Source of the DNA: Natronoarchaeum mannanilyticum
GTDB taxonomy: Archaea > Halobacteriota > Halobacteria > Halobacteriales > Natronoarchaeaceae
Reading direction: 5' to 3'
DNA: 64,000 bases
Assembly: GCF_039522665.1 (NCBI RefSeq)
Contig: NZ_BAAADV010000003.1
Span: 1-64,000, forward strand
The position numbers and the translations under genes are program-made. Shown here piece after piece: positions 1 through 64,000 of this stretch (the stretch's first letter is position 1; every line of letters starts with the position of its first letter). The notes beneath the pieces are model-generated. The model had not been told where the DNA came from and ran no database searches. It was given only the letters and a program-made list of their open reading frames with translations.

Positions 1-63
1 GAAGCAAACACCGCCGAAAATTGGCTCCAGGCGTTCGCCTTCGCATGGAATCAGCTTATCTGA
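1..63 (+). CDS. IS6-family transposase, C-terminal fragment
   Basis: The reading frame encodes the last 20 residues of the transposase (EANTAENWLQ...WNQLI) and stops at 61-63. The protein sequence equals the C-terminus of the complete transposase ending at 43453. The two nucleotide differences are third-position and synonymous (GCC/GCA and CAG/CAA). The gene is cut by the window edge rather than shown to be broken. Confidence 0.9.
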   Translation, partial: EANTAENWLQAFAFAWNQLI

Positions 64-71
64 ACACTACC
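1..71 (+). mobile_element. 3' end of an IS6-family insertion sequence (partial copy)
   Basis: These 71 bases match the right end of the complete element at 42765-43461 at 69 positions. They end in the same terminal inverted repeat (CTTATCTGAACACTACC at the edge). The rest of the element lies outside the window, so its left end and target duplication cannot be checked. It has the same orientation as the complete copy. Confidence 0.93.
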
Positions 72-119
72 CGATCGGCGGCAGAAAGCGTTATCTGCCG
101 TCCGGATCTACCATCATTT

Positions 120-275
120 ATGATTCCAGACTGTCCCCGGTGCGGCGAGCGGATGCACCTCGACGACGAGACGACGAAGCTCGTCGAGTACCGGTGTACG
201 ACCTGCAACACGCGAGAGGCCGAGACGCGGACGGGCCGGCGGACGCTCAGGCGGAGCGCGTCGAGCGCCGACTGA
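120..275 (+). CDS. small zinc-ribbon protein
   Basis: This is a 51-residue protein with two CxxC pairs, CPRCG near residue 5 and CTTCN near residue 27. The pairs are spaced as in a single zinc ribbon and are followed by an Arg/Ser-rich tail. The ATG at 120 is preferred because any longer reading runs into the IS end, so an upstream start would be an artificial fusion. Such CPxCG micro-proteins are common in haloarchaea and usually have no known role. The IS terminus lies 48 bases upstream, so the native promoter may have been changed. Confidence 0.7.
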   Translation: MIPDCPRCGERMHLDDETTKLVEYRCTTCNTREAETRTGRRTLRRSASSAD

Positions 276-373
276 CCGACGCCGACGCGCCGCGGCGCCC
301 GGGACCGCCGTGGCGACGGGCGTCTCCCGGACGTCCCGGTACACTTTTTTGTCGGCTGGCGAAAGAGGATGCA

Positions 374-1339
374 ATGGCCGGAAACAGCACGTCAGTCGTC
401 CTCGCAGCGCTGTTCGCGAACGGCGCCATCGCGATCCTGAAGTTCGGCGGGTTCGTCCTGACGGGAAGCCCGGCGATGCTCGCCGAGACGTACCACTCGA
501 TATCGGACACCGGGAACCAGGTGTTCCTGCTGATCGGCATCAGGTACGGCGGGCGGGAGCGCGACCGGGACCACCCGTTCGGCTACGGGAAGGCGCAGTT
601 CTTCTACAGCTTCCTCGTGAGCGTGTTCCTGTTCGGCATCGCGGGCTGGGAGAGCGCCAAGCACGGCTACGAGGCCGTGATGCACGGCGAGACCACCGCG
701 GTCGAGGGGGCCGTGACGATCCCCGTCGTCGCGGCGGAGATTCCGGGGATCTGGGTCAACTACAGCGTTCTGCTGGGCGGGATCGTCTTCGAGACGTGGG
801 CGCTGGTCAAGGCGCGCGCCGCCATGCAGGCCGAGATCGAGGAGAAAGGCTACAGCGGCTACGTCGAGGCGTTCCGGAAGACCAGCCGGACGACGATCCT
901 CACCGCCCTGACCGAGGACACGATCGCGCTCGCCGGGCTGGGCATCGCGCTCCTGGGGATCTTCCTCACGCGCTGGACGGGCAACTACATCTTCGACGCC
1001 TCGGCCGCGCTGCTGATCGGCATCATGCTGATGGGCTTCGCGCTGGCGCTGGCGTGGGAGAACAAGCGCCTGATCCTCGGGGAGAGCCTGCCGGACGACG
1101 AGGAGCAGAAGCTCCGGGCGACGATCACGGAGACCGACGGCGTCGCGTCGATCGTCGGCCTTCGAACTGTGTACTTCGGCCCCGAGGAGGTGCTGGTCAC
1201 CGCCGACGTGTCGTTCGAGCCCGACCTCGACGCCGAGACGGTCGAGCGCCGGATCGACGAGATGGAGACGCGGATCAGAGAGCGAAATCCCGACATCGGG
1301 AAGATCTACGTCGAGCCGGACGGCGAACGGGCGGCCTGA
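374..1339 (+). CDS. cation diffusion facilitator (CDF) family transporter, ZnT9/SLC30A9-like
   Basis: This 321-residue membrane protein should export divalent metal ions by cation/proton antiport. The N-terminal half has the CDF helices, with YHSISDTGNQ in TM2 (the HxxxD metal site) and the HPFGYGKAQFF loop typical of the family. A long loop separates TM3-4 from TM5-6. In TM5 the usual HxxxD is replaced by ALTEDT, with Asp kept and His lost, which resembles SLC30A9-type CDFs. The C-terminal 80 residues look like the cytosolic ferredoxin-like dimerisation domain (VLVTADVSFEPDL). The ATG at 374 follows AGAGGATGCA; longer readings in frame lack family similarity. Confidence 0.9.
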   Translation: MAGNSTSVVLAALFANGAIAILKFGGFVLTGSPAMLAETYHSISDTGNQVFLLIGIRYGGRERDRDHPFGYGKAQFFYSFLVSVFLFGIAGWESAKHGYEAVMHGETTAVEGAVTIPVVAAEIPGIWVNYSVLLGGIVFETWALVKARAAMQAEIEEKGYSGYVEAFRKTSRTTILTALTEDTIALAGLGIALLGIFLTRWTGNYIFDASAALLIGIMLMGFALALAWENKRLILGESLPDDEEQKLRATITETDGVASIVGLRTVYFGPEEVLVTADVSFEPDLDAETVERRIDEMETRIRERNPDIGKIYVEPDGERAA

Positions 1340-1417
1340 GCGGCGTCGCTGCGATCGAGCGCCCGATGACGGTCCGGATCGCCGACCGGATCCAACGCGA
1401 CCCGGGCGCCGACCGGG

Positions 1418-2158
1418 TCACCGATCGCCGTGTTCCTCGATCGCCTCGTCGAGCGTCAGATCGCCGGTCGCGACCCGGCGGGCGAGTTCCTCGTCGATCG
1501 TCCGATTCTCCGAGGAGCGCTCGCGCGACCTGTTTTTGATCACCTGCAGCTCGCCGTCGGTCGGCTCGATCTCCCGGCGCTCGATCACCTCGCCCTCCAG
1601 GCGAGCGATGTTGACCGCCGCGAGCACGTCGCCCATGCCCCGAGCGCCGGTGCCGAGGTACGGCGTCGTCCCGGTCTCGTCGACGAGTTCGACCCGCACG
1701 TCGTCGAGCGCGTCGACGATCCGGGCGCTCTCCAGGCGGGCGCCGTCGCCGACCCGCACCACCGGGTTCTCGGCGTCGGCGACCTCCCGGCGGACGACCT
1801 CCGGCGCGTCCTCCAGCGGGACGTGGAAGGCGCCGATCACCATCTCGCCGGCCAGCACCGCGACGCCCGGCTTGGTCCCCGGGTCGACGCCGACGACGAT
1901 CCGGCCGCCCTCCTCGCGGAGCAGCGCCATCGCGGCCTCGACGGCCTGGCGGGGATTCGCAGGGTCGGCCGCGACCGTGTCGAACGCCGCCGCGTCCTCC
2001 CGCTCGGCGAACGCCTCGTCGGGGCCCGTGATCACGACGCCGGCAGCGTCGGGCAGTTCGTCGTCAGGTTCCACGGTAGTAAACTGGACGCCGCGGTCCC
2101 GCAGCTCGTTGACGACGCCGTGGTACACCTCGAAGTCCTCGGTCGCGACGACGATCAC
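1418..2158 (-). CDS. predicted RNase H-fold protein of unknown function
   Basis: This 246-residue protein has a hydrophobic strand ending in GVDPGTKPGVAVL near residues 90-102. That is the first-strand acidic signature of RuvC/YqgF-like RNase H folds. Later segments (VVRVGDGARLES, GTGARGMGDVLAAVNIARLEG) fit the remaining strands and helix. Residues 1-60 form a separate alpha/beta segment (TEDFEVYHGVVNELRDRG). It is divergent from radB, sharing a 200-base intergenic region with a TTAAG TATA-like element close to its start. A nuclease role is an inference from the fold motif; completeness of the active site was not verified. Confidence 0.72.
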   Translation of the reverse strand: MIVVATEDFEVYHGVVNELRDRGVQFTTVEPDDELPDAAGVVITGPDEAFAEREDAAAFDTVAADPANPRQAVEAAMALLREEGGRIVVGVDPGTKPGVAVLAGEMVIGAFHVPLEDAPEVVRREVADAENPVVRVGDGARLESARIVDALDDVRVELVDETGTTPYLGTGARGMGDVLAAVNIARLEGEVIERREIEPTDGELQVIKNRSRERSSENRTIDEELARRVATGDLTLDEAIEEHGDR

Positions 2159-2359
2159 TGTCCGATGGTTGGCGTCGGTCCGTGTTAACTCTTAAGACGG
2201 CGGCCCGACCGCGGGGCGGCGTCGGGACGCCGGTGCGTCGCGGGGGCGGACACGGTGCGGCGACGACGTCGACGCCCGGCCGGCCGTCACGCCGCGGCCC
2301 CGGCGGCGTCCAGCGCCCATACCGGGGAGTTTTTGCGGGGAACGGCCCAACCGTCGGTC

Positions 2360-3073
2360 GTGAACGCGAGCGAGCCGATTTCGACGGGATGCGGGCCGGT
2401 CGACGAGCTTCTGGGCGGCGGGTTCGAGCGCGGGACCGTCACGCAGGTGTACGGCCAGCCCGCGGCGGGCAAGACCAACCTCGCGCTCGGCGCCGCGGTC
2501 GAGGTGGCCGCCGACGGCGGGCGCGCGGTGTACGTCGACACCGAGGGGATCTCGGTCGACCGCTTCGAGCAGCTGCTGGAGGCGCGCGTCGGCGAGGACG
2601 AGGACGCCGTGTCGGCCGCGGCCGGCCGGGTCGTCGTCGAGAGCGCTCACGACTTCGAGGAGCAGGCCGAGGCCGTCCGGGACGCCGAGGAGTTCGCGCC
2701 AGACGCCGACCTGATCGTCGTCGACAGCGCGACCGGCTTCTACCGGCTCGAACGCACCGCCGACGCCAACGCGGGCGACGCCCTGCGCCAGGTCGCCAGT
2801 CAGGTGACCCACCTGCTCTCGCTGGCGCGCAAGCACGACCTCGCGGTCGTCGTCACCAATCAGGTGTTTTCCGATCCCGACAGCGACCAGACGCGCGCGC
2901 TGGGCGGGCACACGCTCGAACACTGGACCGGGACGGTGCTTCGGCTCGATCGCTACCGTGGCGGCAACAGGAAAGCGACGCTGGAGAAACACCGCGCGAA
3001 GCCCGCGGGCGAAACGGCGCAGTTTCGGATCACCGACGAGGGCTGCGTCGCCGTCGAAGATCCGGCGCGGTGA
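2360..3073 (+). CDS. radB: DNA repair and recombination protein RadB
   Basis: This is a 237-residue RecA/RadA-superfamily ATPase core without the N-terminal HhH domain, which is the hallmark of RadB, an archaeal recombination mediator. Walker A is GQPAAGKTN, Walker B is DLIVVDS, and STGCGPVDELLGGG precedes the P-loop as in RadA/RadB. The GTG at 2360 gives the usual family length. The ATG at 2255 would add 35 Arg/Ala-rich residues with no family similarity. A T-rich stretch (GAGTTTTTGC) lies about 30 bases upstream of the GTG and could serve a leaderless transcript. Confidence 0.93.
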   Translation: MNASEPISTGCGPVDELLGGGFERGTVTQVYGQPAAGKTNLALGAAVEVAADGGRAVYVDTEGISVDRFEQLLEARVGEDEDAVSAAAGRVVVESAHDFEEQAEAVRDAEEFAPDADLIVVDSATGFYRLERTADANAGDALRQVASQVTHLLSLARKHDLAVVVTNQVFSDPDSDQTRALGGHTLEHWTGTVLRLDRYRGGNRKATLEKHRAKPAGETAQFRITDEGCVAVEDPAR

Positions 3074-3118
3074 CCGAGCGGTAGTTTCCGAATAGACGGG
3101 ACCGGGGGCGCCGCCGAA

Positions 3119-3445
3119 CTACGGCATCGCCATCGGGATCGTCTCGTAATCGAACGTCTCGCCTCGCTCGGAGAGCCTGACGACGTTCGTCTGCAGATCG
3201 TACGTCAGGAACCCGGCCTCCGCTAATTTCGGGAGATCCACGTGGTGCAGCCTGGCGGCGACGCGCGTCACCTCCTCGCCGGAAAGTTCCGGAACGGGCT
3301 CGTCGTTCTCGCTGCCGACAACCTCGTCGGCCAGGTCGGCCAGCGTCATCGGCATCCCGTACTCTCGCAGGCGGCGGAGGACGGTGCGGCGGCGTTCGTG
3401 TGCGAGCGGCGCTATTGCGGCGGTATCCGTCGTGGTCCCAACCAT
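3119..3445 (-). CDS. DUF7344-type winged-helix protein
   Basis: This is a 108-residue haloarchaeal HTH protein. LAHERRRTVLRRLRE opens the helical part, followed by a helix with LADLADEVVG, VTRVAARLHHVDLPKLAEAGFLTYD (recognition helix and wing) and a short C-terminal strand. The pattern 'R-R..VLR.L...HHVDLPKL...G' is the signature of DUF7344 winged-helix proteins. These are presumed transcription regulators with unknown targets. It runs in the same direction as the HTH_10 gene whose start lies upstream at 4184, with 64 bases between them. Confidence 0.75.
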   Translation of the reverse strand: MVGTTTDTAAIAPLAHERRRTVLRRLREYGMPMTLADLADEVVGSENDEPVPELSGEEVTRVAARLHHVDLPKLAEAGFLTYDLQTNVVRLSERGETFDYETIPMAMP

Positions 3446-3509
3446 ACCCTTCGTAGCTGCCCCACGCGGATGAAGTGCAACGTTGTATAGACAACTCCCG
3501 CGGTGCGAG

Positions 3510-4184
3510 TCAGTTCCTGCCGTCCTTATCGTCCGGATGGCTTATCGTCAGCGTGCTCCTGACGAGGTTTTGATGCCCCGTGTGGAACCGCTTCGAGAGC
3601 GCCTGCTGGGAGATCCCCAGCTCGTCGGCGAGCTCGCTCATCGTCACCCTCTGCGGGACGTCGTAGTAGCCCGCGTCGAGCGCCCTCACCAGCGTTTCGC
3701 GCTGTTTCGGCGTCATGTCGTACTGCGCGCTCGCCATGGGCTGTTCCTGCTCGGTGATCTGGTTGAGCTCGAACGCGATCCCGTGGGTGTCGCAGTACTC
3801 GCGAAAATCGGAGAGTTTCTCCCGGTCGTCGAAGCGCATCCGCAGCTCCCACCCCTCGTTTCTGCCGAGCGCGTCGAGGATCGTCGCGCCGATCTCGACG
3901 TAGGCGTACACTATCGTCTCGACGTTGTCGGTCCACTCGGCGCGGTACAGCCTGGCGTCCTCGGTCTCGTCGACCGCCGTGACGTCGGTCACGGTCTCGT
4001 CGTCGCGGAACGCCGCCTCGAACTCCGACTGGTCGCCGCCGGTGACCCAGAAGTACGGCATTACCCGATCCTCCATCGTCGCGACGACTTGCTCGATCTC
4101 GACGACCATCTCCGGCGCCGCGGTCAACGAATGATGCAACGCGAAATCATCCGACGCGACCGAAAACTCCGCGATGACGCTCAT
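3510..4184 (-). CDS. HTH_10 (Bat-like) transcriptional regulator
   Basis: This is a 224-residue regulator of the bacterioopsin-activator type. Residues 1-150 form the alpha/beta sensory domain of these proteins (ALHHSLTAAPEMVVEIEQVV, with a later strand IAFELNQI). Residues 155-215 form the HTH_10 domain: YDMTPKQRETLVRALDAGYYDVPQRVTM, then LADELGISQQALSKRFHTGHQNLVR. No PAS or GAF domain is present, so it is the short form of the family. The signal and targets are unknown. The ATG at 4184 starts a typical MSVIAEFSV N-terminus. Confidence 0.88.
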   Translation of the reverse strand: MSVIAEFSVASDDFALHHSLTAAPEMVVEIEQVVATMEDRVMPYFWVTGGDQSEFEAAFRDDETVTDVTAVDETEDARLYRAEWTDNVETIVYAYVEIGATILDALGRNEGWELRMRFDDREKLSDFREYCDTHGIAFELNQITEQEQPMASAQYDMTPKQRETLVRALDAGYYDVPQRVTMSELADELGISQQALSKRFHTGHQNLVRSTLTISHPDDKDGRN

Positions 4185-4269
4185 GCGGCCGTTTCGACCC
4201 CGAACAGAATAAGAGCGCTGGAATCAGTGGCCGAGACGACGCCGGATTGACGGCAGCGACGCCGAACCG

Positions 4270-5427
4270 CTACAGCTCGCCGAGCTTCCGCAGCAGCTGT
4301 CCGCGGTGTTCCTCGTCGCTGATGACGCCTTTCCGTTCGAGGACGTTACGTTCCAGCTTGTCGAGCGCGACGTGGAACGCGTTGTCGGCGCCGTACCCCT
4401 CGCCGGAGCCGGCCATCTGGCCCTTGTTGGTCCGCATCCGGATCTGGGCCTGGATCAGCGGCGTTCCGCGGAGTTTCTCCTTGTGCTTGTGGAACCGCAC
4501 GTGGACGTGTTGCACCTGCATCTTCCGGTACTTGTCGGCGACCTGCGTGATGGCGTCGCGCACGTCCTGCCGGCTGATCGTGTCCAGCAGCCGGATGTTC
4601 GTGATCTGGACGTCCATCGTCTCCTCCTCGGTGTACGACAGCGCTCGGAGCACGTCGGTTTTCGTGAGGATGCCGCTGACCGTCCGGTCGTCGCCCTCCG
4701 GCGTCACGACGAGCCCGCCGTAGTCGTCGTCGAGCATCTTCTGGACGGCCGCTCGAACCGACGCGTCGACGGTCGTCGTCCCGACGGGACTGGACATCGC
4801 GTCGTAGACGGGCACGTCCATGATCTTGTTCGCGTCGCCCGAGCGGTCGCCCGTCGTCTGGCGCTGGCTCTTCCGGACGGCGATCTCGCTGATGTCGTGG
4901 GTCGTGACCACGCCCGAGAGGTAGCCGTTCTCGTTGAGCACCGGCAGCCGGGAGATCCCGTGTTCCCGGAGCTGGTTGATCGCCTTACCGATGCCGTCGT
5001 CCTCGCCGATCGTGATCACCGAGTCGGTGTAGATCTGCTCGACGGTCAGCGCGTCGAGGTTCTCGATCACCGACTCGAGGATGGCGTCGGCCGTGATGAT
5101 GCCCCACAGCGAGCCGTCCTCGAACACCGGCGCGACCTTCGTCCCGCCCTCGACGAGCTTGCGGGCGACGTCGCGGATGTTCTCGGTCCGCTGGATCTTC
5201 GGCGCCGGGTCGTTCCGGCTGGGCTTGATGTGGGACCCGACCTTCGCGTCGTCCTCGACGTGGGACTGGAGCAGGTCGCGCTCGCCGATCACGCCCGCGT
5301 ACTCGCCGTCGCGGGTGACGATTATCCCTTTCGGGTTCTCCTCGTCGAACAGCGATCGCACCTTGCCCAGTCTCGTCTCGACATCAACTTCGGCGAACTG
5401 CTGTGACGCGATGTCAGAAATGTCCAT
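4270..5427 (-). CDS. four-CBS-domain protein with C-terminal S30AE/HPF-like domain
   Basis: This protein of about 385 residues carries four CBS repeats (roughly residues 1-265). Examples are RLGKVRSLFDEENPKGIIV, DVARKLVEGGTKVAPV, LREHGISRLPVL and AVQKMLDDDYGGLVV. A segment of about 110 residues follows, starting VQITNIRLLDTISRQDVRDA and containing VRFHKHKEK and EGYGADNAFHVALDKLERNV. That layout resembles bacterial hibernation-promoting factor (S30AE), whose last part reads 'A.EG.D.Y.AID.L..KL'. CBS modules usually bind adenosine nucleotides, so energy-controlled ribosome binding is a plausible inference. Start: the ATG at 5427 gives the usual MDISDIA; a GTG at 5436 is also possible because a TATA box lies 27 bases before it. 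Confidence 0.85.
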   Translation of the reverse strand: MDISDIASQQFAEVDVETRLGKVRSLFDEENPKGIIVTRDGEYAGVIGERDLLQSHVEDDAKVGSHIKPSRNDPAPKIQRTENIRDVARKLVEGGTKVAPVFEDGSLWGIITADAILESVIENLDALTVEQIYTDSVITIGEDDGIGKAINQLREHGISRLPVLNENGYLSGVVTTHDISEIAVRKSQRQTTGDRSGDANKIMDVPVYDAMSSPVGTTTVDASVRAAVQKMLDDDYGGLVVTPEGDDRTVSGILTKTDVLRALSYTEEETMDVQITNIRLLDTISRQDVRDAITQVADKYRKMQVQHVHVRFHKHKEKLRGTPLIQAQIRMRTNKGQMAGSGEGYGADNAFHVALDKLERNVLERKGVISDEEHRGQLLRKLGEL

Positions 5428-5458
5428 GGTGCTCACAGTGGGTGTACTCCGCGGACAC

Positions 5459-5467
5459 TATTTAAGG
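5459..5467 (-). promoter_or_regulatory. TATA box of the CBS-domain gene
   Basis: On the minus strand this reads CCTTAAATA, centred 27 bases before the GTG at 5436 and 36 bases before the ATG at 5427. It is a typical haloarchaeal TATA element for a leaderless or nearly leaderless transcript. Confidence 0.6.
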
Positions 5468-5608
5468 TACCGACCATTGTTAACACGCGAGATTGGTTAT
5501 CAAGATTGATAATCTCGGCCGCGCGATGCCGACACGCGATCGGCGACTGCGACCCTCAGATAGTTCAGATAGAAACCGCTCCGTCGTCGTCGGGTGTTCG
5601 GTCGGTCC

Positions 5609-6517
5609 TCAGACGCCGCGGCCCTGCAGCTTCTCCTCCTCGGGCAGGTCGGCGTTGGCGTCGCCCTTCATGCCCGAGCCGACGTTCTTGCTGATCTCGG
5701 CCAGCGCGTCGGGGTCGTCCCAGTTGTTGACGGCCTCGACGATCGCGGTGCCCATCGCCTCGGGGTCCTCGGCGCCGAAGATGCCCGAGCCGACGAAGAT
5801 GCCGTCGCAGCCGTGGTGCATCATCAAGGCGGCGTCGGCCGGCGTCGCGATGCCGCCGGCGGCGAAGTTCACGACCGGCAGGCGACCCATCTCGGCGGTC
5901 TCGTGGACCAGGTCGGCGGGCGCCTCGTGCTCGCGGGCCCACTCCTCGCGCTCCTCGTGGGCCATTCCTTCGAGCTTGCGGATCGCCCCTTTGATGTTGC
6001 GCTGGTGGTGGACGGCCTGATTGACGTCGCCGGTGCCCGCTTCACCTTTCGTCCGAATCATCGCCGCGCCCTCGTCGATCCGGCGGAGCGCCTCGCCGAG
6101 GTTGCGCGCGCCGCAGACGAACGGCGCGGTGAAGTCGCGCTTGTCGATGTGGAAGCGGTCGTCGGCGGGCGTCAGGACCTCCGACTCGTCGATCATGTCG
6201 ACGCCGGTCGCCTCGAGGATCTGGGCCTCCTTGGCGTGGCCGATCCGGGACTTGCCCATCACCGGGATCGACACCTCCTCGATGATCGCCTCGACGTCGG
6301 CCGGGTCGGCCATCCGCGCGACGCCGCCGCGCTTGCGGATATCGGCGGGGACGGCTTCCAGGGACATCACCGCGACCGCGCCGACGTCCTCGGCGATCCG
6401 GGCCTGCTCGCGGTTCACGACGTCCATGATCACGCCGCCCTTCTGCATCCGGGCGAAGCCGCGCTTGACGAGGTCCGTGCCGCGCTTGAGATCTTCGAGA
6501 TCCGTCTCTGCTGCCAT
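5609..6517 (-). CDS. pdxS: pyridoxal 5'-phosphate synthase lyase subunit PdxS
   Basis: This 302-residue TIM-barrel enzyme makes PLP from ribose 5-phosphate, glyceraldehyde 3-phosphate and ammonia, the ammonia supplied by the glutaminase PdxT. Family-specific stretches are [17 protein letters not shown] near the N-terminus, [39 protein letters not shown], and [26 protein letters not shown] near the phosphate sites. The length is standard. pdxT is not next to it in this window. On the minus strand a CGTTAAGTG element lies about 25-30 bases before the ATG. Confidence 0.97.
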
Positions 6518-6620
6518 ACCGCGCGGTTAGGACCCGCCACACTTAACGGGTTCCTTTGCTGCAGTCGCCTGAACCCCCGACGAAAGGCGGGTACAGAGGA
6601 CGAGAGCGGTATCGACGGTG

Positions 6621-6764
6621 TTACTGCCGCAGGACGGCCATCGCCATCGGCCCCGACACGAACAGCGACAGGAACACGAACAGCCAGCCGAGGAAGTGCA
6701 GCACCACGAGGTTGAGCCCGACGATCGTCGAGAGGGCGACGAACTTCTGGCCGAGACTCATCAT
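6621..6764 (-). CDS. small hydrophobic protein, about 47 residues
   Basis: The protein begins MMSLGQKFVALS and contains two hydrophobic segments (about residues 8-24 and 26-44) with only a short turn between, ending AMAVLRQ. It has good haloarchaeal codon bias. The start is the ATG at 6764 or 6761; a longer in-frame reading adds a basic stretch without coding character. Function unknown, presumably a small integral membrane protein. Confidence 0.55.
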   Translation of the reverse strand: MMSLGQKFVALSTIVGLNLVVLHFLGWLFVFLSLFVSGPMAMAVLRQ

Positions 6765-6901
6765 CGATACGTAGCCGTTTGTGCCAACTGGCAAGTATTT
6801 TTCCCGGCGGCGGAAGGGCCGAGAGAGCAGGAGGAGGAGGGAACGCGACGACCGGGCCGGAACCGCTACCGTTTTGGTCGCCTCGGAAGATCCCACGGAC
6901 G

Positions 6902-7597
6902 ATGCGAGAACTTCCCGAGCGCGACAGGTTGCCGGCCTACCTCGCGCCGGTCCCCGACGCGGTCGAGGATCTGGGGCTCCGGAACGTGTGGCTCGTCGTC
7001 GCGATCAACCTCGTCGGGACGGCCTTCGGCTTCTGGTTCTACGCCTTCGAGACGGGCCAACTGCTCGACACGCCGACCGTGATGTGGCCGTGGGTGCCCG
7101 ACAGCCCCGCCGCGACGCTGCTGGCCGCCGGCGCGTTCGCCTCGTGGGCGCGCGGGCACAGTCGGGAGTGGCTCAACGCCGTGGCCTTTTTCGGCAACCT
7201 GATCCTCGGCTTCTGGACGCCGTACGTCCTGCTGGTGTTCGCGGACGTCTACCTCGCCCACCAGCACCCCGCGATGTACCTGTTCCTGTTTTTTAGCCAC
7301 CTCGGGATGGTCGTCCAGGCGTTCGTGATCTACCGGATCAGCGACTTCCCGACCGAGGCGGTCGGCGTCGCCGTCGCGTGGTACGGGCTCGATCTGGTCG
7401 TCGACTTCTTCATTCCCGTCGTCGGCGAGCCCCACCACACGATCATCCCGGTCGATCGCTCGACGCCGATGTGGCTCGGCGCGGACGCGCTGGACGTCGT
7501 CGCCGCCGGCGCCGTCCTGCTGACGCTGCTGGCGACGTATCTCTCGCTGGCGATCCGCTCGAAGAAGCTGGAACTTCGGCAGTCAGGGAGCGGCTGA
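6902..7597 (+). CDS. DUF1405 family integral membrane protein
   Basis: This 231-residue protein has about six or seven membrane segments, including NVWLVVAINLVGTAFGFWFY, LNAVAFFGNLILGFWTPYV and ADALDVVAAGAVLLTLLATY. The Trp- and Tyr-rich pattern with GFWFYAFETGQL and an internal MYLFLFFSHLGMVVQA matches the DUF1405 family of archaea and Bacillus (YpjA-like), whose role is unknown. The ATG at 6902 follows a G-rich region. Its 3' end overlaps the convergent gene at 7583-7948 by 15 bases. Confidence 0.82.
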   Translation: MRELPERDRLPAYLAPVPDAVEDLGLRNVWLVVAINLVGTAFGFWFYAFETGQLLDTPTVMWPWVPDSPAATLLAAGAFASWARGHSREWLNAVAFFGNLILGFWTPYVLLVFADVYLAHQHPAMYLFLFFSHLGMVVQAFVIYRISDFPTEAVGVAVAWYGLDLVVDFFIPVVGEPHHTIIPVDRSTPMWLGADALDVVAAGAVLLTLLATYLSLAIRSKKLELRQSGSG

Positions 7598-7948
7598 CCC
7601 GGTCGGATCGCTCAGCGCGTAGCCGAACACGACCAGGAACGCGCCGCAGAGCGCCATCACCGCGAGCAGCGGCGTCGACGGCGCCCCGCCGCGGACGACT
7701 CCGAGTGCGGACAGCGCGACGACCGCGACGAGCCCACCGACCACGACGCCCGCGGCGTTCCGCTGCAGCGCGACGCCGACGAGCGGGAGGAACGCGAGGG
7801 CCGCGACGAGCGCCCCAACCGGCCACCCGCCCGGATCGACGACGACGTCGATCGCCAGCCACGCGAGGAGGGCGCCGATCGCGGGGCCGGTGGCACCCCT
7901 GAGGGTGAGCATACCGGCTCCTGCTGCGGCGGAGTCGTTCGTCGCCAT
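7583..7948 (-). CDS. small integral membrane protein, unknown function
   Basis: This 121-residue protein begins MATNDSAAAGAGML and has about four hydrophobic helices (IGALLAWLAIDVVV, LVAALAFLPLVGVAL, VVGGLVAVVALSALGVV, LLAVMALCGAFLVVFGYAL). No family was recognised. The ATG at 7948 is preferred over the one at 7975, which would add nine charged residues. It converges with the DUF1405 gene and overlaps its end. Confidence 0.65.
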   Translation of the reverse strand: MATNDSAAAGAGMLTLRGATGPAIGALLAWLAIDVVVDPGGWPVGALVAALAFLPLVGVALQRNAAGVVVGGLVAVVALSALGVVRGGAPSTPLLAVMALCGAFLVVFGYALSDPTGSAAP

Positions 7949-8035
7949 ACGGGCGACTTCGGCGTCGTGGCGCAAAAAATTACGGGTGCGTTCGCGCGAT
8001 TCGATCCGCGGCGTCGACGGGATCCGACGCCTCGC

Positions 8036-10705
8036 TCAGTTCTGGACGACGACGACCAGGTCGTCGGCCTCGATCATCTGGCCCTCGCCGGCGTAGGTGC
8101 GCTCCTCGCGCACCTCGAACAGGTCCGCGCCGAGCTCCTCGCCGGCGACTTCGAGCGTGCCGTCCGACAGCTCGTACTCGCCATTTTCGAGGGCGGCGTC
8201 GATCTCGCCGACTTTCTCGCCGAACTTCGGCCCGACCTGCGAGTAGTCGAGGCTGATCTCGGCGATCTCGGTCGTGACGTCGGCGGCCTCGTCGCGGGCG
8301 TCGAGCTCGTCGACGTGCATCACGTCGCGGACGACGTCCTCGAACCCGTCGATGCGGCCGTACACCTCGACGCGATCGAGCTCGGCGTTCAGCGCGAGCT
8401 GGTGCTCGCTCTTGTAGCGCCGGAGCGCGCCGATCACTTCGAGGGCCGTCTCGCCCGACTGGAGGTCGGCGTCGTAGCCGGACGGCGTCGGCCAGTCGCG
8501 CAGGTGGACGCTGTCCTCGGCGACCGAGCCGCCGTCGGCGTACAGCGACTGCCAGATCTCCTCGGTGATGTGGGGCAGCAGGGGCGCGAACAGTTCGACG
8601 AACCGCCGGTGGGCGGTCCGCAGGGCGTACGCCGTGGAGTCGCTATCGTCGCTGTCGAGGCGCTGTTTCGCGATCTCGAGGTAGTCGTCGCAGAACGTGT
8701 TCCAGAAGAACACGCGCAGCTCGTTGCGCGCCTTCGAGATCTCGTGATCCTCCAACTTCGCGGTGAGGCTCTCGATCACGGCGTCCTGGCGGGCCAGCAG
8801 CCACTCGTCGATCGGGTCGAGCTCGTCGGGCTCCTCGACCGGATCGGCGGGCGTGAGCTGGTCGACGAGCTTCGAGGCGTTCCAGAGCTTCCTGAGGAGT
8901 TTCTCGCCGGTGACGAGATCCTGCTCCTTGAACGGGAAGTCGTCGCCGACCGACGCGCTGGCGGCCCAGTAGCGGATCGCGTCGACGGGGTACTCCGCCA
9001 TCACGTTCTCGGGGTCGACGACGTTGCCCCGCGACTTGGACATCTTCTCGCGGTTCTCGTCGAGGACGTGGCCGTTGATCAGCGTCGCGTCGAACGGCAC
9101 CTCGCCGGTGTGCTCGTAGCACTTGACGATCGTGTGGAACAGCCAGAACGAGATGATGTCGTGGCCCTGCGGGCGCAGGTCGAAGGGGTAGAGTTCGGGG
9201 TGGTCCATCGAGAACTGCTCGTCCTCGGCGTCCCAGTCCCACCCGGCGTTGATCAGCGGCGTCAGCGAGGAGGTCGCCCACGTGTCGAACACGTCCTCCT
9301 CGGCTTCGAACTCGTCGTGGCCGCACTCGGGACAGGCGTCGACCGGCGGGTCGTCCGCCAGCGGGTCGACCGGCAGATCCTCCTTCTCGGCCATCACGGG
9401 CTCGTCGCAGGCCTCGCAGTACCACACCGGGAACGGGATGCCGGAGTCGCGCTGGCGCGAGATCAGCCAGTCCCACTCTAACCCCTCGATCCAGTGTTCG
9501 TACCGCGAGAACATCTTCTCGGGGTACCAGTCCATCTCGCGGCCCGCCTCGAGGTACTCCTCTTTGTGATCGAGGATCTCCACGTACCACTGCTTGGAGA
9601 CGCGGTACTCGACGGGCGTGTCGCAGCGCTCGTGGACCTGGACGGCGTGGGAGATCTCCCAGCGATCCCGGAGGTAGCCTTCCTCGTCGAGGTCCTCGAC
9701 GATGGCGTCGCGGGCCTCTTCCGTACTCATGCCCTCGTAGTCGCCCGCGAGTTCGGTCATCGTCGCGGACTCGTCGATCGCGACGCGCAGCGGCAGATCG
9801 TGGGCCTGGTACCACTCGATGTCGTTCTGGTCGCCGAAGGTGCAGCACATCACGACGCCGCTGCCTTTCTCCATGTCGACGCGCTCGTCCTCGATGATCG
9901 GCACCTCGTGGCCGAAGATCGGGATCCGGGCGCGCTCGCCGACCAGCTCCTGGTTGTCCTCGTCGTCGGGGTGGACGAACACCGAGACGCAGGCGGGGAT
10001 CAGCTCGGGCCGGGTCGTCGAGATCACGAACTCGTCGCGATCGAGGTTGTCGCCGACGAGCTCGAACGCGATGTCGTTGAAATGGGAACCGCGCTCGTCG
10101 TCCTCCATCTCGACCTGCGAGATTGCCGTCTCGCAGTCGGGACACCAGATCGCGGGCGCCTTCTTGCGGTACTCGCGACCCTTCTCGTACAGGTCGAGGA
10201 ACGACAGCTGCGAGACGCGCTGGACGCGCGGCTCGATCGTCTTGTACGTGTGGTTCCAGTCGATCGAGCAGCCCAGCGACTGCATCTGCTCGGTGAACGA
10301 GTCCTCGTACTCCTGGCAGACCTCGCGGCACTTCTGCTGGAACTCGCGGCGCTCGAACTCCTGGTGGCGGATGCCGAGATCGCGCTCGGTCAGGCGCTCG
10401 GAGGCGATGCCGTTGTCGTCGTAGCCGAAGGGGAACAGGACGTCGCCGTCGTACATCCGCTGGAAGCGGGCGGCGAAGTCCTGCAGCGTGTGGCCGTACA
10501 GGTGGCCCATGTGGAGGCTGCCCGACACCGTCGGCGGCGGCGTGTCGATGGCGTAGGTGGTGTTGGGGTCCTGCTCGGGGTCGCCCTCGTAGGCGTAGGT
10601 CTCGGCCTCGACCCAGCGGTCCTGCCACTTGGGCTCGACCGCGTCGGCGTCGTAGCCGCCGTCGAGACCATCGGCGTCCGAGCGCTCTTCGGCGTCTTGG
10701 CTCAT
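8036..10705 (-). CDS. valS: valine--tRNA ligase
   Basis: This 889-residue class I aminoacyl-tRNA synthetase charges tRNA-Val. The HIGH motif is HMGHLYGH near residue 66 and the KMSKS motif appears as KMSKSRGN near residue 560. The editing domain lies between them (STTRPELIPACVSVFVHPDD). Two zinc-type CxxC pairs occur (CPDCETA and CEACDEP/CPECGHDE). The C-terminal anticodon-binding region is helical and acidic. There is no long C-terminal coiled coil as in bacterial ValRS, and the length fits archaeal ValRS. The 267-base region upstream of the start holds no other gene. Confidence 0.97.
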   Translation of the reverse strand: MSQDAEERSDADGLDGGYDADAVEPKWQDRWVEAETYAYEGDPEQDPNTTYAIDTPPPTVSGSLHMGHLYGHTLQDFAARFQRMYDGDVLFPFGYDDNGIASERLTERDLGIRHQEFERREFQQKCREVCQEYEDSFTEQMQSLGCSIDWNHTYKTIEPRVQRVSQLSFLDLYEKGREYRKKAPAIWCPDCETAISQVEMEDDERGSHFNDIAFELVGDNLDRDEFVISTTRPELIPACVSVFVHPDDEDNQELVGERARIPIFGHEVPIIEDERVDMEKGSGVVMCCTFGDQNDIEWYQAHDLPLRVAIDESATMTELAGDYEGMSTEEARDAIVEDLDEEGYLRDRWEISHAVQVHERCDTPVEYRVSKQWYVEILDHKEEYLEAGREMDWYPEKMFSRYEHWIEGLEWDWLISRQRDSGIPFPVWYCEACDEPVMAEKEDLPVDPLADDPPVDACPECGHDEFEAEEDVFDTWATSSLTPLINAGWDWDAEDEQFSMDHPELYPFDLRPQGHDIISFWLFHTIVKCYEHTGEVPFDATLINGHVLDENREKMSKSRGNVVDPENVMAEYPVDAIRYWAASASVGDDFPFKEQDLVTGEKLLRKLWNASKLVDQLTPADPVEEPDELDPIDEWLLARQDAVIESLTAKLEDHEISKARNELRVFFWNTFCDDYLEIAKQRLDSDDSDSTAYALRTAHRRFVELFAPLLPHITEEIWQSLYADGGSVAEDSVHLRDWPTPSGYDADLQSGETALEVIGALRRYKSEHQLALNAELDRVEVYGRIDGFEDVVRDVMHVDELDARDEAADVTTEIAEISLDYSQVGPKFGEKVGEIDAALENGEYELSDGTLEVAGEELGADLFEVREERTYAGEGQMIEADDLVVVVQN

Positions 10706-10972
10706 GCTCTCACCGCCCGCGAAGGGCGTCGTCGATGCCGCGAACTCGTCCGTCCGTCGTATCGGTCGTACATACTGGTCGTTGATCGCTGAAAGCCGGT
10801 CGGGTGCAATACATCCGTCGAAACGGGGTAGGAGTGAGGGGGCTAGGACGCCCCTACGAACACGCCGCGGGGGCCGTCGTTGCCGCGCGGGTCGGCAGCG
10901 GTGACGGGCATACCTACAGTTGCCGACGCGCGCGTCTTAGTGGTTTCGAGAGCGCGGCGGCCCACAGCGGCG

Positions 10973-11608
10973 TCATTCCGCGTCGAGGCGCAGGACGGCC
11001 AGGGCGTCGTTGCGGTACCGAACGTCGGCGTCGAGATACTCGGCGAGCCGCGTCACGTGCGCGCGGTCCTCCTCGTCGTCGAGCCGCAGCGTGATGCGCT
11101 CGTAATCGTCGAGCGCGCGCTCGCCCTCCATGACCAGCGAGAACAGCTCGCGGGGCGCGACGGGGTCGCCGTCGTCTAACCGCTCGGCGATGCCGTCGAG
11201 CCGAGCCTCGACGGTGGTCTCGACGTCGAACTCGACGTCGACGGTGACGTTGGCGGACTGCTGGTCGATGCCGTAGGCGCGCTCGGCGCCGCTGATCGCC
11301 GGGACGAGCACGCGCTCGAAGTCGACGCCCTGCTCTTTGAGCCCGATGTAGGCGAACGATAGCATCGCCGTGATGCCGTCGAGAAACGCCTCGTCGTCGG
11401 TGGCCCGTTCGAATATCTGGCGGCGGTCCTTCCGGTCGAGGTGGTGGACCAGCAGGTCGAAATCGAGGATCCCCTCGCGGATCCGGCCGCGGATGCGCGC
11501 CTCGGCGTTGCGTTTCGACTGTTCGTGGCTCATCTCGGCCTCGCCGAGCAGGTACGCCCGGTCGGCGGGGGTGAGCACCCCCCGATCGCGGTCGATGTCG
11601 GTGTTCAT
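10973..11608 (-). CDS. conserved haloarchaeal protein, unknown function
   Basis: This is a 211-residue acidic protein starting MNTDIDRDRGVLTPADRAYLLGE. Residues 1-45 form a basic-acidic helical motif (EMSHEQSKRNAEARIRGRIREGILDFDLL) that recurs at the N-terminus of several haloarchaeal hypothetical proteins. A helical middle section follows, with TVDVEFDVETTV, and an alpha/beta C-terminus. No catalytic motif was found. The ATG at 11608 is preferred to the one at 11629. It is divergent from the MMPL transporter. Confidence 0.68.
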   Translation of the reverse strand: MNTDIDRDRGVLTPADRAYLLGEAEMSHEQSKRNAEARIRGRIREGILDFDLLVHHLDRKDRRQIFERATDDEAFLDGITAMLSFAYIGLKEQGVDFERVLVPAISGAERAYGIDQQSANVTVDVEFDVETTVEARLDGIAERLDDGDPVAPRELFSLVMEGERALDDYERITLRLDDEEDRAHVTRLAEYLDADVRYRNDALAVLRLDAE

Positions 11609-11759
11609 AATCGGATGTCGGTTATACACAGTCCGTTTCCATCCGAACGTATATCAGCGCTGGGATGTCAGACCGAGGTATGTACGACCCCGCGAAGCGC
11701 CGTCTCGGAGGGCCGCCGGCGCTCGCCCGTCCCGAATTCAGGGAGGAGGAACCGAACCG

Positions 11760-14357
11760 ATGAGCCGGGAGCTCGTCGATCGGTACGCCGACGCGCTGGT
11801 CGACCACAGCCGGCTCGTGATCGTCCTGTTGCTGGTCGCGACGCTCGTCGTCGGCGCCGGCGCGGCGCTGGGTAGCGCCGGCGAGGGCGGCATCGGCCAG
11901 TTCGAGACCGACTCCGAGGAGCGGGCCGCGCTCGACGAGATCGAGGCGACATACGACACCGACGACGCCGTCGTCGCCCAGATTGTCGTCCGCGACGAGG
12001 GGGGCGACGTGCTGACGAAGGAGTCGCTGCTCTCAGGATTACGGCTCCAGCAGGAGATGCGATCTGACGAGTCGATCGACGCGACGCTGCGGAACGAAAG
12101 TGGCGTCGTCGGACTGGAAAACGTCGTCGCCACGGCGGCGTACTACGAGGATCGAGCGGGCGCGGGGAACCAGACGAACGCCAGCACCGCGCCGCCGCCG
12201 ACGCTCGACCAGCAGATCGCGGCGCTCGAATCGCGGTCAGACGCCGAGGTCGAGTCGCTGCTCGAACGCGTGCTCGCTCCAGACGCCGAGACGCGCGGCG
12301 GCGACCCCTACCAGTTCCTGCCCGCCGACTACGATCCGGGCGCGACCAGCGCCGACGCGCGGATCACGTTCGTGTTCCAGGTCGACGGGAGTGCGGGCGA
12401 CGCCGACCCGCAGGCCGCCTACGACGCGCAGGTCGAGATCGACGGACTCGTCGAGGAGCGCTTCGACGACGCGTTCGTGTTCGGCCAGGGCGTCACCGAC
12501 GACGCCTCGACGCGCGCGGTCGGCGACAGCTTCACCATTATCACGCCGGTCGCGCTGGTGCTGGTGCTCGGGGTGCTGGCGATCGCCTACCGGGACGTCG
12601 TCGACGTGCTGATCGGCGTGTTCGGCATCGGCGTCGTGATGGCGTGGCTCGCGGGCGCCCAGGGCTGGCTCGGCATCCCCTCCAGCCAGCTGTTGATCGC
12701 GGTGCCGTTCCTGCTGATCGGACTGAGCATCGACTACTCGCTGCACGTCGTGATGCGCTACCGCGAGGCGAGAGAGGGCGATCTCGACACGGACGACACT
12801 GCGACCGGCAGACGCGACCCGACCGCTGCGATGCGAACGGGCGTCGCCGGCGTCGTCCTCGCGCTCGCCGCGGCGACGTTCTCGACTGGCGTCGGCTTCC
12901 TCTCGAACTACGTCAGCCCGCTGACGGCGATCCGGGACTTCGCGGTGCTCTCGGGCGCCGGCATCCTCGCGACGTTCGTCGTGTTCGCGGCGCTGGTTCC
13001 GGCGGTGAAGCTGGAGATCGAGCGCCTACTCGACAGGTTCGGGCGCGAGCGTCGGAACCCCGCGGTCGGCGTCACGCCGGGGCCGATCAATCGGGCGCTC
13101 GGGGCCGCCGGCGGGCTCGCCCGGCGCGCGCCGCTCGGCGTGCTGGTGATCGCGGTGCTAGTCGCCTCGGCGGGCGCGTACGGCGCGACCGGCATCGACA
13201 CGGAGTTCAACCGGACCGACTTCCTGCCCGAGGACGCGCCCGACTGGGCGAAGTCGCTGCCCGGCCCGCTCGCGGCCGGCGACTTCGACGTGCGCGAGAA
13301 CGCTCAGTATCTCGGCGAGAACTTCCGCCAGCGCGGGCAGGACGCCGAAGCGCAAGTGCTGCTACGCGGCGAAATAACGGATCCCGAAACGTTGCGCGCG
13401 ATCGACGCCGCGACGCGCGAGGCGAACCCGGACGACGCCATCGCGGATCGGCCGGACGGCGCCGCGGCCGCCGAGACGCCCGCGACGGTACTCCGAGCGG
13501 TCGCCGCCGAAAACGACTCCCTCGCGGCGGCGATCGACGCCCGCGACGCCGACGGCGACGGCCTGCCCGACGAGGACGTCGCCGCGGTGTACGACGCGCT
13601 GTTCGACGCCGCGCCCGAGCGGGCCGCCGGCGTGCTGTACCGAACGGATGGAGGCGACTACGAATCGGCCCGACTGACGGTGGGCGTGCAGGGCGACGCG
13701 TCGGCCCAGACGGTCGCCGAGGACGTCCGCGCGTTCGCCGCGTCGATCGAGGCGTCGGCGCCGGTGAGCGCCGTCGCGACCGGCGGTCCAGTCGTCACGG
13801 CCGTCCTCCAGGACGCGCTGCTGGAGACGCTGATCCAGGCGCTTGCGGTCACGCTGGTCGTGATCGGCGCGTTCCTGCTCGGACTGTACTGGTGGCGCAC
13901 CGGCGCGCCGGACCTGGCGGCGGTCGCGCTCGCGCCGGTCGTGCTCGCGCTGGCGTGGCTGCTGGGCACGATGGCGCTGTTCGACGTGCCCTTTAATAGC
14001 GAGACTGCGGTCGTCACGAGCCTCGCTATCGGGCTGGGCGTCGACTACAGCATCCACTTCACCGAGCGCTTCGTCGACGAACGCCGTCGGCACGACGGGC
14101 TCGACGCGGCGCTCTCGGCGACCGTCGCGGGCACCGGCGGCGCCTTGTTGGGCAGCGCCGCGACGACGGCCACGGGCTTCGGCGTCCTCGCGCTGGCGCT
14201 GGCGCCGCCGCTCCAGCGCTTCGGCATCGTGACGGGCCTGAGCATCGTCTACGCCTTCGTCGCCTGTATCACGGTGCTGCCGAGCCTGCTGGTGCTCCGC
14301 GAGCGTGCGATCGAACGGTGGGCGGCCCGCGAGAGCGTCGCCAGCGGCGGGGACTGA
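11760..14357 (+). CDS. RND superfamily permease (MMPL type)
   Basis: This 865-residue exporter has the twofold RND design. There is one N-terminal helix (LVIVLLLVATLVVGAGAAL), a large extracytoplasmic loop to about residue 255, five helices, a second helix and loop, and five more helices. The signature segments lie at the same place in both halves: LLIGLSIDYSLHVVMRYRE and AIGLGVDYSIHFTERFVDER, with the membrane Asp that carries protons in this family. The second loop contains an EF-hand-like DADGDGLPDED stretch. The substrate is unknown; lipids or hydrophobic compounds are typical. GGGAGGAGGA lies about 10 bases before the ATG. Confidence 0.92.
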   Translation: MSRELVDRYADALVDHSRLVIVLLLVATLVVGAGAALGSAGEGGIGQFETDSEERAALDEIEATYDTDDAVVAQIVVRDEGGDVLTKESLLSGLRLQQEMRSDESIDATLRNESGVVGLENVVATAAYYEDRAGAGNQTNASTAPPPTLDQQIAALESRSDAEVESLLERVLAPDAETRGGDPYQFLPADYDPGATSADARITFVFQVDGSAGDADPQAAYDAQVEIDGLVEERFDDAFVFGQGVTDDASTRAVGDSFTIITPVALVLVLGVLAIAYRDVVDVLIGVFGIGVVMAWLAGAQGWLGIPSSQLLIAVPFLLIGLSIDYSLHVVMRYREAREGDLDTDDTATGRRDPTAAMRTGVAGVVLALAAATFSTGVGFLSNYVSPLTAIRDFAVLSGAGILATFVVFAALVPAVKLEIERLLDRFGRERRNPAVGVTPGPINRALGAAGGLARRAPLGVLVIAVLVASAGAYGATGIDTEFNRTDFLPEDAPDWAKSLPGPLAAGDFDVRENAQYLGENFRQRGQDAEAQVLLRGEITDPETLRAIDAATREANPDDAIADRPDGAAAAETPATVLRAVAAENDSLAAAIDARDADGDGLPDEDVAAVYDALFDAAPERAAGVLYRTDGGDYESARLTVGVQGDASAQTVAEDVRAFAASIEASAPVSAVATGGPVVTAVLQDALLETLIQALAVTLVVIGAFLLGLYWWRTGAPDLAAVALAPVVLALAWLLGTMALFDVPFNSETAVVTSLAIGLGVDYSIHFTERFVDERRRHDGLDAALSATVAGTGGALLGSAATTATGFGVLALALAPPLQRFGIVTGLSIVYAFVACITVLPSLLVLRERAIERWAARESVASGGD

Positions 14358-14413
14358 GACGCCGACGCGATCGCCGCCAACATTCAACAGCCCGGGCCCG
14401 GAACGAACGATCG

Positions 14414-14605
14414 ATGGCCGTCTTCGAGGACTGGTTCGACTACTACGCGCTCGCCTGCGGCGTGCTGGCGCTGTGTGGCGCCGCCGTGGCGGTGTACGGG
14501 ATGCTCACCGACGCGTCGGCGACGATCGTCGGCGGCTCGGTGCTGACCGGCGGCGCCGGCGCGGCGCTGCAGTTCGGCGTCGTGCGGCGGGACGCCGGAG
14601 AGTAA
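14414..14605 (+). CDS. small membrane protein with 3' end altered by a hairpin insertion
   Basis: This 63-residue protein starts MAVFEDWFDYYALACG and has two hydrophobic helices (LACGVLALCGAAVAVYGML and ATIVGGSVLTGGAGAALQFGVV). It ends VVRRDAGE followed by TAA, which lies inside the first hairpin of the repeat block at 14591-14738. If the block is removed, the frame continues RRDA-DED and stops at 14756, so the present last residues (GE) probably come from the insertion. Function unknown. Confidence 0.65.
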   Translation: MAVFEDWFDYYALACGVLALCGAAVAVYGMLTDASATIVGGSVLTGGAGAALQFGVVRRDAGE

Positions 14606-14738
14606 AAGCTCTCCGAGCCCTGACTCGCAGGCTCGTCAGGACGCCAAAGCGCAGAGCGCTTTGAGCCCTCCTTCGCAAGCTCAGGAGGACGCCGGAGAGC
14701 AAAGCTCTCCGAGCCCTCGCTCAGCTTCGCCTCGCGAG
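14591..14738. repeat. three tandem ~49-bp units, each with two hairpins
   Basis: The units run 14591-14639, 14640-14687 and 14688-14738, each opening with GACGCC and a seventh partial unit boundary at 14739 repeating GACGCC. Each unit has the order GACGCC, hairpin, GAGCCCT or similar, second hairpin, AGG. Examples of perfect stems with three-base loops are GGAGAGC-AAA-GCTCTCC (unit 3) and AAAGCGC-AGA-GCGCTTT (unit 2). Stem sequences differ between units with compensating changes, which points to selection or a copying process acting on structure. Confidence 0.85.
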
Positions 14739-14809
14739 GACGCCGACGAGGACTGAGATCCGCACCGGGTGCGCTACCTTCATCACGCCGCGGTCGCTAC
14801 CGCAACTCG

Positions 14810-15226
14810 ATGGATCTGACGGACGTTCGACGCCGGGCCGCAGCCTACGACTCCGTGCTCGGTGCAGTGCTCGTCCTCGTCTACCTTCTCACGGTCACGG
14901 TGCTCGGCGCGGTGCTGACCGGCGACCCTTCCAGCAACGCGCCGATCGTCTCGGACGCCGCCGCGCTGGCGCTGGTCGCACACGCCTACAGCCGGGATCG
15001 GATGCCCGAACTCGGGACCTCGCTCTTGATGGCGCTGATCCTGCTCGCGTGGCTACTGGCCTTCGAGCCCGCGGTGCCGCTGGTCGACGCCGTCGCGGCG
15101 CTACCGGGATGGTTGCAGGGCGACGCCGGGACGCCGCTGGTGCTGGCGGCGCTGCTAGTCGTCGCGTACGCGCTGGTGATCCGCGGCGTCGTGCCGACGC
15201 CGGAGTTCGGCGGGTCGCAGAACTGA
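14810..15226 (+). CDS. integral membrane protein, unknown function
   Basis: This 138-residue protein begins MDLTDVRRRAAAYDSVLGAV and has four hydrophobic helices (VLGAVLVLVYLLTVTVLGAV, SDAAALALVAHAY, LLMALILLAWLLAFEPAVPL, PLVLAALLVVAYALVIRGVV). It ends TPEFGGSQN. No family was recognised. It converges with the HFX_2341-like gene, whose stop is only four bases away. Confidence 0.68.
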   Translation: MDLTDVRRRAAAYDSVLGAVLVLVYLLTVTVLGAVLTGDPSSNAPIVSDAAALALVAHAYSRDRMPELGTSLLMALILLAWLLAFEPAVPLVDAVAALPGWLQGDAGTPLVLAALLVVAYALVIRGVVPTPEFGGSQN

Positions 15227-15230
15227 GCCG

Positions 15231-16142
15231 CTACAGTTCGACGCTGGTCTCCTGGTCGTTCGAGTGCGAGCGCACCCACAGCTCGCCGATCCGCGAGAGG
15301 CGCGTCCGGTAGGATTTCCCGTGTGACTCCTGTTCGATGTACCCCTTGCCGCCCGGGCCGAGCCGGTCGACGTTGTAGATCACTTTCGAGCGGAAGCTGT
15401 CGGTGTACTCCTCGTTGAGCTCCTTCGCGAGCTCCTTCGCGAGCTCGGAGATGCTGTCGAACTCGCCGTGCTCGCCCAGCGTGAAGAGGATCAGCTCCTC
15501 GAACGGCTTGACGTTCGAGAACGACGCGACCGGCAGCTCGACGATGTGGCGCCCGTCGATCTCCTTGGCGCCGATCGTCGTGCCGCGCTCGTCGAACTCC
15601 GAGAGCAGCTCCTCGGCGCTGTCGAGGCGCTCCCCGATCCGGTCGTCCGCCGCTTCGCCCTCGGCCTGCAGATCCTCCAGCAGCTCGCGCTGCTTGCGCA
15701 GCTCCTTGGCGAGCTCGGTTTCGAGGTACTTCTCGGGCGCGGTGTAGTAGGTGTGGATCTTCTCGCGGTCCTCCTGACGCTCGACCATGATCGAGTGGGC
15801 CGCCGTCGCGAAGGCGAAGGAGACCGGCCGGGGCATCGCGCTGATGTTCACCCAGACCTCGTTGCCCCGGTCGAGTTCGTCGTTGATCATCGCGAACGCC
15901 TGTTCGAAGGCGGCGTCGTAGTCGTAGACGTCCTTCAGGACGAATCGTTCCGTCTCGGCGCCCAGCAGGTTCCGGAAATCCTGTTCGAGCTTCTCGGAGA
16001 GGTTCTGCGAGTACTCGACGTTGGCCTCGCTGCCCACCGCACCCTCAAGCAGGACGACCCGATCGACGTCCAACTGGTCGCGCACGAGCGGCGCGATCAG
16101 CCGGTCGTAGTCGAACCCGACCGGAACGATGTGCGTTTGCAT
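15231..16142 (-). CDS. HFX_2341-family (DUF6293) CARF-like transcriptional regulator
   Basis: This 303-residue protein has an N-terminal Rossmann-like half (MQTHIVPVGFDYDRLIAPLV, later VWVNISAMPRPVSFAFATAAH) that follows the CARF/Csa3 sensory layout. A coiled-coil linker lies near residues 140-190 (ELRKQRELLEDLQAEGEAADD). The C-terminal winged helix includes ELILFTLGEHGEFDSISELAKEL and KVIYNVDRLGPGGKGYIEQE. CARF domains often bind cyclic oligoadenylates in CRISPR systems, but no cas genes are in this window, so the ligand is unknown. TTTAAATAAA lies 26 bases before the ATG. Confidence 0.82.
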   Translation of the reverse strand: MQTHIVPVGFDYDRLIAPLVRDQLDVDRVVLLEGAVGSEANVEYSQNLSEKLEQDFRNLLGAETERFVLKDVYDYDAAFEQAFAMINDELDRGNEVWVNISAMPRPVSFAFATAAHSIMVERQEDREKIHTYYTAPEKYLETELAKELRKQRELLEDLQAEGEAADDRIGERLDSAEELLSEFDERGTTIGAKEIDGRHIVELPVASFSNVKPFEELILFTLGEHGEFDSISELAKELAKELNEEYTDSFRSKVIYNVDRLGPGGKGYIEQESHGKSYRTRLSRIGELWVRSHSNDQETSVEL

Positions 16143-16163
16143 ACGAGAGACGTGGGGGCGGCG

Positions 16164-16173
16164 TTTATTTAAA
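16164..16173 (-). promoter_or_regulatory. TATA box of the HFX_2341-like gene
   Basis: Minus-strand TTTAAATAAA is centred about 26 bases upstream of the ATG at 16142, the spacing expected for a leaderless haloarchaeal transcript. Confidence 0.65.
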
Positions 16174-16235
16174 GGACCAGTCTTCGGCGCCCTCGTGCTT
16201 CCCGGGCGGCGTACACGACGAAAAACGGGACGTTC

Positions 16236-16445
16236 CTACTCCTCGGTCGTGTCGATGCCGAGCGCTCGATTCAGCCCGCAGAAGCACGTCACCGCGTTGA
16301 TCCCGAACCCCAGCGCGCTGATACTCGCGAGCATCCCGACCGTTCGTCGACCCTGTCGCAGCGAGCGGATCGCCGCGACGGTCAGCAGCGCGGCGAGCAG
16401 TGCACGGGCGAGTCGGTCGCGACCGCCGACGTTCTTGTCCACCAT
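16236..16445 (-). CDS. DUF2892 family (YgaP-like) membrane protein
   Basis: This 69-residue protein reads MVDKNVGGRDRLARALLAAL, followed by a second hydrophobic segment TVGMLASISALGFGINAVTC and CFCGLNRALGIDT. The opening 'N.G..DR..R...A', two helices and the C-terminal 'F.C..N..LGI.T' are the pattern of DUF2892, found alone or behind rhodanese domains (YgaP). Function unknown. It is a single gene between the HFX_2341-like gene and the symporter. Confidence 0.85.
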   Translation of the reverse strand: MVDKNVGGRDRLARALLAALLTVAAIRSLRQGRRTVGMLASISALGFGINAVTCFCGLNRALGIDTTEE

Positions 16446-16510
16446 ATCCTGAGCATAGGCCCCGTCGGGCTTGTATCTTCCCGGAAGCGGTCGGGATCAG
16501 AGTGCGCTCG

Positions 16511-17983
16511 CTACTCGGCGCCCGAAAGCTCGGCGAACCGGGCGCTGCGTGCGTCGGCCGATTGAGGAGTCACCGCAGAGACGCCGACGGTCAGGACGAG
16601 CCCGACGACCATGCCGAGGATCGAGGCGTCCCAACCCCAGTACGTGCTCGGGACGGCCCCGATGAACACCGACGCGAGGTAGAACGCCTGACTCGCGCCG
16701 ACGCCTGCGAGCATCCCCGCGCGGGTCGTCCGACGCCAGTACAGCGCGACCAGCACCGGGAACGCGAGTTGGGCGAACCCGCCGAACGCGGTCGAGCCGA
16801 TCTGGACCAGCCCGCCGGGCCGGTAGAGGCTGGCGACGAACGTCGCCGTCGCGAAGACGACGACGCCGATCCGTCCCAGCAGGTCCTCGCGGCGCTCGCT
16901 GGCGTCGGGCGAGACGAACGGGCGGTAGAGATCCCGCGTGAAATAGGAGGAGCCCGACAGCAGCATCGAGTCGGAACTACTCATCATCGCCGCCATCGCG
17001 CCGGCGATCACGAGCGCGGCGAACCACCCCGGCGCGTACTCGTTGAGCAGGATCGGGAGGACGTTCTCGCCTTCGGGGACTGCGATTCCGAGGCCGGCCG
17101 CCCACGTGCCCAGCAGGAACGCCGGGACAAAGAGTAGGACGACCAGGATCGGCCAGAGCGCGAACGTGCGCTTGAACACTTTCTTCGAGCCCGCCGTGAA
17201 GAATCGCTGGTTGACCTGCGGGAACATCGCGACGCCGAAGGCGATGCTGACGGCCTGCGATATCATCCACGCCGGCGAGTAGACGCCGCCGCCCAGCGAG
17301 AGGAACTCGGGGTTCGACTCGGCGACCGCCGCGGTCGCGGCGCCCGCCCCGCCGACGGCGTCGAGCACCCACAGCGCGGCGGCCCACGTCGCCAGCAGCA
17401 TAAAGGCGCCCTGAATCGTGTCGGTCCAGGCGATGCCGCGCATCCCCGCGAGCACGACGTAGACGATCATGAAGGCGGTCACCAGCGCCGCGCCGGCCCA
17501 GTAGGGGAGCCAGCCGCCGGTCAGGCCCGCCAGCGCGGTGCCGGCGCCCATCTGCTGGAGCATGATGTACGGAAAGAGCCAGAACAGGCTGACGAGCGCG
17601 ACCAGCCCGCGCAGCGCCGGCGAGCCGAACCGGTCGCCCAGCATCTCGGGGAGCGTGACGTAGCCGTGACGCTTGCCGATCAGCCACTGCTTGTAGCCGA
17701 TCACGTACCAGAGGATCGCGAAGAGGATCCCGTCCATCACGCCCATCACGAGGATCCACTCGGGGCCCGACGCGTAGGCGAGGTTCGGGCCGCCGAAGAA
17801 CGTAAAGGCCGACAGCAGCGTCGCGAACGTCGTGAACAGCAGGACGACCGTGCCAAAGGTGCGGGAAGCGAGATAGAAGTCCTCCGCGGTGCGGTCGGTG
17901 AGCCGGTAGGCCAGCAGGCCGACGCCGAGCGCGAGCAGGAGATAGCCGACGACGATGCCCAGCTGCAGGGCGACCTGGCTCAC
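16511..17983 (-). CDS. sodium:solute symporter family protein
   Basis: This 490-residue membrane protein of the SSS/LeuT-fold family has about thirteen hydrophobic helices. Family stretches are TAEDFYLASRTFGTVVLLFT, GGPNLAYASGPEWILVMG, YVTLPEMLGDRFGSP, and AMAAMMSSSDSMLLSGSSYFTRDLY with the conserved Ser/Asp run that forms the Na2 site. The substrate is not deducible. Its start overlaps the end of the DUF3311 gene by four bases, as in other archaeal and bacterial pairs, so the two are probably one transport unit. Confidence 0.93.
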   Translation of the reverse strand: MSQVALQLGIVVGYLLLALGVGLLAYRLTDRTAEDFYLASRTFGTVVLLFTTFATLLSAFTFFGGPNLAYASGPEWILVMGVMDGILFAILWYVIGYKQWLIGKRHGYVTLPEMLGDRFGSPALRGLVALVSLFWLFPYIMLQQMGAGTALAGLTGGWLPYWAGAALVTAFMIVYVVLAGMRGIAWTDTIQGAFMLLATWAAALWVLDAVGGAGAATAAVAESNPEFLSLGGGVYSPAWMISQAVSIAFGVAMFPQVNQRFFTAGSKKVFKRTFALWPILVVLLFVPAFLLGTWAAGLGIAVPEGENVLPILLNEYAPGWFAALVIAGAMAAMMSSSDSMLLSGSSYFTRDLYRPFVSPDASERREDLLGRIGVVVFATATFVASLYRPGGLVQIGSTAFGGFAQLAFPVLVALYWRRTTRAGMLAGVGASQAFYLASVFIGAVPSTYWGWDASILGMVVGLVLTVGVSAVTPQSADARSARFAELSGAE

Positions 17984-18261
17984 GGTCGGTCACCTCCGGG
18001 GTCGTCGGCTGCGGTCGCCCCCGCGGCGGACGCTTTGCCATCCTCGACGGCGGCGTCGCTCTCGATCCAGAGCCCCCACGAGCGCTGCGCGAACAGCCAG
18101 AACGCGGCTGCGGTCAGCAGCATCCACCCGACGTGCCACCAGATCCAGACGGGCAGCCCCGCGACGACGCGGTCGGACCCCCAGAGGAACCACGGGATCC
18201 CCAGCGCCGCCAGGAGGAGGAACGCGATGCCCCAGCCGATCCGCTCGGTCGACGACGTCAT
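17980..18261 (-). CDS. DUF3311 family small membrane protein, symporter partner
   Basis: This 93-residue protein has two membrane helices (IAFLLLAALGIPWFLWG and WIWWHVGWMLLTAAAFWLFA) with the W-x-W-W-x-x-W core seen in DUF3311 proteins. A Pro/Ala/Asp tail follows. The 3' end overlaps the start of the SSS gene by four bases. DUF3311 genes regularly precede SSS genes, so a role as an accessory subunit is a good inference, but the function is untested. Confidence 0.85.
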   Translation of the reverse strand: MTSSTERIGWGIAFLLLAALGIPWFLWGSDRVVAGLPVWIWWHVGWMLLTAAAFWLFAQRSWGLWIESDAAVEDGKASAAGATAADDPGGDRP

Positions 18262-18460
18262 TACTAGGCGGGTCGCCGTCAGACGCGCTTAAAGATTGTC
18301 GTTCGTCACCAGACGGTGCGACTGAAGAGAAATATTGTTCGATACCCCGCGACGGTAGCCGATCGGCCGATGACGTGTCGGACCGGTCCACGCGATCGTC
18401 GATCGACCGTCGGTCGCCGGAGGCCGGACCTATTTCAGTGCGTCCGTCGCAGTCGCGAAC

Positions 18461-19201
18461 ATGCACACGGCAGTCCAGCTGTACACGCTCCGGAACGTCG
18501 GCGAACCGACCGCGCAGCTGATCGAACGGGTCGGCGAGACGCCGCTCGACGGCGTCGAGTTCGCCGCGGCGCCGACCGAGGACGGCGTCGCCGAGGCGCT
18601 CGCGGACGCCGATCTGACGGCGACGGCCGCGCACGTCGCCGACGACCGCATCGAGCGCTCGACCGAGGAAGTCGTCGAAGCGTGCGATGCGGTCGACTGC
18701 GCGACCGTCGTCGTGCCGTACCTCGACGAATCCCACTTCGACGAGCGCGACGCCGTCGCCGAGACGGCCGACCATCTGGAGACGCTCGCGGGCCTGCTCG
18801 AACCGCACGGGATGCGGCTGTGCTACCACAACCACGACCACGAGTTCGTCTCGCCCCGCGGGACGGAGGGCCGGTCGGCGTTCGAGCTCCTCGTCGAGGA
18901 GACCGACGACGCGGTCGGCTTCGAGCTCGATCTGGGCTGGGCGAAAGCCGCCGACTACGATCCGACGGAGCTGCTCCGGCGGTTCGACGACCGGATCCCG
19001 CTGGTCCACCTCAAGGACGTGAGCGCGGACGGCGAGCCGGTCGAGCTCGGCGAGGGCGTCCTCGACGTGCCGGCCTGCGTCGACGCCGCGCGCGAGGCCG
19101 ACGTCGAGGCGATCGTCTACGAGCACGACGATCCGGAGGATCCGATCGCGTCGCTGGCTCACGGCGCGACGGTGCTCGACGATCCCCATCAGGCGCGGTA
19201 G
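18461..19201 (+). CDS. sugar phosphate isomerase/epimerase (TIM barrel, AP endonuclease 2 family)
   Basis: This 246-residue protein starts MHTAVQLYTLRNVGEPTAQL. The family's metal and active-site stretches are visible: GVEFAAAPTEDGV, LCYHNHDHEF (the conserved NHDHEF motif), GFELDLGWAKAADYDP, and PLVHLKDVSADGEPVELGEG (HLKD metal ligands). It matches IolE/YcjR-like sugar isomerases, which act on keto-sugars or inositol derivatives. The substrate is unknown. A YEHD motif (VYEHDDPED) supplies the last acidic ligand. Confidence 0.9.
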   Translation: MHTAVQLYTLRNVGEPTAQLIERVGETPLDGVEFAAAPTEDGVAEALADADLTATAAHVADDRIERSTEEVVEACDAVDCATVVVPYLDESHFDERDAVAETADHLETLAGLLEPHGMRLCYHNHDHEFVSPRGTEGRSAFELLVEETDDAVGFELDLGWAKAADYDPTELLRRFDDRIPLVHLKDVSADGEPVELGEGVLDVPACVDAAREADVEAIVYEHDDPEDPIASLAHGATVLDDPHQAR

Positions 19202-19370
19202 CGCCCGTTCGGTGCATCGCGCCGCCCCGCTCCGGCGGCTGCCTCCGTTTTAATTACCCGTTATCGATCGGTACGACAAGAGTCACCACGTATAGAGCGG
19301 GCGCGGCGTCGCCGGACCCTACTGTCGAGCCGAGAACTGACGACAGGTATTTGAAGGTTCCGACCCAAAC

Positions 19371-19379
19371 ATATATAAC
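19371..19379 (+). promoter_or_regulatory. TATA box of dnaG
   Basis: ATATATAAC is centred at 19375, placing transcription start near 19400 and leaving a leader of about 40 bases before the ATG at 19440. Confidence 0.6.
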
Positions 19380-19382
19380 GTA

Positions 19383-19400
19383 CCATGAAGCCGTTCATGG
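19383..19400. promoter_or_regulatory. perfect 7-bp inverted repeat between TATA box and start site of dnaG
   Basis: CCATGAA-GCCG-TTCATGG lies just downstream of the TATA box and would cover the predicted transcription start. A second short stem, GCCCC-CGACC-GGGGC (19416-19430), is in the leader. A repressor operator or structured 5' end is possible; this is inference only. Confidence 0.4.
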
Positions 19401-19439
19401 GTCATTCACAATCACGCCCCCGACCGGGGCAGATCATCA

Positions 19440-20855
19440 ATGGACGATACAACGAAATATCTCATCCACGCCGACGTGACCGCGAGCGGGGTGGTCGAGC
19501 GGAGTGACGTCGTCGGCGCCATCTTCGGGCAGACCGAGGGGCTGCTCGGCGAGGAGCTCGATCTGCGGGACCTCCAGCAGTCCTCGAAAGTAGGGCGCAT
19601 CGACGTCGAGATCGACAGCAGCGGCGGCGAGTCGCGCGGCGAGGTGACGATCGCGACGAGCCTGGACAAGGTCGAGACAGCGACGCTGGCCGCGTCGCTG
19701 GAGACGATCACGCGGGTCGGTCCCTGTCGGGCCGATCTCACCGTGACCAACATCGAGGACGTGCGCGCGGCCAAGCGCCGCCAGATCGTCGACCGCGCCC
19801 ACGAGCTGCTCGTCGAGGCGTTCGACGAGACCGCGATGAGCAGCCAGGAGATCTTGGAGGAGGTGCGCCAGCGCGTCCGCGTCGCCGACGTCACCGAGTA
19901 CGAGGGGCTCCCCGCGGGTCCCCGCGTCGAAGACAGCGACGCCGTCGTGATCGTCGAAGGGCGCGCCGACGTGCTGACGCTCCTGCAGTACGGCGTCAAG
20001 AACGCCGTCGCCGTCGAGGGCACCGACGTCCCCGACGTCGTCGCCGACCTGACCGCCGAGCGGACGACCACCGCCTTTCTCGACGGCGACCGCGGCGGCG
20101 ACCTGATCCTGCGGGAGCTCTCGCAGGTCGCCGACGTCGACTACGTGACGTTCGCGCCCGACGGCCGGTCGGTCGAGGACCTCTCGCGCCACGAGGTGTT
20201 CGAGGCGCTGCGGGACAAGGTCCCCTACGACGCCGTCGCGGACGCCTCGACGCCGCGCACCGCGGTCGCCGCGACCGACGGGAGCGCGATGCCCGCGCCG
20301 GAGTCGGACGACGCCGCGGCGGACTCGTCGGAGTCGGGCGACGCGGTCGACGGCCCCGAGAGTCCCGACGAACCCGCAGTCGCGGACGCCGCCGAAGAGG
20401 CGGACGCCGCAGCTGAGAATGTCGACGATGCCGAGGAGAGCGCCGCGGAGACCGAACTCGAATCGCCCGACGTTACGCCCGAACCGGCGGACGTCGAAGA
20501 AACCGGGACGGACGCCGAAACCGGGTCGGGCGACGCCGAAACGACTGTCCCGGAGACGCTGCACGGCCACGTCGAGGCCGTGGTCCGAGGCGAGCGCAAG
20601 ACGGTGCGGCTGCTCGACGACGAGTTCGGCGAAATCGACGAGGCGCCCGCGGAAGACGCCGTCGAGGCCGTCGAGGCCGCAGCGTCACCGCCGAGCGCCG
20701 TCGTGCTCGACGGCGAACTCAGCCAGCGGCTGCTCGACGTCGCCGCCCAGCGCGGCGTCTCGCAAGCGGTCGCCCGCTCGCTCGGCGAGTTCACCAAGCG
20801 GCCGACGAGCGTCCGGCTGCGCACCGCCGACCAGCTGCTCGGCGACGGCGGGTAG
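19440..20855 (+). CDS. dnaG: archaeal DnaG-type primase
   Basis: This 471-residue protein has a first section (MDDTTKYLIHADVTASGVVE, VTIATSLDKVETATLAAS) typical of archaeal DnaG. A Toprim domain follows, with VIVEGRADVLTLLQYGVKNA near residue 165 and FLDGDRGGDLILREL, the acidic metal-binding motifs. The archaeal protein is linked to the exosome and makes short oligonucleotides in vitro. A long Ala/Glu/Asp/Ser-rich linker (about residues 270-365) is strongly acidic and poorly structured. The C-terminal 100 residues (LHGHVEAVVRGERKTVRLLD, SQRLLDVAAQRGVSQAVA) form a separate domain. Confidence 0.93.
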   Translation: MDDTTKYLIHADVTASGVVERSDVVGAIFGQTEGLLGEELDLRDLQQSSKVGRIDVEIDSSGGESRGEVTIATSLDKVETATLAASLETITRVGPCRADLTVTNIEDVRAAKRRQIVDRAHELLVEAFDETAMSSQEILEEVRQRVRVADVTEYEGLPAGPRVEDSDAVVIVEGRADVLTLLQYGVKNAVAVEGTDVPDVVADLTAERTTTAFLDGDRGGDLILRELSQVADVDYVTFAPDGRSVEDLSRHEVFEALRDKVPYDAVADASTPRTAVAATDGSAMPAPESDDAAADSSESGDAVDGPESPDEPAVADAAEEADAAAENVDDAEESAAETELESPDVTPEPADVEETGTDAETGSGDAETTVPETLHGHVEAVVRGERKTVRLLDDEFGEIDEAPAEDAVEAVEAAASPPSAVVLDGELSQRLLDVAAQRGVSQAVARSLGEFTKRPTSVRLRTADQLLGDGG

Positions 20856-20888
20856 CGTTCGCCGCCATTTCTTTCGATCATTCTTCGC

Positions 20889-21350
20889 TCACAGAGGCCG
20901 GGCCAGCAACAGCGCCGGGTCGCCGTCGTAGTACTCGGAATCCCGATCGACCTCCCGGAAGCCCCACTCCTCGTAGAACTCACGGGCCTCGTCGTTGTCC
21001 GGCGAAACGGCCAGCGTGACGAGCCGGACGCTACGGTCCTCGAGCCGATCGAACAGTCGGGAAAACAGCTGCGAGGCGATGCCCTCCCGCCGCCGGTCGG
21101 GGGCGACGACGAGCTCGGCGACGTACGCGCTGTCGTCGCTCGGCATCGCGAAGACGTAGCCGATCGGTCGCTGGCGGTCTCGGTCGCCGGCGCCGAGCCG
21201 CGCGCCCGGCTCGCTCCCGCCGTCGGTCGCGACGAGCACCTCGCCCGGGCCGTCCAGCGCGGCGCCGAGCGCCTCGGGCGCCGGCTCGGGGAGCAGCGAC
21301 TGCAGGGCGAGCAGGGCCGGCCGGTCGGCCTCGACGGCCTCGCGGATCAC
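20889..21350 (-). CDS. GNAT family N-acetyltransferase
   Basis: This is a 153-residue acetyltransferase. The acetyl-CoA motif A is visible as AELVVAPDRRREGIASQLFS (R-R-x-G-I-A), followed by LVTLAVSPDNDEAREFYEEWGF, the usual C-terminal fold. The GTG at 21350 overlaps the stop codon of the upstream DUF92 gene as GTGA, so the two are translationally coupled. A much longer in-frame reading upstream is Arg-rich and not coding. The substrate is unknown. Confidence 0.87.
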   Translation of the reverse strand: MIREAVEADRPALLALQSLLPEPAPEALGAALDGPGEVLVATDGGSEPGARLGAGDRDRQRPIGYVFAMPSDDSAYVAELVVAPDRRREGIASQLFSRLFDRLEDRSVRLVTLAVSPDNDEAREFYEEWGFREVDRDSEYYDGDPALLLARPL

Positions 21351-22672
21351 GGCAGCCCCGCCAGCCCGACCGCCAGCGCGAACAGCGTGCCGGCGATCCC
21401 GCCCGACAGCGTCGCCAGGAAGTTGACACTCTGGTTGCCCACGCTGTTCCCCTCGATCGTCGCGCCCAGCAGGCTGTCGACGGTCATCCCCGTCACGCCG
21501 GCGGCGACGATCACCAGCGCACCGGGCACTCCCACCTCCGCGAACAGCAGCCAGGAGAGGGCGGCGACGAGTGCGGCGCCGGCTGCCCCGGCGATCTCCC
21601 CCTGCCAGGTGACGCCACCGTCGGTCCCCGGCTCGACTCGTTCGAGGGTGGTGATCAGCCGCGGGCGATCGAACACCCCGCCGATCTCCGAGGAGAGCGT
21701 GTCCGCGAGCGCCGTCGCGAGCGACCCCGTAAAGGCGAACAGAAACAGTGCGGGATCGGCGCCGAACAGGCCCGCGGAGGCCGCCGCGTAGCCGAGCACG
21801 GCGACCAGCGCGACGGCGGCGTTGCCGAGCACGTTCGCGCTCCCCCGCGCGCCCTCGTTGTCCTCGGCGACGCCGCGGTCGAGCTTCTCGTCGTAGCGGA
21901 ACTTCGTCGAGAGCCCGCCGATCCCGAAGAACGCGATCATGACGGCGAACCACGGGTACCCGCCGAGCACGATCGCCAGAAACGCGAGCACGACGCCCGC
22001 GAGCATCCCCTCGACGGACGCGGTCTCCAGGGCGTAGGAGGTGTAGCCCAGCGCGGCCGTCACGCCCAGCGCGACGAGCACGTCCGTCGTCGTCGTGCCG
22101 ACGTTCAGCGCGGCGATCAGCCAGAGCAGCAGGCCGACCGAGAGGATCACGGCCGGGTCGTCCCGGCCCAGCAGTACCGACCGGAGCAAGGCGCCGACGA
22201 GCGCGCCGGTCGTCGCCAGCACCGCCACTTCCGCGAACGGCAGTAGAGCGGCGTCGGTCACCAGCGCGGTCGCCTGGACGGCGGCGACGCCGGCGAGCAG
22301 CCCGCCGACGACGAACCCGACGGCTTCGGCGACCTCGCCGCCGACGCGTCGCTGGGCGATCTCGCCGGCGAGGTTCCCGTAGGCGTACAGCACGACCGTC
22401 CCGACGAATACCCGAACGGGGAGCTCGCCGAAGGTGGCGAATCCGGCCAACAGCGCCGCCGCGACGGCGAAGCCGACGAGCCCCTTGAGGCGTTCGTCGC
22501 GCCGGTCGCCCGGTCGGGCGAACAGCTCGAAGGCGGCGCCGTCCGTGATCGTCGCGGCTGCGGCGGCCACCGCAACGAACGCGGCCACGGCCGCCGCGGG
22601 CACGGCCGCGGCCAGAACCGCGAGGGTCCCGACAGCGGCGAACGCACCCGCGCGGCGGACGGTCGATGTCAC
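21347..22672 (-). CDS. DUF92 family integral membrane protein (VTE6-like)
   Basis: This 441-residue polytopic protein starts VTSTVRRAGAFAAVGTLAVL (GTG). The C-terminal half has the DUF92 signatures FRYDEKLDRGVAEDNEGARG, GSLATALADTLSSEIGG and VTGMTVDSLLGATIEG. In plants, homologous proteins phosphorylate phytyl phosphate; in archaea a role in isoprenoid phosphate metabolism is suspected but untested. The neighbourhood includes two cis-prenyltransferases, which fits. The GTG is preferred to an ATG at 22735 because the extra 21 residues would cover a TATA-like CTTACTTAACC on this strand. Confidence 0.85.
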   Translation of the reverse strand: MTSTVRRAGAFAAVGTLAVLAAAVPAAAVAAFVAVAAAAATITDGAAFELFARPGDRRDERLKGLVGFAVAAALLAGFATFGELPVRVFVGTVVLYAYGNLAGEIAQRRVGGEVAEAVGFVVGGLLAGVAAVQATALVTDAALLPFAEVAVLATTGALVGALLRSVLLGRDDPAVILSVGLLLWLIAALNVGTTTTDVLVALGVTAALGYTSYALETASVEGMLAGVVLAFLAIVLGGYPWFAVMIAFFGIGGLSTKFRYDEKLDRGVAEDNEGARGSANVLGNAAVALVAVLGYAAASAGLFGADPALFLFAFTGSLATALADTLSSEIGGVFDRPRLITTLERVEPGTDGGVTWQGEIAGAAGAALVAALSWLLFAEVGVPGALVIVAAGVTGMTVDSLLGATIEGNSVGNQSVNFLATLSGGIAGTLFALAVGLAGLP

Positions 22673-22696
22673 GTTACTCGCTTCCTTTTGCTGAGG

Positions 22697-22707
22697 CTTA
22701 CTTAACC
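22697..22707 (-). promoter_or_regulatory. TATA-like element of the DUF92 gene
   Basis: The minus strand reads GGTTAAGTAAG about 30 bases before the GTG at 22672. This argues that the upstream ATG at 22735 is not the start. Confidence 0.5.
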
Positions 22708-22850
22708 TTCCCGAACCGAAGAGCCGCCGAGCCATCGTGGCGATCAGGCTTTCGTCCGCATGGCGGCGTTCGAACGAACCCGACTACCCGATCCGAGCGC
22801 GCGTCGACGCCGGTCGCACCATTTACCAGCGTGGCCGTTAACAGTCGTCC

Positions 22851-23459
22851 GTGGGACTGTACGACCGGTACCTCTCGCTGCGGGTTCGCAACCAGGAGGC
22901 CGCGCCGCCGGAGCACGTCGCGCTGATCGTCGCCGAGCGCGACCTGCTGGAGCGGGGCGCCTACGAGACGCTAGAGACGTTCTTCCGGTGGGCGTTCGAG
23001 TACGGCGCCGAGCGCGTGACGGTGTACGTCAGCGTCCTCGACGAGGCCGCCGTGCCGACGCTGGAGCGCTCGCTGACCGACGTCGCCGCGCCGCGGGAGA
23101 TGGCCGTGCGCGGCCCCGAGGACCGGTCGCGGGCCGACGCGCCGATCCAGGTGAGCATCGGGCTGGGCGGCAAACACGAGTTCACCGCCGCGGTGCGATC
23201 GCTCGCGGGCGAGGTCGAATCGGGCGAGCTGGATCCCGACGCGATCAGCGAGGACGACGTCGAGGAGCGGCTGGTGTTCCCGGACGCGCCCGACCTCGTC
23301 ATCAAGACCGGCGCCGAGCGGCTCTCGGATTTCATGATCTGGCAGTCGGTGTACTCCGAACTGTACTTCACGGACGTGAACTGGCGGGACTTCCGCAAGC
23401 GCGACTACCTCCGCGCGATCCGGGAGTACAAGAATCGGACGAGGAGATTCGGACGCTGA
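22851..23459 (+). CDS. divergent cis-prenyltransferase paralog, probably non-catalytic subunit
   Basis: This 202-residue protein starts with GTG (MGLYDRYLSLRVRNQEAAPP). The C-terminal half keeps the cis-prenyltransferase layout: PDLVIKTGAERLSDFMIWQS, YSELYFTDVNWRDFRKRDYLRAIREY, with the IKTGxERLSDF version of the usual RTGGExRxSNF. The N-terminal catalytic Asp motif (DGNRR) is absent; at that place it reads HVALIVAERDLLERG. This is like the NgBR/NUS1-type subunit of heteromeric enzymes. It converges with the classical UppS gene 24 bases away. Confidence 0.82.
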   Translation: MGLYDRYLSLRVRNQEAAPPEHVALIVAERDLLERGAYETLETFFRWAFEYGAERVTVYVSVLDEAAVPTLERSLTDVAAPREMAVRGPEDRSRADAPIQVSIGLGGKHEFTAAVRSLAGEVESGELDPDAISEDDVEERLVFPDAPDLVIKTGAERLSDFMIWQSVYSELYFTDVNWRDFRKRDYLRAIREYKNRTRRFGR

Positions 23460-23483
23460 GCCGCCAGAGACGGGGACTGACGG

Positions 23484-24413
23484 TCAGTCGGCGGCCCGCT
23501 CGTCGGCGTCGAACTCCTCCGGATCGAGCTGCTCGCGCTCGCTGCTGGGCAGCGCGTCCCGAAAGCGTTCGAGCACGTTCCTGGCCTCGTCGAGTTCGGC
23601 ACTCCCGGTCGCCCGGAGAAGTGCGAGCGCGCGCCGCGCCCTGGCCGTCCGCCAGGACTCCTGGCGGTGCTCGTAGGTCCGGATCGCCCGCAGGAAGTCG
23701 ACCTGCCGGAACTCGGGCCAGTAGGGCGCACAGAAGAACACGGCGGCTTCGTTGCCGTTCGCGTACCACGGCAGGAAGTTGCTGGTGCGCTCGTCGCCGC
23801 CGGTGCGGATGATCAGATCGACGTCCCGAACGGGCCGCTCGTAGAGGCGTTCCTCGACCGTCTCGACGTCGATCTCCCCGGGCGACAGCGCCCCGGCGTC
23901 GACATCCGAGAGAACCGAGCGGGCCGCCGACAGCAGCTCCGCGCGGCCGCCGTACGCGAGCGCGACGTTCAGGACGAACCGATCGTACCCCTCGGTCCGT
24001 TCCTCGGCGTAGGCGACGGCGTCCTGCACGCGCTCGGGGAGCCGCTCGACGTCGCCGAGCGCGCGGATGCAGACGCCGTTCTCGTGGACCCGATCGGCGT
24101 CGGCGAACTCGCGGAGCTTGCCTTCGAGGAGGTCGAACAGCGGTTCGAGTTCCTCGTCGGGTCGATCGAAGTTCTCCGTCGAGAAGGCGTACAGCGTCAG
24201 CTCCTCGACGCCCAGATCCTGGCACCACTCCAGGACCTGCTCGGTCGTCTCCGCGCCGGCTCGATGGCCGTCGGGCGCGTCTGCACCGTTCTGTCGCGCG
24301 TAGCGCCGATTGCCGTCCTGGATGACCGCGACGTGGGTCGGGACCCCCTCGATCTCCCGCCGGAGCAGTCGCTCGTACCCCGAGCGGACCTGCCGCCCGA
24401 ACCACTCTCTCAT
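23484..24413 (-). CDS. uppS: cis-prenyltransferase (undecaprenyl/polyprenyl diphosphate synthase family)
   Basis: This 309-residue enzyme adds isopentenyl diphosphate units in cis to make the polyprenyl carrier for glycosylation. It has the full catalytic set: THVAVIQDGNRRYARQNG (Asp and Asn of the first motif), LYAFSTENFDRP, and DLIIRTGGDERTSNFLPWYA. Next come FFCAPYWPEFRQVDFLRAIR, then a C-terminal charged extension. The ATG at 24413 gives the usual MREWFGRQV. It faces the divergent paralog with 24 bases between the 3' ends. Confidence 0.94.
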   Translation of the reverse strand: MREWFGRQVRSGYERLLRREIEGVPTHVAVIQDGNRRYARQNGADAPDGHRAGAETTEQVLEWCQDLGVEELTLYAFSTENFDRPDEELEPLFDLLEGKLREFADADRVHENGVCIRALGDVERLPERVQDAVAYAEERTEGYDRFVLNVALAYGGRAELLSAARSVLSDVDAGALSPGEIDVETVEERLYERPVRDVDLIIRTGGDERTSNFLPWYANGNEAAVFFCAPYWPEFRQVDFLRAIRTYEHRQESWRTARARRALALLRATGSAELDEARNVLERFRDALPSSEREQLDPEEFDADERAAD

Positions 24414-24531
24414 ACAGGATCGGTCAGGGCGGGCACACATGTGTCTTTCCGTACTCGCCGTCACGTCTACCGGCGCGAGTAGGGGCGAGGGCGACGCGAA
24501 CGGGCATCCCACATAAAACTAACCCGCACCG

Positions 24532-24538
24532 TTTATGT
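24532..24538 (+). promoter_or_regulatory. TATA-like element of the cold-shock gene
   Basis: TTTATGT lies about 30 bases before the ATG at 24565, giving a leaderless or near-leaderless transcript. Confidence 0.5.
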
Positions 24539-24564
24539 GTTCGCGGCTCTTCTGTTCAGGTGCA

Positions 24565-24759
24565 ATGGCGAAAGGCGAAGTTGATTTCTTCAACGACACT
24601 GGCGGTTACGGTTTCATCGACACCGACGAGGCTGACGAGGACGTCTTCTTCCACATGGAAGACGTCGGCGGTCCCGACCTCGAGGAAGGACAGGAAGTAG
24701 AGTTCGAGATCGAGCAGGCCGACAAGGGCCCGCGCGCGAAGAACCTCGTCCGCCTGTAG
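24565..24759 (+). CDS. cspA: cold-shock domain protein
   Basis: This 64-residue single CSD protein has RNP-1-like GGYGFIDTD and RNP-2-like VFFHMEDV, with the family ends GEVDFFND and GPRAKNLVRL. It binds single-stranded RNA or DNA and acts as an RNA chaperone. It is very acidic compared with bacterial CspA, as expected for a haloarchaeon. It is a single gene with its own promoter. Confidence 0.95.
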   Translation: MAKGEVDFFNDTGGYGFIDTDEADEDVFFHMEDVGGPDLEEGQEVEFEIEQADKGPRAKNLVRL

Positions 24760-24971
24760 GTGGCCGACGCCGCGGAGCGGTTCCGGGCGTCGAGTGGACG
24801 TAGTCCGCCGGTCCGCCCGTGAAGCGAGCTTTTCCGTATTTCGCGTCCGATAGCGACAGCGTCGCGACCAACTGCGAGATCCACCGCGTTCCCGCTCGCG
24901 AGCGGCGTCCCGCCTTCGAGACGCGAACTCCAGACCGTGAGCGATTTACCGGCGCTGGAGCAAGTTTGTAT

Positions 24972-25376
24972 ATGGCCGAGGTACTCGACGAGGAGCTCTA
25001 CCGGCGCACGAAGCGACTGCTCGAACCGGGCGAGGTCGATCTCAACGGCGCGATCGTCCACACCGACTTCGACGGCGACGACGAGATCGACATGATGCAG
25101 GCGACGATCGACGCCGGCGAGATCATCGCCGAGCACTCCGGGATCGACCCGAAGGACACGTTCGTCTACTCGGGCAACGACGATCCGGACTTCTCCTCGA
25201 ACCAGCACCAGGGCCTCACGCTGGACGACGAGGAGTTCGTCTGGGAGTGCCAGCAGTTGCTGCGCGAGGGGAGTTTCGACATCGTGATCTACTACGAGGC
25301 CAGCGCGGACCACGACGCCATTCTGGAGGACATCGAAGAACTGGGCTTCGACGTGACGGGCGTCGAAGGAGAGTAG
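24972..25376 (+). CDS. conserved haloarchaeal protein (DUF5778-like)
   Basis: This 134-residue acidic protein begins MAEVLDEELYRRTKRLLEPG. It has several alternating strands and helices (VDLNGAIVHTDFDGDDEIDM, TIDAGEIIAEHSGIDPKDTF, FDIVIYYEASADHDAI) and no catalytic motif that I recognise. It resembles proteins filed as DUF5778, restricted to haloarchaea. It is a single gene, convergent with the SSS gene. Confidence 0.7.
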   Translation: MAEVLDEELYRRTKRLLEPGEVDLNGAIVHTDFDGDDEIDMMQATIDAGEIIAEHSGIDPKDTFVYSGNDDPDFSSNQHQGLTLDDEEFVWECQQLLREGSFDIVIYYEASADHDAILEDIEELGFDVTGVEGE

Positions 25377-25415
25377 CAACGGCGACGCGTCCCGACGCCT
25401 CGCGGCGCCGCTCGT

Positions 25416-26909
25416 TCAGTCGTCCGCAGACGGCGCGTCGGTATCGCCGTCGCTCGTCCGCAGATCCCGCTGGGTGAACCGATTCATGTCGCGCGTCGCC
25501 GCGCGTTGAATCTCCTCGACGGTGAACGTCTCGCCGTCCCACGCGTAGCTCAGAACCGCGATCGTGAGCAGCGCCGCGAGCGTGCCAGGAACCGCCGCCT
25601 CGACCGCCCCCTCGCCGAAGAACTCGGGTTCCCCGAGGACGAACCGCCAGACGACGAACACCGCGCCCCCGACGAGCAGGCCGGGGAAGCCGGCTCGTCG
25701 ATCGGTGTGGCGCCAGAACAGCGCGACCACGCCGGCGAACAGCACCGACATCACGCCCATCCCGAGGTTGTCGATGACGACGATCTCGACGCCGCTGAGC
25801 GCGATGGCCGCGGCGCCGATGCCGAACACCAGGATCACCAGCCGCGTCACCCGCACAAGGTGGGTCTGGGAGACGTTCTCCATGCCGCCGCTCCACGGGA
25901 CGTAGATGTCGTTGACGAAGGTGGTCGCCCCGGCGAGCAGCATCGAGTCGGCGCCGCTCATCACCGCCCCGACGGCCGCGGCCAGCAGGACGCCGCCCAG
26001 AACCGGGTGGATGGTGTTCTGGAGCGTCCAGGCGAACGCCATCGAGGAGTCGACGCCCGCGCCCTCCGCGTACGCGATCAGCCCCGCGGTCGCGGTCAGG
26101 ATGCCGTAGCCGCTGATGACCAGGCCCGCGAGGAAGACGCCGCGCCTGGCCGTGCCGGCGTCTTTCGCCGACCACGTCCGCTGGAGGAGGTGCTGCTGGG
26201 CGCCGGCGACGGTGATGTACAGGAGATACCAGGTCGCGATCTGTACGATTCCCACGCCGAGCCAGTCGGTGTGTCCCTGGGGCACGCCGGCGGCGACCGC
26301 GCCGACGCCGCCGGTGTTGGCCAGCGCCGCGGGGATCGCGGCGGCCATGCCGACGATGATGATGATCCCGTGGAGCGTGTCCGCCCAGGCGACGGAGTTC
26401 ATCCCGCCCCAGGCGGTGATGCCGACGAACACGAGGGTGCTCATCCAGAACGCCACGTCGAGCGGGATCGTCGTGACCGTCGCGATGATCGTCGCCATGC
26501 CGATCGTCTGGCCCGCCGTCAGCGCGATCTGGCCGATCACCGTCGCGAGCGCCGCGAAGTACTTGGTCGACGACCCGAACACGCGCCCGAGGAGTTCCGG
26601 GACACTGACGACGTCGAAGGCGTACAGGTAGCCGATCACCAGCGAGATCGACATCCATGCGATCCCCTGGGTCATCGCGTACCACTGGGCGCTGATACCG
26701 TCGACGAACGCCTTCTGGGCGATCCCCATCGTCAGCCCGCCGCCGACGAACGTGGCGAAGTACGTCATCGTAAACGGGACCAGTCCAAGGTTCTTGCCCG
26801 CGAGGGTGAACTCGACGTAGCCCGCCCCCGCGCCGCGACCGTACCACCAGGCGATGAGAATAGTGATCCCGAAGTAGGCGATCATCGACGCCACGAGCGG
26901 ATCGATCAT
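25416..26909 (-). CDS. sodium:solute symporter family protein (second copy)
   Basis: This 497-residue membrane transporter has about thirteen helices. SSS stretches are EFTLAGKNLGLVPFTMTYFA, TFVGGGLTMGIAQKAFVDG, SVPELLGRVFGSSTKYFAA, and AVGAVMSGADSMLLAGATTF with the Na2-site Ser/Asp. It differs clearly from the SSS protein at 16511, and no DUF3311 partner is next to it. The substrate is unknown. An inverted repeat at 26915-26934 lies immediately upstream of its start. Confidence 0.92.
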   Translation of the reverse strand: MIDPLVASMIAYFGITILIAWWYGRGAGAGYVEFTLAGKNLGLVPFTMTYFATFVGGGLTMGIAQKAFVDGISAQWYAMTQGIAWMSISLVIGYLYAFDVVSVPELLGRVFGSSTKYFAALATVIGQIALTAGQTIGMATIIATVTTIPLDVAFWMSTLVFVGITAWGGMNSVAWADTLHGIIIIVGMAAAIPAALANTGGVGAVAAGVPQGHTDWLGVGIVQIATWYLLYITVAGAQQHLLQRTWSAKDAGTARRGVFLAGLVISGYGILTATAGLIAYAEGAGVDSSMAFAWTLQNTIHPVLGGVLLAAAVGAVMSGADSMLLAGATTFVNDIYVPWSGGMENVSQTHLVRVTRLVILVFGIGAAAIALSGVEIVVIDNLGMGVMSVLFAGVVALFWRHTDRRAGFPGLLVGGAVFVVWRFVLGEPEFFGEGAVEAAVPGTLAALLTIAVLSYAWDGETFTVEEIQRAATRDMNRFTQRDLRTSDGDTDAPSADD

Positions 26910-26914
26910 CGTCT

Positions 26915-26934
26915 CGTTATCACATACGATAACG
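26915..26934. promoter_or_regulatory. 20-bp inverted repeat, candidate operator
   Basis: CGTTATC-ACATAC-GATAACG has perfect 7-bp arms and lies six bases before the start codon of the symporter, where the core promoter or start site of a leaderless transcript would be. Confidence 0.5.
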
Positions 26935-27024
26935 CGAACTTCAGTCTACGTGCCGTCGCGGTGGCTCAGGGGAGCCTCAACCGACGAAACGATCGCCGCC
27001 GGAGACTCCCGCAGAAGTGTCGTG

Positions 27025-27459
27025 TCAGAACTGCAGGTGCGACGTCGAACTCGGACCGTCGTCGTCATCGTCGTCGCGGCTCGGTCCCGCGCGCAGGAAC
27101 GTCACGTCGTCGTCGACCAGATACACCTGTCCGCCATCGACGGCGATCTCGACGTCCGGCAGCGTCGTGTCGGCGGCCTCGCCGTTGTCGCAGTAGCCCG
27201 TGCAGGTGTCGAAGATCGAGCCGTGCTTCGGACAGACCACCCCGCCGTCGCGGACGATCGCGCCGACGCCCTCGCGATACAGGCGCTGGGACTCGTGGGT
27301 GCAGCGGTTGAGCCACGCTTCGACCGCCGGCCGGTCGGGGTCGTCGCAGGGTACGAGAAAGAACTCCTCGTCGTTGCCGTGCTGGTCCCGAACCGTGAAC
27401 AGCCAGGACCCTTCCTCCTCGACCGCGTCGACGCTCGTCAGCCGGTAGCGACCGCTCAT
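27025..27459 (-). CDS. Rieske [2Fe-2S] domain protein
   Basis: This 144-residue protein contains both cluster motifs: CTHESQRL (C-x-H, near residue 53) and CPKHGSIFD (C-x-x-H, near residue 76). The rest of the fold is strand-rich (EIAVDGGQVYLVDDD). It has no signal peptide or membrane anchor, so it is a soluble ferredoxin-like Rieske protein rather than a bc-type subunit. The partner is unknown. The C-terminal 25 residues are an Asp-rich tail. Confidence 0.9.
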   Translation of the reverse strand: MSGRYRLTSVDAVEEEGSWLFTVRDQHGNDEEFFLVPCDDPDRPAVEAWLNRCTHESQRLYREGVGAIVRDGGVVCPKHGSIFDTCTGYCDNGEAADTTLPDVEIAVDGGQVYLVDDDVTFLRAGPSRDDDDDDGPSSTSHLQF

Positions 27460-27623
27460 GGTGGTTCGTGCGGCCGGCGCCGTGATAATTTCTCGGGCGA
27501 CGCCGGGCGGGCGGCGACCGGCCCCGCAACGGCGCCGTGGCGTCGCGGTGACGCGACGCTCCGCGTCGCAGCACCCACGTCGTTTGCCCTGAAAACTAAC
27601 TGTCGGGAGGCGGTAGACCCCGT

Positions 27624-27767
27624 ATGTCCTACCAGACGACGGTCGGCTGGTCCCTGCTGTCCTCCGGCATCGTGACGCTCGTGTTGAAAGTGCTGCCCGG
27701 CGACTCGCTGTGGTGGGGGCTGGGCCTGCTCGCGCTCGGCATCCTGACGCTGTACGTCAGGCAGTAG
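27624..27767 (+). CDS. small membrane protein, 47 residues
   Basis: The protein reads MSYQTTVGWSLLSSGIVTLV, then a short polar turn (KVLPGDSL), then a second helix WWGLGLLALGILTLYVRQ. Two membrane helices, good codon bias and a clean ATG support a real gene. No family was recognised. Confidence 0.55.
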   Translation: MSYQTTVGWSLLSSGIVTLVLKVLPGDSLWWGLGLLALGILTLYVRQ

Positions 27768-27902
27768 CGGGGCGGGCGCAGTCGGGCGGCGTCCGCAGTA
27801 CCGCGGCGTCCGGCGCCGACTGCGAGGCGGGCGGCGACCGAGATCGCGGCCGATTCGTCGCGTGCCGAGGGGCTTATGCACCGGCGGTCCCGACCTCCGG
27901 GT

Positions 27903-29036
27903 ATGACCACCGACGTCGGCCTCGACGAGCGCGATCGGGCCATCGTCAACGCGTTCCAGGGCGGGTTTCCGGTCGTCGCGGAGCCCTTCGAGCCGGCGGC
28001 TGCCGCGCTGCGCGAGCGGGGCGTCGAGATCGACGCCGACGAGTTGCTTGCGCGCGTACAGGACCTCGACGAGGAGGGCACGCTGACCAGATTCGGCGCG
28101 CTCATCAACGCCCAGGAGATCGGCGGCGCCGCGACGCTGGTCGCGATGCACGCCCCCGAGGAGCGCTTCGACGAGGTCGTCGACGCCGTCAACGACCACC
28201 GCGAAGTCGCGCACAACTACGAGCGCGAGCATCCCCATCTCAACGTCTGGTTCGTGGTGTCGGTCGCCGACCCCGACCGCGTCGAGGACGTGCTCGCGGA
28301 AATCGAGGCCGAGACGGGCCAGGAGACGTACAACCTGCCCAAGCAGCAAGAGTTCCGCGTCGAGGCGAAGTTCCACGTCGACGGGCCGATCCCCGAGGGC
28401 GACGTCGACCTCTCGGGTCTCGGGCCCGACGTGACGCCGAGCGAGCGCGGGACGCTGACGCCCGCCGAGCGCGACCTCGTGCTCGAAATTCAGGACGGGC
28501 TGCCGATCACGGCGACGCCGTACGCCGACGTGGCCGAGGCGATCGACGCCGACCCCGCGTGGGTCCGCGAGACGATCAAGCGCTTCGACGCCGAGGGGAA
28601 AGTCAGGAGAGTCGGCGTGATCCCGAACCACTACGCGCTGGGGTACACCGAGAACGGGATGACCGTCTGGGACGTCCCCGACGAGAAAGTCGCCGACGTC
28701 GGCCCCGAGATCGCGAGCCTGCCGTTCGTCACCCACTGCTACGAGCGCCCGCGCCACGACGGCGTCTGGCCGTACAACTTCTTCGCGATGACACACGGCC
28801 GCAGCGAGGAAGAGAGCGCCGAGCGCGTCGAGCAGGTCCGCGAGCGCATGGCGGAGTTCTGGGACGTGGGCGAGGACGACTGGGACACGCTGTTCTCGAC
28901 GCAGATCCTCAAGAAGACCGGAATCAGGATCGACGAGCGCGCGAGCGCGAACACCGAGGCGGACGCCGACGGCGAGGCGGGAACGGACGGCGAGCACGAG
29001 ACGAACGAGCCGACGCCGACCGGAGGAGACGAGTAA
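27903..29036 (+). CDS. ahbAB: siroheme decarboxylase, AhbA-AhbB fusion (Lrp/AsnC fold)
   Basis: This 377-residue protein has two similar Lrp/AsnC-like halves. The first (about 1-165) has LDERDRAIVNAFQGGFPVVA, LDEEGTLTRFGALINAQ and HNYEREHPHLNVWFV. The second (about 185-350) has LTPAERDLVLEIQDGLPITA, IKRFDAEGKVRRVGVIPNHY and THCYERPRHDGVWPYN. The HNYER / HCYERP stretches are typical of AhbA/AhbB. Those enzymes decarboxylate siroheme to didecarboxysiroheme in the archaeal heme route. Normally they are two genes. A hydrophilic Glu/Asp/Thr tail ends the protein. It heads the met8-hemA gene row. Confidence 0.87.
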   Translation: MTTDVGLDERDRAIVNAFQGGFPVVAEPFEPAAAALRERGVEIDADELLARVQDLDEEGTLTRFGALINAQEIGGAATLVAMHAPEERFDEVVDAVNDHREVAHNYEREHPHLNVWFVVSVADPDRVEDVLAEIEAETGQETYNLPKQQEFRVEAKFHVDGPIPEGDVDLSGLGPDVTPSERGTLTPAERDLVLEIQDGLPITATPYADVAEAIDADPAWVRETIKRFDAEGKVRRVGVIPNHYALGYTENGMTVWDVPDEKVADVGPEIASLPFVTHCYERPRHDGVWPYNFFAMTHGRSEEESAERVEQVRERMAEFWDVGEDDWDTLFSTQILKKTGIRIDERASANTEADADGEAGTDGEHETNEPTPTGGDE

Positions 29037-29104
29037 CCGAACGTGTTCGGCCAAACCTGCGAGTGGACCGGAGAGAAAGGAATCGAACGACCGAGAGGAC
29101 CCTG

Positions 29105-29767
29105 ATGATACCGCTACTCCACGACTTTTCGGGCGCGACGGTGCTGGTCGTCGGCGGCGGGAGCGTCGGCGCCCGGAAGGCACGGCGGTTCGCCCGCGAG
29201 GCCGACGTGATCGTGCTCGGCCCCGACTTTGGCGACCGCGAGTTCGGCGACAGCGAGCTCGTCCGCGCGGCGCCAGACCCCGCCGAGATCCGGGAGTGGG
29301 TCGAGCGGACCGAGCCCGCGCTGGTCGTCGCGGCGACCGACGACGAGGCCGTCAACGAGGCCGCCGCCGACGCCGCGCGCGAGCGGGGCGCGCTGGTCAA
29401 CCGGGCCGATCGCAGCGGGTCGCGCGACGCCGGGAGCGTCGTCGTCCCCGCGACGGTGCGGGACGATCCGGTCGTCGCCGCGGTCGCGACCGGCGGGACG
29501 AGCCCGGCGCTCTCGCGCCAGCTCCGCCGGAATATCGAGAGCGAACTGGCGGGCGCGGGCGCGATGGCCGAACTGACGGGCGAACTGCGCTCGGAGCTGA
29601 AAGCTCACGTGGACGACCCCGCGGAGCGCCGGGGTGCGATCAGAGCCGTCGTGCAATCGTCGCGCGTTTGGAAGGCTTTACGTACCGGAGACACTAATGC
29701 CCGTCAAGTGGCACGGGACGTGATCAACGAGGAACTGGGCGAGCGCGCCGGGGGGTCGCCATGCTGA
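29105..29767 (+). CDS. precorrin-2 dehydrogenase / sirohydrochlorin ferrochelatase (Met8-like)
   Basis: This 220-residue enzyme oxidises precorrin-2 to sirohydrochlorin and may insert iron, giving siroheme. The N-terminal Rossmann motif VLVVGGGSVGARKARRF binds NAD. VVAATDDEAVNEAAADAARERGALVNRAD and VATGGTSPALSRQLRR are classic CysG-N/Met8 segments. No methyltransferase domain is attached. It overlaps the start of hemA by seven bases and follows ahbAB by 68 bases, so it belongs to the same operon. Confidence 0.92.
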   Translation: MIPLLHDFSGATVLVVGGGSVGARKARRFAREADVIVLGPDFGDREFGDSELVRAAPDPAEIREWVERTEPALVVAATDDEAVNEAAADAARERGALVNRADRSGSRDAGSVVVPATVRDDPVVAAVATGGTSPALSRQLRRNIESELAGAGAMAELTGELRSELKAHVDDPAERRGAIRAVVQSSRVWKALRTGDTNARQVARDVINEELGERAGGSPC

Positions 29768-31158
29768 CGGGATCGGGCGTCATCTCCGGCGTCAGCGTCG
29801 CCCACCAGCGCGCGAGCGTCGACGATGTCGCCGCCGCCGGCGCCGACGACCAGCGCGCCGAGGTCGAGCGACTGCTCGCCCGACCGGGCGTCGAGGAGGC
29901 GTTCGCGCTCCACACCTGCAACCGCACGGAGGCGTACGTCGTCACCGACGACCCGACGGTCGGGCGGGCGACGCTGGGCGGCTTCGCCGACGAGGTGTCC
30001 GAGGAGTCCGTGGTGTACACCGACCACGAGGAGAGCCTCCGGCATCTCATGCGAGTCGCCGCCGGGCTCGAATCGCTCGTGCTCGGCGAGGACCAGATCA
30101 TCGGCCAGGTCCGCACGGCCTACGAGGACGCCCGCGGCGTCGGCGGCATCGGGCCGATGCTCGACGAGGCCGTCACCAAGGCGATCCGCGTCGGCGAGCG
30201 CGTCCGCACGGAGACGGCGTTCAACGAGGGCGTGCTCTCGCTGGGCAGCGCCGCCGCCGAGGTGGCGACCGAGGAAGTGTCCATCGAGGACGCGACCGCG
30301 CTGGTCGTCGGCGCGGGCGAGATGGGGACGCTGGCGGCCCAGTCGCTGGCCGACCGGGGCGTCGCCGAGCTGGTGATCGCCAACCGCACCGTCCCGCACG
30401 CCGAACACGTCGCCAAGGAGGTCGACGCCGACGCGAGCGCGGTCGCCCTACCGGCCGCGGAGACGGTCGCCGAACGAGCGGATCTGGTCGTCACGACGAC
30501 CGCCAGCGACGAACCGCTGCTCGACGCCGAGGCCTTTTCCGACGGCGGCGAGACGACCGTCGTCGACGTGGCCCAGCCCCGCGACATCGCGCCCGAGGTC
30601 GCGGAGCTGTCGCCGGTCACCGTGTTCGACCTGGACGATCTCCAGTCGGTGACCGACGAGACCGAGCGGCGCCGCCGCGAAGCCGTCGACGAAGTCGAGG
30701 CGATCATCGACCGGGAGTTCGAGCGGCTGCTCGAACAGTACAAGCGCAAGCGGGCCGACGAAGTGATCGCCGCGATGTACGAGAGCGCCGACCGCGTCAA
30801 GTCCGAGGAGGTCTCGACGGCCGTCTCGAAACTGGAGGCCGAGATGGACGGGGACGGCGACCTGCCCGACGAACAGCGCGAGGTTCTCGAAGCGATGGCC
30901 GACGCGCTGGTCAACAAGCTGCTGGCACCGCCGACCAAGAGCCTGCGGGAAGCCGCCGCGGAGGACGACTGGACGACGATCAACACCGCGCTCCAGCTGT
31001 TCGACCCCGACTTCGGCGGCGAGGACGGCCCGCCGGCGTTCGTCAGCGAGATGCTCGAAGGGGAGAGCGGAGAGCTTCCGACCGGCGTCTCGGCCGACAT
31101 CCCCGAGGAGCTCGCCGAGGAGATTCCCGACGACGTCGCGGCACAGACCGACGACTGA
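29761..31158 (+). CDS. hemA: glutamyl-tRNA reductase
   Basis: This 465-residue enzyme catalyses the first step of tetrapyrrole synthesis, from Glu-tRNA to glutamate-1-semialdehyde. The catalytic Cys is in FALHTCNRTEAYVV. MRVAAGLESLVLGEDQIIGQVR, VGERVRTETAFNEG, and the NADPH Rossmann motif ALVVGAGEMGTLAAQSL are all visible. A C-terminal dimerisation helix follows, and then an acidic tail typical of haloarchaea. Its start overlaps the upstream gene. Confidence 0.97.
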   Translation: MLTGSGVISGVSVAHQRASVDDVAAAGADDQRAEVERLLARPGVEEAFALHTCNRTEAYVVTDDPTVGRATLGGFADEVSEESVVYTDHEESLRHLMRVAAGLESLVLGEDQIIGQVRTAYEDARGVGGIGPMLDEAVTKAIRVGERVRTETAFNEGVLSLGSAAAEVATEEVSIEDATALVVGAGEMGTLAAQSLADRGVAELVIANRTVPHAEHVAKEVDADASAVALPAAETVAERADLVVTTTASDEPLLDAEAFSDGGETTVVDVAQPRDIAPEVAELSPVTVFDLDDLQSVTDETERRRREAVDEVEAIIDREFERLLEQYKRKRADEVIAAMYESADRVKSEEVSTAVSKLEAEMDGDGDLPDEQREVLEAMADALVNKLLAPPTKSLREAAAEDDWTTINTALQLFDPDFGGEDGPPAFVSEMLEGESGELPTGVSADIPEELAEEIPDDVAAQTDD

Positions 31159-31187
31159 GGCGCTATTCTTGTCCCGAACTTATCGCG

Positions 31188-32009
31188 CTAACGCCCGATA
31201 GCGCACCGCTCGTCGTACTCGACGTCCGCGACCGACGCGATCGCGGGGTCGTCGCCGCAAACCGGGCAGTCCGGGTTCTTCTCGAACTCCGCGGTCTCGA
31301 AGGACAGCTCCATCGCGTCGTAGACGACCAGCCGGCCCTCCAGCGGATCGCCCTTCCCCAGCAGCAGCTTGATCGCCTCGGTCGCCTGCAGAGATCCCAC
31401 CGTGCCGGGCAGCACGCCCAGCACGCCCGTCGTTTCGCAATCCGGCACCGTCCCCGCCGGGGGCGCCTCGGGAAACAGGCAGCGGTAACAGGGCGCGTCG
31501 TCGTCCGCCGGAAACGTGGTGATCTGGCCCTCGAACTGGAACACGGCGCCGTGGGTGAACGGGACGCCCCCGAGCGTGCAGGCGTCGTTGACGAGGTAGC
31601 GCGTCCGGAAGTTGTCGCTGCCGTCGACCACCAGATCGTACTCGTCGAGCAGCGCGTCGACGTTCTCGCTGGTGACGCGCGTCTCGTGGGTCTCGACGTC
31701 GACGTCGGGATTCAACTGTTCGACGAAGTCCGCGGCGCTGTCGACCTTCGGCCGCCCGACGTCGGCGTCGCCGTGGATCACCTGGCGCTGGAGATTGGAG
31801 CGTTCGACGACGTCGTCGTCGGCGATCCCGACGCGCCCGACGCCCGCGGCCGCGAGGTACTGGATCGCGGGCGAGCCGAGGCCGCCGGCGCCGATCACCA
31901 GCACGGCGGCGTCCAGCAGGTCCCGCTGGCCCTCGGGCCCCACGTCGTCCATGATGACGTGCCGGGAGTACCGGTCCAGCTGGACCGGATCGAGATTAAG
32001 ATCGGTCAT
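31188..32009 (-). CDS. ubaA: ubiquitin-like protein activating enzyme E1 UbaA (HesA/MoeB/ThiF family)
   Basis: This 273-residue E1-like enzyme adenylates SAMP-type small proteins. It has the N-terminal RYSRHVIMDDVGPEGQ, the Rossmann motif VLVIGAGGLGSPAIQYLAAA, the adenylation Arg (ERSNLQRQV), zinc Cys pairs (CYRC and CPVC), and the active-site Cys in PDCETTGVLGVLPG. In Haloferax the enzyme serves sampylation, tRNA thiolation and MoCo sulfur transfer. It is divergent from a rhodanese gene, consistent with sulfur-transfer duties. Confidence 0.92.
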   Translation of the reverse strand: MTDLNLDPVQLDRYSRHVIMDDVGPEGQRDLLDAAVLVIGAGGLGSPAIQYLAAAGVGRVGIADDDVVERSNLQRQVIHGDADVGRPKVDSAADFVEQLNPDVDVETHETRVTSENVDALLDEYDLVVDGSDNFRTRYLVNDACTLGGVPFTHGAVFQFEGQITTFPADDDAPCYRCLFPEAPPAGTVPDCETTGVLGVLPGTVGSLQATEAIKLLLGKGDPLEGRLVVYDAMELSFETAEFEKNPDCPVCGDDPAIASVADVEYDERCAIGR

Positions 32010-32124
32010 GGCGGGGCATAGCCGGTCGATTCGCTTAAGCGCGAGGGAACGGACCCGGGATCGAGACGGCAGCGAGTCCCGCCGTCGAAGCGCTTTAGCC
32101 CGCCAGCGCCCAACGGGGAGCCAG

Positions 32125-32532
32125 ATGGTCGAAGACGTCACGCCCGACGAGATCGCCGAACGGATCGAGGACGACGACGACGCGCCCCAGATCGTCGACG
32201 TCCGGAAGCCGGCGCAGTTCCGGCAGGCCCACATCCCCGGCGCCGAGAACGTCCCGTTCCCCGAACTGCCGCGCACGGTCGATCAGATCGACTGGGACGA
32301 CGAGATCGTCGTCGCCTGCGCGATCGGCAAAAGCTCCCAGAAGGCCGCCCGGATGCTCGAATCCTACGAGGGCGTCGACGACGACGCCGACGTGTACAAC
32401 CTCGACGGCGGCCTCCGCGCGTGGGACGGCGACGTGGCGTCGGGACGCGAGGACGTCGAGAGCGCGACCGGAACCGAATCGAGCGACGAGGGCCCGAGCG
32501 CGACGTCCGGCGACGCCGACGCCCCCTTCTAA
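32125..32532 (+). CDS. rhodanese-like domain protein
   Basis: This 135-residue single rhodanese domain reads APQIVDVRKPAQFRQAHIPG, and the active-site loop is CAIGKSSQKAA with the catalytic Cys at its start. A Glu/Ser/Asp-rich tail of about 35 residues follows. It would carry persulfide sulfur, for instance to UbaA-activated small proteins. It is divergent from ubaA, with 115 bases between the start codons. Confidence 0.9.
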   Translation: MVEDVTPDEIAERIEDDDDAPQIVDVRKPAQFRQAHIPGAENVPFPELPRTVDQIDWDDEIVVACAIGKSSQKAARMLESYEGVDDDADVYNLDGGLRAWDGDVASGREDVESATGTESSDEGPSATSGDADAPF

Positions 32533-32635
32533 CCGGCAGACTACGTTCTGCGAGCAGTAGGACGCGCGATCTTGTGCTTTCCGGGCCGAGTAGCTACGAT
32601 TGGCACGGTGACAGGCAACCTCTGTCACAGTACCA

Positions 32636-32645
32636 CATTTTAAGT
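32636..32645 (+). promoter_or_regulatory. TATA-like element of the HVO_0416-type gene
   Basis: CATTTTAAGT lies about 31 bases before the ATG at 32672. Confidence 0.45.
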
Positions 32646-32671
32646 GCGTGGTGTGCCTTACCATACCTTGT

Positions 32672-32875
32672 ATGGCGTCCGCACCCAACGATGCCGGCGA
32701 CGACGTGCTCGACAGCTTCCTATCGCGTCGCGGTCACGACACGGAGACAGTAGGATGGGAGCGGAGCTACAACAAGAAGCAGTGTCCGGAGTGTGGCGGA
32801 CTCCACGACACCGACGCTTCGGAGTGTGCGGTCTGCGGGTGGGGCCCGACCGGACCCGCAGTCGCGGACGACTGA
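32672..32875 (+). CDS. HVO_0416-family zinc-finger protein
   Basis: This 67-residue protein begins MASAPNDAGDDVLDSFLSRR and carries two Cys pairs, CPECGGLHD and CAVCGWGP, as one zinc ribbon. It also has the family's KKQCPECGGLHD and WGPTG ends. The ATG at 32672 lies 31 bases from a TATA-like element. These short haloarchaeal zinc proteins have no assigned function, though some affect biofilm or swarming in Haloferax. Confidence 0.85.
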   Translation: MASAPNDAGDDVLDSFLSRRGHDTETVGWERSYNKKQCPECGGLHDTDASECAVCGWGPTGPAVADD

Positions 32876-32950
32876 TCCACCGGAGCGGTCGGTTATCGGC
32901 ACCGGACGTTATTCTCGCCGCGTAAATAGTTGAATCCTTACTCGCCGATA

Positions 32951-32960
32951 CTATTATAAT
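32951..32960 (+). promoter_or_regulatory. TATA-like element of the DUF7563-type gene
   Basis: CTATTATAAT is centred about 38 bases before the ATG at 32994. Confidence 0.45.
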
Positions 32961-32993
32961 CCATTATTTCCTCAGGAAACGGTGGAGATAGAA

Positions 32994-33152
32994 ATGCCCC
33001 GATGCCAGAACTGTGATGCGTTCGTGACGCGGGACTACGCGCGAGTGTTCACGCCCAGAGGGACCGAGGAGCCGCGCGTCTGCCCCCAGTGCGAGGACAA
33101 GATCCGCGACGGCAGCGACGTCCGCGAAGCACGCTCGCCGCGCGGGAACTAA
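32994..33152 (+). CDS. small zinc-finger protein, DUF7563-like
   Basis: This 52-residue protein has two Cys pairs (CQNCDAFV near the N-terminus and CPQCEDKI near residue 30). Between them is a basic-aromatic stretch VTRDYARVFTPRG. The layout matches haloarchaeal DUF7563 proteins, which are small zinc fingers of unknown role. It is too short for routine prediction, but the TATA-like element, codon bias and tidy stop before the helicase gene support it. Confidence 0.75.
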   Translation: MPRCQNCDAFVTRDYARVFTPRGTEEPRVCPQCEDKIRDGSDVREARSPRGN

Positions 33153-33214
33153 ATTACGGCGTTTTCGAGCCCGAATCCAGAGGCTTATGGGGGTTCGTGG
33201 CGTTACCCATTGTA

Positions 33215-35059
33215 ATGACCGACGCCGATGCGACCGTAACCCGGCTGTTCGGCGGTCCGGGAAGCGGTAAGACGACCGCCCTCCTCGACCGCGTCGACGA
33301 GTTGTTAGAGGACGACTGGGTCGACGTGCGCGACGTCCTGGTCGTCTCGTACACGCGAGCGGCCGCCCAGGAGATCCGCGAGCGCCTCGCGGAGCGAATC
33401 GACGAGAATCCGCGCGCGCTGCAGGGCAACGTCTGCACGATGCACGCGAAAGCCTACGAGCTGCTGGATCTCTCGCGGGGCGACGTGGTGGGCGAATCCG
33501 ACAAGAGCGATTTCTGCGAGGAGTTCGGCATCGAGTTCGAGGACGAGTACGGCGGCGCCGGCCGCCGGACGGCGCGCTCGACGACACTCGGAAACAAGAT
33601 CATCGCAACCAGCCAGTGGCTCCAGCGGACCCGCCGCGACGTCGCCGACTGGTACGACGTCCCCTTCCAGTGGGACGACGAGGAGGTGCGCCTGCCGCCC
33701 GAGATCGACCCGAACGCCCAGGAAGGCAACAAGTACACGCCCACCTGGCCGAGCGACGACGAGCGGATCGACGTGCCCGAGGCGATCCGGGGCTGGCGCA
33801 ACTACAAGGGCGATCACGGCCTGACCGGCTTCGCCGACATGCTCGAGCGGGTCAAGCAGCGTTCGCTGCTCCCGAACGTCGACTACCTGGTGATCGACGA
33901 GTTCCAGGACATCACGACGCTGCAGTACGACGTGTACGAGGAGTGGAAACCCCAGATGGAGAAGGTGCTGATCGCGGGCGACGACGACCAGGTCGTCTAC
34001 TCCTGGCAGGGCGCCGATCCCGCCCTGCTGCTCGACGAGGACGTCGACGAAGACGTGATCCTGCCGAACTCCTACCGGCTTCCCTCGGACGTGCTGAACG
34101 TCGTCAACCGCGAGATCCGCCACATCGACAAGCGCCAGGACAAGGACCTCAAGCCCCGCAAAGAGGGCGGCGTCGTCGAGGGGATCGAGAGCCCCTCGAT
34201 GCTCGATCTGGTTCGGAACGTCCGCGCGACGCTCGAGGAGGAGGAGGACGGGACGGTAATGTTGCTGTTCCGGGCGCGCTACCAGATGTTCCGCTTCATC
34301 GACGAGTTCATCACCGAGGGGATCCCCTTCAGCTGCCTGACCGACCAGCGGATGTGGACCGACCGGCTCAGCCAGTTCGTCACGGCTGTCGAGGCGATCG
34401 ACGAGGACGAGCCGATCGACGGCCTCCAGGCTCGACGCCTCGCCGACATGCTCGCGGACTCGGCGTTCGGCTCGAACGAGCGCGACGCGCTGTTCGACGC
34501 CATCGACGAGCGCGAGGAAGCGGCCGGCGTCGACGATCTGACCGAGCTGACGATCGAGCCCGAGCTGATCGGCGAGCACGTCCCGTTCATGCCCGGCCCG
34601 GCGTCGGCGGCGGACATGTCCCGGAAGATCACGAGCTTCCAGTCCAAGAGCATGACGTCGTACTTCGCGGTCGGCGAGTACCTCGACATGGACCCCGAGC
34701 GCGTCCGTGTCGGCACGATCCACAGCGCCAAGGGTCGCGAGGCCGACCACGTGTTCGTCGCGACGGACCTCACCGAGAAGGTCGTCGAGCAGATGGCCGC
34801 GACGGTCGACGATCCGACCGACGTGCCCGGCTGCGAGGAGTTCACCAAGACGACCGACCCCGTCCCGACGCTGACGGACAACGAGCGGCGCGTGTTCTAC
34901 GTCGGCATGAGCCGCGCGCGCGAACGGCTCGTCCTCCTGGAGAACCTCGTCGACGGCGCCCCCACGCTGCCGATCGACGTCATCCTGAACGGCGAGCCCA
35001 GCAACGAGCCCGTCGAGGAGCTGCTCACGCAGGCCCGCCAGCCCGCCGAGGCCCAGTAA
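33215..35059 (+). CDS. UvrD/REP-type DNA helicase
   Basis: This 614-residue superfamily 1A ATPase has the Q/Walker A motif FGGPGSGKTTALLDR, motif Ia VVSYTRAAAQEI, and motif II DYLVIDEFQDIT (DExx box). Motif III is IAGDDDQVVYSWQGA. Motif V is VGTIHSAKGREADHVFVA and motif VI is RRVFYVGMSRARERLVL. The C-terminal part is acidic, and an insert near residues 100-190 has VKRS-type charged stretches. The role is probably DNA repair or replication restart. The ATG at 33215 is preferred; it ends four bases before the M24-like gene. Confidence 0.93.
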   Translation: MTDADATVTRLFGGPGSGKTTALLDRVDELLEDDWVDVRDVLVVSYTRAAAQEIRERLAERIDENPRALQGNVCTMHAKAYELLDLSRGDVVGESDKSDFCEEFGIEFEDEYGGAGRRTARSTTLGNKIIATSQWLQRTRRDVADWYDVPFQWDDEEVRLPPEIDPNAQEGNKYTPTWPSDDERIDVPEAIRGWRNYKGDHGLTGFADMLERVKQRSLLPNVDYLVIDEFQDITTLQYDVYEEWKPQMEKVLIAGDDDQVVYSWQGADPALLLDEDVDEDVILPNSYRLPSDVLNVVNREIRHIDKRQDKDLKPRKEGGVVEGIESPSMLDLVRNVRATLEEEEDGTVMLLFRARYQMFRFIDEFITEGIPFSCLTDQRMWTDRLSQFVTAVEAIDEDEPIDGLQARRLADMLADSAFGSNERDALFDAIDEREEAAGVDDLTELTIEPELIGEHVPFMPGPASAADMSRKITSFQSKSMTSYFAVGEYLDMDPERVRVGTIHSAKGREADHVFVATDLTEKVVEQMAATVDDPTDVPGCEEFTKTTDPVPTLTDNERRVFYVGMSRARERLVLLENLVDGAPTLPIDVILNGEPSNEPVEELLTQARQPAEAQ

Positions 35060-35063
35060 GGGG

Positions 35064-36236
35064 ATGGCGGCCGACACGACGCCCGACTACGAGCGACTGG
35101 CGAGTAGCGTCACCGATGCAGATGCGGCGGCGTTCGTCCACGTCGGCGACCGGTGCGACCCCGATTTTTCGTACTGCGCCGGCCCCGTTCGCCCGGAGCG
35201 CCGGAGCGCGTTCGTGCTGACCGCCGACGAGACAGCTCTGTGCGTCCCCGAGTCGATCGTGGAGAGCGCCGAACGAGCGTTTCCGGGCGACGCCGTCCGC
35301 CAGTTCGATCCGGACAGACGCCATCCCGGGCTGGTCGCGGGCGACGCGCTCGCGGAGCGCGGCGTCGAGGGCACGGTCTTGACGCCGCCGGCGATCGGGC
35401 ACGACGCCGCGCTGTACGTCGAACGCGCCGGCCACGAACTGGCGTCGACCGACGCCGTCGCGCGGGCTCGCGAGCGAAAGACCGACGCCGAGCTATCCCG
35501 CGTCGAACGCGCGCAAGCGATCGCCGGCGCCGGGCTCGACCGGGCGCGGGGGACGCTGGGCGCTGCAACCGTCGACGGCGACCGGCTCGTTCATGACGGC
35601 GAGACGCTGACCGCCGAACGGCTGGGCCGCGAAGTCGACGCCGCGATGGCGGGCGCCGGCGGCGATCCGGCGCGAAACACGAAAGTCGGCGTCGACGGCC
35701 CACCGGTCGATCCTGCAGTCAGCGGCGGAACAGGCAACGAGGATGCCGACGCGATCCCGCTCCGCCCCGCCGCGGCGATCACCGTCTCGGTCGCGCCGCG
35801 AGAGCCCGGCGGCTACCACGGTCGCCTCGCACGGACGCTCGTCGTCGACGGCGACGGCGGGTGGGAGCGCCGTGCGAACGTGGCCGTGCGAAACGCCAGG
35901 GAGGCGGCGCTCGCGGAGCTCTCCGAGGGGGAGGGTGCGACGCCGGCGTCGGTGCGGGGCGAGATCGTCGCCGAACTGGGCGCCTACGGCTTCGATGCCG
36001 GCCCCGAGTCCGAGATCGTCGTCGACGAGCTGGGCGGCGGCGTCGGGCTCGAACGCCGGGAGGCGCCGCGGCTCTCGGCGGGTGGCGAACTTCGATCCGG
36101 AACCGCGCTGGCGCTCCGGCCCGGACTGTCCGATCCGGAGCGCGGGCACGTCGAACTCGCCGACGTCGCGGTCGTCCGCGAGGACGCCGTCGACCTGCTC
36201 GGCGATCACTCGACGTCGATGGCGGTAGAGAAGTAG
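35064..36236 (+). CDS. M24 peptidase-like protein, metal ligands apparently lost
   Basis: This 390-residue protein has the creatinase N-domain (ADAAAFVHVGDRCDPDFSYC to about 130) and a pita-bread C-domain. Where active M24 enzymes have 'SDxTRT' it reads HGRLARTL. Where they have the HGxGxxxHE motif it reads GGGVGLERREAP, and the last Glu region is LRPGLSD. At least three of five expected metal ligands are missing, so this looks like a pseudoenzyme. It follows the helicase gene with four bases between them, so the two are likely co-transcribed. Confidence 0.78.
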   Translation: MAADTTPDYERLASSVTDADAAAFVHVGDRCDPDFSYCAGPVRPERRSAFVLTADETALCVPESIVESAERAFPGDAVRQFDPDRRHPGLVAGDALAERGVEGTVLTPPAIGHDAALYVERAGHELASTDAVARARERKTDAELSRVERAQAIAGAGLDRARGTLGAATVDGDRLVHDGETLTAERLGREVDAAMAGAGGDPARNTKVGVDGPPVDPAVSGGTGNEDADAIPLRPAAAITVSVAPREPGGYHGRLARTLVVDGDGGWERRANVAVRNAREAALAELSEGEGATPASVRGEIVAELGAYGFDAGPESEIVVDELGGGVGLERREAPRLSAGGELRSGTALALRPGLSDPERGHVELADVAVVREDAVDLLGDHSTSMAVEK

Positions 36237-36252
36237 CGGGTCGACCGTTCGA

Positions 36253-36507
36253 TCACTCGTTGTCCGGCGAGTCCGACTCCTCGGGATCCGGGAGCACCCC
36301 GCCGACCGCCTTCTCGACGACCAGCGTCGGCAGATCCTGCGGCGTGACGAGCACGCGCTCGGCGACGACCAGCAGCACGCCGAGCACGACGAACACCAGA
36401 CCGATCGGGTTCCCGTCGAGGTAGAGGCCGCCGCCGGCGTACACCATCGAGATCGCCACCGCGAGGGTGCCGACGAGCGTGATCGACTCCAGGATTCCGA
36501 CCTTCAT
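36253..36507 (-). CDS. small membrane protein, 84 residues
   Basis: The protein begins MKVGILESITLVGTLAVAIS and continues with a second helix (GLVFVVLGVLLVVAERVLV), then a hydrophilic tail (EKAVGGVLPDPEESDSPD). It is haloarchaeal in composition. No known family was recognised. It is convergent with the M24-like gene and divergent from hmgA. Confidence 0.65.
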   Translation of the reverse strand: MKVGILESITLVGTLAVAISMVYAGGGLYLDGNPIGLVFVVLGVLLVVAERVLVTPQDLPTLVVEKAVGGVLPDPEESDSPDNE

Positions 36508-36642
36508 CGATCGATCGTAGGCGGGTCTGCGTCAAAAGCCCACCGGGCCGGGACGGACCCCCGACATCGGGGAGACGAACGGGGACGGCTCCCGGCCGCC
36601 GAAAGAGCAACTGTTAGGGGCCGGGCACGCCACGAGGGAACC

Positions 36643-37854
36643 ATGACCGATCCCGCAGCCCTCGCCGAGCGCGTTCGTGAGGGCGAACTTCGCCTGCACG
36701 AACTCGAAGAGCACGCGGACCACGAGACCGCCGCAAACGCCCGGCGGCGGTACGTCGTCGAGGAGACCGGCGCCGACCTGGAGACCGTCGGCGAGTACGC
36801 GTTCGACGCCGAAGACGCCGAGCCGAACGTCGAGAACATGATCGGCGCCGCGCAGGTGCCGATGGGCGTCGTCGGCCCGGTCCCGGTAGCCGGCGGCGCG
36901 GCCGACGGCGACTACTTCCTCCCGCTGGCGACGACCGAGGGCGCGCTGATCGCCAGCGTGAACCGCGGCTGCTCGGCGATCCGCTCCGCGGGCGGCGCCG
37001 ACGCGCGGATCACCGACTCGGGGATGACCCGCGCGCCCGTGTTCCGCGTCGACGGCGTCGTCGAGGGCAAAGAGGTGGTCGACTGGGTGGCGGACAACGA
37101 GGACCGACTGCGCGAGGCCGCCGAGTCGACGACGAGCCACGGCGAGCTGCTGGGCGTCGACCCCTACGTCGTCGGCGACTCGGTCTACCTCCGCTTCGCC
37201 TACGACACCAAGGACGCGATGGGGATGAACATGGCCACGATCGCCACGGGAGAAGCCTGCGACGTGATCGAGGCCGAGACGCCCGCCGAGCTCGTCGCGC
37301 TCTCGGGCAATCTCTGCTCGGACAAGAAACCCGCCGCGATCAACGCGATCGAGGGCCGCGGACGGACCGTCACGGCCGACGTCGAGCTCGATCGCGAACT
37401 CGTCGAGGAGCGCTTCGGCACGACGCCCGAAGCCATCGCGGAGGCCAACACCCGCAAGAACCTGGTGGGCAGCGCGAAGGCGGGAAGTCTGGGATTCAAC
37501 GCCCACGCCGCCAACGTCGTCGCCGCCGCGTTCCTCGCGACCGGACAGGACGAGGCCCAGGTCGTCGAGGGCGCCAACGCCATCACGACGATCGACGACC
37601 GCGGCGACGCGCTGTACGCCAGCGTCAGCATCGCCAGCCTCGAAGTCGGGACGGTCGGCGGCGGGACGAAGCTCCCCACCCAATCCGAGGCGCTGGACGT
37701 GCTGGACCTCCGGGGCGGCGGCGATCCGCCGGGGTCGAACGCCGACGCTCTCGCGGAGATCATCGCGGTCGGCGCGCTCGCGGGCGAACTCTCCTTGCTG
37801 GCCGCGCTAGCGTCGCGACATCTTTCGAGCGCGCACGAGGATCTCGGGCGCTGA
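36643..37854 (+). CDS. hmgA: 3-hydroxy-3-methylglutaryl-CoA reductase (class I)
   Basis: This 403-residue enzyme reduces HMG-CoA to mevalonate, the committed step of archaeal lipid synthesis and the target of statins in haloarchaea. Key stretches are ENMIGAAQVPMGVVGPV, the catalytic Glu in LATTEGALIASVNRGC, KDAMGMNM (NADPH site DAMGMN), CSDKKPAAINA (catalytic Lys) and GTVGGGTKLPTQ. The catalytic His near the C-terminus is in RHLSSAHEDL. No membrane domain is present, as in other archaea. The ATG at 36643 follows a GGGAACC-type region. Confidence 0.97.
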   Translation: MTDPAALAERVREGELRLHELEEHADHETAANARRRYVVEETGADLETVGEYAFDAEDAEPNVENMIGAAQVPMGVVGPVPVAGGAADGDYFLPLATTEGALIASVNRGCSAIRSAGGADARITDSGMTRAPVFRVDGVVEGKEVVDWVADNEDRLREAAESTTSHGELLGVDPYVVGDSVYLRFAYDTKDAMGMNMATIATGEACDVIEAETPAELVALSGNLCSDKKPAAINAIEGRGRTVTADVELDRELVEERFGTTPEAIAEANTRKNLVGSAKAGSLGFNAHAANVVAAAFLATGQDEAQVVEGANAITTIDDRGDALYASVSIASLEVGTVGGGTKLPTQSEALDVLDLRGGGDPPGSNADALAEIIAVGALAGELSLLAALASRHLSSAHEDLGR

Positions 37855-37933
37855 GATCGGGCCGCGACCACTGCCGCGAACGGGCGAAACTGAAACTTCC
37901 CGTATTTCTCGCTTCCGCGCGCTTCTCCCCCGC

Positions 37934-37951
37934 GATGGCGATTCGCCATCA
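37934..37951. terminator. palindrome downstream of hmgA
   Basis: GATGGCGA-T-TCGCCATC is a perfect 8-bp inverted repeat about 80 bases after the hmgA stop. It could be a transcript 3' end structure, though no T-tract follows it directly. Confidence 0.3.
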
Positions 37952-38050
37952 GTTTCACTTTCACCGCGCGCTCAAGGCTCGACTTTAGTGCAAATCCGCC
38001 GGTACGTTCGGACGCGTCCGCACGGGTAGCACCGGCGGGCGCGTCCACCC

Positions 38051-38197
38051 ATGACTGTAACCGATCGCCGGGACGACGCTCCCGACGGACAGCGCTGCGG
38101 CTGCGAGCGGCGGTACCGCTGGCTGGCCCTCCTCAAGCGCGTCCTGCGGGTCGTCGCCCTGATCGTGTCGATCTGGACCGCCCTCCAAGCACCGTAG
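38051..38197 (+). CDS. small single-pass membrane protein, tentative
   Basis: This is a 48-residue reading with a hydrophilic start (MTVTDRRDDAPDG), CGCERRYRW, and one hydrophobic helix (LKRVLRVVALIVSIWTALQ). Codon bias is fair and there is a clean ATG and stop, but no family or promoter is seen. It may be a real micro-protein or chance. Confidence 0.4.
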   Translation: MTVTDRRDDAPDGQRCGCERRYRWLALLKRVLRVVALIVSIWTALQAP

Positions 38198-38224
38198 ACG
38201 GTGACGGTTCCCCGCCGTTGTCGT

Positions 38225-38752
38225 CTACAGCAGGCGATAGACGCCGCGGTTCTCTGAGACCCGACCGCGCTGTGCGAGCTTGTCGAGGCTCTTCCGCACG
38301 TACTCGGCCGGGACGCCGCGATCGACGGCGTACGCGATCACGTCGTCCTCGGTCGGCTCCTCCAGCGCTCTGAGCGCGTCGAGCACGGTCTCCTTTCGAC
38401 TTTGACCGCCGCCCGCGGATCGCTCCATCGCCCGGTCGGCCGCCTCGTCGACGGCGTCGGGATCGATGCCCGAGCCCTCCAGGTACTCCGCGTCGTCGAC
38501 GACGGCGTCGTCGACCTGCGATTCGAGTTCTGCGAAGGAGTCGACCTCCGCGAACGCCTCGCCGTGGTCCTGTCGGTTGGCGAGCATCGACGCCCGGACC
38601 TCGCGGGCGTGGTCCTCGTCGTCGGTCTCGACGAACTTCTTTAGCTTCTCGAACTGGTGGGTCTTGCCGCAGCGCTGACACTGTGCGGTCTGCTGGCGCC
38701 CCTCGACCAACCAGAGCGCGCTGCAGTCGGTGCACCCGACGACGGCGTACAT
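38225..38752 (-). CDS. DUF5817 protein: zinc ribbon plus winged helix
   Basis: This 175-residue protein starts MYAVVGCTDCSALWLVEGRQ and carries two CxxC pairs (CTDC and CQRC) as an N-terminal zinc ribbon. A charged linker follows (VETDDEDHAREVRASMLA), then a C-terminal winged-helix-like domain: KETVLDALRALEEPTEDDVI, YVRKSLDKLAQRGRVSENRG. The zinc ribbon plus HTH arrangement suggests nucleic acid binding. It is a haloarchaeal family. The cupin gene lies divergent upstream. Confidence 0.8.
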   Translation of the reverse strand: MYAVVGCTDCSALWLVEGRQQTAQCQRCGKTHQFEKLKKFVETDDEDHAREVRASMLANRQDHGEAFAEVDSFAELESQVDDAVVDDAEYLEGSGIDPDAVDEAADRAMERSAGGGQSRKETVLDALRALEEPTEDDVIAYAVDRGVPAEYVRKSLDKLAQRGRVSENRGVYRLL

Positions 38753-38870
38753 GCGTCGTCGTACCGCCCGGTCGCTAATAACGTCACCGTCGGGAGCGGA
38801 TCGAGGGAACGAGCGACGGGCGGCCGAGACCGCCCGAACGCTTAGGTTTGGTTCCGCTGTACGGCCGGGC

Positions 38871-39212
38871 ATGGACGTAGTTTCTCCCGCGGACCGAGAC
38901 GCTGCCGAAGCCGTCGACGGCGTGCACCTGTCGCTGCTGGCGGGCGGCGAGCGGATGAACCTCCAGCGCTTCGAGATCGAACCCGGCGCGGTCGTCCCCG
39001 AACACAGCCATCCCCACGAGCAGACCGGGATGGTGGTCGAGGGGACGCTGACGTTCGTCCTGGCCGACGGCACCGAGCGCGCGGTCGGACCGGGCGAAAC
39101 GTACGCGCTGGCGGGCGAGGAAGCCCACGCCGCCGAGAATCGAGGCGACGAACCGGTCGTCGGCGTCGACGTGTTCAGCCCGCCCCGGACGGATCCCGAC
39201 TGGCAGGATTAG
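38871..39212 (+). CDS. cupin domain protein
   Basis: This 113-residue single cupin barrel has its first motif, with metal-binding residues, as PEHSHPHEQTGMVVEG (H, H, E). The second is the stretch LAGEEAHAAENRG with the last His. The substrate is unknown; small cupins of this type are often metal-dependent sugar or regulator-binding proteins. It converges with the GNAT gene and overlaps its 3' end by four bases. Confidence 0.88.
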   Translation: MDVVSPADRDAAEAVDGVHLSLLAGGERMNLQRFEIEPGAVVPEHSHPHEQTGMVVEGTLTFVLADGTERAVGPGETYALAGEEAHAAENRGDEPVVGVDVFSPPRTDPDWQD

Positions 39213-39652
39213 CTCCCGACCGGCCGGCGCATCTCGACGTGGGGAATCCCGGCCTCCTCGAACTCCTCGCCGCGGCGCTCGTAGCCCAGACGCTCGTAGA
39301 ACCCGGCGGCGCGCGTCTGGGAGTGAAGCTTCAAGATGTCGAGGTCTCGATCGCGCGCTTCGGCGTGCACGGCGTCCATCAGATCGCGTCCGACGTCCTC
39401 CCCGCGCCGGGACGCCAGCACGGCGACGCGCTCGACCTTGCCAACACCCGCGTTCGGGAACCGGAGCCGGGCCGCCCCGATCGGCTCACCGTCATCGTAG
39501 GCGACGAAGTGGACGGCGTCGGCGTCCGGCTCGTCGTGTTCGTCGTACTCCAGGGCCTCGTCGACGCCCTGCTCGTCGACGAAGACGGTCCGGCGCACCG
39601 CAAACGCGTCCTCGCGCGCACTCTCGTCGGTCGCGACGCGAACGTCGGTCAT
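39209..39652 (-). CDS. GNAT family N-acetyltransferase (ElaA-like)
   Basis: This 147-residue enzyme begins MTDVRVATDESAREDAFAVR. ElaA-like features are RRTVFVDEQGVDEALEYDEH and HFVAYDDGEPIGAARLRFPN. The acetyl-CoA motif is GKVERVAVLASRRGEDVGRDLM, and LHSQTRAAGFYERLGYERRG ends the fold. The substrate is unknown. The ATG at 39652 is the natural start; upstream readings are not coding. Confidence 0.9.
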   Translation of the reverse strand: MTDVRVATDESAREDAFAVRRTVFVDEQGVDEALEYDEHDEPDADAVHFVAYDDGEPIGAARLRFPNAGVGKVERVAVLASRRGEDVGRDLMDAVHAEARDRDLDILKLHSQTRAAGFYERLGYERRGEEFEEAGIPHVEMRRPVGS

Positions 39653-39818
39653 AGGATGGCGTATCGGGCGAACCGACGAGAACATTTCGGCGGCGGATCG
39701 CCGGGTGGAGTTCGTCTGTCGGACTACCCGGCGCCGATTCCCCCGGACGGTAGTTATATACCGGTCGCATACCAGATTCCCACGTATCTGTGGCTGACAC
39801 GATGAGTGAGGATTCCCA

Positions 39819-41231
39819 ATGAACGACTCGCACTCCCACGGCGAGGGCGACGGAGCCACCATCGAGGTGCTGTACGTCGGGCCGCTGGCGGACGAGCTGG
39901 CGGCGGGGCTCCCCTCGGAAGAAGCGGTGTCGTTCCGGACGGCGTCGCGTTCGGAGGACGGCATCGACGCGATCGGCCCCGAAATCGACTGTGTCGTCGC
40001 CGGGCACGATCCGCCGGCGGTCGACGCCCGTCGGTTTCTCGATCAGCTCCGGGCCGACGATCGCGAGCAACCGTTCATTCTGTACGGCCCCCGGGTGCGG
40101 GCGGGCGTCGTCGAGGAGATACTCGCGTCGGGCGGCGACTACCTCTGTTCCGACTCCGACACGACGGCCCGGTCGGTTCTCGGCGTCCGGATCAGAACGA
40201 CCGTCGAGTCAGAACGGACTCGAACGGACCTCGAGCGGAAGAGCCGGGCGATGAACCAGGCGCCGGTCGGGATCACGATCGGCGACGCGACGGTCGACGA
40301 CGAACCGCTCGTGTACGTCAACGACCAGTTCGAGCGGCTCACCGGGTACGACCGCTCCGCGGTGCTCGGTCGCAACTGCCGGTTTCTACAGGGCGCCGGC
40401 ACGGACGAGGAAACGGTCGATCGACTTCGAGCCGCCATCGAGAACCAGGAACCGGTGTCGGTCGAACTGCTGAACTACCGCGCCGACGGTACGCCCTTCT
40501 GGAATCAGCTTGACATCGCGCCGGTTCGCGACGACGGCGAAGTGACCCACTACTTCGGCTTCCAGAAGGACGTCACCGAGCGAAAGTCGCTCGAGGAGGC
40601 GCTCCAGCAGCAAACGGAACTGCAGGATCGGTTCGCGAGCGTCGTCTCGCACGATCTCAGAAACCCGCTCACGATCGCCGAGGGGCACCTGGAGATAGCC
40701 CGCGAGAACCGCGATGACGAGGATCTCTCGGCGGTCGCGGACGCTCTCGATCGGATGGACGGGATCATCGACGGCGTGCTCAAGATCGCCCGTCAAGGGG
40801 TCGCGATAGAGGATCCCGAGCGGCTCGATCTGGCGGCGATCGCACGGGAAGCGGGGGCATCGGTGGGAATCCAGCCGGAGATCGACGAGGAGCTGCCGTC
40901 GGTCGAGGGAGATCCCGAACGCGTACGGACGCTGTTCGAGAACCTGCTGCGCAACAGCAAGGACCACGCCGGCGAGACGCCGACGGTTCGCGTCGGCCTC
41001 TACGACGGCGGGTTTTACGTCGAAGACGACGGGCTGGGAATCCCCCAAGACGATCGGGAGTCGGTGTTCGAGTGGGGCGTCACCACCGCCGACGACGGCA
41101 CGGGGTACGGACTCGCGGTCGTCCGGACGATCGCGCGGGCCCACGGCTGGGAGGTGTCGGTGACCGACGGGCGAACGGGCGGCGCCCGGTTCGAGTTCGC
41201 GGTCGACGCGCGGCCCAGCGTCGGGTCGTAG
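39819..41231 (+). CDS. LOV-domain (blue-light) histidine kinase
   Basis: This 470-residue protein has three parts. Residues 1-130 resemble a response-regulator receiver without the phospho-accepting Asp (DCVVAGHDPP). Residues 140-265 are a PAS domain with the canonical LOV flavin motif GRNCRFLQG, whose Cys forms the photo-adduct, plus VYVNDQFERLTGYDRS and FWNQLDIAPV. Residues 275-470 are a kinase core with H-box VSHDLRNPLT, N-box LLRNSKDH, and G boxes EDDGLGIP and GTGYGLAVV. No membrane segment is present, so it is cytoplasmic. Light sensing is inferred from the Cys and motif. Confidence 0.9.
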   Translation: MNDSHSHGEGDGATIEVLYVGPLADELAAGLPSEEAVSFRTASRSEDGIDAIGPEIDCVVAGHDPPAVDARRFLDQLRADDREQPFILYGPRVRAGVVEEILASGGDYLCSDSDTTARSVLGVRIRTTVESERTRTDLERKSRAMNQAPVGITIGDATVDDEPLVYVNDQFERLTGYDRSAVLGRNCRFLQGAGTDEETVDRLRAAIENQEPVSVELLNYRADGTPFWNQLDIAPVRDDGEVTHYFGFQKDVTERKSLEEALQQQTELQDRFASVVSHDLRNPLTIAEGHLEIARENRDDEDLSAVADALDRMDGIIDGVLKIARQGVAIEDPERLDLAAIAREAGASVGIQPEIDEELPSVEGDPERVRTLFENLLRNSKDHAGETPTVRVGLYDGGFYVEDDGLGIPQDDRESVFEWGVTTADDGTGYGLAVVRTIARAHGWEVSVTDGRTGGARFEFAVDARPSVGS

Positions 41232-41286
41232 CGACGCCGTCGGCGCCGCGGCGAAAAGAAAATCGGAGAGAGAAGTCCGAGACGCT

Positions 41287-41340
41287 CTACGAGAGTTTCT
41301 CGATATTTTCGCGGCGTAGCCGCGAAACCCGAGAAGTTGT

Positions 41341-41358
<18 letters not shown>
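41287..41358. repeat. hairpin element at the 3' end of icd, with duplicated gene end
   Basis: Two copies of an 18-base segment lie 54 bases apart: 41341-41358 (the icd end) and 41287-41304, matching at 15 of 18 positions. On the gene strand both would encode IEKLS and stop. Between and across them are perfect stems with three-base loops: GAGAAGTTGTC-TAC-GACAACTTCTC (41331-41355) and TTTCGCGGC-GTA-GCCGCGAAA (41307-41327). The structure resembles the tandem-hairpin block at 14591-14738. Confidence 0.75.
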
Positions 41359-42618
<1,260 letters not shown>

Positions 42619-42756
42619 GGTCGTTCGTACGGTATCCTGTCGGGGCTAAAAGGGCTGCCATTTGGCGCTGCCGTGCAATACTTACGGCCGAGTAGAGCGG
42701 GGCGAGGGACCCGTAGTACTGCGGGTGAGAGATCCTCCGGACGCGCCGCCGAACTG

Positions 42757-42764
42757 CTCCCACG
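42757..42764. repeat. left copy of the 8-bp target-site duplication of the IS
   Basis: CTCCCACG immediately left of the element is repeated exactly at 43462-43469, as expected for IS6-family transposition. Confidence 0.9.
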
Positions 42765-42783
42765 GGCGGTGTTCAGATAAGCT
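42765..42783 (+). repeat. left terminal inverted repeat of the IS
   Basis: GGCGGTGTTCAGATAAGCT pairs with the right end at 43443-43461, 17 of 19 positions. Confidence 0.9.
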
Positions 42784-42817
42784 CTGAAGAACGAGGCGGT
42801 ATGATTTCTAGGTGTCC

Positions 42818-43453
42818 ATGCCAGAAATCGCCCGCCTCATCGGAGATAACGACTGCTTCGAGTTAGCGTTTGTGGAGAGAGAGGCGACACCCGAGCCAGC
42901 AATGGAGCTCGGTATCCGACTCCATTTGGCAGGACTATCACTATCGGATACCATCTCTATACTCGATAGGTTGGGTGTCGAACGCTGTCGAGCGACCGTG
43001 CATAACTGGGTGCAGAAGGCAGAGTTACAGCCCCTCGATGGCGCCGATCCGGATCACGTCGCGGTTGACGAGACCGTGATCCAACTGAATGACAAGCAGT
43101 TCTGGCTGTACGCTGCGGTCGATCCCAAGACGAACCGCTTGCTGCATGTCAAGCTTTCTCCGACGAGAAATCAAGCGATTACCGAGATGTTCCTTGCTGA
43201 ACTTCGCGAGAAACATCTCGTCAATGACGCGCTCTTTCTCGTCGATTCTGCACCGTGGCTACAAGCAGCACTCCATCGACACGGCCTCGATTACAGATAC
43301 GAAAAACATGGTAATCGGAACAGCATCGAACGTGTCTTTCGAGAACTAAAACGCCGAACCAACCAGTTCTCAAACTGCTTCAGCAACGCCGAAGCAAACA
43401 CCGCAGAAAATTGGCTCCAAGCGTTCGCCTTCGCATGGAATCAGCTTATCTGA
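42818..43453 (+). CDS. IS6-family DDE transposase
   Basis: The transposase is about 211 residues. The first part has MPEIARLIGDNDCFELAFVE, RLHLAGLSLSDTISIL and CRATVHNWVQKAEL, the helix-turn-helix. The DDE catalytic core has AVDETVIQL, then LFLVDSAPWL and SIERVFRELKRR (D, D, E). All core motifs are present and no stop or frameshift is seen, so the element may still be active. The start is the ATG at 42818 or the GTG at 42812. Confidence 0.95.
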   Translation: MPEIARLIGDNDCFELAFVEREATPEPAMELGIRLHLAGLSLSDTISILDRLGVERCRATVHNWVQKAELQPLDGADPDHVAVDETVIQLNDKQFWLYAAVDPKTNRLLHVKLSPTRNQAITEMFLAELREKHLVNDALFLVDSAPWLQAALHRHGLDYRYEKHGNRNSIERVFRELKRRTNQFSNCFSNAEANTAENWLQAFAFAWNQLI

Positions 43454-43461
43454 ACACTACC
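43443..43461 (-). repeat. right terminal inverted repeat of the IS
   Basis: Read on the minus strand it begins GGTAGTGTTCAGATAAGCT. It is shared with the element end at 53-71. Confidence 0.9.
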
Positions 43462-43469
43462 CTCCCACG
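43462..43469. repeat. right copy of the 8-bp target-site duplication
   Basis: CTCCCACG is identical to 42757-42764. Confidence 0.9.
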
Positions 43470-43509
43470 GGGGCCAAATCCCAATAGCGTGGCCCTCGAC
43501 AGGGCCCGT

Positions 43510-44451
43510 ATGCAGGTGATCGTCCACGGCGGCGCGGGCGACCGTCCCGACGAGCCCGGCGACCGTCAGGAAGTCCTCGACAGCGCGGCCGACCGCGGAG
43601 CGGACGAGTCGACGCCGCTGGACGCCGTCGACGCCGCGGTGGGGGTGCTCGAACGTTCGCCGCGGTTCAACGCCGGGACCGGCGGCGCCCGCCAGAGCGA
43701 CGGCGCAGTCCGGACGGACGCAGGCATCATGACGAGCGAGCGGGCGGTCGGCGCGGCCTGCTCGATGCCGGGCGTCGAGCGGGCGGTCGGCGTCGCGCGG
43801 GTCGTCCTCGAAGCCACGCCGCACGTCCTGCTCAGCGGCGAGCACGCCGTCGCGCTCGCGGAGGACTACGGCGTCGAGACGGGCGTCGACCTCCTCTCCG
43901 ACCGAACGAGGGAGCGCTGGGACCGGACGGCGCCGCCCGAGGGGCCGCCGAGCGAGCAGCTGTCGTGGATCCACGACCACTTCGGCGCGACCGGGGAGGC
44001 GATGCCCGAAGGCGGCGAGGCCGACGGTGGGGACGAGGACGCCGACCGAACGGGAGACGCCGATCCCACGGACCACGACACCGTCGGCGCGGTGGCGACC
44101 GACGGCGACCGGGTCGCCGCGGCGACCTCGACCGGCGGGCGCTGGTACGCGCTGGCGGGTCGGGTCGGCGACGTCCCGCAGGTCGGGAGCGGCTTCTTCG
44201 CGACGCCGTCGGGCGGCGCGAGCGCGACCGGCGCCGGCGAGGCCATCGCGACGCACGGACTGGCGCGTCGAGCGGTCGACCTGCTCGACAACGGCGTCGA
44301 CGCCGCCGACGCCGCCGAGCGAGCGATCGAAGCGTTCGGTACTGAGACGGACGCCGAGGCCGGCGTGATCGTGGCGGACGCCGACGGCGGGCTCGGGAGC
44401 GCGTTCAACAGCGCGGCGATGCAGACCGGTAGCGCCGGCTCCATCGAGTGA
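43510..44451 (+). CDS. isoaspartyl peptidase / L-asparaginase (Ntn-hydrolase family)
   Basis: This 313-residue plant-type asparaginase starts MQVIVHGGAGDRPDEPGDRQ. The precursor's N-terminal region has RFNAGTGGARQSDGAVRTDAG. The autoprocessing site is DHDTVGAVATD, whose Thr becomes the nucleophile of the beta chain, and TGAGEAIATHGLARRAVDLL and VIVADADGGLGSAFNS follow. A strongly acidic linker (about residues 175-195) precedes the cleavage site. The ATG at 43510 is chosen because earlier in-frame codons come from the IS. The IS end is 48 bases upstream, so the original promoter may be lost. Confidence 0.92.
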   Translation: MQVIVHGGAGDRPDEPGDRQEVLDSAADRGADESTPLDAVDAAVGVLERSPRFNAGTGGARQSDGAVRTDAGIMTSERAVGAACSMPGVERAVGVARVVLEATPHVLLSGEHAVALAEDYGVETGVDLLSDRTRERWDRTAPPEGPPSEQLSWIHDHFGATGEAMPEGGEADGGDEDADRTGDADPTDHDTVGAVATDGDRVAAATSTGGRWYALAGRVGDVPQVGSGFFATPSGGASATGAGEAIATHGLARRAVDLLDNGVDAADAAERAIEAFGTETDAEAGVIVADADGGLGSAFNSAAMQTGSAGSIE

Positions 44452-44533
44452 GCGAGAGGGAACCGAACGAGAGCCGAAGCTACCGGGCCGAACGGTCAAA
44501 AAAGGCGTTATCGAACCGGATCGGTGTCGCCGA

Positions 44534-45997
44534 TCAGGCCGCGCTCGCGGACGCCGCCGGCGCCGCTGCGAGGACCGGTCCCCCAGCGTCGGCCGCGGCA
44601 GTTTCGAGCACCGCCTGCTCGTCTTCGCCGTCGGTCATGTTGCCGCCGTCCGTGGCGTTGTCGTCGCCCGCTGCGACGACGTCACCGTCACTCGCGTTCT
44701 CCTCGTCGGTCGTCACGGTGGCGTCGTCGGTCACGTTCGCTTCGTCGTCGGTTTCATTGTCGTCGCCGACCACCGCACCGTCGTCAGTCTCGTTATCCTC
44801 GCCGATCGTCGCGCCGTCCGTCTCGTTGTCGTCGGTCGCGTCGTCAGCCATCCCGCCCGCGATCGAGACGTTGTCGATCGACCAGTCGTCCGCGCTGGCG
44901 TTCCCGATCGTGACGTTGCCGGCGCTGAGCTGTTCGATCGTGACGTTCTGGCTTCCCGTCTCGTTCTGGGCACCGCTGACGTTCGTCTCGGCGGTGGCGT
45001 TGTCCTCGGTCTCGTTGTCGTCGCCGAGGATGCCGTCGTCTTCCGTCTCGTTGTCGTCGGTTTCGTTCGCGCCGACAGTGTCGTTCTGCATGCCGGCGGT
45101 GATCTGCCCGTCCATCTCGCCGCCCATGCCGATCTGCATCGACTGGGCGGACATGTGGTGGACGGTCATCTCGGTGACGTCGAACTGCTCGATGGTGAGC
45201 GAGTGAATCTGCATCTCACCGCTCTCGTTCATCGCGGACGCGTTGGCGCCGGCGGTGGCGTTGTCCTCGGTCTCGTTGGCGCCGGCGGTGGCGTTGTCCT
45301 CGGTCTCGTTGGCGCCGGCGGTGGCGTTGTCCTCGGTCTCGTTGGCGCCGACGGTGGCGTTGTCCTCAGTGTCGTTGTCGTCGCCGAGGATGCCCCCGTC
45401 GTCGGTCTCGTTATCGTCGCCGCCGAGGATTCCGCCGTCGTCCCCGGTCTCGTTCTGCGCGCCGGTCTCGTTCTGCATCGACTCGTTCATCTGGGCGTCC
45501 TGACCGACCGTGAGCTGTTCGATCGTGAACTGCTCGACGCTCATCTGCTCGATCGTCACGTTCTGGACGGTCATCCGCTGGCCGTCCGACGCGTTCGACT
45601 CGTTCATCGTGAGGGCCTCCGTGTCACCCTCGAGTTCCTCCATCGAGACGTTCTCGAGCGAGAGGTTCTGGAAGTGGACGCCCTCGAACATCAGGGACGC
45701 CTGATCCTCGGACGCCATCTCGTCGCTCGCGTTCTCGCCCAGCTGGACGCTCTGGACGTCCAGTTGCTCGATGGTCACGTTGTGCAGCGTGGCGTTCTGT
45801 AGTTCGAGCGTCCCCGCGCTGGCGTTCTGGACGGTCGCGTCCGTTCCGTTGTCTGCTGTGTCTGTTCCGTCGTCCGTCGTATCGTCTTCCTGGAATCCCG
45901 CGTCGCCCGCCGCGCCCGCGATCCCGGCGACTCCCATGCCGGTCGCGACGAGCACGACGACAAACACGACTCCAAGTTTGTGCAATGTAGCTCTCAT
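44534..45997 (-). CDS. secreted, sequon-rich surface protein with pentapeptide-like repeats
   Basis: This 487-residue protein starts MRATLHKLGVVFVVVLVATG, a Sec-type signal peptide ending near AGAAGDAG. About forty N-x-S/T sequons follow. Blocks with five-residue periodicity, such as VTIEQ-MSVEQ-FTIEQ-LTVG and LTIEQ-FDVTE-MTVHH, look like short beta-helical (pentapeptide-like) modules. They are separated by Asp/Glu/Thr/Asn-rich linkers. A 33-bp unit is repeated four times (45243-45374), encoding NETEDNATAGA repeats. The C-terminus ends in an Ala/Pro/Ser tail with no clear membrane anchor. Start: the ATG at 45997, not the one at 46108. Role unknown. Confidence 0.82.
   Translation of the reverse strand: MRATLHKLGVVFVVVLVATGMGVAGIAGAAGDAGFQEDDTTDDGTDTADNGTDATVQNASAGTLELQNATLHNVTIEQLDVQSVQLGENASDEMASEDQASLMFEGVHFQNLSLENVSMEELEGDTEALTMNESNASDGQRMTVQNVTIEQMSVEQFTIEQLTVGQDAQMNESMQNETGAQNETGDDGGILGGDDNETDDGGILGDDNDTEDNATVGANETEDNATAGANETEDNATAGANETEDNATAGANASAMNESGEMQIHSLTIEQFDVTEMTVHHMSAQSMQIGMGGEMDGQITAGMQNDTVGANETDDNETEDDGILGDDNETEDNATAETNVSGAQNETGSQNVTIEQLSAGNVTIGNASADDWSIDNVSIAGGMADDATDDNETDGATIGEDNETDDGAVVGDDNETDDEANVTDDATVTTDEENASDGDVVAAGDDNATDGGNMTDGEDEQAVLETAAADAGGPVLAAAPAASASAA
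45243..45374. repeat. 33-bp tandem repeat, four units, within the sequon-rich gene
   Basis: Units at 45243-45275, 45276-45308, 45309-45341 and 45342-45374. The first three are identical and the fourth has a few changes. They encode an in-frame acidic peptide with two sequons per unit, so copy number can change without frameshift. Confidence 0.9.
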
Positions 45998-46440
45998 GCT
46001 GGCGCCACGGATATGTCCGTCCGTGAACGGGATAAACGGGTTCGAACGTTTAGCGATTTTAGCGCGCCTAGAGAGCCCACAGACAACGCTGCGTCGTTTA
46101 GAGCGCATTTCACATGGATCCGAAACCTTCGCGAACGACCTAACGCGGGCTTTCCTGCCGGCAGGTGCCGGCCCCGTTGGCCAGTTTGGCGCCGACGCCG
46201 ACGATGCGGCGACGCCCCATCGGCAGCTTCTGCAAGCGAACCAACCGGTTCTGTTTGCTACAGTTACTCGGCCGCCGGATCGAGGCGTGCCGTTCCGCCG
46301 GTTCGATTCCGAAAGTAACGTGACCGAACTTTCCGGCGTCGGAGCGCCACCGGTGGCGGACGGGCGTTACCTGCTAACGTCGAGTTTACGACGATCGTCG
46401 AGAGGTGAATTTAATATCGTCGAATTCGATCGTCCGTTCG
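45998..46440. other. 443-base intergenic region
   Basis: This region lies upstream of the divergent sequon-rich gene (minus) and the small zinc-ribbon gene (plus). I see no gene, tRNA or repeat in most of it. GAATTTAATA (46407-46416) is a TATA-like element about 30 bases before the ATG at 46441. CTGCCGGCAG and similar short palindromes occur near 46158 but are not unusual for this G+C level. Confidence 0.5.
46407..46416 (+). promoter_or_regulatory. TATA-like element of the small zinc-ribbon gene
   Basis: GAATTTAATA is centred about 30 bases before the ATG at 46441, in leaderless position. Confidence 0.5.
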
Positions 46441-46572
46441 ATGAGCTGGCTCCGACGCGACGCGCGACGCCGCTGTCCAGTTTGTGGCGGCGCACTGGTG
46501 AACGTGCAGGGACTCGCCGACTGCCCGGACTGCCGCTGGACCGGCGGTTCGCCCGCGGACGGCGGCGGATAG
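46441..46572 (+). CDS. small zinc-ribbon protein, 43 residues
   Basis: The reading begins MSWLRRDARRRCPVCGGALV, with a second pair CPDCRWTGG near residue 28 (C-P-x-C-G and C-P-x-C ribbon). It is too short for routine gene prediction, but the TATA element at the right distance, G+C-rich codon bias and CPxC pairs support it. The methionine aminopeptidase gene follows 63 bases later. Function unknown. Confidence 0.6.
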   Translation: MSWLRRDARRRCPVCGGALVNVQGLADCPDCRWTGGSPADGGG

Positions 46573-46635
46573 CGGCACCCACACGGTGCGGGCCACTGCG
46601 TAACGCCTTTTGCCGTTTCCGACCACGTCCTCGGT

Positions 46636-47532
46636 ATGGCAGACAGCGACGTCGATCTGGACGCCGAGCAGTACGAGAAACACCGGGAGGCCGGGGAGAT
46701 CCTCGCGCAGGTGCGCGAGGAGGCCGCCGAGCGCGTCGAGGTCGGCGCGAGCCACCTTGAGATCGCCGAGTACGCCGAAGACCGGATCCGCGAACTCGGC
46801 GGCGAGCCGGCGTTCCCCGTCAACATCAGCATCGACGAGGAGGCCGCCCACGCGACGCCCGGCGTCGGCGACGAGACGACGTTCGGCGAGGAGATGATCA
46901 ACCTCGACATCGGCGTCCACGTCGACGGCTGGCTCGCCGACACCGCCGTCACCGTCGACCTCTCGGGCAACCCCGAACTCGCCGAGGCGCCCGCCGAAGC
47001 CCTCGAAGCCGCCCTCGACATCATCGAGCCCGGCGTCGAAACGGGCGCGATCGGCGCCGAGATCGAGGACGTGATCGAGGGGTACGGCTACAACCCCGTC
47101 GTGAACCTCACCGGCCACGGCCTGGGCCACTGGGAACAGCACACCGAGCCGACGATCCCGAACCGGTCGGTCTCGCAGGGAACGACCCTGGAGGTCGGCG
47201 ACGTAGTCGCCATCGAACCGTTCGCCACCGACGGCACGGGCAAGGTCAACGAGGGGAGCGACGAGGAGATCTTCGCGCTCGAACGCGAGGGCACGGTTCG
47301 AAACCGGCAGGCTCGACAGGCGCTCGAGCAGATCACCGAGGAGTTCAAGACGCTACCGTTCGCCACGCGCTGGCTGGACACGAGCCGGGCGAAGATGGCG
47401 CTCCGGCGGCTCAAGTCCGAGGACATCGTCCACGGCTACCCGGTGCTGAAAGAAGACGACGGCGCGCTGGTGAGTCAGAAGGAACACACGATCATTGTGA
47501 CCGAGGACGGCTGCGAAGTGACGACGAAGTAG
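46636..47532 (+). CDS. map: methionine aminopeptidase, type II
   Basis: This 298-residue enzyme removes initiator Met. Metal-site stretches are present: the family His in HATPGVGDETTF, NLDIGVHVDGWLADTAVTVD (two Asp), and LTGHGLGHWEQH with its His. AIEPFATDGTGKVNEG and the C-terminal Glu in SQKEHTIIVTEDGC supply the remaining ligands. The 60-residue helical insert (RQALEQITEEFKTLPFATRW) marks the eukaryotic/archaeal type II form. The ATG at 46636 gives the expected length. Confidence 0.96.
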   Translation: MADSDVDLDAEQYEKHREAGEILAQVREEAAERVEVGASHLEIAEYAEDRIRELGGEPAFPVNISIDEEAAHATPGVGDETTFGEEMINLDIGVHVDGWLADTAVTVDLSGNPELAEAPAEALEAALDIIEPGVETGAIGAEIEDVIEGYGYNPVVNLTGHGLGHWEQHTEPTIPNRSVSQGTTLEVGDVVAIEPFATDGTGKVNEGSDEEIFALEREGTVRNRQARQALEQITEEFKTLPFATRWLDTSRAKMALRRLKSEDIVHGYPVLKEDDGALVSQKEHTIIVTEDGCEVTTK

Positions 47533-47550
47533 ATGACGTTGCGGTAACGC

Positions 47551-47751
47551 TCACGCGTTGTTCATCCGCTGGCTGGACCGCGCACCGCAGTTCTGGCACT
47601 CGGAGACGCGGTAGGGTTCCCGCGAGAACTGTGCGTTCTCTTCCTTGCGGCTTTCGGTCCGGATCTGAACCGAAACTTGGTGTAAGGTCTTCCTATCGCA
47701 GTCGTCGCAGTGCTCGCGCAGTCCGTCGAAGGAGTCGTCTGTCGTTGCCAT
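47551..47751 (-). CDS. DUF7835-like putative zinc beta-ribbon protein
   Basis: This 66-residue protein begins MATTDDSFDGLREHCDDCDR and has two CxxC pairs (CDDC and CQNC). They enclose strands that read HQVSVQIRTESRKEENAQFS, and the protein ends SSQRMNNA. The layout matches a haloarchaeal family filed as DUF7835. Role unknown. A palindrome with a TATA box lies just upstream at 47767-47787. Confidence 0.8.
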   Translation of the reverse strand: MATTDDSFDGLREHCDDCDRKTLHQVSVQIRTESRKEENAQFSREPYRVSECQNCGARSSQRMNNA

Positions 47752-48046
47752 CTTACCTTCCTCTACATACTACCGTAGTATAAAAACGCTACTCAGTTGA
47801 CCCCAGTTCATGCGCTTAATTGCGGTACGGCGTCGGGGTAATCCACTAGAACGCCTCAAATACGTTGAAATTGTTCAAAAGCTCCTTAGAACAACCGATT
47901 CATCGTCAGTCAGAGGATTGGTCGAAGGGTTTAAATATGGTATTATAGAGGTAGTCGCTCGATTCGTGTCATCCGAAATATAGGTAGAGACACCCTACTC
48001 GGGGCCGTCGCGCAGCATCTAAGCGGTCGGGGTCACCAGTGGCGGT
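47752..48046. other. AT-rich divergent promoter region (295 bases)
   Basis: It lies between the zinc-ribbon gene (minus) and the HIT gene (plus). It is markedly A+T-rich for this genome. It contains GTATAAAAAC (47778-47787) with the palindrome ATACTAC-C-GTAGTAT (47767-47781) toward the left gene. TTAAATATGG (47931-47940) lies toward the HIT gene, leaving a leader of about 85 bases. No ORF or tRNA was found; a small RNA is possible but not supported. Confidence 0.5.
47767..47781. promoter_or_regulatory. 15-bp palindrome next to a TATA box
   Basis: ATACTAC-C-GTAGTAT has perfect 7-bp arms and is directly next to TATAAAA (47780-47786), between TATA and the start codon of the gene at 47551-47751. 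It is a candidate repressor operator. Confidence 0.45.
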
Positions 48047-48601
48047 ATGGATCAGGTGTTCGCACCCTGGCGGATCGAGTGGGTCGAGCGCGAGGGCGAC
48101 GACGGGGACGACCGGTGTCCGTTCTGCGCGCTGCCCGAGCAAACCGAGGACCGAGAGAACATGATCGTCGCGCGGAGCGACCGGTCGTTCGCGTTGCTCA
48201 ACAACTACCCGTACAACCCCGGCCACCTCATGGTGATCCCGCGCCGTCACACTGGGGACTACCGGGAACTCGACGAGGAGACGCTGCTTGACCACGCCCG
48301 ACTCAAGCAGCGGACGATCGACGCGCTGGACGCCGCGTTCGGGCCGGACGGGTTCAACGCCGGCCTGAATCTCGGCGGCGACGCCGCCGGCGGCTCGATC
48401 GACGACCACGTCCACACCCACGTCGTCCCCCGCTGGAGCGGCGACACGAACTTCATGGCCGTGATCAGCGAGACGAAGGTGATCGTCGAGGCGCTCGAGG
48501 ACACCTACGAGCGACTGCACGACGCGTTCGCCGACCAGGCCGGAACCGAGCGCCCGGACGACGAGGACGCCGCCGTGCGGATCGTCGGACCGCGTTCCTG
48601 A
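48047..48601 (+). CDS. HIT family protein
   Basis: This 184-residue nucleotide hydrolase or transferase has the HIT motif as HVHTHVVPRWSG (H-x-H-x-H). CPFCALPEQTEDRENMIVA near the N-terminus has a CxxC that may bind zinc, as in several archaeal HIT proteins. NYPYNPGHLMVIPRRHTGDY is the usual middle. Nucleotide substrate (Ap4A, AMP-NH2 or AMP-lysine) cannot be assigned. A tail of about 25 residues is Asp/Glu-rich. Confidence 0.94.
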   Translation: MDQVFAPWRIEWVEREGDDGDDRCPFCALPEQTEDRENMIVARSDRSFALLNNYPYNPGHLMVIPRRHTGDYRELDEETLLDHARLKQRTIDALDAAFGPDGFNAGLNLGGDAAGGSIDDHVHTHVVPRWSGDTNFMAVISETKVIVEALEDTYERLHDAFADQAGTERPDDEDAAVRIVGPRS

Positions 48602-48667
48602 CCACGGGCGACCGTCTCCCGCGCAGTCGATAGCTCCTTACTGGTGGCACGCAAATCGGGCGACAGA

Positions 48668-49591
48668 ATGGACCGGAAGGCGGCGCTCAGGCGCGTCGGG
48701 CTCGTCGTGCTGGCGGGCAACGTCCTGCTGGTGGCGGCCAAGGCCGCCGTCTGGTACCGGACGGGGAGCCTCGCGGTCGGGTCGGAAGCCGTCAACAGCC
48801 TCACCGACGTCACCTACAGCGTCGTGATCCTCGGCGGTCTCTACCTGACGACCCAGCCGCCCGACCTCGAGCACCCCCACGGCCACGAGCGGATCGAGCC
48901 GTTCGTCTCCCTGTTCGTCGCCGCGGGCATCTTCGCCGCCGGCGGCGCGATCCTCTGGAGCGCCGTCGGCGCGATCCGCGGGGGCGGCGGCGCGATCGCC
49001 GTCGCGCAAGGTCCCGGGGCGGCCGCCGTGCTCGCCGCGTCGGCCGCGATCAAGTACGGGCTCTACCGGTACTGCCTGCGCGTGGGCGAGACCAACAACT
49101 CGCCCGCGGTCACCGCGACGGCGATGGACAATCGCAACGACATCCTGGCGTCGATCGCCGCGCTGGTCGGCGTGCTCGGCGCGCAGGCGGGCTACCCTCT
49201 CCTCGATCCGCTCGCCGCGAGCGCCGTCGCGCTCGCAATCCTCTACACCGGCGTCGAGGTCGTGCTGGACAACGTCAACTACCTCGTCGGCGCCGCACCG
49301 CCCCAGGACCTCCGCGCCGAAATCGTCCGTCGGGCGCTCGCTCACCCGGAGGTCGAGGGCGTCCACGACGTCGTCGCCCACTACGTCGGCCCGGAGATCG
49401 ACGTGAGCCTCCACATCGAGGTCGAGGGCGAGCGCACGCTGCTGGAGGCCCACGAGATCGAGTCCGCGGTGATCGAGTCGATCCGCGCCCTCGACGAGGT
49501 CGACGACGTGTTCGTCCACGTCGACCCGCGCGAGCTCGGCGAGTGGAAAGACGACTACGCCGAGCAACTCGCCGCGAGGGACGGCGAGTAA
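48668..49591 (+). CDS. cation diffusion facilitator family transporter (second copy)
   Basis: The transporter is about 307 residues. TM2 has SEAVNSLTDVTYS (N-x-x-x-D), the loop has LEHPHGHERIEPFVSL, and TM5 has ATAMDNRNDILAS (D-x-x-x-D), the pattern of Mn/Fe-type CDFs. The C-terminal cytosolic domain reads VHDVVAHYVGPEIDVSLHIE and VDDVFVHVDPREL. It differs from the ZnT9-like transporter near the left edge. The ATG at 48668 is preferred; a GTG at 48644 is also possible. Confidence 0.92.
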   Translation: MDRKAALRRVGLVVLAGNVLLVAAKAAVWYRTGSLAVGSEAVNSLTDVTYSVVILGGLYLTTQPPDLEHPHGHERIEPFVSLFVAAGIFAAGGAILWSAVGAIRGGGGAIAVAQGPGAAAVLAASAAIKYGLYRYCLRVGETNNSPAVTATAMDNRNDILASIAALVGVLGAQAGYPLLDPLAASAVALAILYTGVEVVLDNVNYLVGAAPPQDLRAEIVRRALAHPEVEGVHDVVAHYVGPEIDVSLHIEVEGERTLLEAHEIESAVIESIRALDEVDDVFVHVDPRELGEWKDDYAEQLAARDGE

Positions 49592-49711
49592 GCGAATCGC
49601 GACGAACCCGCCGAACGTGATTTTCAGGGCCCGTATCCGGCGTTCCCACGCCGCGGGAATCGGTTCCTCGGTTCTTGAGACGTCGGGGCCTACGTTCACG
49701 TAGAGCCACCG

Positions 49712-49873
49712 ATGATGCCGAACGACGTCGCGCGAGAGGCCGACGCTCAGCAGGAAGAGACGACCCGCGACGGCGCGGTCGCGCTCGAGACCGAAACCGG
49801 ACTGCTCGTCTACGAACCCGGGCGGCCGGACGCCTGGATCCACGCGGACTGCGAACGCGACGTCCGTGAGTGA
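49712..49873 (+). CDS. small acidic haloarchaeal protein, DUF7331-like
   Basis: This is a 53-residue protein. After MMPNDVAREADAQQEETTRD comes AVALETETGLLVYEPGRPDA, then WIHADCERDVRE. The 'ET.TGLLVYEP..PDAWI' core resembles haloarchaeal DUF7331 proteins, which are small and of unknown role. It is 48 bases upstream of the HTH gene at 49922 in the same direction. Confidence 0.6.
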   Translation: MMPNDVAREADAQQEETTRDGAVALETETGLLVYEPGRPDAWIHADCERDVRE

Positions 49874-49921
49874 CCGTCGTAGAACGAGCGACGACCGGAA
49901 ACCGCAAGCCGACCGTAAATC

Positions 49922-50563
49922 ATGACCGGAACCCCCGATCGGCCGACCGACGACCACCCGCTCCGAGCGGTGCTGCACGTCACGCCCGATCCGAAAGCGG
50001 CCTGCGCGGTCGTGTCGACCGGATCGGGGGGCGAATCGGTGTCGCTGAACGGCGGCGTCAGCGGCGGCGGCGAGGTTGGAACGGCCTGTCACGCCGACGT
50101 CACGGTCGAGGAGGGCGGGCACAAGCGACGCCGCCTCGTCAGCGACGCCGCGAACGACCACTGCATCTGCCCGGCGTTCTCGGCGCACCGCTGCGTCGCC
50201 TCCGTCGAGCGCGTGCTCGGCGACGCCGTCGCCGTTCGCCTGTCGGTCCCCGACCGCGAGACGCTCCGGGACGTCGTCGCCGACCTGCGCGAACGCGGCG
50301 CCGACGTCGAGCTCGCGCGCCTCGACACCGCCGACGCCGGGGGCCGAACGCTGGAACTCGACGTCGGCGAGGTGACCGAGGCCCAGCGCGAGGCGATCCG
50401 GGTCGCCGACCGACTGGGGTACTACGACGACCCGCGCGATGCGGACCTCGGCGACGTGGCCGACGAGCTGGGCATCTCCCGGTCGGCGGCGTCCCAGCGG
50501 CTCAACGGCGCGGCGTCGACGCTCGTGCTCGAACTGCTCCGCACCGAGGACCGCACGGCCTGA
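49922..50563 (+). CDS. HTH_10-type regulator with cysteine-rich sensor part
   Basis: This 213-residue protein has an N-terminal sensory half with CHADV, CICPAF and HRCVASV (several Cys and His in about 45 residues). That suggests a metal or redox centre. The C-terminal 60 residues form the HTH_10 domain: LDVGEVTEAQREAIRVADRL, ADELGISRSAASQRLNGAAS. Haloarchaeal regulators of this type act on nearby genes, but none is evident. The ATG at 49922 is in line with the family start. Confidence 0.85.
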   Translation: MTGTPDRPTDDHPLRAVLHVTPDPKAACAVVSTGSGGESVSLNGGVSGGGEVGTACHADVTVEEGGHKRRRLVSDAANDHCICPAFSAHRCVASVERVLGDAVAVRLSVPDRETLRDVVADLRERGADVELARLDTADAGGRTLELDVGEVTEAQREAIRVADRLGYYDDPRDADLGDVADELGISRSAASQRLNGAASTLVLELLRTEDRTA

Positions 50564-50634
50564 CGCGACTGCTTTTAAAACCTTCAATATCCGCGACAGG
50601 GGTCACCGGCCGTCGGCGCGTACATTCATACGTG

Positions 50635-51003
50635 ATGAAACGAAACGACCGCCGACCCGACGGGAACGATGCGGCGTCCCGCAAGAAACGGGAGGAGATC
50701 TACGTCGCGGAGTTCGTCTGCGACGTCGACGAAGGCTACGAGATCGACGAGAAGCAGGTGCTGGAGGCGACGCTGGACGCCAGCGCCGAGCCGGGCGTCC
50801 TGGGCGTCGACATCGATCGGCCCGAGGTGCCGTCGGGGCGACGCCTGCGCGTCGCCGTCGAGTTCGCCAGCGAACGCGCGCGACGGCGGTTCTGGGACTC
50901 CGGCGCCGGCGCCGAGCTCGTCGACGCGCTCCGCGAGACGGTGCCGACCGGCGCGCTCGCGAACAGCGAGATGACCGAGCGGACGCGCGCGACGGCCGAC
51001 TGA
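50635..51003 (+). CDS. conserved haloarchaeal protein, 122 residues
   Basis: The protein starts MKRNDRRPDGNDAASRKKRE, then has an alpha/beta part (EIYVAEFVCDVDEGYEIDEK, VLGVDIDRPEVPSGRRLRVA, VEFASERARRRFWDSGAGAE). The Arg/Lys-rich start and the RRRFWDSG stretch are unusual in an otherwise acidic proteome. No family was recognised. It follows the HTH gene by 71 bases. Confidence 0.6.
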   Translation: MKRNDRRPDGNDAASRKKREEIYVAEFVCDVDEGYEIDEKQVLEATLDASAEPGVLGVDIDRPEVPSGRRLRVAVEFASERARRRFWDSGAGAELVDALRETVPTGALANSEMTERTRATAD

Positions 51004-51086
51004 CTGTTTGGACACCCAGTCGTGCGATTCTCAGCGAGTGGGAGCCGCGTGTCCCCCTTATGCGACCCGAAGACCAACGATGAATC

Positions 51087-51704
51087 ATGAGCGCCGACAC
51101 ACCGACCTGCGAGGCCTGGGCGCCGGACGAGTGCGAGGGATCGCCCCACTGCCCGCCGCGCTGTCCGCGATTCGTCGACAAGATCGGCGACACCTGGACG
51201 ATCGAGCCCGCCGGCGCGGCGGATCGCGACGCGCTGTCGGCGATGTACCGCGACTTCGATCCCGACGAGCGCGCCCAGGGGCTGCCGCCGCTCGGCGAGG
51301 ATCGGATCGACTCGTGGCTCGACGGGCTGCTCGCGGACGGTTGCAACTTCGTCGCCCGATCGGGCGACCGCGTCGTCGGGCACTCCGCCTACGTCGCGTC
51401 GGACGACGCCGAGCCCGAGCTCGCCGTGTTCGTCCACCAGGAGTTCCAGGGCCGCGGGATCGGCACCGAGCTGTGCCGGCACTTGATCGCCACCGCGGCG
51501 GCGGCCGATCGGGACGCGCTGGTACTCGAAGTCGAACCGGCCAATCGGCGGGCGATCGCCGTCTACGAGAAGCTCGGCTTCGAGCGCGTCGAGGAGCGCT
51601 CGGCCGACGAGCCGCTCCGGCGCTCGCTGTCGTTCGAGATGCGGCTGTCCCTGTCGGATCCGCTGGCGAGAGGCACCCAGAACCCGCCGATCGTCGGCGA
51701 CTGA
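51087..51704 (+). CDS. GNAT acetyltransferase with N-terminal cysteine cluster
   Basis: This is a 205-residue enzyme. The first 28 residues carry four Cys and one His (CEAWAPDECEGSPHCPPRC), probably a metal-binding knuckle. The GNAT core has AELVF-type strand LAVFVHQEFQGRGIGTELCRH (acetyl-CoA loop Q-G-R-G-I-G) and LVLEVEPANRRAIAVYEKLG. The role is not known. It is monocistronic, with its own start near the GGGG-rich upstream region. Confidence 0.88.
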   Translation: MSADTPTCEAWAPDECEGSPHCPPRCPRFVDKIGDTWTIEPAGAADRDALSAMYRDFDPDERAQGLPPLGEDRIDSWLDGLLADGCNFVARSGDRVVGHSAYVASDDAEPELAVFVHQEFQGRGIGTELCRHLIATAAAADRDALVLEVEPANRRAIAVYEKLGFERVEERSADEPLRRSLSFEMRLSLSDPLARGTQNPPIVGD

Positions 51705-51730
51705 CGCGTTTCGCCCGCTTCGCTCGACCG

Positions 51731-52534
51731 CTATCCCAGCGCGACGAGCATCGCGATCATCGTCCCGACGCCGACCGCGAGCCCGGCGGCCAGTTCGCGC
51801 CGACCGCCGCCGGGAAGGTCGCGTCCCCGGTCGAGCCCTTCCGGGATCAGGTCGTGGACGACGAGGAACACCATCGCGCCCGCGGCGAACCCGAACCCGT
51901 AGGGGAGGATCCGGCGCGCGACGACGACGAAGTAGTACGCGATCACGGCGGCGATCGGCTGGGGGAGACTGGAGAAGACGGCCCACCAGACCGCGCGCCA
52001 CTTGCCGACGCCGTAGGTGCGCAGCGGGATCGCGATCGCCAGCCCTTCCGGGACGTTCTGGATCGAGATCGCGAGCGTCATGAACACCGCGAGCGCCGGG
52101 ATTCCCGCAGCGGCGGTCGCGCCCCCGACGTCGACGCCCAGGTCGGCAAAGGCCACGCCGATCGCGACGCCCTCGGGAAAGCTGTGGACCGTCAGCGCGC
52201 CGACGATCAGCACCATCTTCCTGAAATCCGCGGCGGCGAACTCCCCGGGATCGAACTCGTGGTTCGAGAGCACCCGGTCCGCCGCGACGATCAGCAGGGC
52301 GCCGCCGACGAGGCCGGCCGCGACCTGCGGGACCGTCCCGGCGGCCAGGCCCTCCGGGACGAGCCCGAACGCCGACGCGGCGAACATGATCCCCGCCGCG
52401 AGGCCCCACAGCGCGACCGTGAGCCGGTCGCTGAGCTCGTCGGCGACGAAAAAGGGCGCGACGCCGAGCCCCGTCGCCAGCGCGGTGAGCAGCCCCGCGC
52501 CGAACACGACGCCGAGGTTGGTCAGCGAGACCAT
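51731..52534 (-). CDS. ZIP family metal transporter
   Basis: This 267-residue protein has eight expected helices. The ZIP metal-site stretches are ALTVHSFPEGVAIGVAF (HSxPEG in TM4) and SIQNVPEGLAIAIPL (xNxPEG in TM5), both ending in G. A charged loop with DLPGGGRRE follows TM6. It is the GufA/ZIP-like form (Zn or Fe import; direction depends on subfamily). Start: the ATG at 52534; a longer reading to 52615 adds a basic N-terminus. Confidence 0.92.
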   Translation of the reverse strand: MVSLTNLGVVFGAGLLTALATGLGVAPFFVADELSDRLTVALWGLAAGIMFAASAFGLVPEGLAAGTVPQVAAGLVGGALLIVAADRVLSNHEFDPGEFAAADFRKMVLIVGALTVHSFPEGVAIGVAFADLGVDVGGATAAAGIPALAVFMTLAISIQNVPEGLAIAIPLRTYGVGKWRAVWWAVFSSLPQPIAAVIAYYFVVVARRILPYGFGFAAGAMVFLVVHDLIPEGLDRGRDLPGGGRRELAAGLAVGVGTMIAMLVALG

Positions 52535-52722
52535 CCGTACCTCCGCGCTGCGCCCCGGCAATCGGCATCCGCTGGCAGTCGGCTCACGACGAACCAGTTT
52601 GGCCGGCAGATACATGAAACGACTGCCGAATGCGCCGGATCGGGTGCGTTTCGGGGGAGAGCGAGAACACGATCAAAGAACGCTGGCCCGGGGTTGATAC
52701 GCCTCGCGCACGTAGCCGGGGT

Positions 52723-52896
52723 ATGAGCGTCAGCGGCCTCTGTCAGATCTGCGAGAGTCAGACGGCGAGCCACGACTGCACGCGCTGCGGGATGCTCGTC
52801 TGCGACGACCACTTCCGCGAGGCGACCGGCCTGTGCGCGCAGTGCGCGAGCGAGGGGACGCCCGGCGAGGGCGGCGGTCCCATTCAGGAGTTCTGA
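52723..52896 (+). CDS. small zinc-finger protein, B-box/HIT-type
   Basis: This 57-residue protein begins MSVSGLCQICESQTASHDCT and has six Cys and two His in a pattern CxxC, CxxC, CxxH and CxxC (CQIC, CTRC, CDDHF, CAQC), followed by GGGPIQEF. It resembles small haloarchaeal zinc proteins with a B-box-like set. Function unknown. It is divergent from the ZIP gene, with 188 bases between starts. Confidence 0.8.
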   Translation: MSVSGLCQICESQTASHDCTRCGMLVCDDHFREATGLCAQCASEGTPGEGGGPIQEF

Positions 52897-52955
52897 GCGG
52901 AGAACGGGAGACGCGTCGCTACGGCGTCGGTGCGATCGAAAAGCGCGAGAGCGGT

Positions 52956-53330
52956 TTACTCCTCGACGAGAACGGCGTTGACCTGTCCGGTCTGGCCGGG
53001 GCGGGAGGTCACGCGGGCCTTGCCTTCGCTGGTCTCGATGACGGCGCCCTTCGTGACGATGTTTCGGCGGGCGTAGTTCGGGTCCGCCTCGTTCTCGACG
53101 ACGTCCTCGATCTCGACCTCGACGGTCTCGTCGCCGACGGCGACGTTGGCGTTCTCGACCGACAGCGCGCGGATCTTCACAGAGTTACCGCGGGCGTCGA
53201 TGGTGCGGAGCTGCGTCTCGCCCAGCGTCGTCTCGGCGGGCTGGCGGCCCAGCTGGTGCTTCTTTCGATCGCTGTTCGGGCGCAGTCGTCCGCCCGTTCG
53301 CTTGCGCGTGGAGCGTCCGTGGTCGTCCAT
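52956..53330 (-). CDS. rps8e: 30S ribosomal protein S8e
   Basis: This 124-residue ribosomal protein begins MDDHGRSTRKRTGGRLRPNS, with RKKHQLGRQPAETTLGETQL and NYARRNIVTKGAVIETSEGK, then VTSRPGQTGQVNAVLV. These match archaeal S8e, which has no bacterial counterpart. It is a single gene, divergent from the DUF2240 gene. Confidence 0.97.
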   Translation of the reverse strand: MDDHGRSTRKRTGGRLRPNSDRKKHQLGRQPAETTLGETQLRTIDARGNSVKIRALSVENANVAVGDETVEVEIEDVVENEADPNYARRNIVTKGAVIETSEGKARVTSRPGQTGQVNAVLVEE

Positions 53331-53423
53331 ACGGGATGGAAACGCCGGGGCGTACTTGAATGGATCGACTCGCGCCCCCGGAAATCGGCAGGTTTACCGG
53401 CCCCCTCGCTCCAACGAGTCACG

Positions 53424-53876
53424 ATGAGTCTGCGGATCGCCGTCGCCGCGCCGTTTCGCCAGCGCGGCGCCGACCGGATGGCCGAAAACGAGTTCGTCGT
53501 CGCGCTGTCGCTCGACCGGGACTGGTTCTCCCCCGACCAGGCCAAGCGCCTGATCGACGTCGCGACCGGCCGGGGACTGCTGGAGCGCGACGAGAACCAC
53601 CTCGAAGTGGGGTTCGACGTCGACGCGGTGGAGATCCCCGAGGGCTTCGTCCCCGACGAGGAGGTCATCCAGGAGCGCTCCCCCTTCGAGCAGGCGCTGG
53701 CGGCGCTGGTCGACGACGGGATGGAGAAACAGGAGGCCGTGGCCGGGATCAACTCGCTCCAGTCCGAGCTGGGCGTGACGATCGAGACCGCCGCGGTCGT
53801 GTTCGCGCGCCGCAACGGCGTCGACGTGCCCCAGATCGCCGCCCAGGCCCGCGACGCGCTCGGCGGCGACGACTAA
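53424..53876 (+). CDS. DUF2240 family protein
   Basis: This 150-residue haloarchaeal protein starts MSLRIAVAAPFRQRGADRMA and has the family's ALSLDRDWFSPDQAKRLIDV. The UBA-like helical part reads AGINSLQSELGVTIETAAVV and ARRNGVDVPQIAAQARDALG. Function unknown. It forms a divergent pair with rps8e, which may hint at a translation-linked role, though nothing more can be said. Confidence 0.88.
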   Translation: MSLRIAVAAPFRQRGADRMAENEFVVALSLDRDWFSPDQAKRLIDVATGRGLLERDENHLEVGFDVDAVEIPEGFVPDEEVIQERSPFEQALAALVDDGMEKQEAVAGINSLQSELGVTIETAAVVFARRNGVDVPQIAAQARDALGGDD

Positions 53877-53945
53877 GCGCGGCGTCGACGCACGCACCGA
53901 AGGTCGATCGCAACGCGGAAGCGACGCCCATTCTAATCCGGAGTC

Positions 53946-54320
53946 ATGGTCGAGAGACGCGTCACCGACGGCGTCCGGATCGCGCAGCTACTCTCCTCGG
54001 AGCTCGACGGCCGCGAGGACGGCGCGCTCGACCGGCTCGCGGTGACCAACGCCGACCGCTCGGTCGAGGCCTCGCCCGATGGCGAGCGCGCCTACGACGT
54101 CGAGCGGGCGGGCGAGCCGTTGGCGCGCGCGTTCGTTCACGAGGATCGCGTCCGCTTGGAGCTGGAAGCCGCCGGCGAGGCGATCGCCGCGCACACGAAG
54201 GGCGACGATCTTCGCGTCGCGGCCGAGGACGGCGGGACGGCGCTGCTCGTCGAGAGCGGCCCCGCCGTCAAGCGGGCCGTCGATGCGCTCGGGGCCGCGA
54301 CGGAGGAGCCGAGAGGGTAA
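53946..54320 (+). CDS. haloarchaeal protein, 124 residues, unknown function
   Basis: The protein begins MVERRVTDGVRIAQLLSSEL and has an alpha/beta fold (GALDRLAVTNADRSVEASPD, AGEPLARAFVHEDRVRLELE, ALLVESGPAVKRAVDALGAA). No motif was recognised. Good codon bias and conserved-looking length support a real gene. It lies 69 bases downstream of DUF2240 in the same direction. Confidence 0.65.
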   Translation: MVERRVTDGVRIAQLLSSELDGREDGALDRLAVTNADRSVEASPDGERAYDVERAGEPLARAFVHEDRVRLELEAAGEAIAAHTKGDDLRVAAEDGGTALLVESGPAVKRAVDALGAATEEPRG

Positions 54321-54383
54321 CCGAGCCGTAGGCGCTGATCCGGAAGTGCCGTGTACGTATCGAACGTTCCGATAGATGTGCGA

Positions 54384-55124
54384 TCAGAACGGCGTACGGA
54401 TGCCAATGCCGTTCGATAGCGTCCAGTCGAGATATTGTTTCTCCGAGGTCACAAACGACACCTCACAGGCACCGATGAGCGGTACGACGCCCGAATGAAA
54501 ACCCTCCCAGCGGGACCGATAGCGGGCGGGTTCCGGGATATCTACGTCGTAAGAGCCGTCGGGAACCGCCACAGCCCCACCCGCCACGTCGACGCGGCCC
54601 CCGTCCGTCGAAAGCGAACGATTCGCCGAGAGTCCGTCCTCGCGTCCGGCTTCGATCGCCTGCTCGAGTCGCGTGAATGCCGGATCTTCGTCGTAGTACC
54701 CCCACGGATCCACCGCGTAGTTCTGTTTGAGGAGACGGCCGGCGCTCCAGAGCCGCAGACGGTACACTGTCTCGTCGAGTTGGTTGACGAGAACGACGGC
54801 GTCCTGAACGGCGAATCGTCGGTCAGGAACGATCTGCTCTCGGCGCGTGTACGCGCCGACGAACTCGCCCGCGAACGATCCGGGGTCCTGCCACGGGATC
54901 GCTGCCGCGCCGTACGTTTCCCTGATTTGTGCGGCGTACGCACCGAACTGGCTGGGTGAGACAAACTCGTCCTCGTCAGGCGAGGAGAGATCGATCGACT
55001 CAGAGAATCCGCCACCGAGTTTGGTGCGAACGACGCCGGGGCTCAGAAACCCAGCCGCCGCTACCAGCGAGACAGTGCCAGCCGCCGCGCCGGTTCGGCG
55101 GAGAAAACCGCGTCTGGAGGGCAT
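54384..55124 (-). CDS. Tat-exported protein of unknown function
   Basis: This 246-residue protein begins with a twin-arginine signal, RRGFLRRTGAAAGTVSLVAA, so it is folded before export. The mature part is rich in Asp, Tyr and Trp (AVDPWGYYDEDPAFTRLEQA, RFAVQDAVVLVNQLDETVYR) with one Cys only, and no lipobox is seen. No family was recognised. A free-standing secreted protein is the likely reading. Confidence 0.75.
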   Translation of the reverse strand: MPSRRGFLRRTGAAAGTVSLVAAAGFLSPGVVRTKLGGGFSESIDLSSPDEDEFVSPSQFGAYAAQIRETYGAAAIPWQDPGSFAGEFVGAYTRREQIVPDRRFAVQDAVVLVNQLDETVYRLRLWSAGRLLKQNYAVDPWGYYDEDPAFTRLEQAIEAGREDGLSANRSLSTDGGRVDVAGGAVAVPDGSYDVDIPEPARYRSRWEGFHSGVVPLIGACEVSFVTSEKQYLDWTLSNGIGIRTPF

Positions 55125-55209
55125 AGTTCAAGTTGGCGCCGCGCCGACATATAATCTGCCTCCTTCAGCCGAGTCTCGGGTGTCAGTGACGGCGGCCGGG
55201 TAACGACGG

Positions 55210-55872
55210 CTAATTCAGACGTGCGACTACCGCAGGAAGCCGGTCGACCAACTCCGCCCGATCGACGTGGGCGTCTGCGCGCTCGTCGGGAGCCGGCCCC
55301 TCCTGCGAGATGACTTGCACGACGGCCAGCCCGGCCTCGGTCGCGCCCCGCACGTCGGCGTCGATCTCGTCGCCGACGTAGACGGCCTCCTCGGCCGAGA
55401 CCCCAAGCGCGTTCAGGGCAGCCCGGAACGCGCGCTCGTCGGGCTTGCCCGCGGGAAGTTCGCCGGTGACGACGGTCGCGTCGAACAGGTCGGTCCAGCC
55501 CAGCGTCTCCAGCTTGTCGTGCTGGGCGCGGACCGGACCGTTCGTGAGTAGTCCGACGCGGTACTCCTCCCGGAGGTCGGCGACGAGCTCCGCCGCGCCG
55601 TCGACGGGTTCGATCGCGTCGGCGATCGCGGCGCGGTAGGCGTCGGCCGCCGCAGTCGGATCGGCGTCGGTCGCGCGGTCGGCGAACAGTTCGGCGAAGA
55701 TCGGCGCGCGGGATTCGCCGGTCAGGTTCCGGCGGTGGGCGTCGAGGTACTCCGACCTGGACGCCTGCGGGGCGTCGACGGCGGCCAGCGACTCCGAGAG
55801 CAGCGTCGCGCGGTCGCGGCTGGGGACCGCCAGGGTGTAGTCGAGATCGAAGACGACCGCGGACGGGGGCAT
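55210..55872 (-). CDS. HAD superfamily hydrolase
   Basis: This 220-residue protein has all four HAD motifs: VVFDLDYTLAVPS (DxDx), LLTNGPVR (T/N), GKPDERAFRAAL (K), and VYVGDEIDADVRGATEAGLA (GDxxxxD). The cap is helical, between residues 20 and 105, as in the phosphoglycolate/haloacid dehalogenase type. The substrate is unknown. It is divergent from pyrF with a 132-base gap. Confidence 0.92.
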   Translation of the reverse strand: MPPSAVVFDLDYTLAVPSRDRATLLSESLAAVDAPQASRSEYLDAHRRNLTGESRAPIFAELFADRATDADPTAAADAYRAAIADAIEPVDGAAELVADLREEYRVGLLTNGPVRAQHDKLETLGWTDLFDATVVTGELPAGKPDERAFRAALNALGVSAEEAVYVGDEIDADVRGATEAGLAVVQVISQEGPAPDERADAHVDRAELVDRLPAVVARLN

Positions 55873-56004
55873 ACTCGCCTCTAGCCGTCGAAGGAAGTTG
55901 AGCGTGCCGGCCCTGGGTCCGACGGAGCGCTGGGGCAGGGCCGATTGTCGCCCCGCCCGTCCCGCATCGATATCTTGTAGTGGAGCGCCCGCAGAGAGGT
56001 GCCC

Positions 56005-56850
56005 ATGCGCTTCTTCGATCGACTCGCCGACCGGATCGACGCCGTCGACAGCGTCGTCAGCGTCGGCCTCGACCCCGACCCGGATCGGCTCCCCGAACAT
56101 CTTCTCGATCGCGACCTGCCGCGCTGGGCGTTCAACCGGCGGATCATCGACGCCACACACGAGCACGCCGCGGCGTACAAGCCCAACGCCGCGTTCTACG
56201 AGGATCCCGACGGCTGGCGCGCGCTGGAGGAGACCATCGCGTACGCGAAGGGCAAGGGCGTCCCCGTGATTCTCGACGCCAAGCGCGCCGACATCGGCAA
56301 CACGACGCGCCAGTACGCCAACCTGCTCGACGACGACGCCGAGGGGCCCGCCGCGGACGCGATCACCGTCAACCCCTACATGGGCCGGGACTCGCTCCAG
56401 CCGTTCCTCGACAAGGAGGACAAGGGCGTCTTCATTCTCTGTCGGACATCGAACCCGGGCGGCTCGGACATTCAGGATCTCGAACTCGCGGAGGGTGACC
56501 TCGTCTACGAGCGGGTGGCCGCGCTGGCCGACGGCTGGAACCGACACGACAACGTCGGACTCGTCGTCGGCGCGACGACGCCCGACGAGCTCGAAGAGGT
56601 CCGCGAGCAGGTTCCCGATCTCCCCTTCCTTGTGCCGGGCGTCGGCAGCCAGGGCGGGGACGCCGAAGCGGCGGTCGAGCACGGCCTGGCCGACGGCGTC
56701 GGCGTCGTTAACTCCTCTCGCGGGATCATTTTCGCCTGGGAGGACGACCAGTCGCGCCGTCGCACGACCGAGGGCGACGACGGCCAGTTCGCCGGCGCCT
56801 CGGGCGAGGCGGCACGGCGACTAAAGCGCCGACTCAACCAGTATCGGTAA
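56005..56850 (+). CDS. pyrF: orotidine 5'-phosphate decarboxylase
   Basis: This 281-residue enzyme makes UMP from OMP. The catalytic Lys-Asp array is visible in PVILDAKRADIGNTTRQYA (D-K-x-x-D). TVNPYMGRDSLQPF, LVVGATTPDELEEVREQVPD and FLVPGVGSQGGDAEAAVEHG support the assignment. It is of the longer PyrF type (about 280 residues) found in actinobacteria and archaea. Starts are the GTG at 55999 or the ATG at 56005; the ATG is preferred. Its neighbours are unrelated. Confidence 0.95.
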   Translation: MRFFDRLADRIDAVDSVVSVGLDPDPDRLPEHLLDRDLPRWAFNRRIIDATHEHAAAYKPNAAFYEDPDGWRALEETIAYAKGKGVPVILDAKRADIGNTTRQYANLLDDDAEGPAADAITVNPYMGRDSLQPFLDKEDKGVFILCRTSNPGGSDIQDLELAEGDLVYERVAALADGWNRHDNVGLVVGATTPDELEEVREQVPDLPFLVPGVGSQGGDAEAAVEHGLADGVGVVNSSRGIIFAWEDDQSRRRTTEGDDGQFAGASGEAARRLKRRLNQYR

Positions 56851-57098
56851 CTCGACGCGGCGAGACGGCGTCAAGACGAGGGGGCGTCCGACTCGCCGAA
56901 TCGGGCCAGAACGCTGTGGTACGCGTAGCATACTGGTTTCTAACGATAGCTTTCCGTAGTCACACTGCACATAACAATCAGATGATGTGGGGTACGACGC
57001 GATAGAATCGTGCTATCTAGCATCCGCACAGCGTACACGAACGTCACGCTCGGGAGCCGGCCCGACGGAAGCGCCGGCAGAGTGCCCGGTGATCGGCC

Positions 57099-57713
57099 GT
57101 GAGCACCATTCCGTCACCGATCGGCGACGGCACCACCGGGACGGCCGCGGGCCCGAGCATCGACGAGAGCAGCGAGAACGCCGTTGAGCCGGTCTCGCAG
57201 GACGTCGCATTCGAGATGCTAAGTTGCAAGCGGCGTCGAGACGTTCTCCACTACCTTCGCCAGAACGGCGGCTCCGCGGAGCTGCGGTCGCTCTCGCGTC
57301 AGATCGCCGCGTGGGAGAACGAGAAACCGGTCGAGGCGGTGACCTACAAGGAGCGAGCTCGAGTGTACACCGCGCTCAGGCAGGGCCACTTGCCGAAGAT
57401 GGACAGCTGCGACATCGTCGAGTACGACGCCGACCGCGGAACGGTCGAGCTGACCGATCGGGCGAGCGGTCTCGACGTGTACCTCGACGTGGTTCCGCAC
57501 GACGACATCTCCTGGAGCGCATACTACGCCGGTCTCGGCGGCCTCTCGATCGCGTTTGCGGGGCTCACTCTCGTCGGCGCCTTTCCGTTCGGGCTACTGC
57601 CGGCGGGCGGCGCCACGTTGATCGTCGGCTTCCTGTTTCTCGGGTCCGCGTTCGTTCACTACGTCTACGAACGGCGAATGCGGGTCGGTAGCGACGGACA
57701 ACCGCCCAGGTAG
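57099..57713 (+). CDS. DUF7344 winged-helix protein with membrane tail
   Basis: This is a 204-residue protein beginning with GTG. The N-terminal domain has FEMLSCKRRRDVLHYLRQNG, LSRQIAAWENEKPVEAV and VYTALRQGHLPKMDSCDIVE, a DUF7344-like HTH with the RxHLPKMD variation. Two hydrophobic helices follow near residues 145-188 (GLGGLSIAFAGLTLVGAFPF, AGGATLIVGFLFLGSAFVHY). A membrane-bound regulator is inferred. No upstream ATG gives a better start. Confidence 0.75.
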   Translation: MSTIPSPIGDGTTGTAAGPSIDESSENAVEPVSQDVAFEMLSCKRRRDVLHYLRQNGGSAELRSLSRQIAAWENEKPVEAVTYKERARVYTALRQGHLPKMDSCDIVEYDADRGTVELTDRASGLDVYLDVVPHDDISWSAYYAGLGGLSIAFAGLTLVGAFPFGLLPAGGATLIVGFLFLGSAFVHYVYERRMRVGSDGQPPR

Positions 57714-57805
57714 TCTCCGAGCGCGGGGCTTTCTACTCGTAACCGTTAGCGCTCCGCGGTCAGTTCGATGCCGCTGTCGAAAAATGGAGTCGGGACGTCC
57801 TCCCG

Positions 57806-59608
57806 CTACGTCGAGTTGTTGTTATCGTCGCACGGCTTGGCCTTGAAGTCGAAGTTCGTCTGGAACTTCTTCTTGCCTTTGAGCCCGGCGTGCTTCGGGA
57901 GCCACCACTCGAAGCCGATGTAGCCGGTATTGGAATCTTCGATGCACCAGTCGTCCTCGTCGTGATCATCGCAGACGCCGAATCGGACGCCGGTGATCGG
58001 GCGGCGGCCGTGCTTCTCGTGGCCGTTGTTGTTGTCGCAGCCACAGTTGTCGTTGTTGTCGTGACCGTACCGCGGCGCCAGCGCCGTGCCCTCGGTCGCG
58101 CGGTCGAAGACGTTGAGCTTGGTGTGCTCGCCGCTGGCGACATTGATCCGGCAGATCGGCAGGTTGCTCTTCCACTTGAACCCGACCGGCTTGCCCTTCT
58201 TGCCCGTGATGACCTTCTTGACGTAGATGCAGAGGTCCGGAAGCGGGTTCTCCTCGTTTCGGGCGACATAGCCGGTGCCGTCGATACACAGCTTGACGCC
58301 GTCGTCGAGGTGCTTGAGCTTCTTGACCTTCTTGTCGTCGACGCACTCGTCGACGTTGTCGTCAGTGATCCAGCCGGGATCGTACTTCTCGGCGGGCGGC
58401 GTCTTCATGTCGCTCGTGTTGGTCCGCGGGTAGCCGTAGTAGTGGATCCCCTCGCGGTCGAACGGACCGGCGACGTAGGGATCGCCGGAGACGTGGACGC
58501 CCTTTTTCAGCTTGTGGAGCACCTTCTTGAGCGATCCCTGGACGATAATCGGCTCGTAAGGCTGGTAGACGTTGTCGCCGCGCTTGCCGTTTCCGTTGCC
58601 GTTCCCGTTGCCGTTGTCCGTACAGCAGATGTCGATGTTGCTGATCCCCTGTCCGGTGGGCGTTGAAAAGGTAGCATCCTCAAGGATGACAGATTCGCTG
58701 AACACGTAGACGTGTTCTCCCTCGTTACCGCCCTTGACGCTCACGAGCCGGACGGGGCCGTCTGAGGAGAGCGTGACGGATCCCGTTGCTGTGTCCCGGC
58801 TGATGACCGTGATCGTGCCGCATGCACCCGACACCATATCACCCTCACTGAAGTCATCATCGAAGTACTCCTCACCTTGGAGTTCACCCCCATCGAACGG
58901 ACCGAGATACTCTTCGTTATCGTACTGGTCGCAGGTGAAGTTGCGAGCATTGCCGGTGTCGAACGGTTCGTCCGTACGCGTATCGTATATCTCGTCAATC
59001 AGGGAGGTATTCTCGTCGACTTCCCCAGTTACGTCTGTATAGTCTCCGTTATTATTGCCGTTGTTGCCGTTGTTACCGTTGTGGCCGTTATTCGCGCCGT
59101 CGAACTCGTCGTACCAGACGCGCGCCCGGGCCAGGTGGGCGAGCTTCTTGTCGACCTTGACGTCGTCGGCTTCGAGTTTGAGCTTGCCCGGCTCGTCGCA
59201 GATGTGGTAACTGAGCGTCACCTCGCCGCCGTAACCGGGTTTGACGCCGTGGTAGTTGATCAGCGGATCCCCCGAGCTCGTGTAGTCGTCGTTCGTCCGC
59301 AGGTCGGCGCTGAGTGGGTTCTCGACGCCGATCAGGGCGTCGTTCATCACGCCCCCGTCGCAGTAGTCGATATCGTCGTCCTGGACCCCGTTGTTGTCGT
59401 CGTCCGGGAACGCCTCGACCTTCTTCCACTCGCCGTGCTTGTGGAACGCCTCCTGCCAGTCGATCGCTACCGGGACGTCGTACTTGTCGTCGTAGTTCTT
59501 CTCGCCCGCGGCGACGCCGTGCGCGCCGAGCGCGAGCCCGGCGCCGGACGCGCCGATGCCAGCGAGCACGTTGCGTCGCGTGATGTTCGGTTTGGATTCC
59601 TTCGACAT
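57806..59608 (-). CDS. large Tat-exported protein, Lys- and Asn/Gly-rich, unknown function
   Basis: This 600-residue protein has a Tat signal ITRRNVLAGIGASGAGLALG. The mature part contains NNGHNGNNGNNGNNNGDYTD and NGNGNGNGNGKRGDNVYQPY linkers, over fifteen Cys (CCTDN, CGCDNNNG) and unusually many Lys (KKVLHKLKKGVHVSG). The two halves look like repeated strand-rich domains. It may be a secreted matrix or adhesion protein, but this is a guess. Start: the ATG at 59608; an ATG further out (59647) has no coding support. Confidence 0.78.
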   Translation of the reverse strand: MSKESKPNITRRNVLAGIGASGAGLALGAHGVAAGEKNYDDKYDVPVAIDWQEAFHKHGEWKKVEAFPDDDNNGVQDDDIDYCDGGVMNDALIGVENPLSADLRTNDDYTSSGDPLINYHGVKPGYGGEVTLSYHICDEPGKLKLEADDVKVDKKLAHLARARVWYDEFDGANNGHNGNNGNNGNNNGDYTDVTGEVDENTSLIDEIYDTRTDEPFDTGNARNFTCDQYDNEEYLGPFDGGELQGEEYFDDDFSEGDMVSGACGTITVISRDTATGSVTLSSDGPVRLVSVKGGNEGEHVYVFSESVILEDATFSTPTGQGISNIDICCTDNGNGNGNGNGKRGDNVYQPYEPIIVQGSLKKVLHKLKKGVHVSGDPYVAGPFDREGIHYYGYPRTNTSDMKTPPAEKYDPGWITDDNVDECVDDKKVKKLKHLDDGVKLCIDGTGYVARNEENPLPDLCIYVKKVITGKKGKPVGFKWKSNLPICRINVASGEHTKLNVFDRATEGTALAPRYGHDNNDNCGCDNNNGHEKHGRRPITGVRFGVCDDHDEDDWCIEDSNTGYIGFEWWLPKHAGLKGKKKFQTNFDFKAKPCDDNNNST

Positions 59609-59876
59609 GCTTTCACCGTGTGCCCCCGGTTCGCCCGGGAACACCACACGAGACGCTGACCGGAGAGACCACGGTATATATACGCAACAAGATGGGTGTT
59701 AGAGAGCTACCTTCCGGAATCGAAGCGGGCACATTCCAGATCGGTAAAAAGAGTACGGCAGGTATATCGAAAGTAAGGACAGCCAAACGAGACCGGGCGT
59801 CCGACTTCGCGGTGCAGACGACGTCCGGCGCGGCACCGCTACTTCGACCAGTGGAACGGAGCGACTAGTCAGCCGA
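59609..59876. other. intergenic region without a recognised gene
   Basis: It holds the promoter of the secreted gene on the minus strand (GCGTATATATACC, about 59672-59684, roughly 65-75 bases before the ATG). The remaining 190 bases show no motif. An 82-codon reading from 59620 is judged spurious because it spans the promoter and has no family similarity. Confidence 0.5.
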
Positions 59877-60872
59877 TCAGGGCCGCGGCGCCGCCTTCTG
59901 CAGCGCGGTTTCCGCGATGTTGCCGCCGTAGTCGGCGCTCCGGGACAGCGAGTCGACGATCAGTCCCAGGAGTTGCGCCTCGTGGGGATCGAGCTCCCGG
60001 AGCAGTTCGTCGACGTGCCGGGTGCGCTCGTCGAGGTCGAGGATCGACTCGCGTGCCTCGTGGGCCAGTTCCGTCGACGTCGAGCTGTCGTCGGCCAGCA
60101 GCGCGTCCATCGCCCGATCGACGATCTCGGCCGCGTCGTCGTGGAGCGACTCGATCTCGTCGGCGACCTCCCCGGGGATCTCGTCGAGCTTGCGCGTCAG
60201 CTGGCCGATCTTCGCGGCGTGGTCGGCGATCCGCTCGAGCTGGCGGGCCGAGGAGTGGTAGTCGAAGCAGTCCTCTCGGGGCAGCCCGAGTTCCCTGGCC
60301 GCCCGCGGCGAGCGCAGCGTCGCCCGGAAGATCCGCGAGACGACGAACCAGAGCCGGTCGACGTCGTCGTCGCGCTCGATGACGTCCAGCGCGAGGTCCT
60401 CGTCGTTCTCGACCAGCGCGGTGACGGCGTCTTCGAGCATCGACTCGGCGATCAGGCGCATCCGCGTGACGGCGTTGGTGATCGACAGCTCCGAGGAGTC
60501 CAGCAGGTCCTGCAGGACGACGCGGTCGCTGGTTTCCTCCAGGACTTCGACGCCGACGAGGCTCTGAGTGGCGCTCCGGATGGCCCGGCGCTGGTCGCTG
60601 GTGATCTTGGTACCCTCCAGCGAGATGCGATCGAAGCCGCTGACGTACATCGTCATCACGGCGCGCGTGAGCCGATCGCCCTCGAGGTCGGTGACGTCGA
60701 GCGTCCCCTCGGTGCGCTCGGTCTCGGTCTTTGGCGTCAGTAGCAGCGAGTCCTCCTCGCTGTGGAACTCGACCTCGCTGCCGGCGCTGACGTCGTTCTC
60801 GGTCGCCCACGACTTCGGGAGCGAGACGGTGTACGTCGAGCCGCCGGTGAGCTGGACCTTCCGCGTTTCCAT
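59877..60872 (-). CDS. phoU: PhoU-type phosphate uptake regulator with N-terminal AbrB-like domain
   Basis: This is a 331-residue protein. The first 45 residues are a SpoVT/AbrB-like DNA-binding fold (KVQLTGGSTYTVSLPKSWAT). Then come two PhoU three-helix bundles (residues about 110-210 and 220-325), with ERDDDVDRLWFVVSRIFRA and ARQLERIADHAAKIGQLTRK as the family's metal-binding ExxxD stretches. The combination suggests direct control of DNA as well as the Pst pump. It is divergent from pstB. The TATA-like CTTTATGT (60897-60904 on the minus strand) is 28 bases before the ATG. Confidence 0.92.
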   Translation of the reverse strand: METRKVQLTGGSTYTVSLPKSWATENDVSAGSEVEFHSEEDSLLLTPKTETERTEGTLDVTDLEGDRLTRAVMTMYVSGFDRISLEGTKITSDQRRAIRSATQSLVGVEVLEETSDRVVLQDLLDSSELSITNAVTRMRLIAESMLEDAVTALVENDEDLALDVIERDDDVDRLWFVVSRIFRATLRSPRAARELGLPREDCFDYHSSARQLERIADHAAKIGQLTRKLDEIPGEVADEIESLHDDAAEIVDRAMDALLADDSSTSTELAHEARESILDLDERTRHVDELLRELDPHEAQLLGLIVDSLSRSADYGGNIAETALQKAAPRP

Positions 60873-60896
60873 GCGAAGAGCTATCGGTCGGAGTTA

Positions 60897-60904
60897 CATA
60901 AAGA
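60897..60904 (-). promoter_or_regulatory. TATA box of phoU
   Basis: The minus strand reads CTTTATGT, about 28 bases before the ATG at 60872, in leaderless position. Confidence 0.55.
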
Positions 60905-60910
60905 CATGCA

Positions 60911-60922
60911 AATCTATAGATT
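60911..60922. promoter_or_regulatory. 12-bp palindrome, candidate phosphate-control site
   Basis: AATCTATAGATT is a perfect palindrome just upstream of the phoU TATA box. Related ATCTATA sequences occur at 60982-60988 (opposite strand) and at 62328-62345 before pstS. Confidence 0.45.
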
Positions 60923-61175
60923 AGCAATCCCCGTGAGATACCTCGAAACCGCTCGATGGAGGTATCCGTAATACCCGACGTTATAGATCTTTACGAAGCG
61001 CCCTGCAACGTCTATATACTACTATATTCCGATCATAGAAGCGTATTTACACCCTCGTACCCGTCCTTACCACGATGGCAAGAGTCCGCGCCGTCTTCGC
61101 CCCCGAACGGCGGCGTCCGATCGGACCGTCCGCGGCCCGTGCCGGCCACAGCCCCCGAACTTCAGTGAGCGATCA

Positions 61176-62060
61176 ATGAGTGACTCAATCGGCGATACGA
61201 CAGCACCCGAGATAGAGACGGAGACAGAGAGCGAGGTGGAAACGGGGTCCGACTCCGTCGCCGAGGCGGCGGTAGGCGACGAGGCGGACCCGACGATCAC
61301 GACCGTCGACAACCCGGTCGTCAAAGCCAACGAACTCACCGTCCACTACGACGACGTGCAAGCGCTTCAGCCCGTCTCGATGGGCATCCCGCAGGGAGAG
61401 GTCACTGCGATCATCGGCCCCTCCGGATGCGGAAAGTCGACGTTCCTGCGCTGTATCAACCGGATGAACGATCTGGTCGACTCGGCGCAGATGGACGGCG
61501 AACTTCTGTTCAAAGGGAAAAACGTCTACGACGACGACGTCGATCCCGTCGCGCTGCGCCGGAAGATCGGGATGGTGTTCCAGAAGCCCAACCCGTTCCC
61601 GAAGTCGATCTACGACAACGTCGCCTACGGGCTGAACGTCCGCGGCGACGACGAAAACCTGGACGAGCGCGTCGAGCGGGCGCTCAAGCGCGCGGCGCTC
61701 TGGGACGAGGTGAAAGACCAGCTCGACGAGTCGGGATTGGAACTCTCGGGCGGGCAACAACAGCGGCTCTGCATCGCGCGGGCGATCGCCGCCGACCCGG
61801 AAGTGATCCTGATGGACGAGCCCGCCAGCGCGCTCGACCCGGTCGCCACCTCGAAGATCGAGGACCTGATCGCCGAACTGGCGGAAGACTACACCGTGAT
61901 CGTCGTCACGCACAACATGCAGCAGGCCGCACGCATCTCGGACAAGACGGCCGTGTTCCTCACCGGCGGCAAACTCGTCGAGTTCGATAACACCCAGAAG
62001 ATCTTCGAGAACCCCGACCACCAGCGCGTCGAGGACTACATCACCGGCAAGTTCGGGTGA
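61176..62060 (+). CDS. pstB: phosphate ABC transporter ATP-binding protein PstB
   Basis: This 294-residue ATPase has Walker [22 protein letters not shown]-loop [19 protein letters not shown], signature [16 protein letters not shown], Walker [14 protein letters not shown] and H-loop VVTHNM. The [10 protein letters not shown] stretch is PstB-specific. An acidic 40-residue N-terminal extension is haloarchaeal. It precedes pstS, unlike the usual order, so a second pstB may follow pstA beyond the window. The leader is about 130 bases if transcription starts near 61040. Confidence 0.95.
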
Positions 62061-62403
62061 CTCGCGTTCGACGCCGATACCGAGTTCGCGGTACGGTCCA
62101 GTTTTCCGACGTCGTTCACGTCCACCCCGGAGCGGTGCCTGTCTGTATTACTCGGTCGAACTACGGAAACCGAGACGAGACTACGTACGACGGACTACGC
62201 GTACTGTGCCGGTACGGACGGAACTGACCTCTATACATGGTGACGCAGTTTCCGGTCTACGCCCCATGCCCCGTGCGCTAAAGCGCCGTTGATCGACCTA
62301 TCGTCGCCGATATCGTCCGATTCGAAGAATCTATATATATCTATGGTCCTGGCTATAGCAAAATTAGAACGGTATTTCAGTGGGTATCGACTTGGTACAC
62401 TCG
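62061..62403. other. 343-base region between pstB and pstS
   Basis: It contains a promoter-like AATCTATATATATCTATGG (62328-62346), with TATA core CTATATATAT (62331-62340) 60-75 bases before the ATG. I find no ORF. The GTG at 62380 and the ATG at 62404 are both possible starts of pstS. Confidence 0.5.
62328..62345 (+). promoter_or_regulatory. TATA region with repeated ATCTAT motif before pstS
   Basis: AATCTATATATATCTATG contains two ATCTAT direct repeats around the TATA core, like the palindrome near phoU. It is a candidate binding site for a phosphate regulator. Confidence 0.4.
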
Positions 62404-63432
62404 ATGGCAAGCAACCGACCCGACTCGCAACGTTCGATCGTCTCCCGACGAAAGTTCTTGGGCGCGGCCGGCGGCGCGGCGGCGCTCTCACTCGCCGGCT
62501 GCCTGGGCGGCGGCAGCGGTGGACTCTCGGGCGAGGTCGTGATCTCCGGGTCGAGCACGGTGTACCCGGTGTCGAACGCGATGGGCGAGGAGTTCAAGAA
62601 GGCGAACTCGAACGTCGGAATGTCCGTCGACCCGACGGGGACGGGTGCCGGATTCGAGAACAACTTCTGTACCGGTAGCAGCGCGATCAACGGCGCATCG
62701 CGACCGATCAAGGACAGCGAACTCCAGCGCTGCCGAGACAACGGCGTCGAGCCGGTCGAGTTCCAGGTCGCCAGCGACGCGCTGACGGTCGCGGTCAACA
62801 CCGAAAACGACTGGGCGGAGTGTGTCACCGAAGATGAACTTCGCCAGATCTGGAAGCCAGATCCCGCCCAGACGTGGAGCGACGTTCGCTCGGAGTGGCC
62901 CGACGAGGAGTTCGAGCGCTACGGTCCCGCGACGACGTCGGGAACGTTCGACTACTTCACCGAGCACATCATCGGCGAGGCGCGCTCCCACACCGACAAC
63001 TACCAGTCCTCGGAGAACGACAACACGCTGATTCAGGGCGTCCAGGGTGCACCCTACACGATCGGGTACTTCGGATACTCCTACTACGAACAGAACAAAG
63101 ACTCGCTCAAGGCCCTCGAGATCGACGCCGGGGACGGCTGCGTCAAACCGAGCCTCGAGAACGCACGGGACGGCTCGTACCCGCTGGCACGACCGCTGTT
63201 CATCTACGTCAACCGGGACGAGATCAAGAACAACGAAGCGGTCCGACAGTTCGTCGAGTTCTACCTCACCCAGTCGTCCAAGGACATCGTCAGCGAGATC
63301 GGGTACGTCCCGGCCAGCGACGAGATCCAGCAGCGGAACCTCGACAAGTTCGAATCGATCGTCAGCGGCGACGACGCAGGGTCGGGCAATCAGTCGAGCG
63401 GGAACACGTCCAGCGGCAACGAGTCGGCCTGA
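62404..63432 (+). CDS. pstS: phosphate ABC transporter substrate-binding lipoprotein PstS
   Basis: This 342-residue binding protein has a Tat signal (SRRKFLGAAGGAAALSLAGC) with the lipobox LAGC, so it is exported folded and lipid-anchored. Phosphate-binding stretches are VVISGSSTVYPVSNAMGEEF, TGTGAGFENNFCTGSSAING and the YGPATTSGTFDYFTEHI segment (TSGT). A Ser/Gly/Asn linker ends the protein. The ATG at 62404 is preferred over the GTG at 62380. The pstC gene starts 55 bases downstream. Confidence 0.95.
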   Translation: MASNRPDSQRSIVSRRKFLGAAGGAAALSLAGCLGGGSGGLSGEVVISGSSTVYPVSNAMGEEFKKANSNVGMSVDPTGTGAGFENNFCTGSSAINGASRPIKDSELQRCRDNGVEPVEFQVASDALTVAVNTENDWAECVTEDELRQIWKPDPAQTWSDVRSEWPDEEFERYGPATTSGTFDYFTEHIIGEARSHTDNYQSSENDNTLIQGVQGAPYTIGYFGYSYYEQNKDSLKALEIDAGDGCVKPSLENARDGSYPLARPLFIYVNRDEIKNNEAVRQFVEFYLTQSSKDIVSEIGYVPASDEIQQRNLDKFESIVSGDDAGSGNQSSGNTSSGNESA

Positions 63433-63487
63433 CCGATTCGCTTCCGAAGACGGTAACTAACCCCCCACCCACAGTAGACCTATATTC

Positions 63488-64000
63488 ATGTCCGGAGAAC
63501 AGCCCACACTAACCACGGACGGCTCCCGCCGGTCGCTCAAGGAAAGCGCCATCAGGGCGGTGCTTTTCGGTTGTGCGGCCCTGTCGATCCTCGTCACGGG
63601 CGGGATCATCCTGACGCTCGGGATCGACGCGATCGAGTTCTTCACCCGAGTGTCGCCGGTGGACTTTTTCACCGGGACGGACTGGAGCCCCGTGATCAGG
63701 CCGTACAGCTACGGCGTGTTGCCGCTGATCCTCAACACGCTGCTCGTCACCGTCCTGTCGGCGTTCATCGCGCTGCCGGTCGGCCTCGCCGCGGCGATCT
63801 ACCTCAGCGAGTACGCGAGCGAGCGGATGCGCTCGATCATCAAGCCCGGCCTGGAGATTCTCGCCGGGATTCCGACGGTCGTCTACGGGTACTTCGCGCT
63901 GGTGTACATCACGCCGTTTATCGACGACTACCTGTTTCAGGTCAGCACGTTCAACGCGCTGTCGGCCTCGATCATGGTCGGCGTGATGATCATTCCGATG
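63488..64000 (+). CDS. pstC: phosphate ABC transporter permease PstC (truncated by window end)
   Basis: The first 171 codons are present. The protein begins MSGEQPTLTTDGSRRSLKES, with hydrophobic helix AVLFGCAALSILVTGGIILT, then YGVLPLILNTLLVTVLSAFI and LPVGLAAAIYLSEYASERMR, which leads into the permease EAA-like region. LEILAGIPTVVYGYFAL is the PstC/PstA signature. The reading continues beyond the window. A 9-base run of C and A/T occurs before the start; CCTATATTC is directly upstream of the ATG. Confidence 0.95.
   Translation, partial: MSGEQPTLTTDGSRRSLKESAIRAVLFGCAALSILVTGGIILTLGIDAIEFFTRVSPVDFFTGTDWSPVIRPYSYGVLPLILNTLLVTVLSAFIALPVGLAAAIYLSEYASERMRSIIKPGLEILAGIPTVVYGYFALVYITPFIDDYLFQVSTFNALSASIMVGVMIIPM

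Follow-up and report, generated by a model that had tools for sequence, protein, structure and literature searches.

A small membrane-protein gene ending in a palindromic block

The window, a stretch of 64,000 nt from Natronoarchaeum mannanilyticum (contig NZ_BAAADV010000003.1, positions 1 to 64,000), contains a small membrane-protein gene whose 3' end runs into a block of three head-to-tail units (Table 1). The units are 49, 48 and 51 nt long, and GACGCC stands at both boundaries of the block. Each unit is composed of GACGCC, hairpin 1 with a 7-bp stem and a short loop, GAGC, and hairpin 2 with a 6-bp stem of the form CCTNNN/NNNAGG, followed by the next GACGCC. An earlier note on this DNA had described three units with two stems each, quoted two perfect stems, and placed GACGCC at the opening of every unit and again behind the last; all of these are present. 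Compared with 200 dinucleotide shuffles, the strand of the block folds more stably (z = -3.99). The hairpin 1 loop reads TAAAA in unit 1 and CAAA in other copies, and because of this extra base the block measures 148 nt, which is no multiple of three. Discounting the extra base, the block is 147 nt long, or 49 codons.

Table 1. Features at the palindromic block of the window
Feature	Position	Strand	Description
Small membrane-protein gene	14414..14605	+	From the ORF list; 63 aa, MAVFEDW...VVRRDAGE, stop
Unit 1	14591..14639	+	49 nt; covariance model 72.3 bits, E 1.6e-14
Unit 1, parts	14597-14614 (hairpin 1); 14619-14640 (hairpin 2)		GACGCC tag, hairpin 1, GAGC, hairpin 2
Unit 2	14640..14687	+	48 nt; covariance model 52.9 bits
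Unit 2, parts	14646-14662 (hairpin 1); 14667-14688 (hairpin 2)		GACGCC tag, hairpin 1 (AAAGCGC-AGA-GCGCTTT), GAGC, hairpin 2
Unit 3	14688..14738	+	51 nt; covariance model 71 bits, E 3.4e-14
Unit 3, parts	14694-14710 (hairpin 1); 14715-14739 (hairpin 2)		GACGCC tag, hairpin 1 (GGAGAGC-AAA-GCTCTCC), GAGC, hairpin 2
Right-hand GACGCC and displaced native gene end	14739..14756	+	GACGCC GAC GAG GAC TGA; matches the end of the congener's orthologue, GACGCCGACGACTGA

The small gene has no match in Pfam or NCBIfam, and among 146 genomes of the order it has a homologue only in the same genus. This orthologue, in the congener (genome G001; the window's own genome is G000), is 74% identical (E = 2e-26). 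It ends in ...TACGACGCCGACGACTGA and has one GACGCC without the block. Therefore, the block is an insertion, and one GACGCC existed before it. The junctions in the window read CGGGACGCC, the units, and GACGCCGACGAGGACTGA, and excising the 148 nt yields ...VVRRDADED and a stop. The proposal that the block is an insertion bounded by GACGCC, whose removal restores the frame, is thus supported by a relative that has the gene and not the block.

The stop codon of the small gene is the TAA at 14603-14605, within the loop of hairpin 1, and the protein ends in DAGE. The same loop codon is a stop in three other C-terminal cases, which are C7:648083, C1:1438202 (replication factor C), and L196 in the congener. 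The usual loop codon is CAA, CAG or CGA, a single C-to-T change from a stop; hence the element can supply a stop codon at gene ends. GTAG REPs have been reported to donate stop codons to genes (PMC3733652). The copy in the window, with its TAA ending the gene in the hairpin 1 loop, represents a decayed insertion at a C-terminus. Elsewhere in the window, positions 45241-45377 hold a 33-bp tandem repeat (4.2 copies, 97% matches) that is unrelated to the palindromic insert.

Distribution of the family

The unit is present at about 50 further places in its own genome. There, blastn gave 43 matches, and a covariance model built from 46 units, on which the copy counts rest, gave 64 matches (E <= 0.01) in about 55 arrays. 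Matches were found by DNA comparison in 10 of the 21 genomes searched. The covariance-model search proposed in the earlier note matched the family across genomes of the order: all nine genomes of the taxonomic family are positive with 4-62 copies each, as are 96 of 141 good genomes of the order. A phylum sample of 247 genomes gave 25 positives, all of the same order; roughly 200 genomes sampled beyond the order were without a match. An exact search of 84,980 bacterial and archaeal genomes for a common 31-nt version of the element recovered it from haloarchaea alone, namely Halorientalis, Natrialba, Natronorubrum, Halobacterium, and uncultured Halobacteriales. No copy was found in the viral and plasmid sequences searched. 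In the samples searched, the element is restricted to one haloarchaeal order. Weak model matches such as C1:1153320 in a TFB-like gene (23 bits) are native sequence of the same length in the relative and were not counted as insertions.

Distinct from the palindromic unit, an intergenic repeat several hundred bases long recurs at about ten places in the own genome (L030, L033-L038, L097, L100 and L103; for example L035:1130-1930). It is composed of a tandem part, GAAAGCCCTCGGCCCGC, together with CCCTTTCAG and GC-rich hairpins, and holds a related two-hairpin core ending in ACGCC or ACACC.

In-frame insertion into protein genes

Most copies whose surroundings could be read are within genes. A codon model was trained on genes of the window and used to determine the frame of the arrays flanked by confident coding sequence on both sides. 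In 33 of 36 such arrays the element lies on the coding strand (+) in phase 0, and the array length is a multiple of three in all 36; as many of them are kinase sites, not all are independent. At least three arrays are in an opposite-strand frame, and some copies are intergenic. Read in plus phase 0, the 48-nt unit encodes D-A-x-E-Q-S-S-x-S-P-x-S-Q-A-R-Q, and the 51-nt unit its longer version. Only this frame of the six yields the polar, acidic DADEQSSSSPDSQARQ peptide, and the remaining ones are mostly arginine-rich or interrupted.

Alignments with relatives show gaps of exactly the unit length. Gaps of 51 nt are seen for acyl-CoA dehydrogenase, TrpC, GH68, C1:1346026, and histidine phosphatase, and gaps of 48 nt for GNAT, threonine synthase, C3:125203, and histidine kinase. 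Domain searches identified the hosts as GNAT acetyltransferase, acyl-CoA dehydrogenase, indole-3-glycerol phosphate synthase, a GH68 enzyme, threonine synthase, histidine phosphatase, replication factor C, and a dCTP deaminase-like protein; hosts elsewhere include glutamyl-tRNA synthetase, CbiE, and MutL. Four sites (C1:270435, C1:825874, C2:120715, and C7:648083) are filled in both species compared. As several sites are common to different species, part of the family is old. The element adds 16-17 amino acids that are apparently tolerated, without breaking the host gene.

The acyl-CoA dehydrogenase insert is shared, at one identical site, by three genomes from two genera (C1:161170 in G000, L184 in G005, and L251 in G003), and this site is empty in the congener and others; gene transfer, repeated insertion or loss could each account for it.

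The earlier note had the insertion and the kept pairing right, and missed that the element is dispersed and protein-coding. Its placement at the 3' end of a gene holds for the window, but is one case among many sites of the family, and a role at transcript ends is therefore not its general function.

Target site and kinase hot spot

The 48/51-nt unit, which comprises hairpin 1, GAGC, hairpin 2, and ACGCC, lies directly 3' of a target (R)ACGCC, so that it has ACGCC at either side. In a set of 82 coding arrays, 36 have GACGCC as left tag, 24 have AACGCC, and 8 have GACACC. The N-boxes of sensor histidine kinases are hit repeatedly in many genera, with VEHGSTSPDSQARQDA standing between NA and VEHG. 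At these kinase sites the left tag AACGCC is formed by the native Asn-Ala codons of the NA[VI]EH box and the right tag is GACGCC; hence ACGCC occurs on both sides, the left one belonging to the target and the right one to the element. One sensor-kinase N-box (L222:1458-1700) carries five consecutive 48-nt units that are nearly identical at the protein level, which is probably a case of recent tandem growth.

At 49 independent non-kinase sites, the first six bases of hairpin 1 resemble the six bases right of the insertion more closely than expected by chance (3.49 against 3.13, p = 0.00005), also at third codon positions (p = 0.00015), and controls with other flanks were negative. The p value is 0.001 when shuffling is confined within genomes and 0.03 for G000 and G001 alone, and the resemblance could partly reflect genome-specific codon use. 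Near-perfect direct repeats between hairpin 1 and the right flank are seen at L206, L300, L112, and L215. These sequence comparisons are suggestive of ACGCC and a few further bases being used or duplicated upon insertion. We judge it quite unlikely that every insertion creates a new hairpin 1 out of target sequence, with ACGCC and about six following bases duplicated and an inverted copy of them added. Were it so, the element would take part of its structure from the host, which would account for the likeness between arm and right flank, the great variety of stem 1, the perfect pairing, and the scarcity of one-sided changes.

Covariation of the stems

The stems had been noted to vary between units while pairing is kept. 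This holds for the family, with 95-96% of cells paired against about 74-76% in shuffles. In copies outside the model, 96.3% and 95.8% of pair cells are standard-paired, compared with about 74% in shuffles and less than 45% when slid; copies were collected with pairing filters or a structure model, and these counts lean toward paired copies. Cells changed on both sides outnumber those changed on one side by 198 to 3 and by 250 to 10 in the copies outside the model, and the changes are almost always from one Watson-Crick pair to another. There are fewer G-U cells than A-C mispairs (6 vs 14 in alignment A1, 3 vs 21 in A2). The scarce G-U pairs together with the both-side changes therefore point to pairing at the DNA level or copying from arm to arm, and not to selection on a coding-strand RNA. 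Arm-to-arm copying has a parallel in the coding palindromes of hairworm mitochondria, for which template switching has been proposed. Neither hairpins lacking the insertion pattern in relatives nor an absence of covariation, which the earlier note had named as grounds for giving up its reading, was found.

Mode of spread and alternative explanations

The family is dispersed, its 48/51-nt insertions are in frame against empty orthologous sites with one strongly preferred strand and phase, and its stems covary strongly. We consider it, with a probability of roughly 0.8, a haloarchaeal non-autonomous palindromic element with coding capacity that would be mobile. It would move as DNA with its single strands folded, through an enzyme acting in trans, a step for which we see about even odds. 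Landings that break a gene would be purged by selection, and those in frame of the polar peptide DAxEQSSxSPxSQARQ would survive at surface turns and termini. Insertion next to ACGCC is, on the best reading, tolerated because the encoded peptide is polar. Tandem arrays might subsequently expand via slippage or recombination, and the stems may keep their perfect pairing either as a requirement of movement, which would need the fold, or through re-copying of one arm from the other. An array of three units would have landed at the C-terminus of the small membrane protein in the window, the loop codon would have become TAA, and the remainder would be decaying as untranslated DNA.

As to the enzyme, a single Y1 transposase and six TnpB-domain matches are found in the own genome. 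A remnant of IS200/IS605 type, that is, a terminal-only PATE- or REP-like repeat whose hairpins are recognised by a Y1 transposase, would fit two hairpins and a specific short target, both suited to recognition of a folded single strand, and PATEs are known from haloarchaea. However, no copy in the own genome lies within 3.6 kb of a TnpA or TnpB gene, and its sole Y1 gene is more than 30 kb from any copy. G003, G004, G006, and G008 have no Y1 match and carry 4-39 copies; G004 has neither Y1 nor TnpB, yet 18 copies. Moreover, PATEs are reported to lack target duplication, whereas the element has ACGCC at either side, and we regard such a remnant as unlikely. REPs of the GTAG type with a RAYT transposase were rejected on the distance of the Y1 gene and on the lack of GTAG at the ends. 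Spread could alternatively be self-templated and need no dedicated transposase, if template switching at replication forks copied the folded unit by microhomology of ACGCC and a few bases, a process that would also keep stems perfect and make tandem arrays. In its favour are the resemblance between the 5' arm of hairpin 1 and the bases right of the insertion, the almost complete lack of one-sided pair changes, the near-identical tandem units of L222, and the lack of a nearby transposase. Nevertheless, this resemblance is modest (3.5 vs 3.1-3.2 of 6, with the higher p value in G000 and G001 alone), and dispersal among unrelated genes and genera is easier via an enzyme; we hold it to be a tentative alternative.

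Two further explanations place selection on a product of the unit. An RNA-level element, such as a terminator, an mRNA stabiliser or a small RNA, would have its transcript structure selected, in agreement with the stable folds and with the window copy now lying behind the new stop codon and ahead of the next gene. Copies are mostly inside ORFs, though, and the rank of G-U pairs below A-C mispairs is the opposite of what coding-strand RNA selection leaves. The window block has no T-run on its 3' side, and the best Rfam matches, at 20 bits (threshold 38) and 15.1 bits (threshold 60), are below the curated thresholds and not near them. The terminator or RNA role was rejected on the intragenic location, the few G-U pairs, and the missing T-run, and is scarcely credible. 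It is also very improbable that the unit is a linker repeat selected for its peptide, with palindromy as a by-product of codon choice. The fixed frame and the polar, halophile-like peptide would suit a linker, but the peptide does not explain the covariation of paired positions, the hosts are unrelated enzymes whose relatives lack the insert, and intergenic copies occur.

Relation to known palindromic elements

The element is best read as a non-autonomous mobile palindrome that works like the Rickettsia palindromic elements (RPEs) and apparently forms a separate haloarchaeal family. The traits of Rickettsia-type coding palindromes, a dispersed palindromic family and in-frame insertion in unrelated genes against empty relatives, are both found here. 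As in RPEs and the Wolbachia coding palindromes, short palindromic repeats lie in frame in unrelated, often housekeeping genes, add a peptide, and come in several families and copies. RPEs are about 100-150 bp long, whereas the present element is a 48/51-nt GC-rich two-hairpin unit. It also differs from them in its preference for (R)ACGCC, its hot spot in the kinase N-box, and its occurrence in haloarchaea only in the samples searched. The statement in the earlier note that no named element has this layout needs qualification, since there is precedent for the kind; for this haloarchaeal coding palindrome family itself, we found no report in open-access text. The coding palindromic repeats of Methanocaldococcus jannaschii (Suyama et al., 2005), as described in papers citing that work, are likewise archaeal palindromic repeats whose open frames are fused into protein genes, in another class of Archaea.

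CGTC-tagged REPs (Di Nocera et al., 2013, PMC3733652) are similar in having hairpins beside GGCGTC on the complementary strand, intragenic copies, and no associated transposase. The tag of these REPs is an unpaired CGTC at one end of the hairpin; GGCGTC is present on the minus strand of the unit, but the C that ends it already pairs, as the first paired base in hairpin 2. In contrast to the head-to-head units of these REPs, with 8-9 bp stems opening with A-T and a CCA tail, the units here are head-to-tail, with stems of 6-7 bp that open with C-G/C-G and G-C and no CCA tail (alignment A1). Archaea are missing from the phyla listed for them. The same authors report two RPE families that end in CGTC and lie within genes, without a transposase. 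According to the excerpted text on Haloquadratum (PMC3119063), its PATEs and small mobile repeats (SMRs) are also haloarchaeal and transposase-free, and PATEs have near-terminal palindromes. Different from the present element, in that text SMRs are about 110 bp with terminal inverted repeats, PATEs are tied to IS605-type ends without target duplication, and in-frame coding insertion is not described for either.

Implications

In-frame "selfish" coding palindromes have so far been mainly a curiosity of Rickettsia and Wolbachia, which are themselves difficult to manipulate. A family present across most of a haloarchaeal order, with dozens of copies, clear empty sites, a target motif, and cultivable hosts, would make the movement, tolerance, and stem upkeep of such elements directly testable; laboratory strains such as Haloferax volcanii are available. 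Annotation and protein modelling now treat these inserts as ordinary sequence. Through the element, small insertions arise steadily in core enzymes, including GluRS, TrpC, MutL, replication factor C, and sensor kinases.
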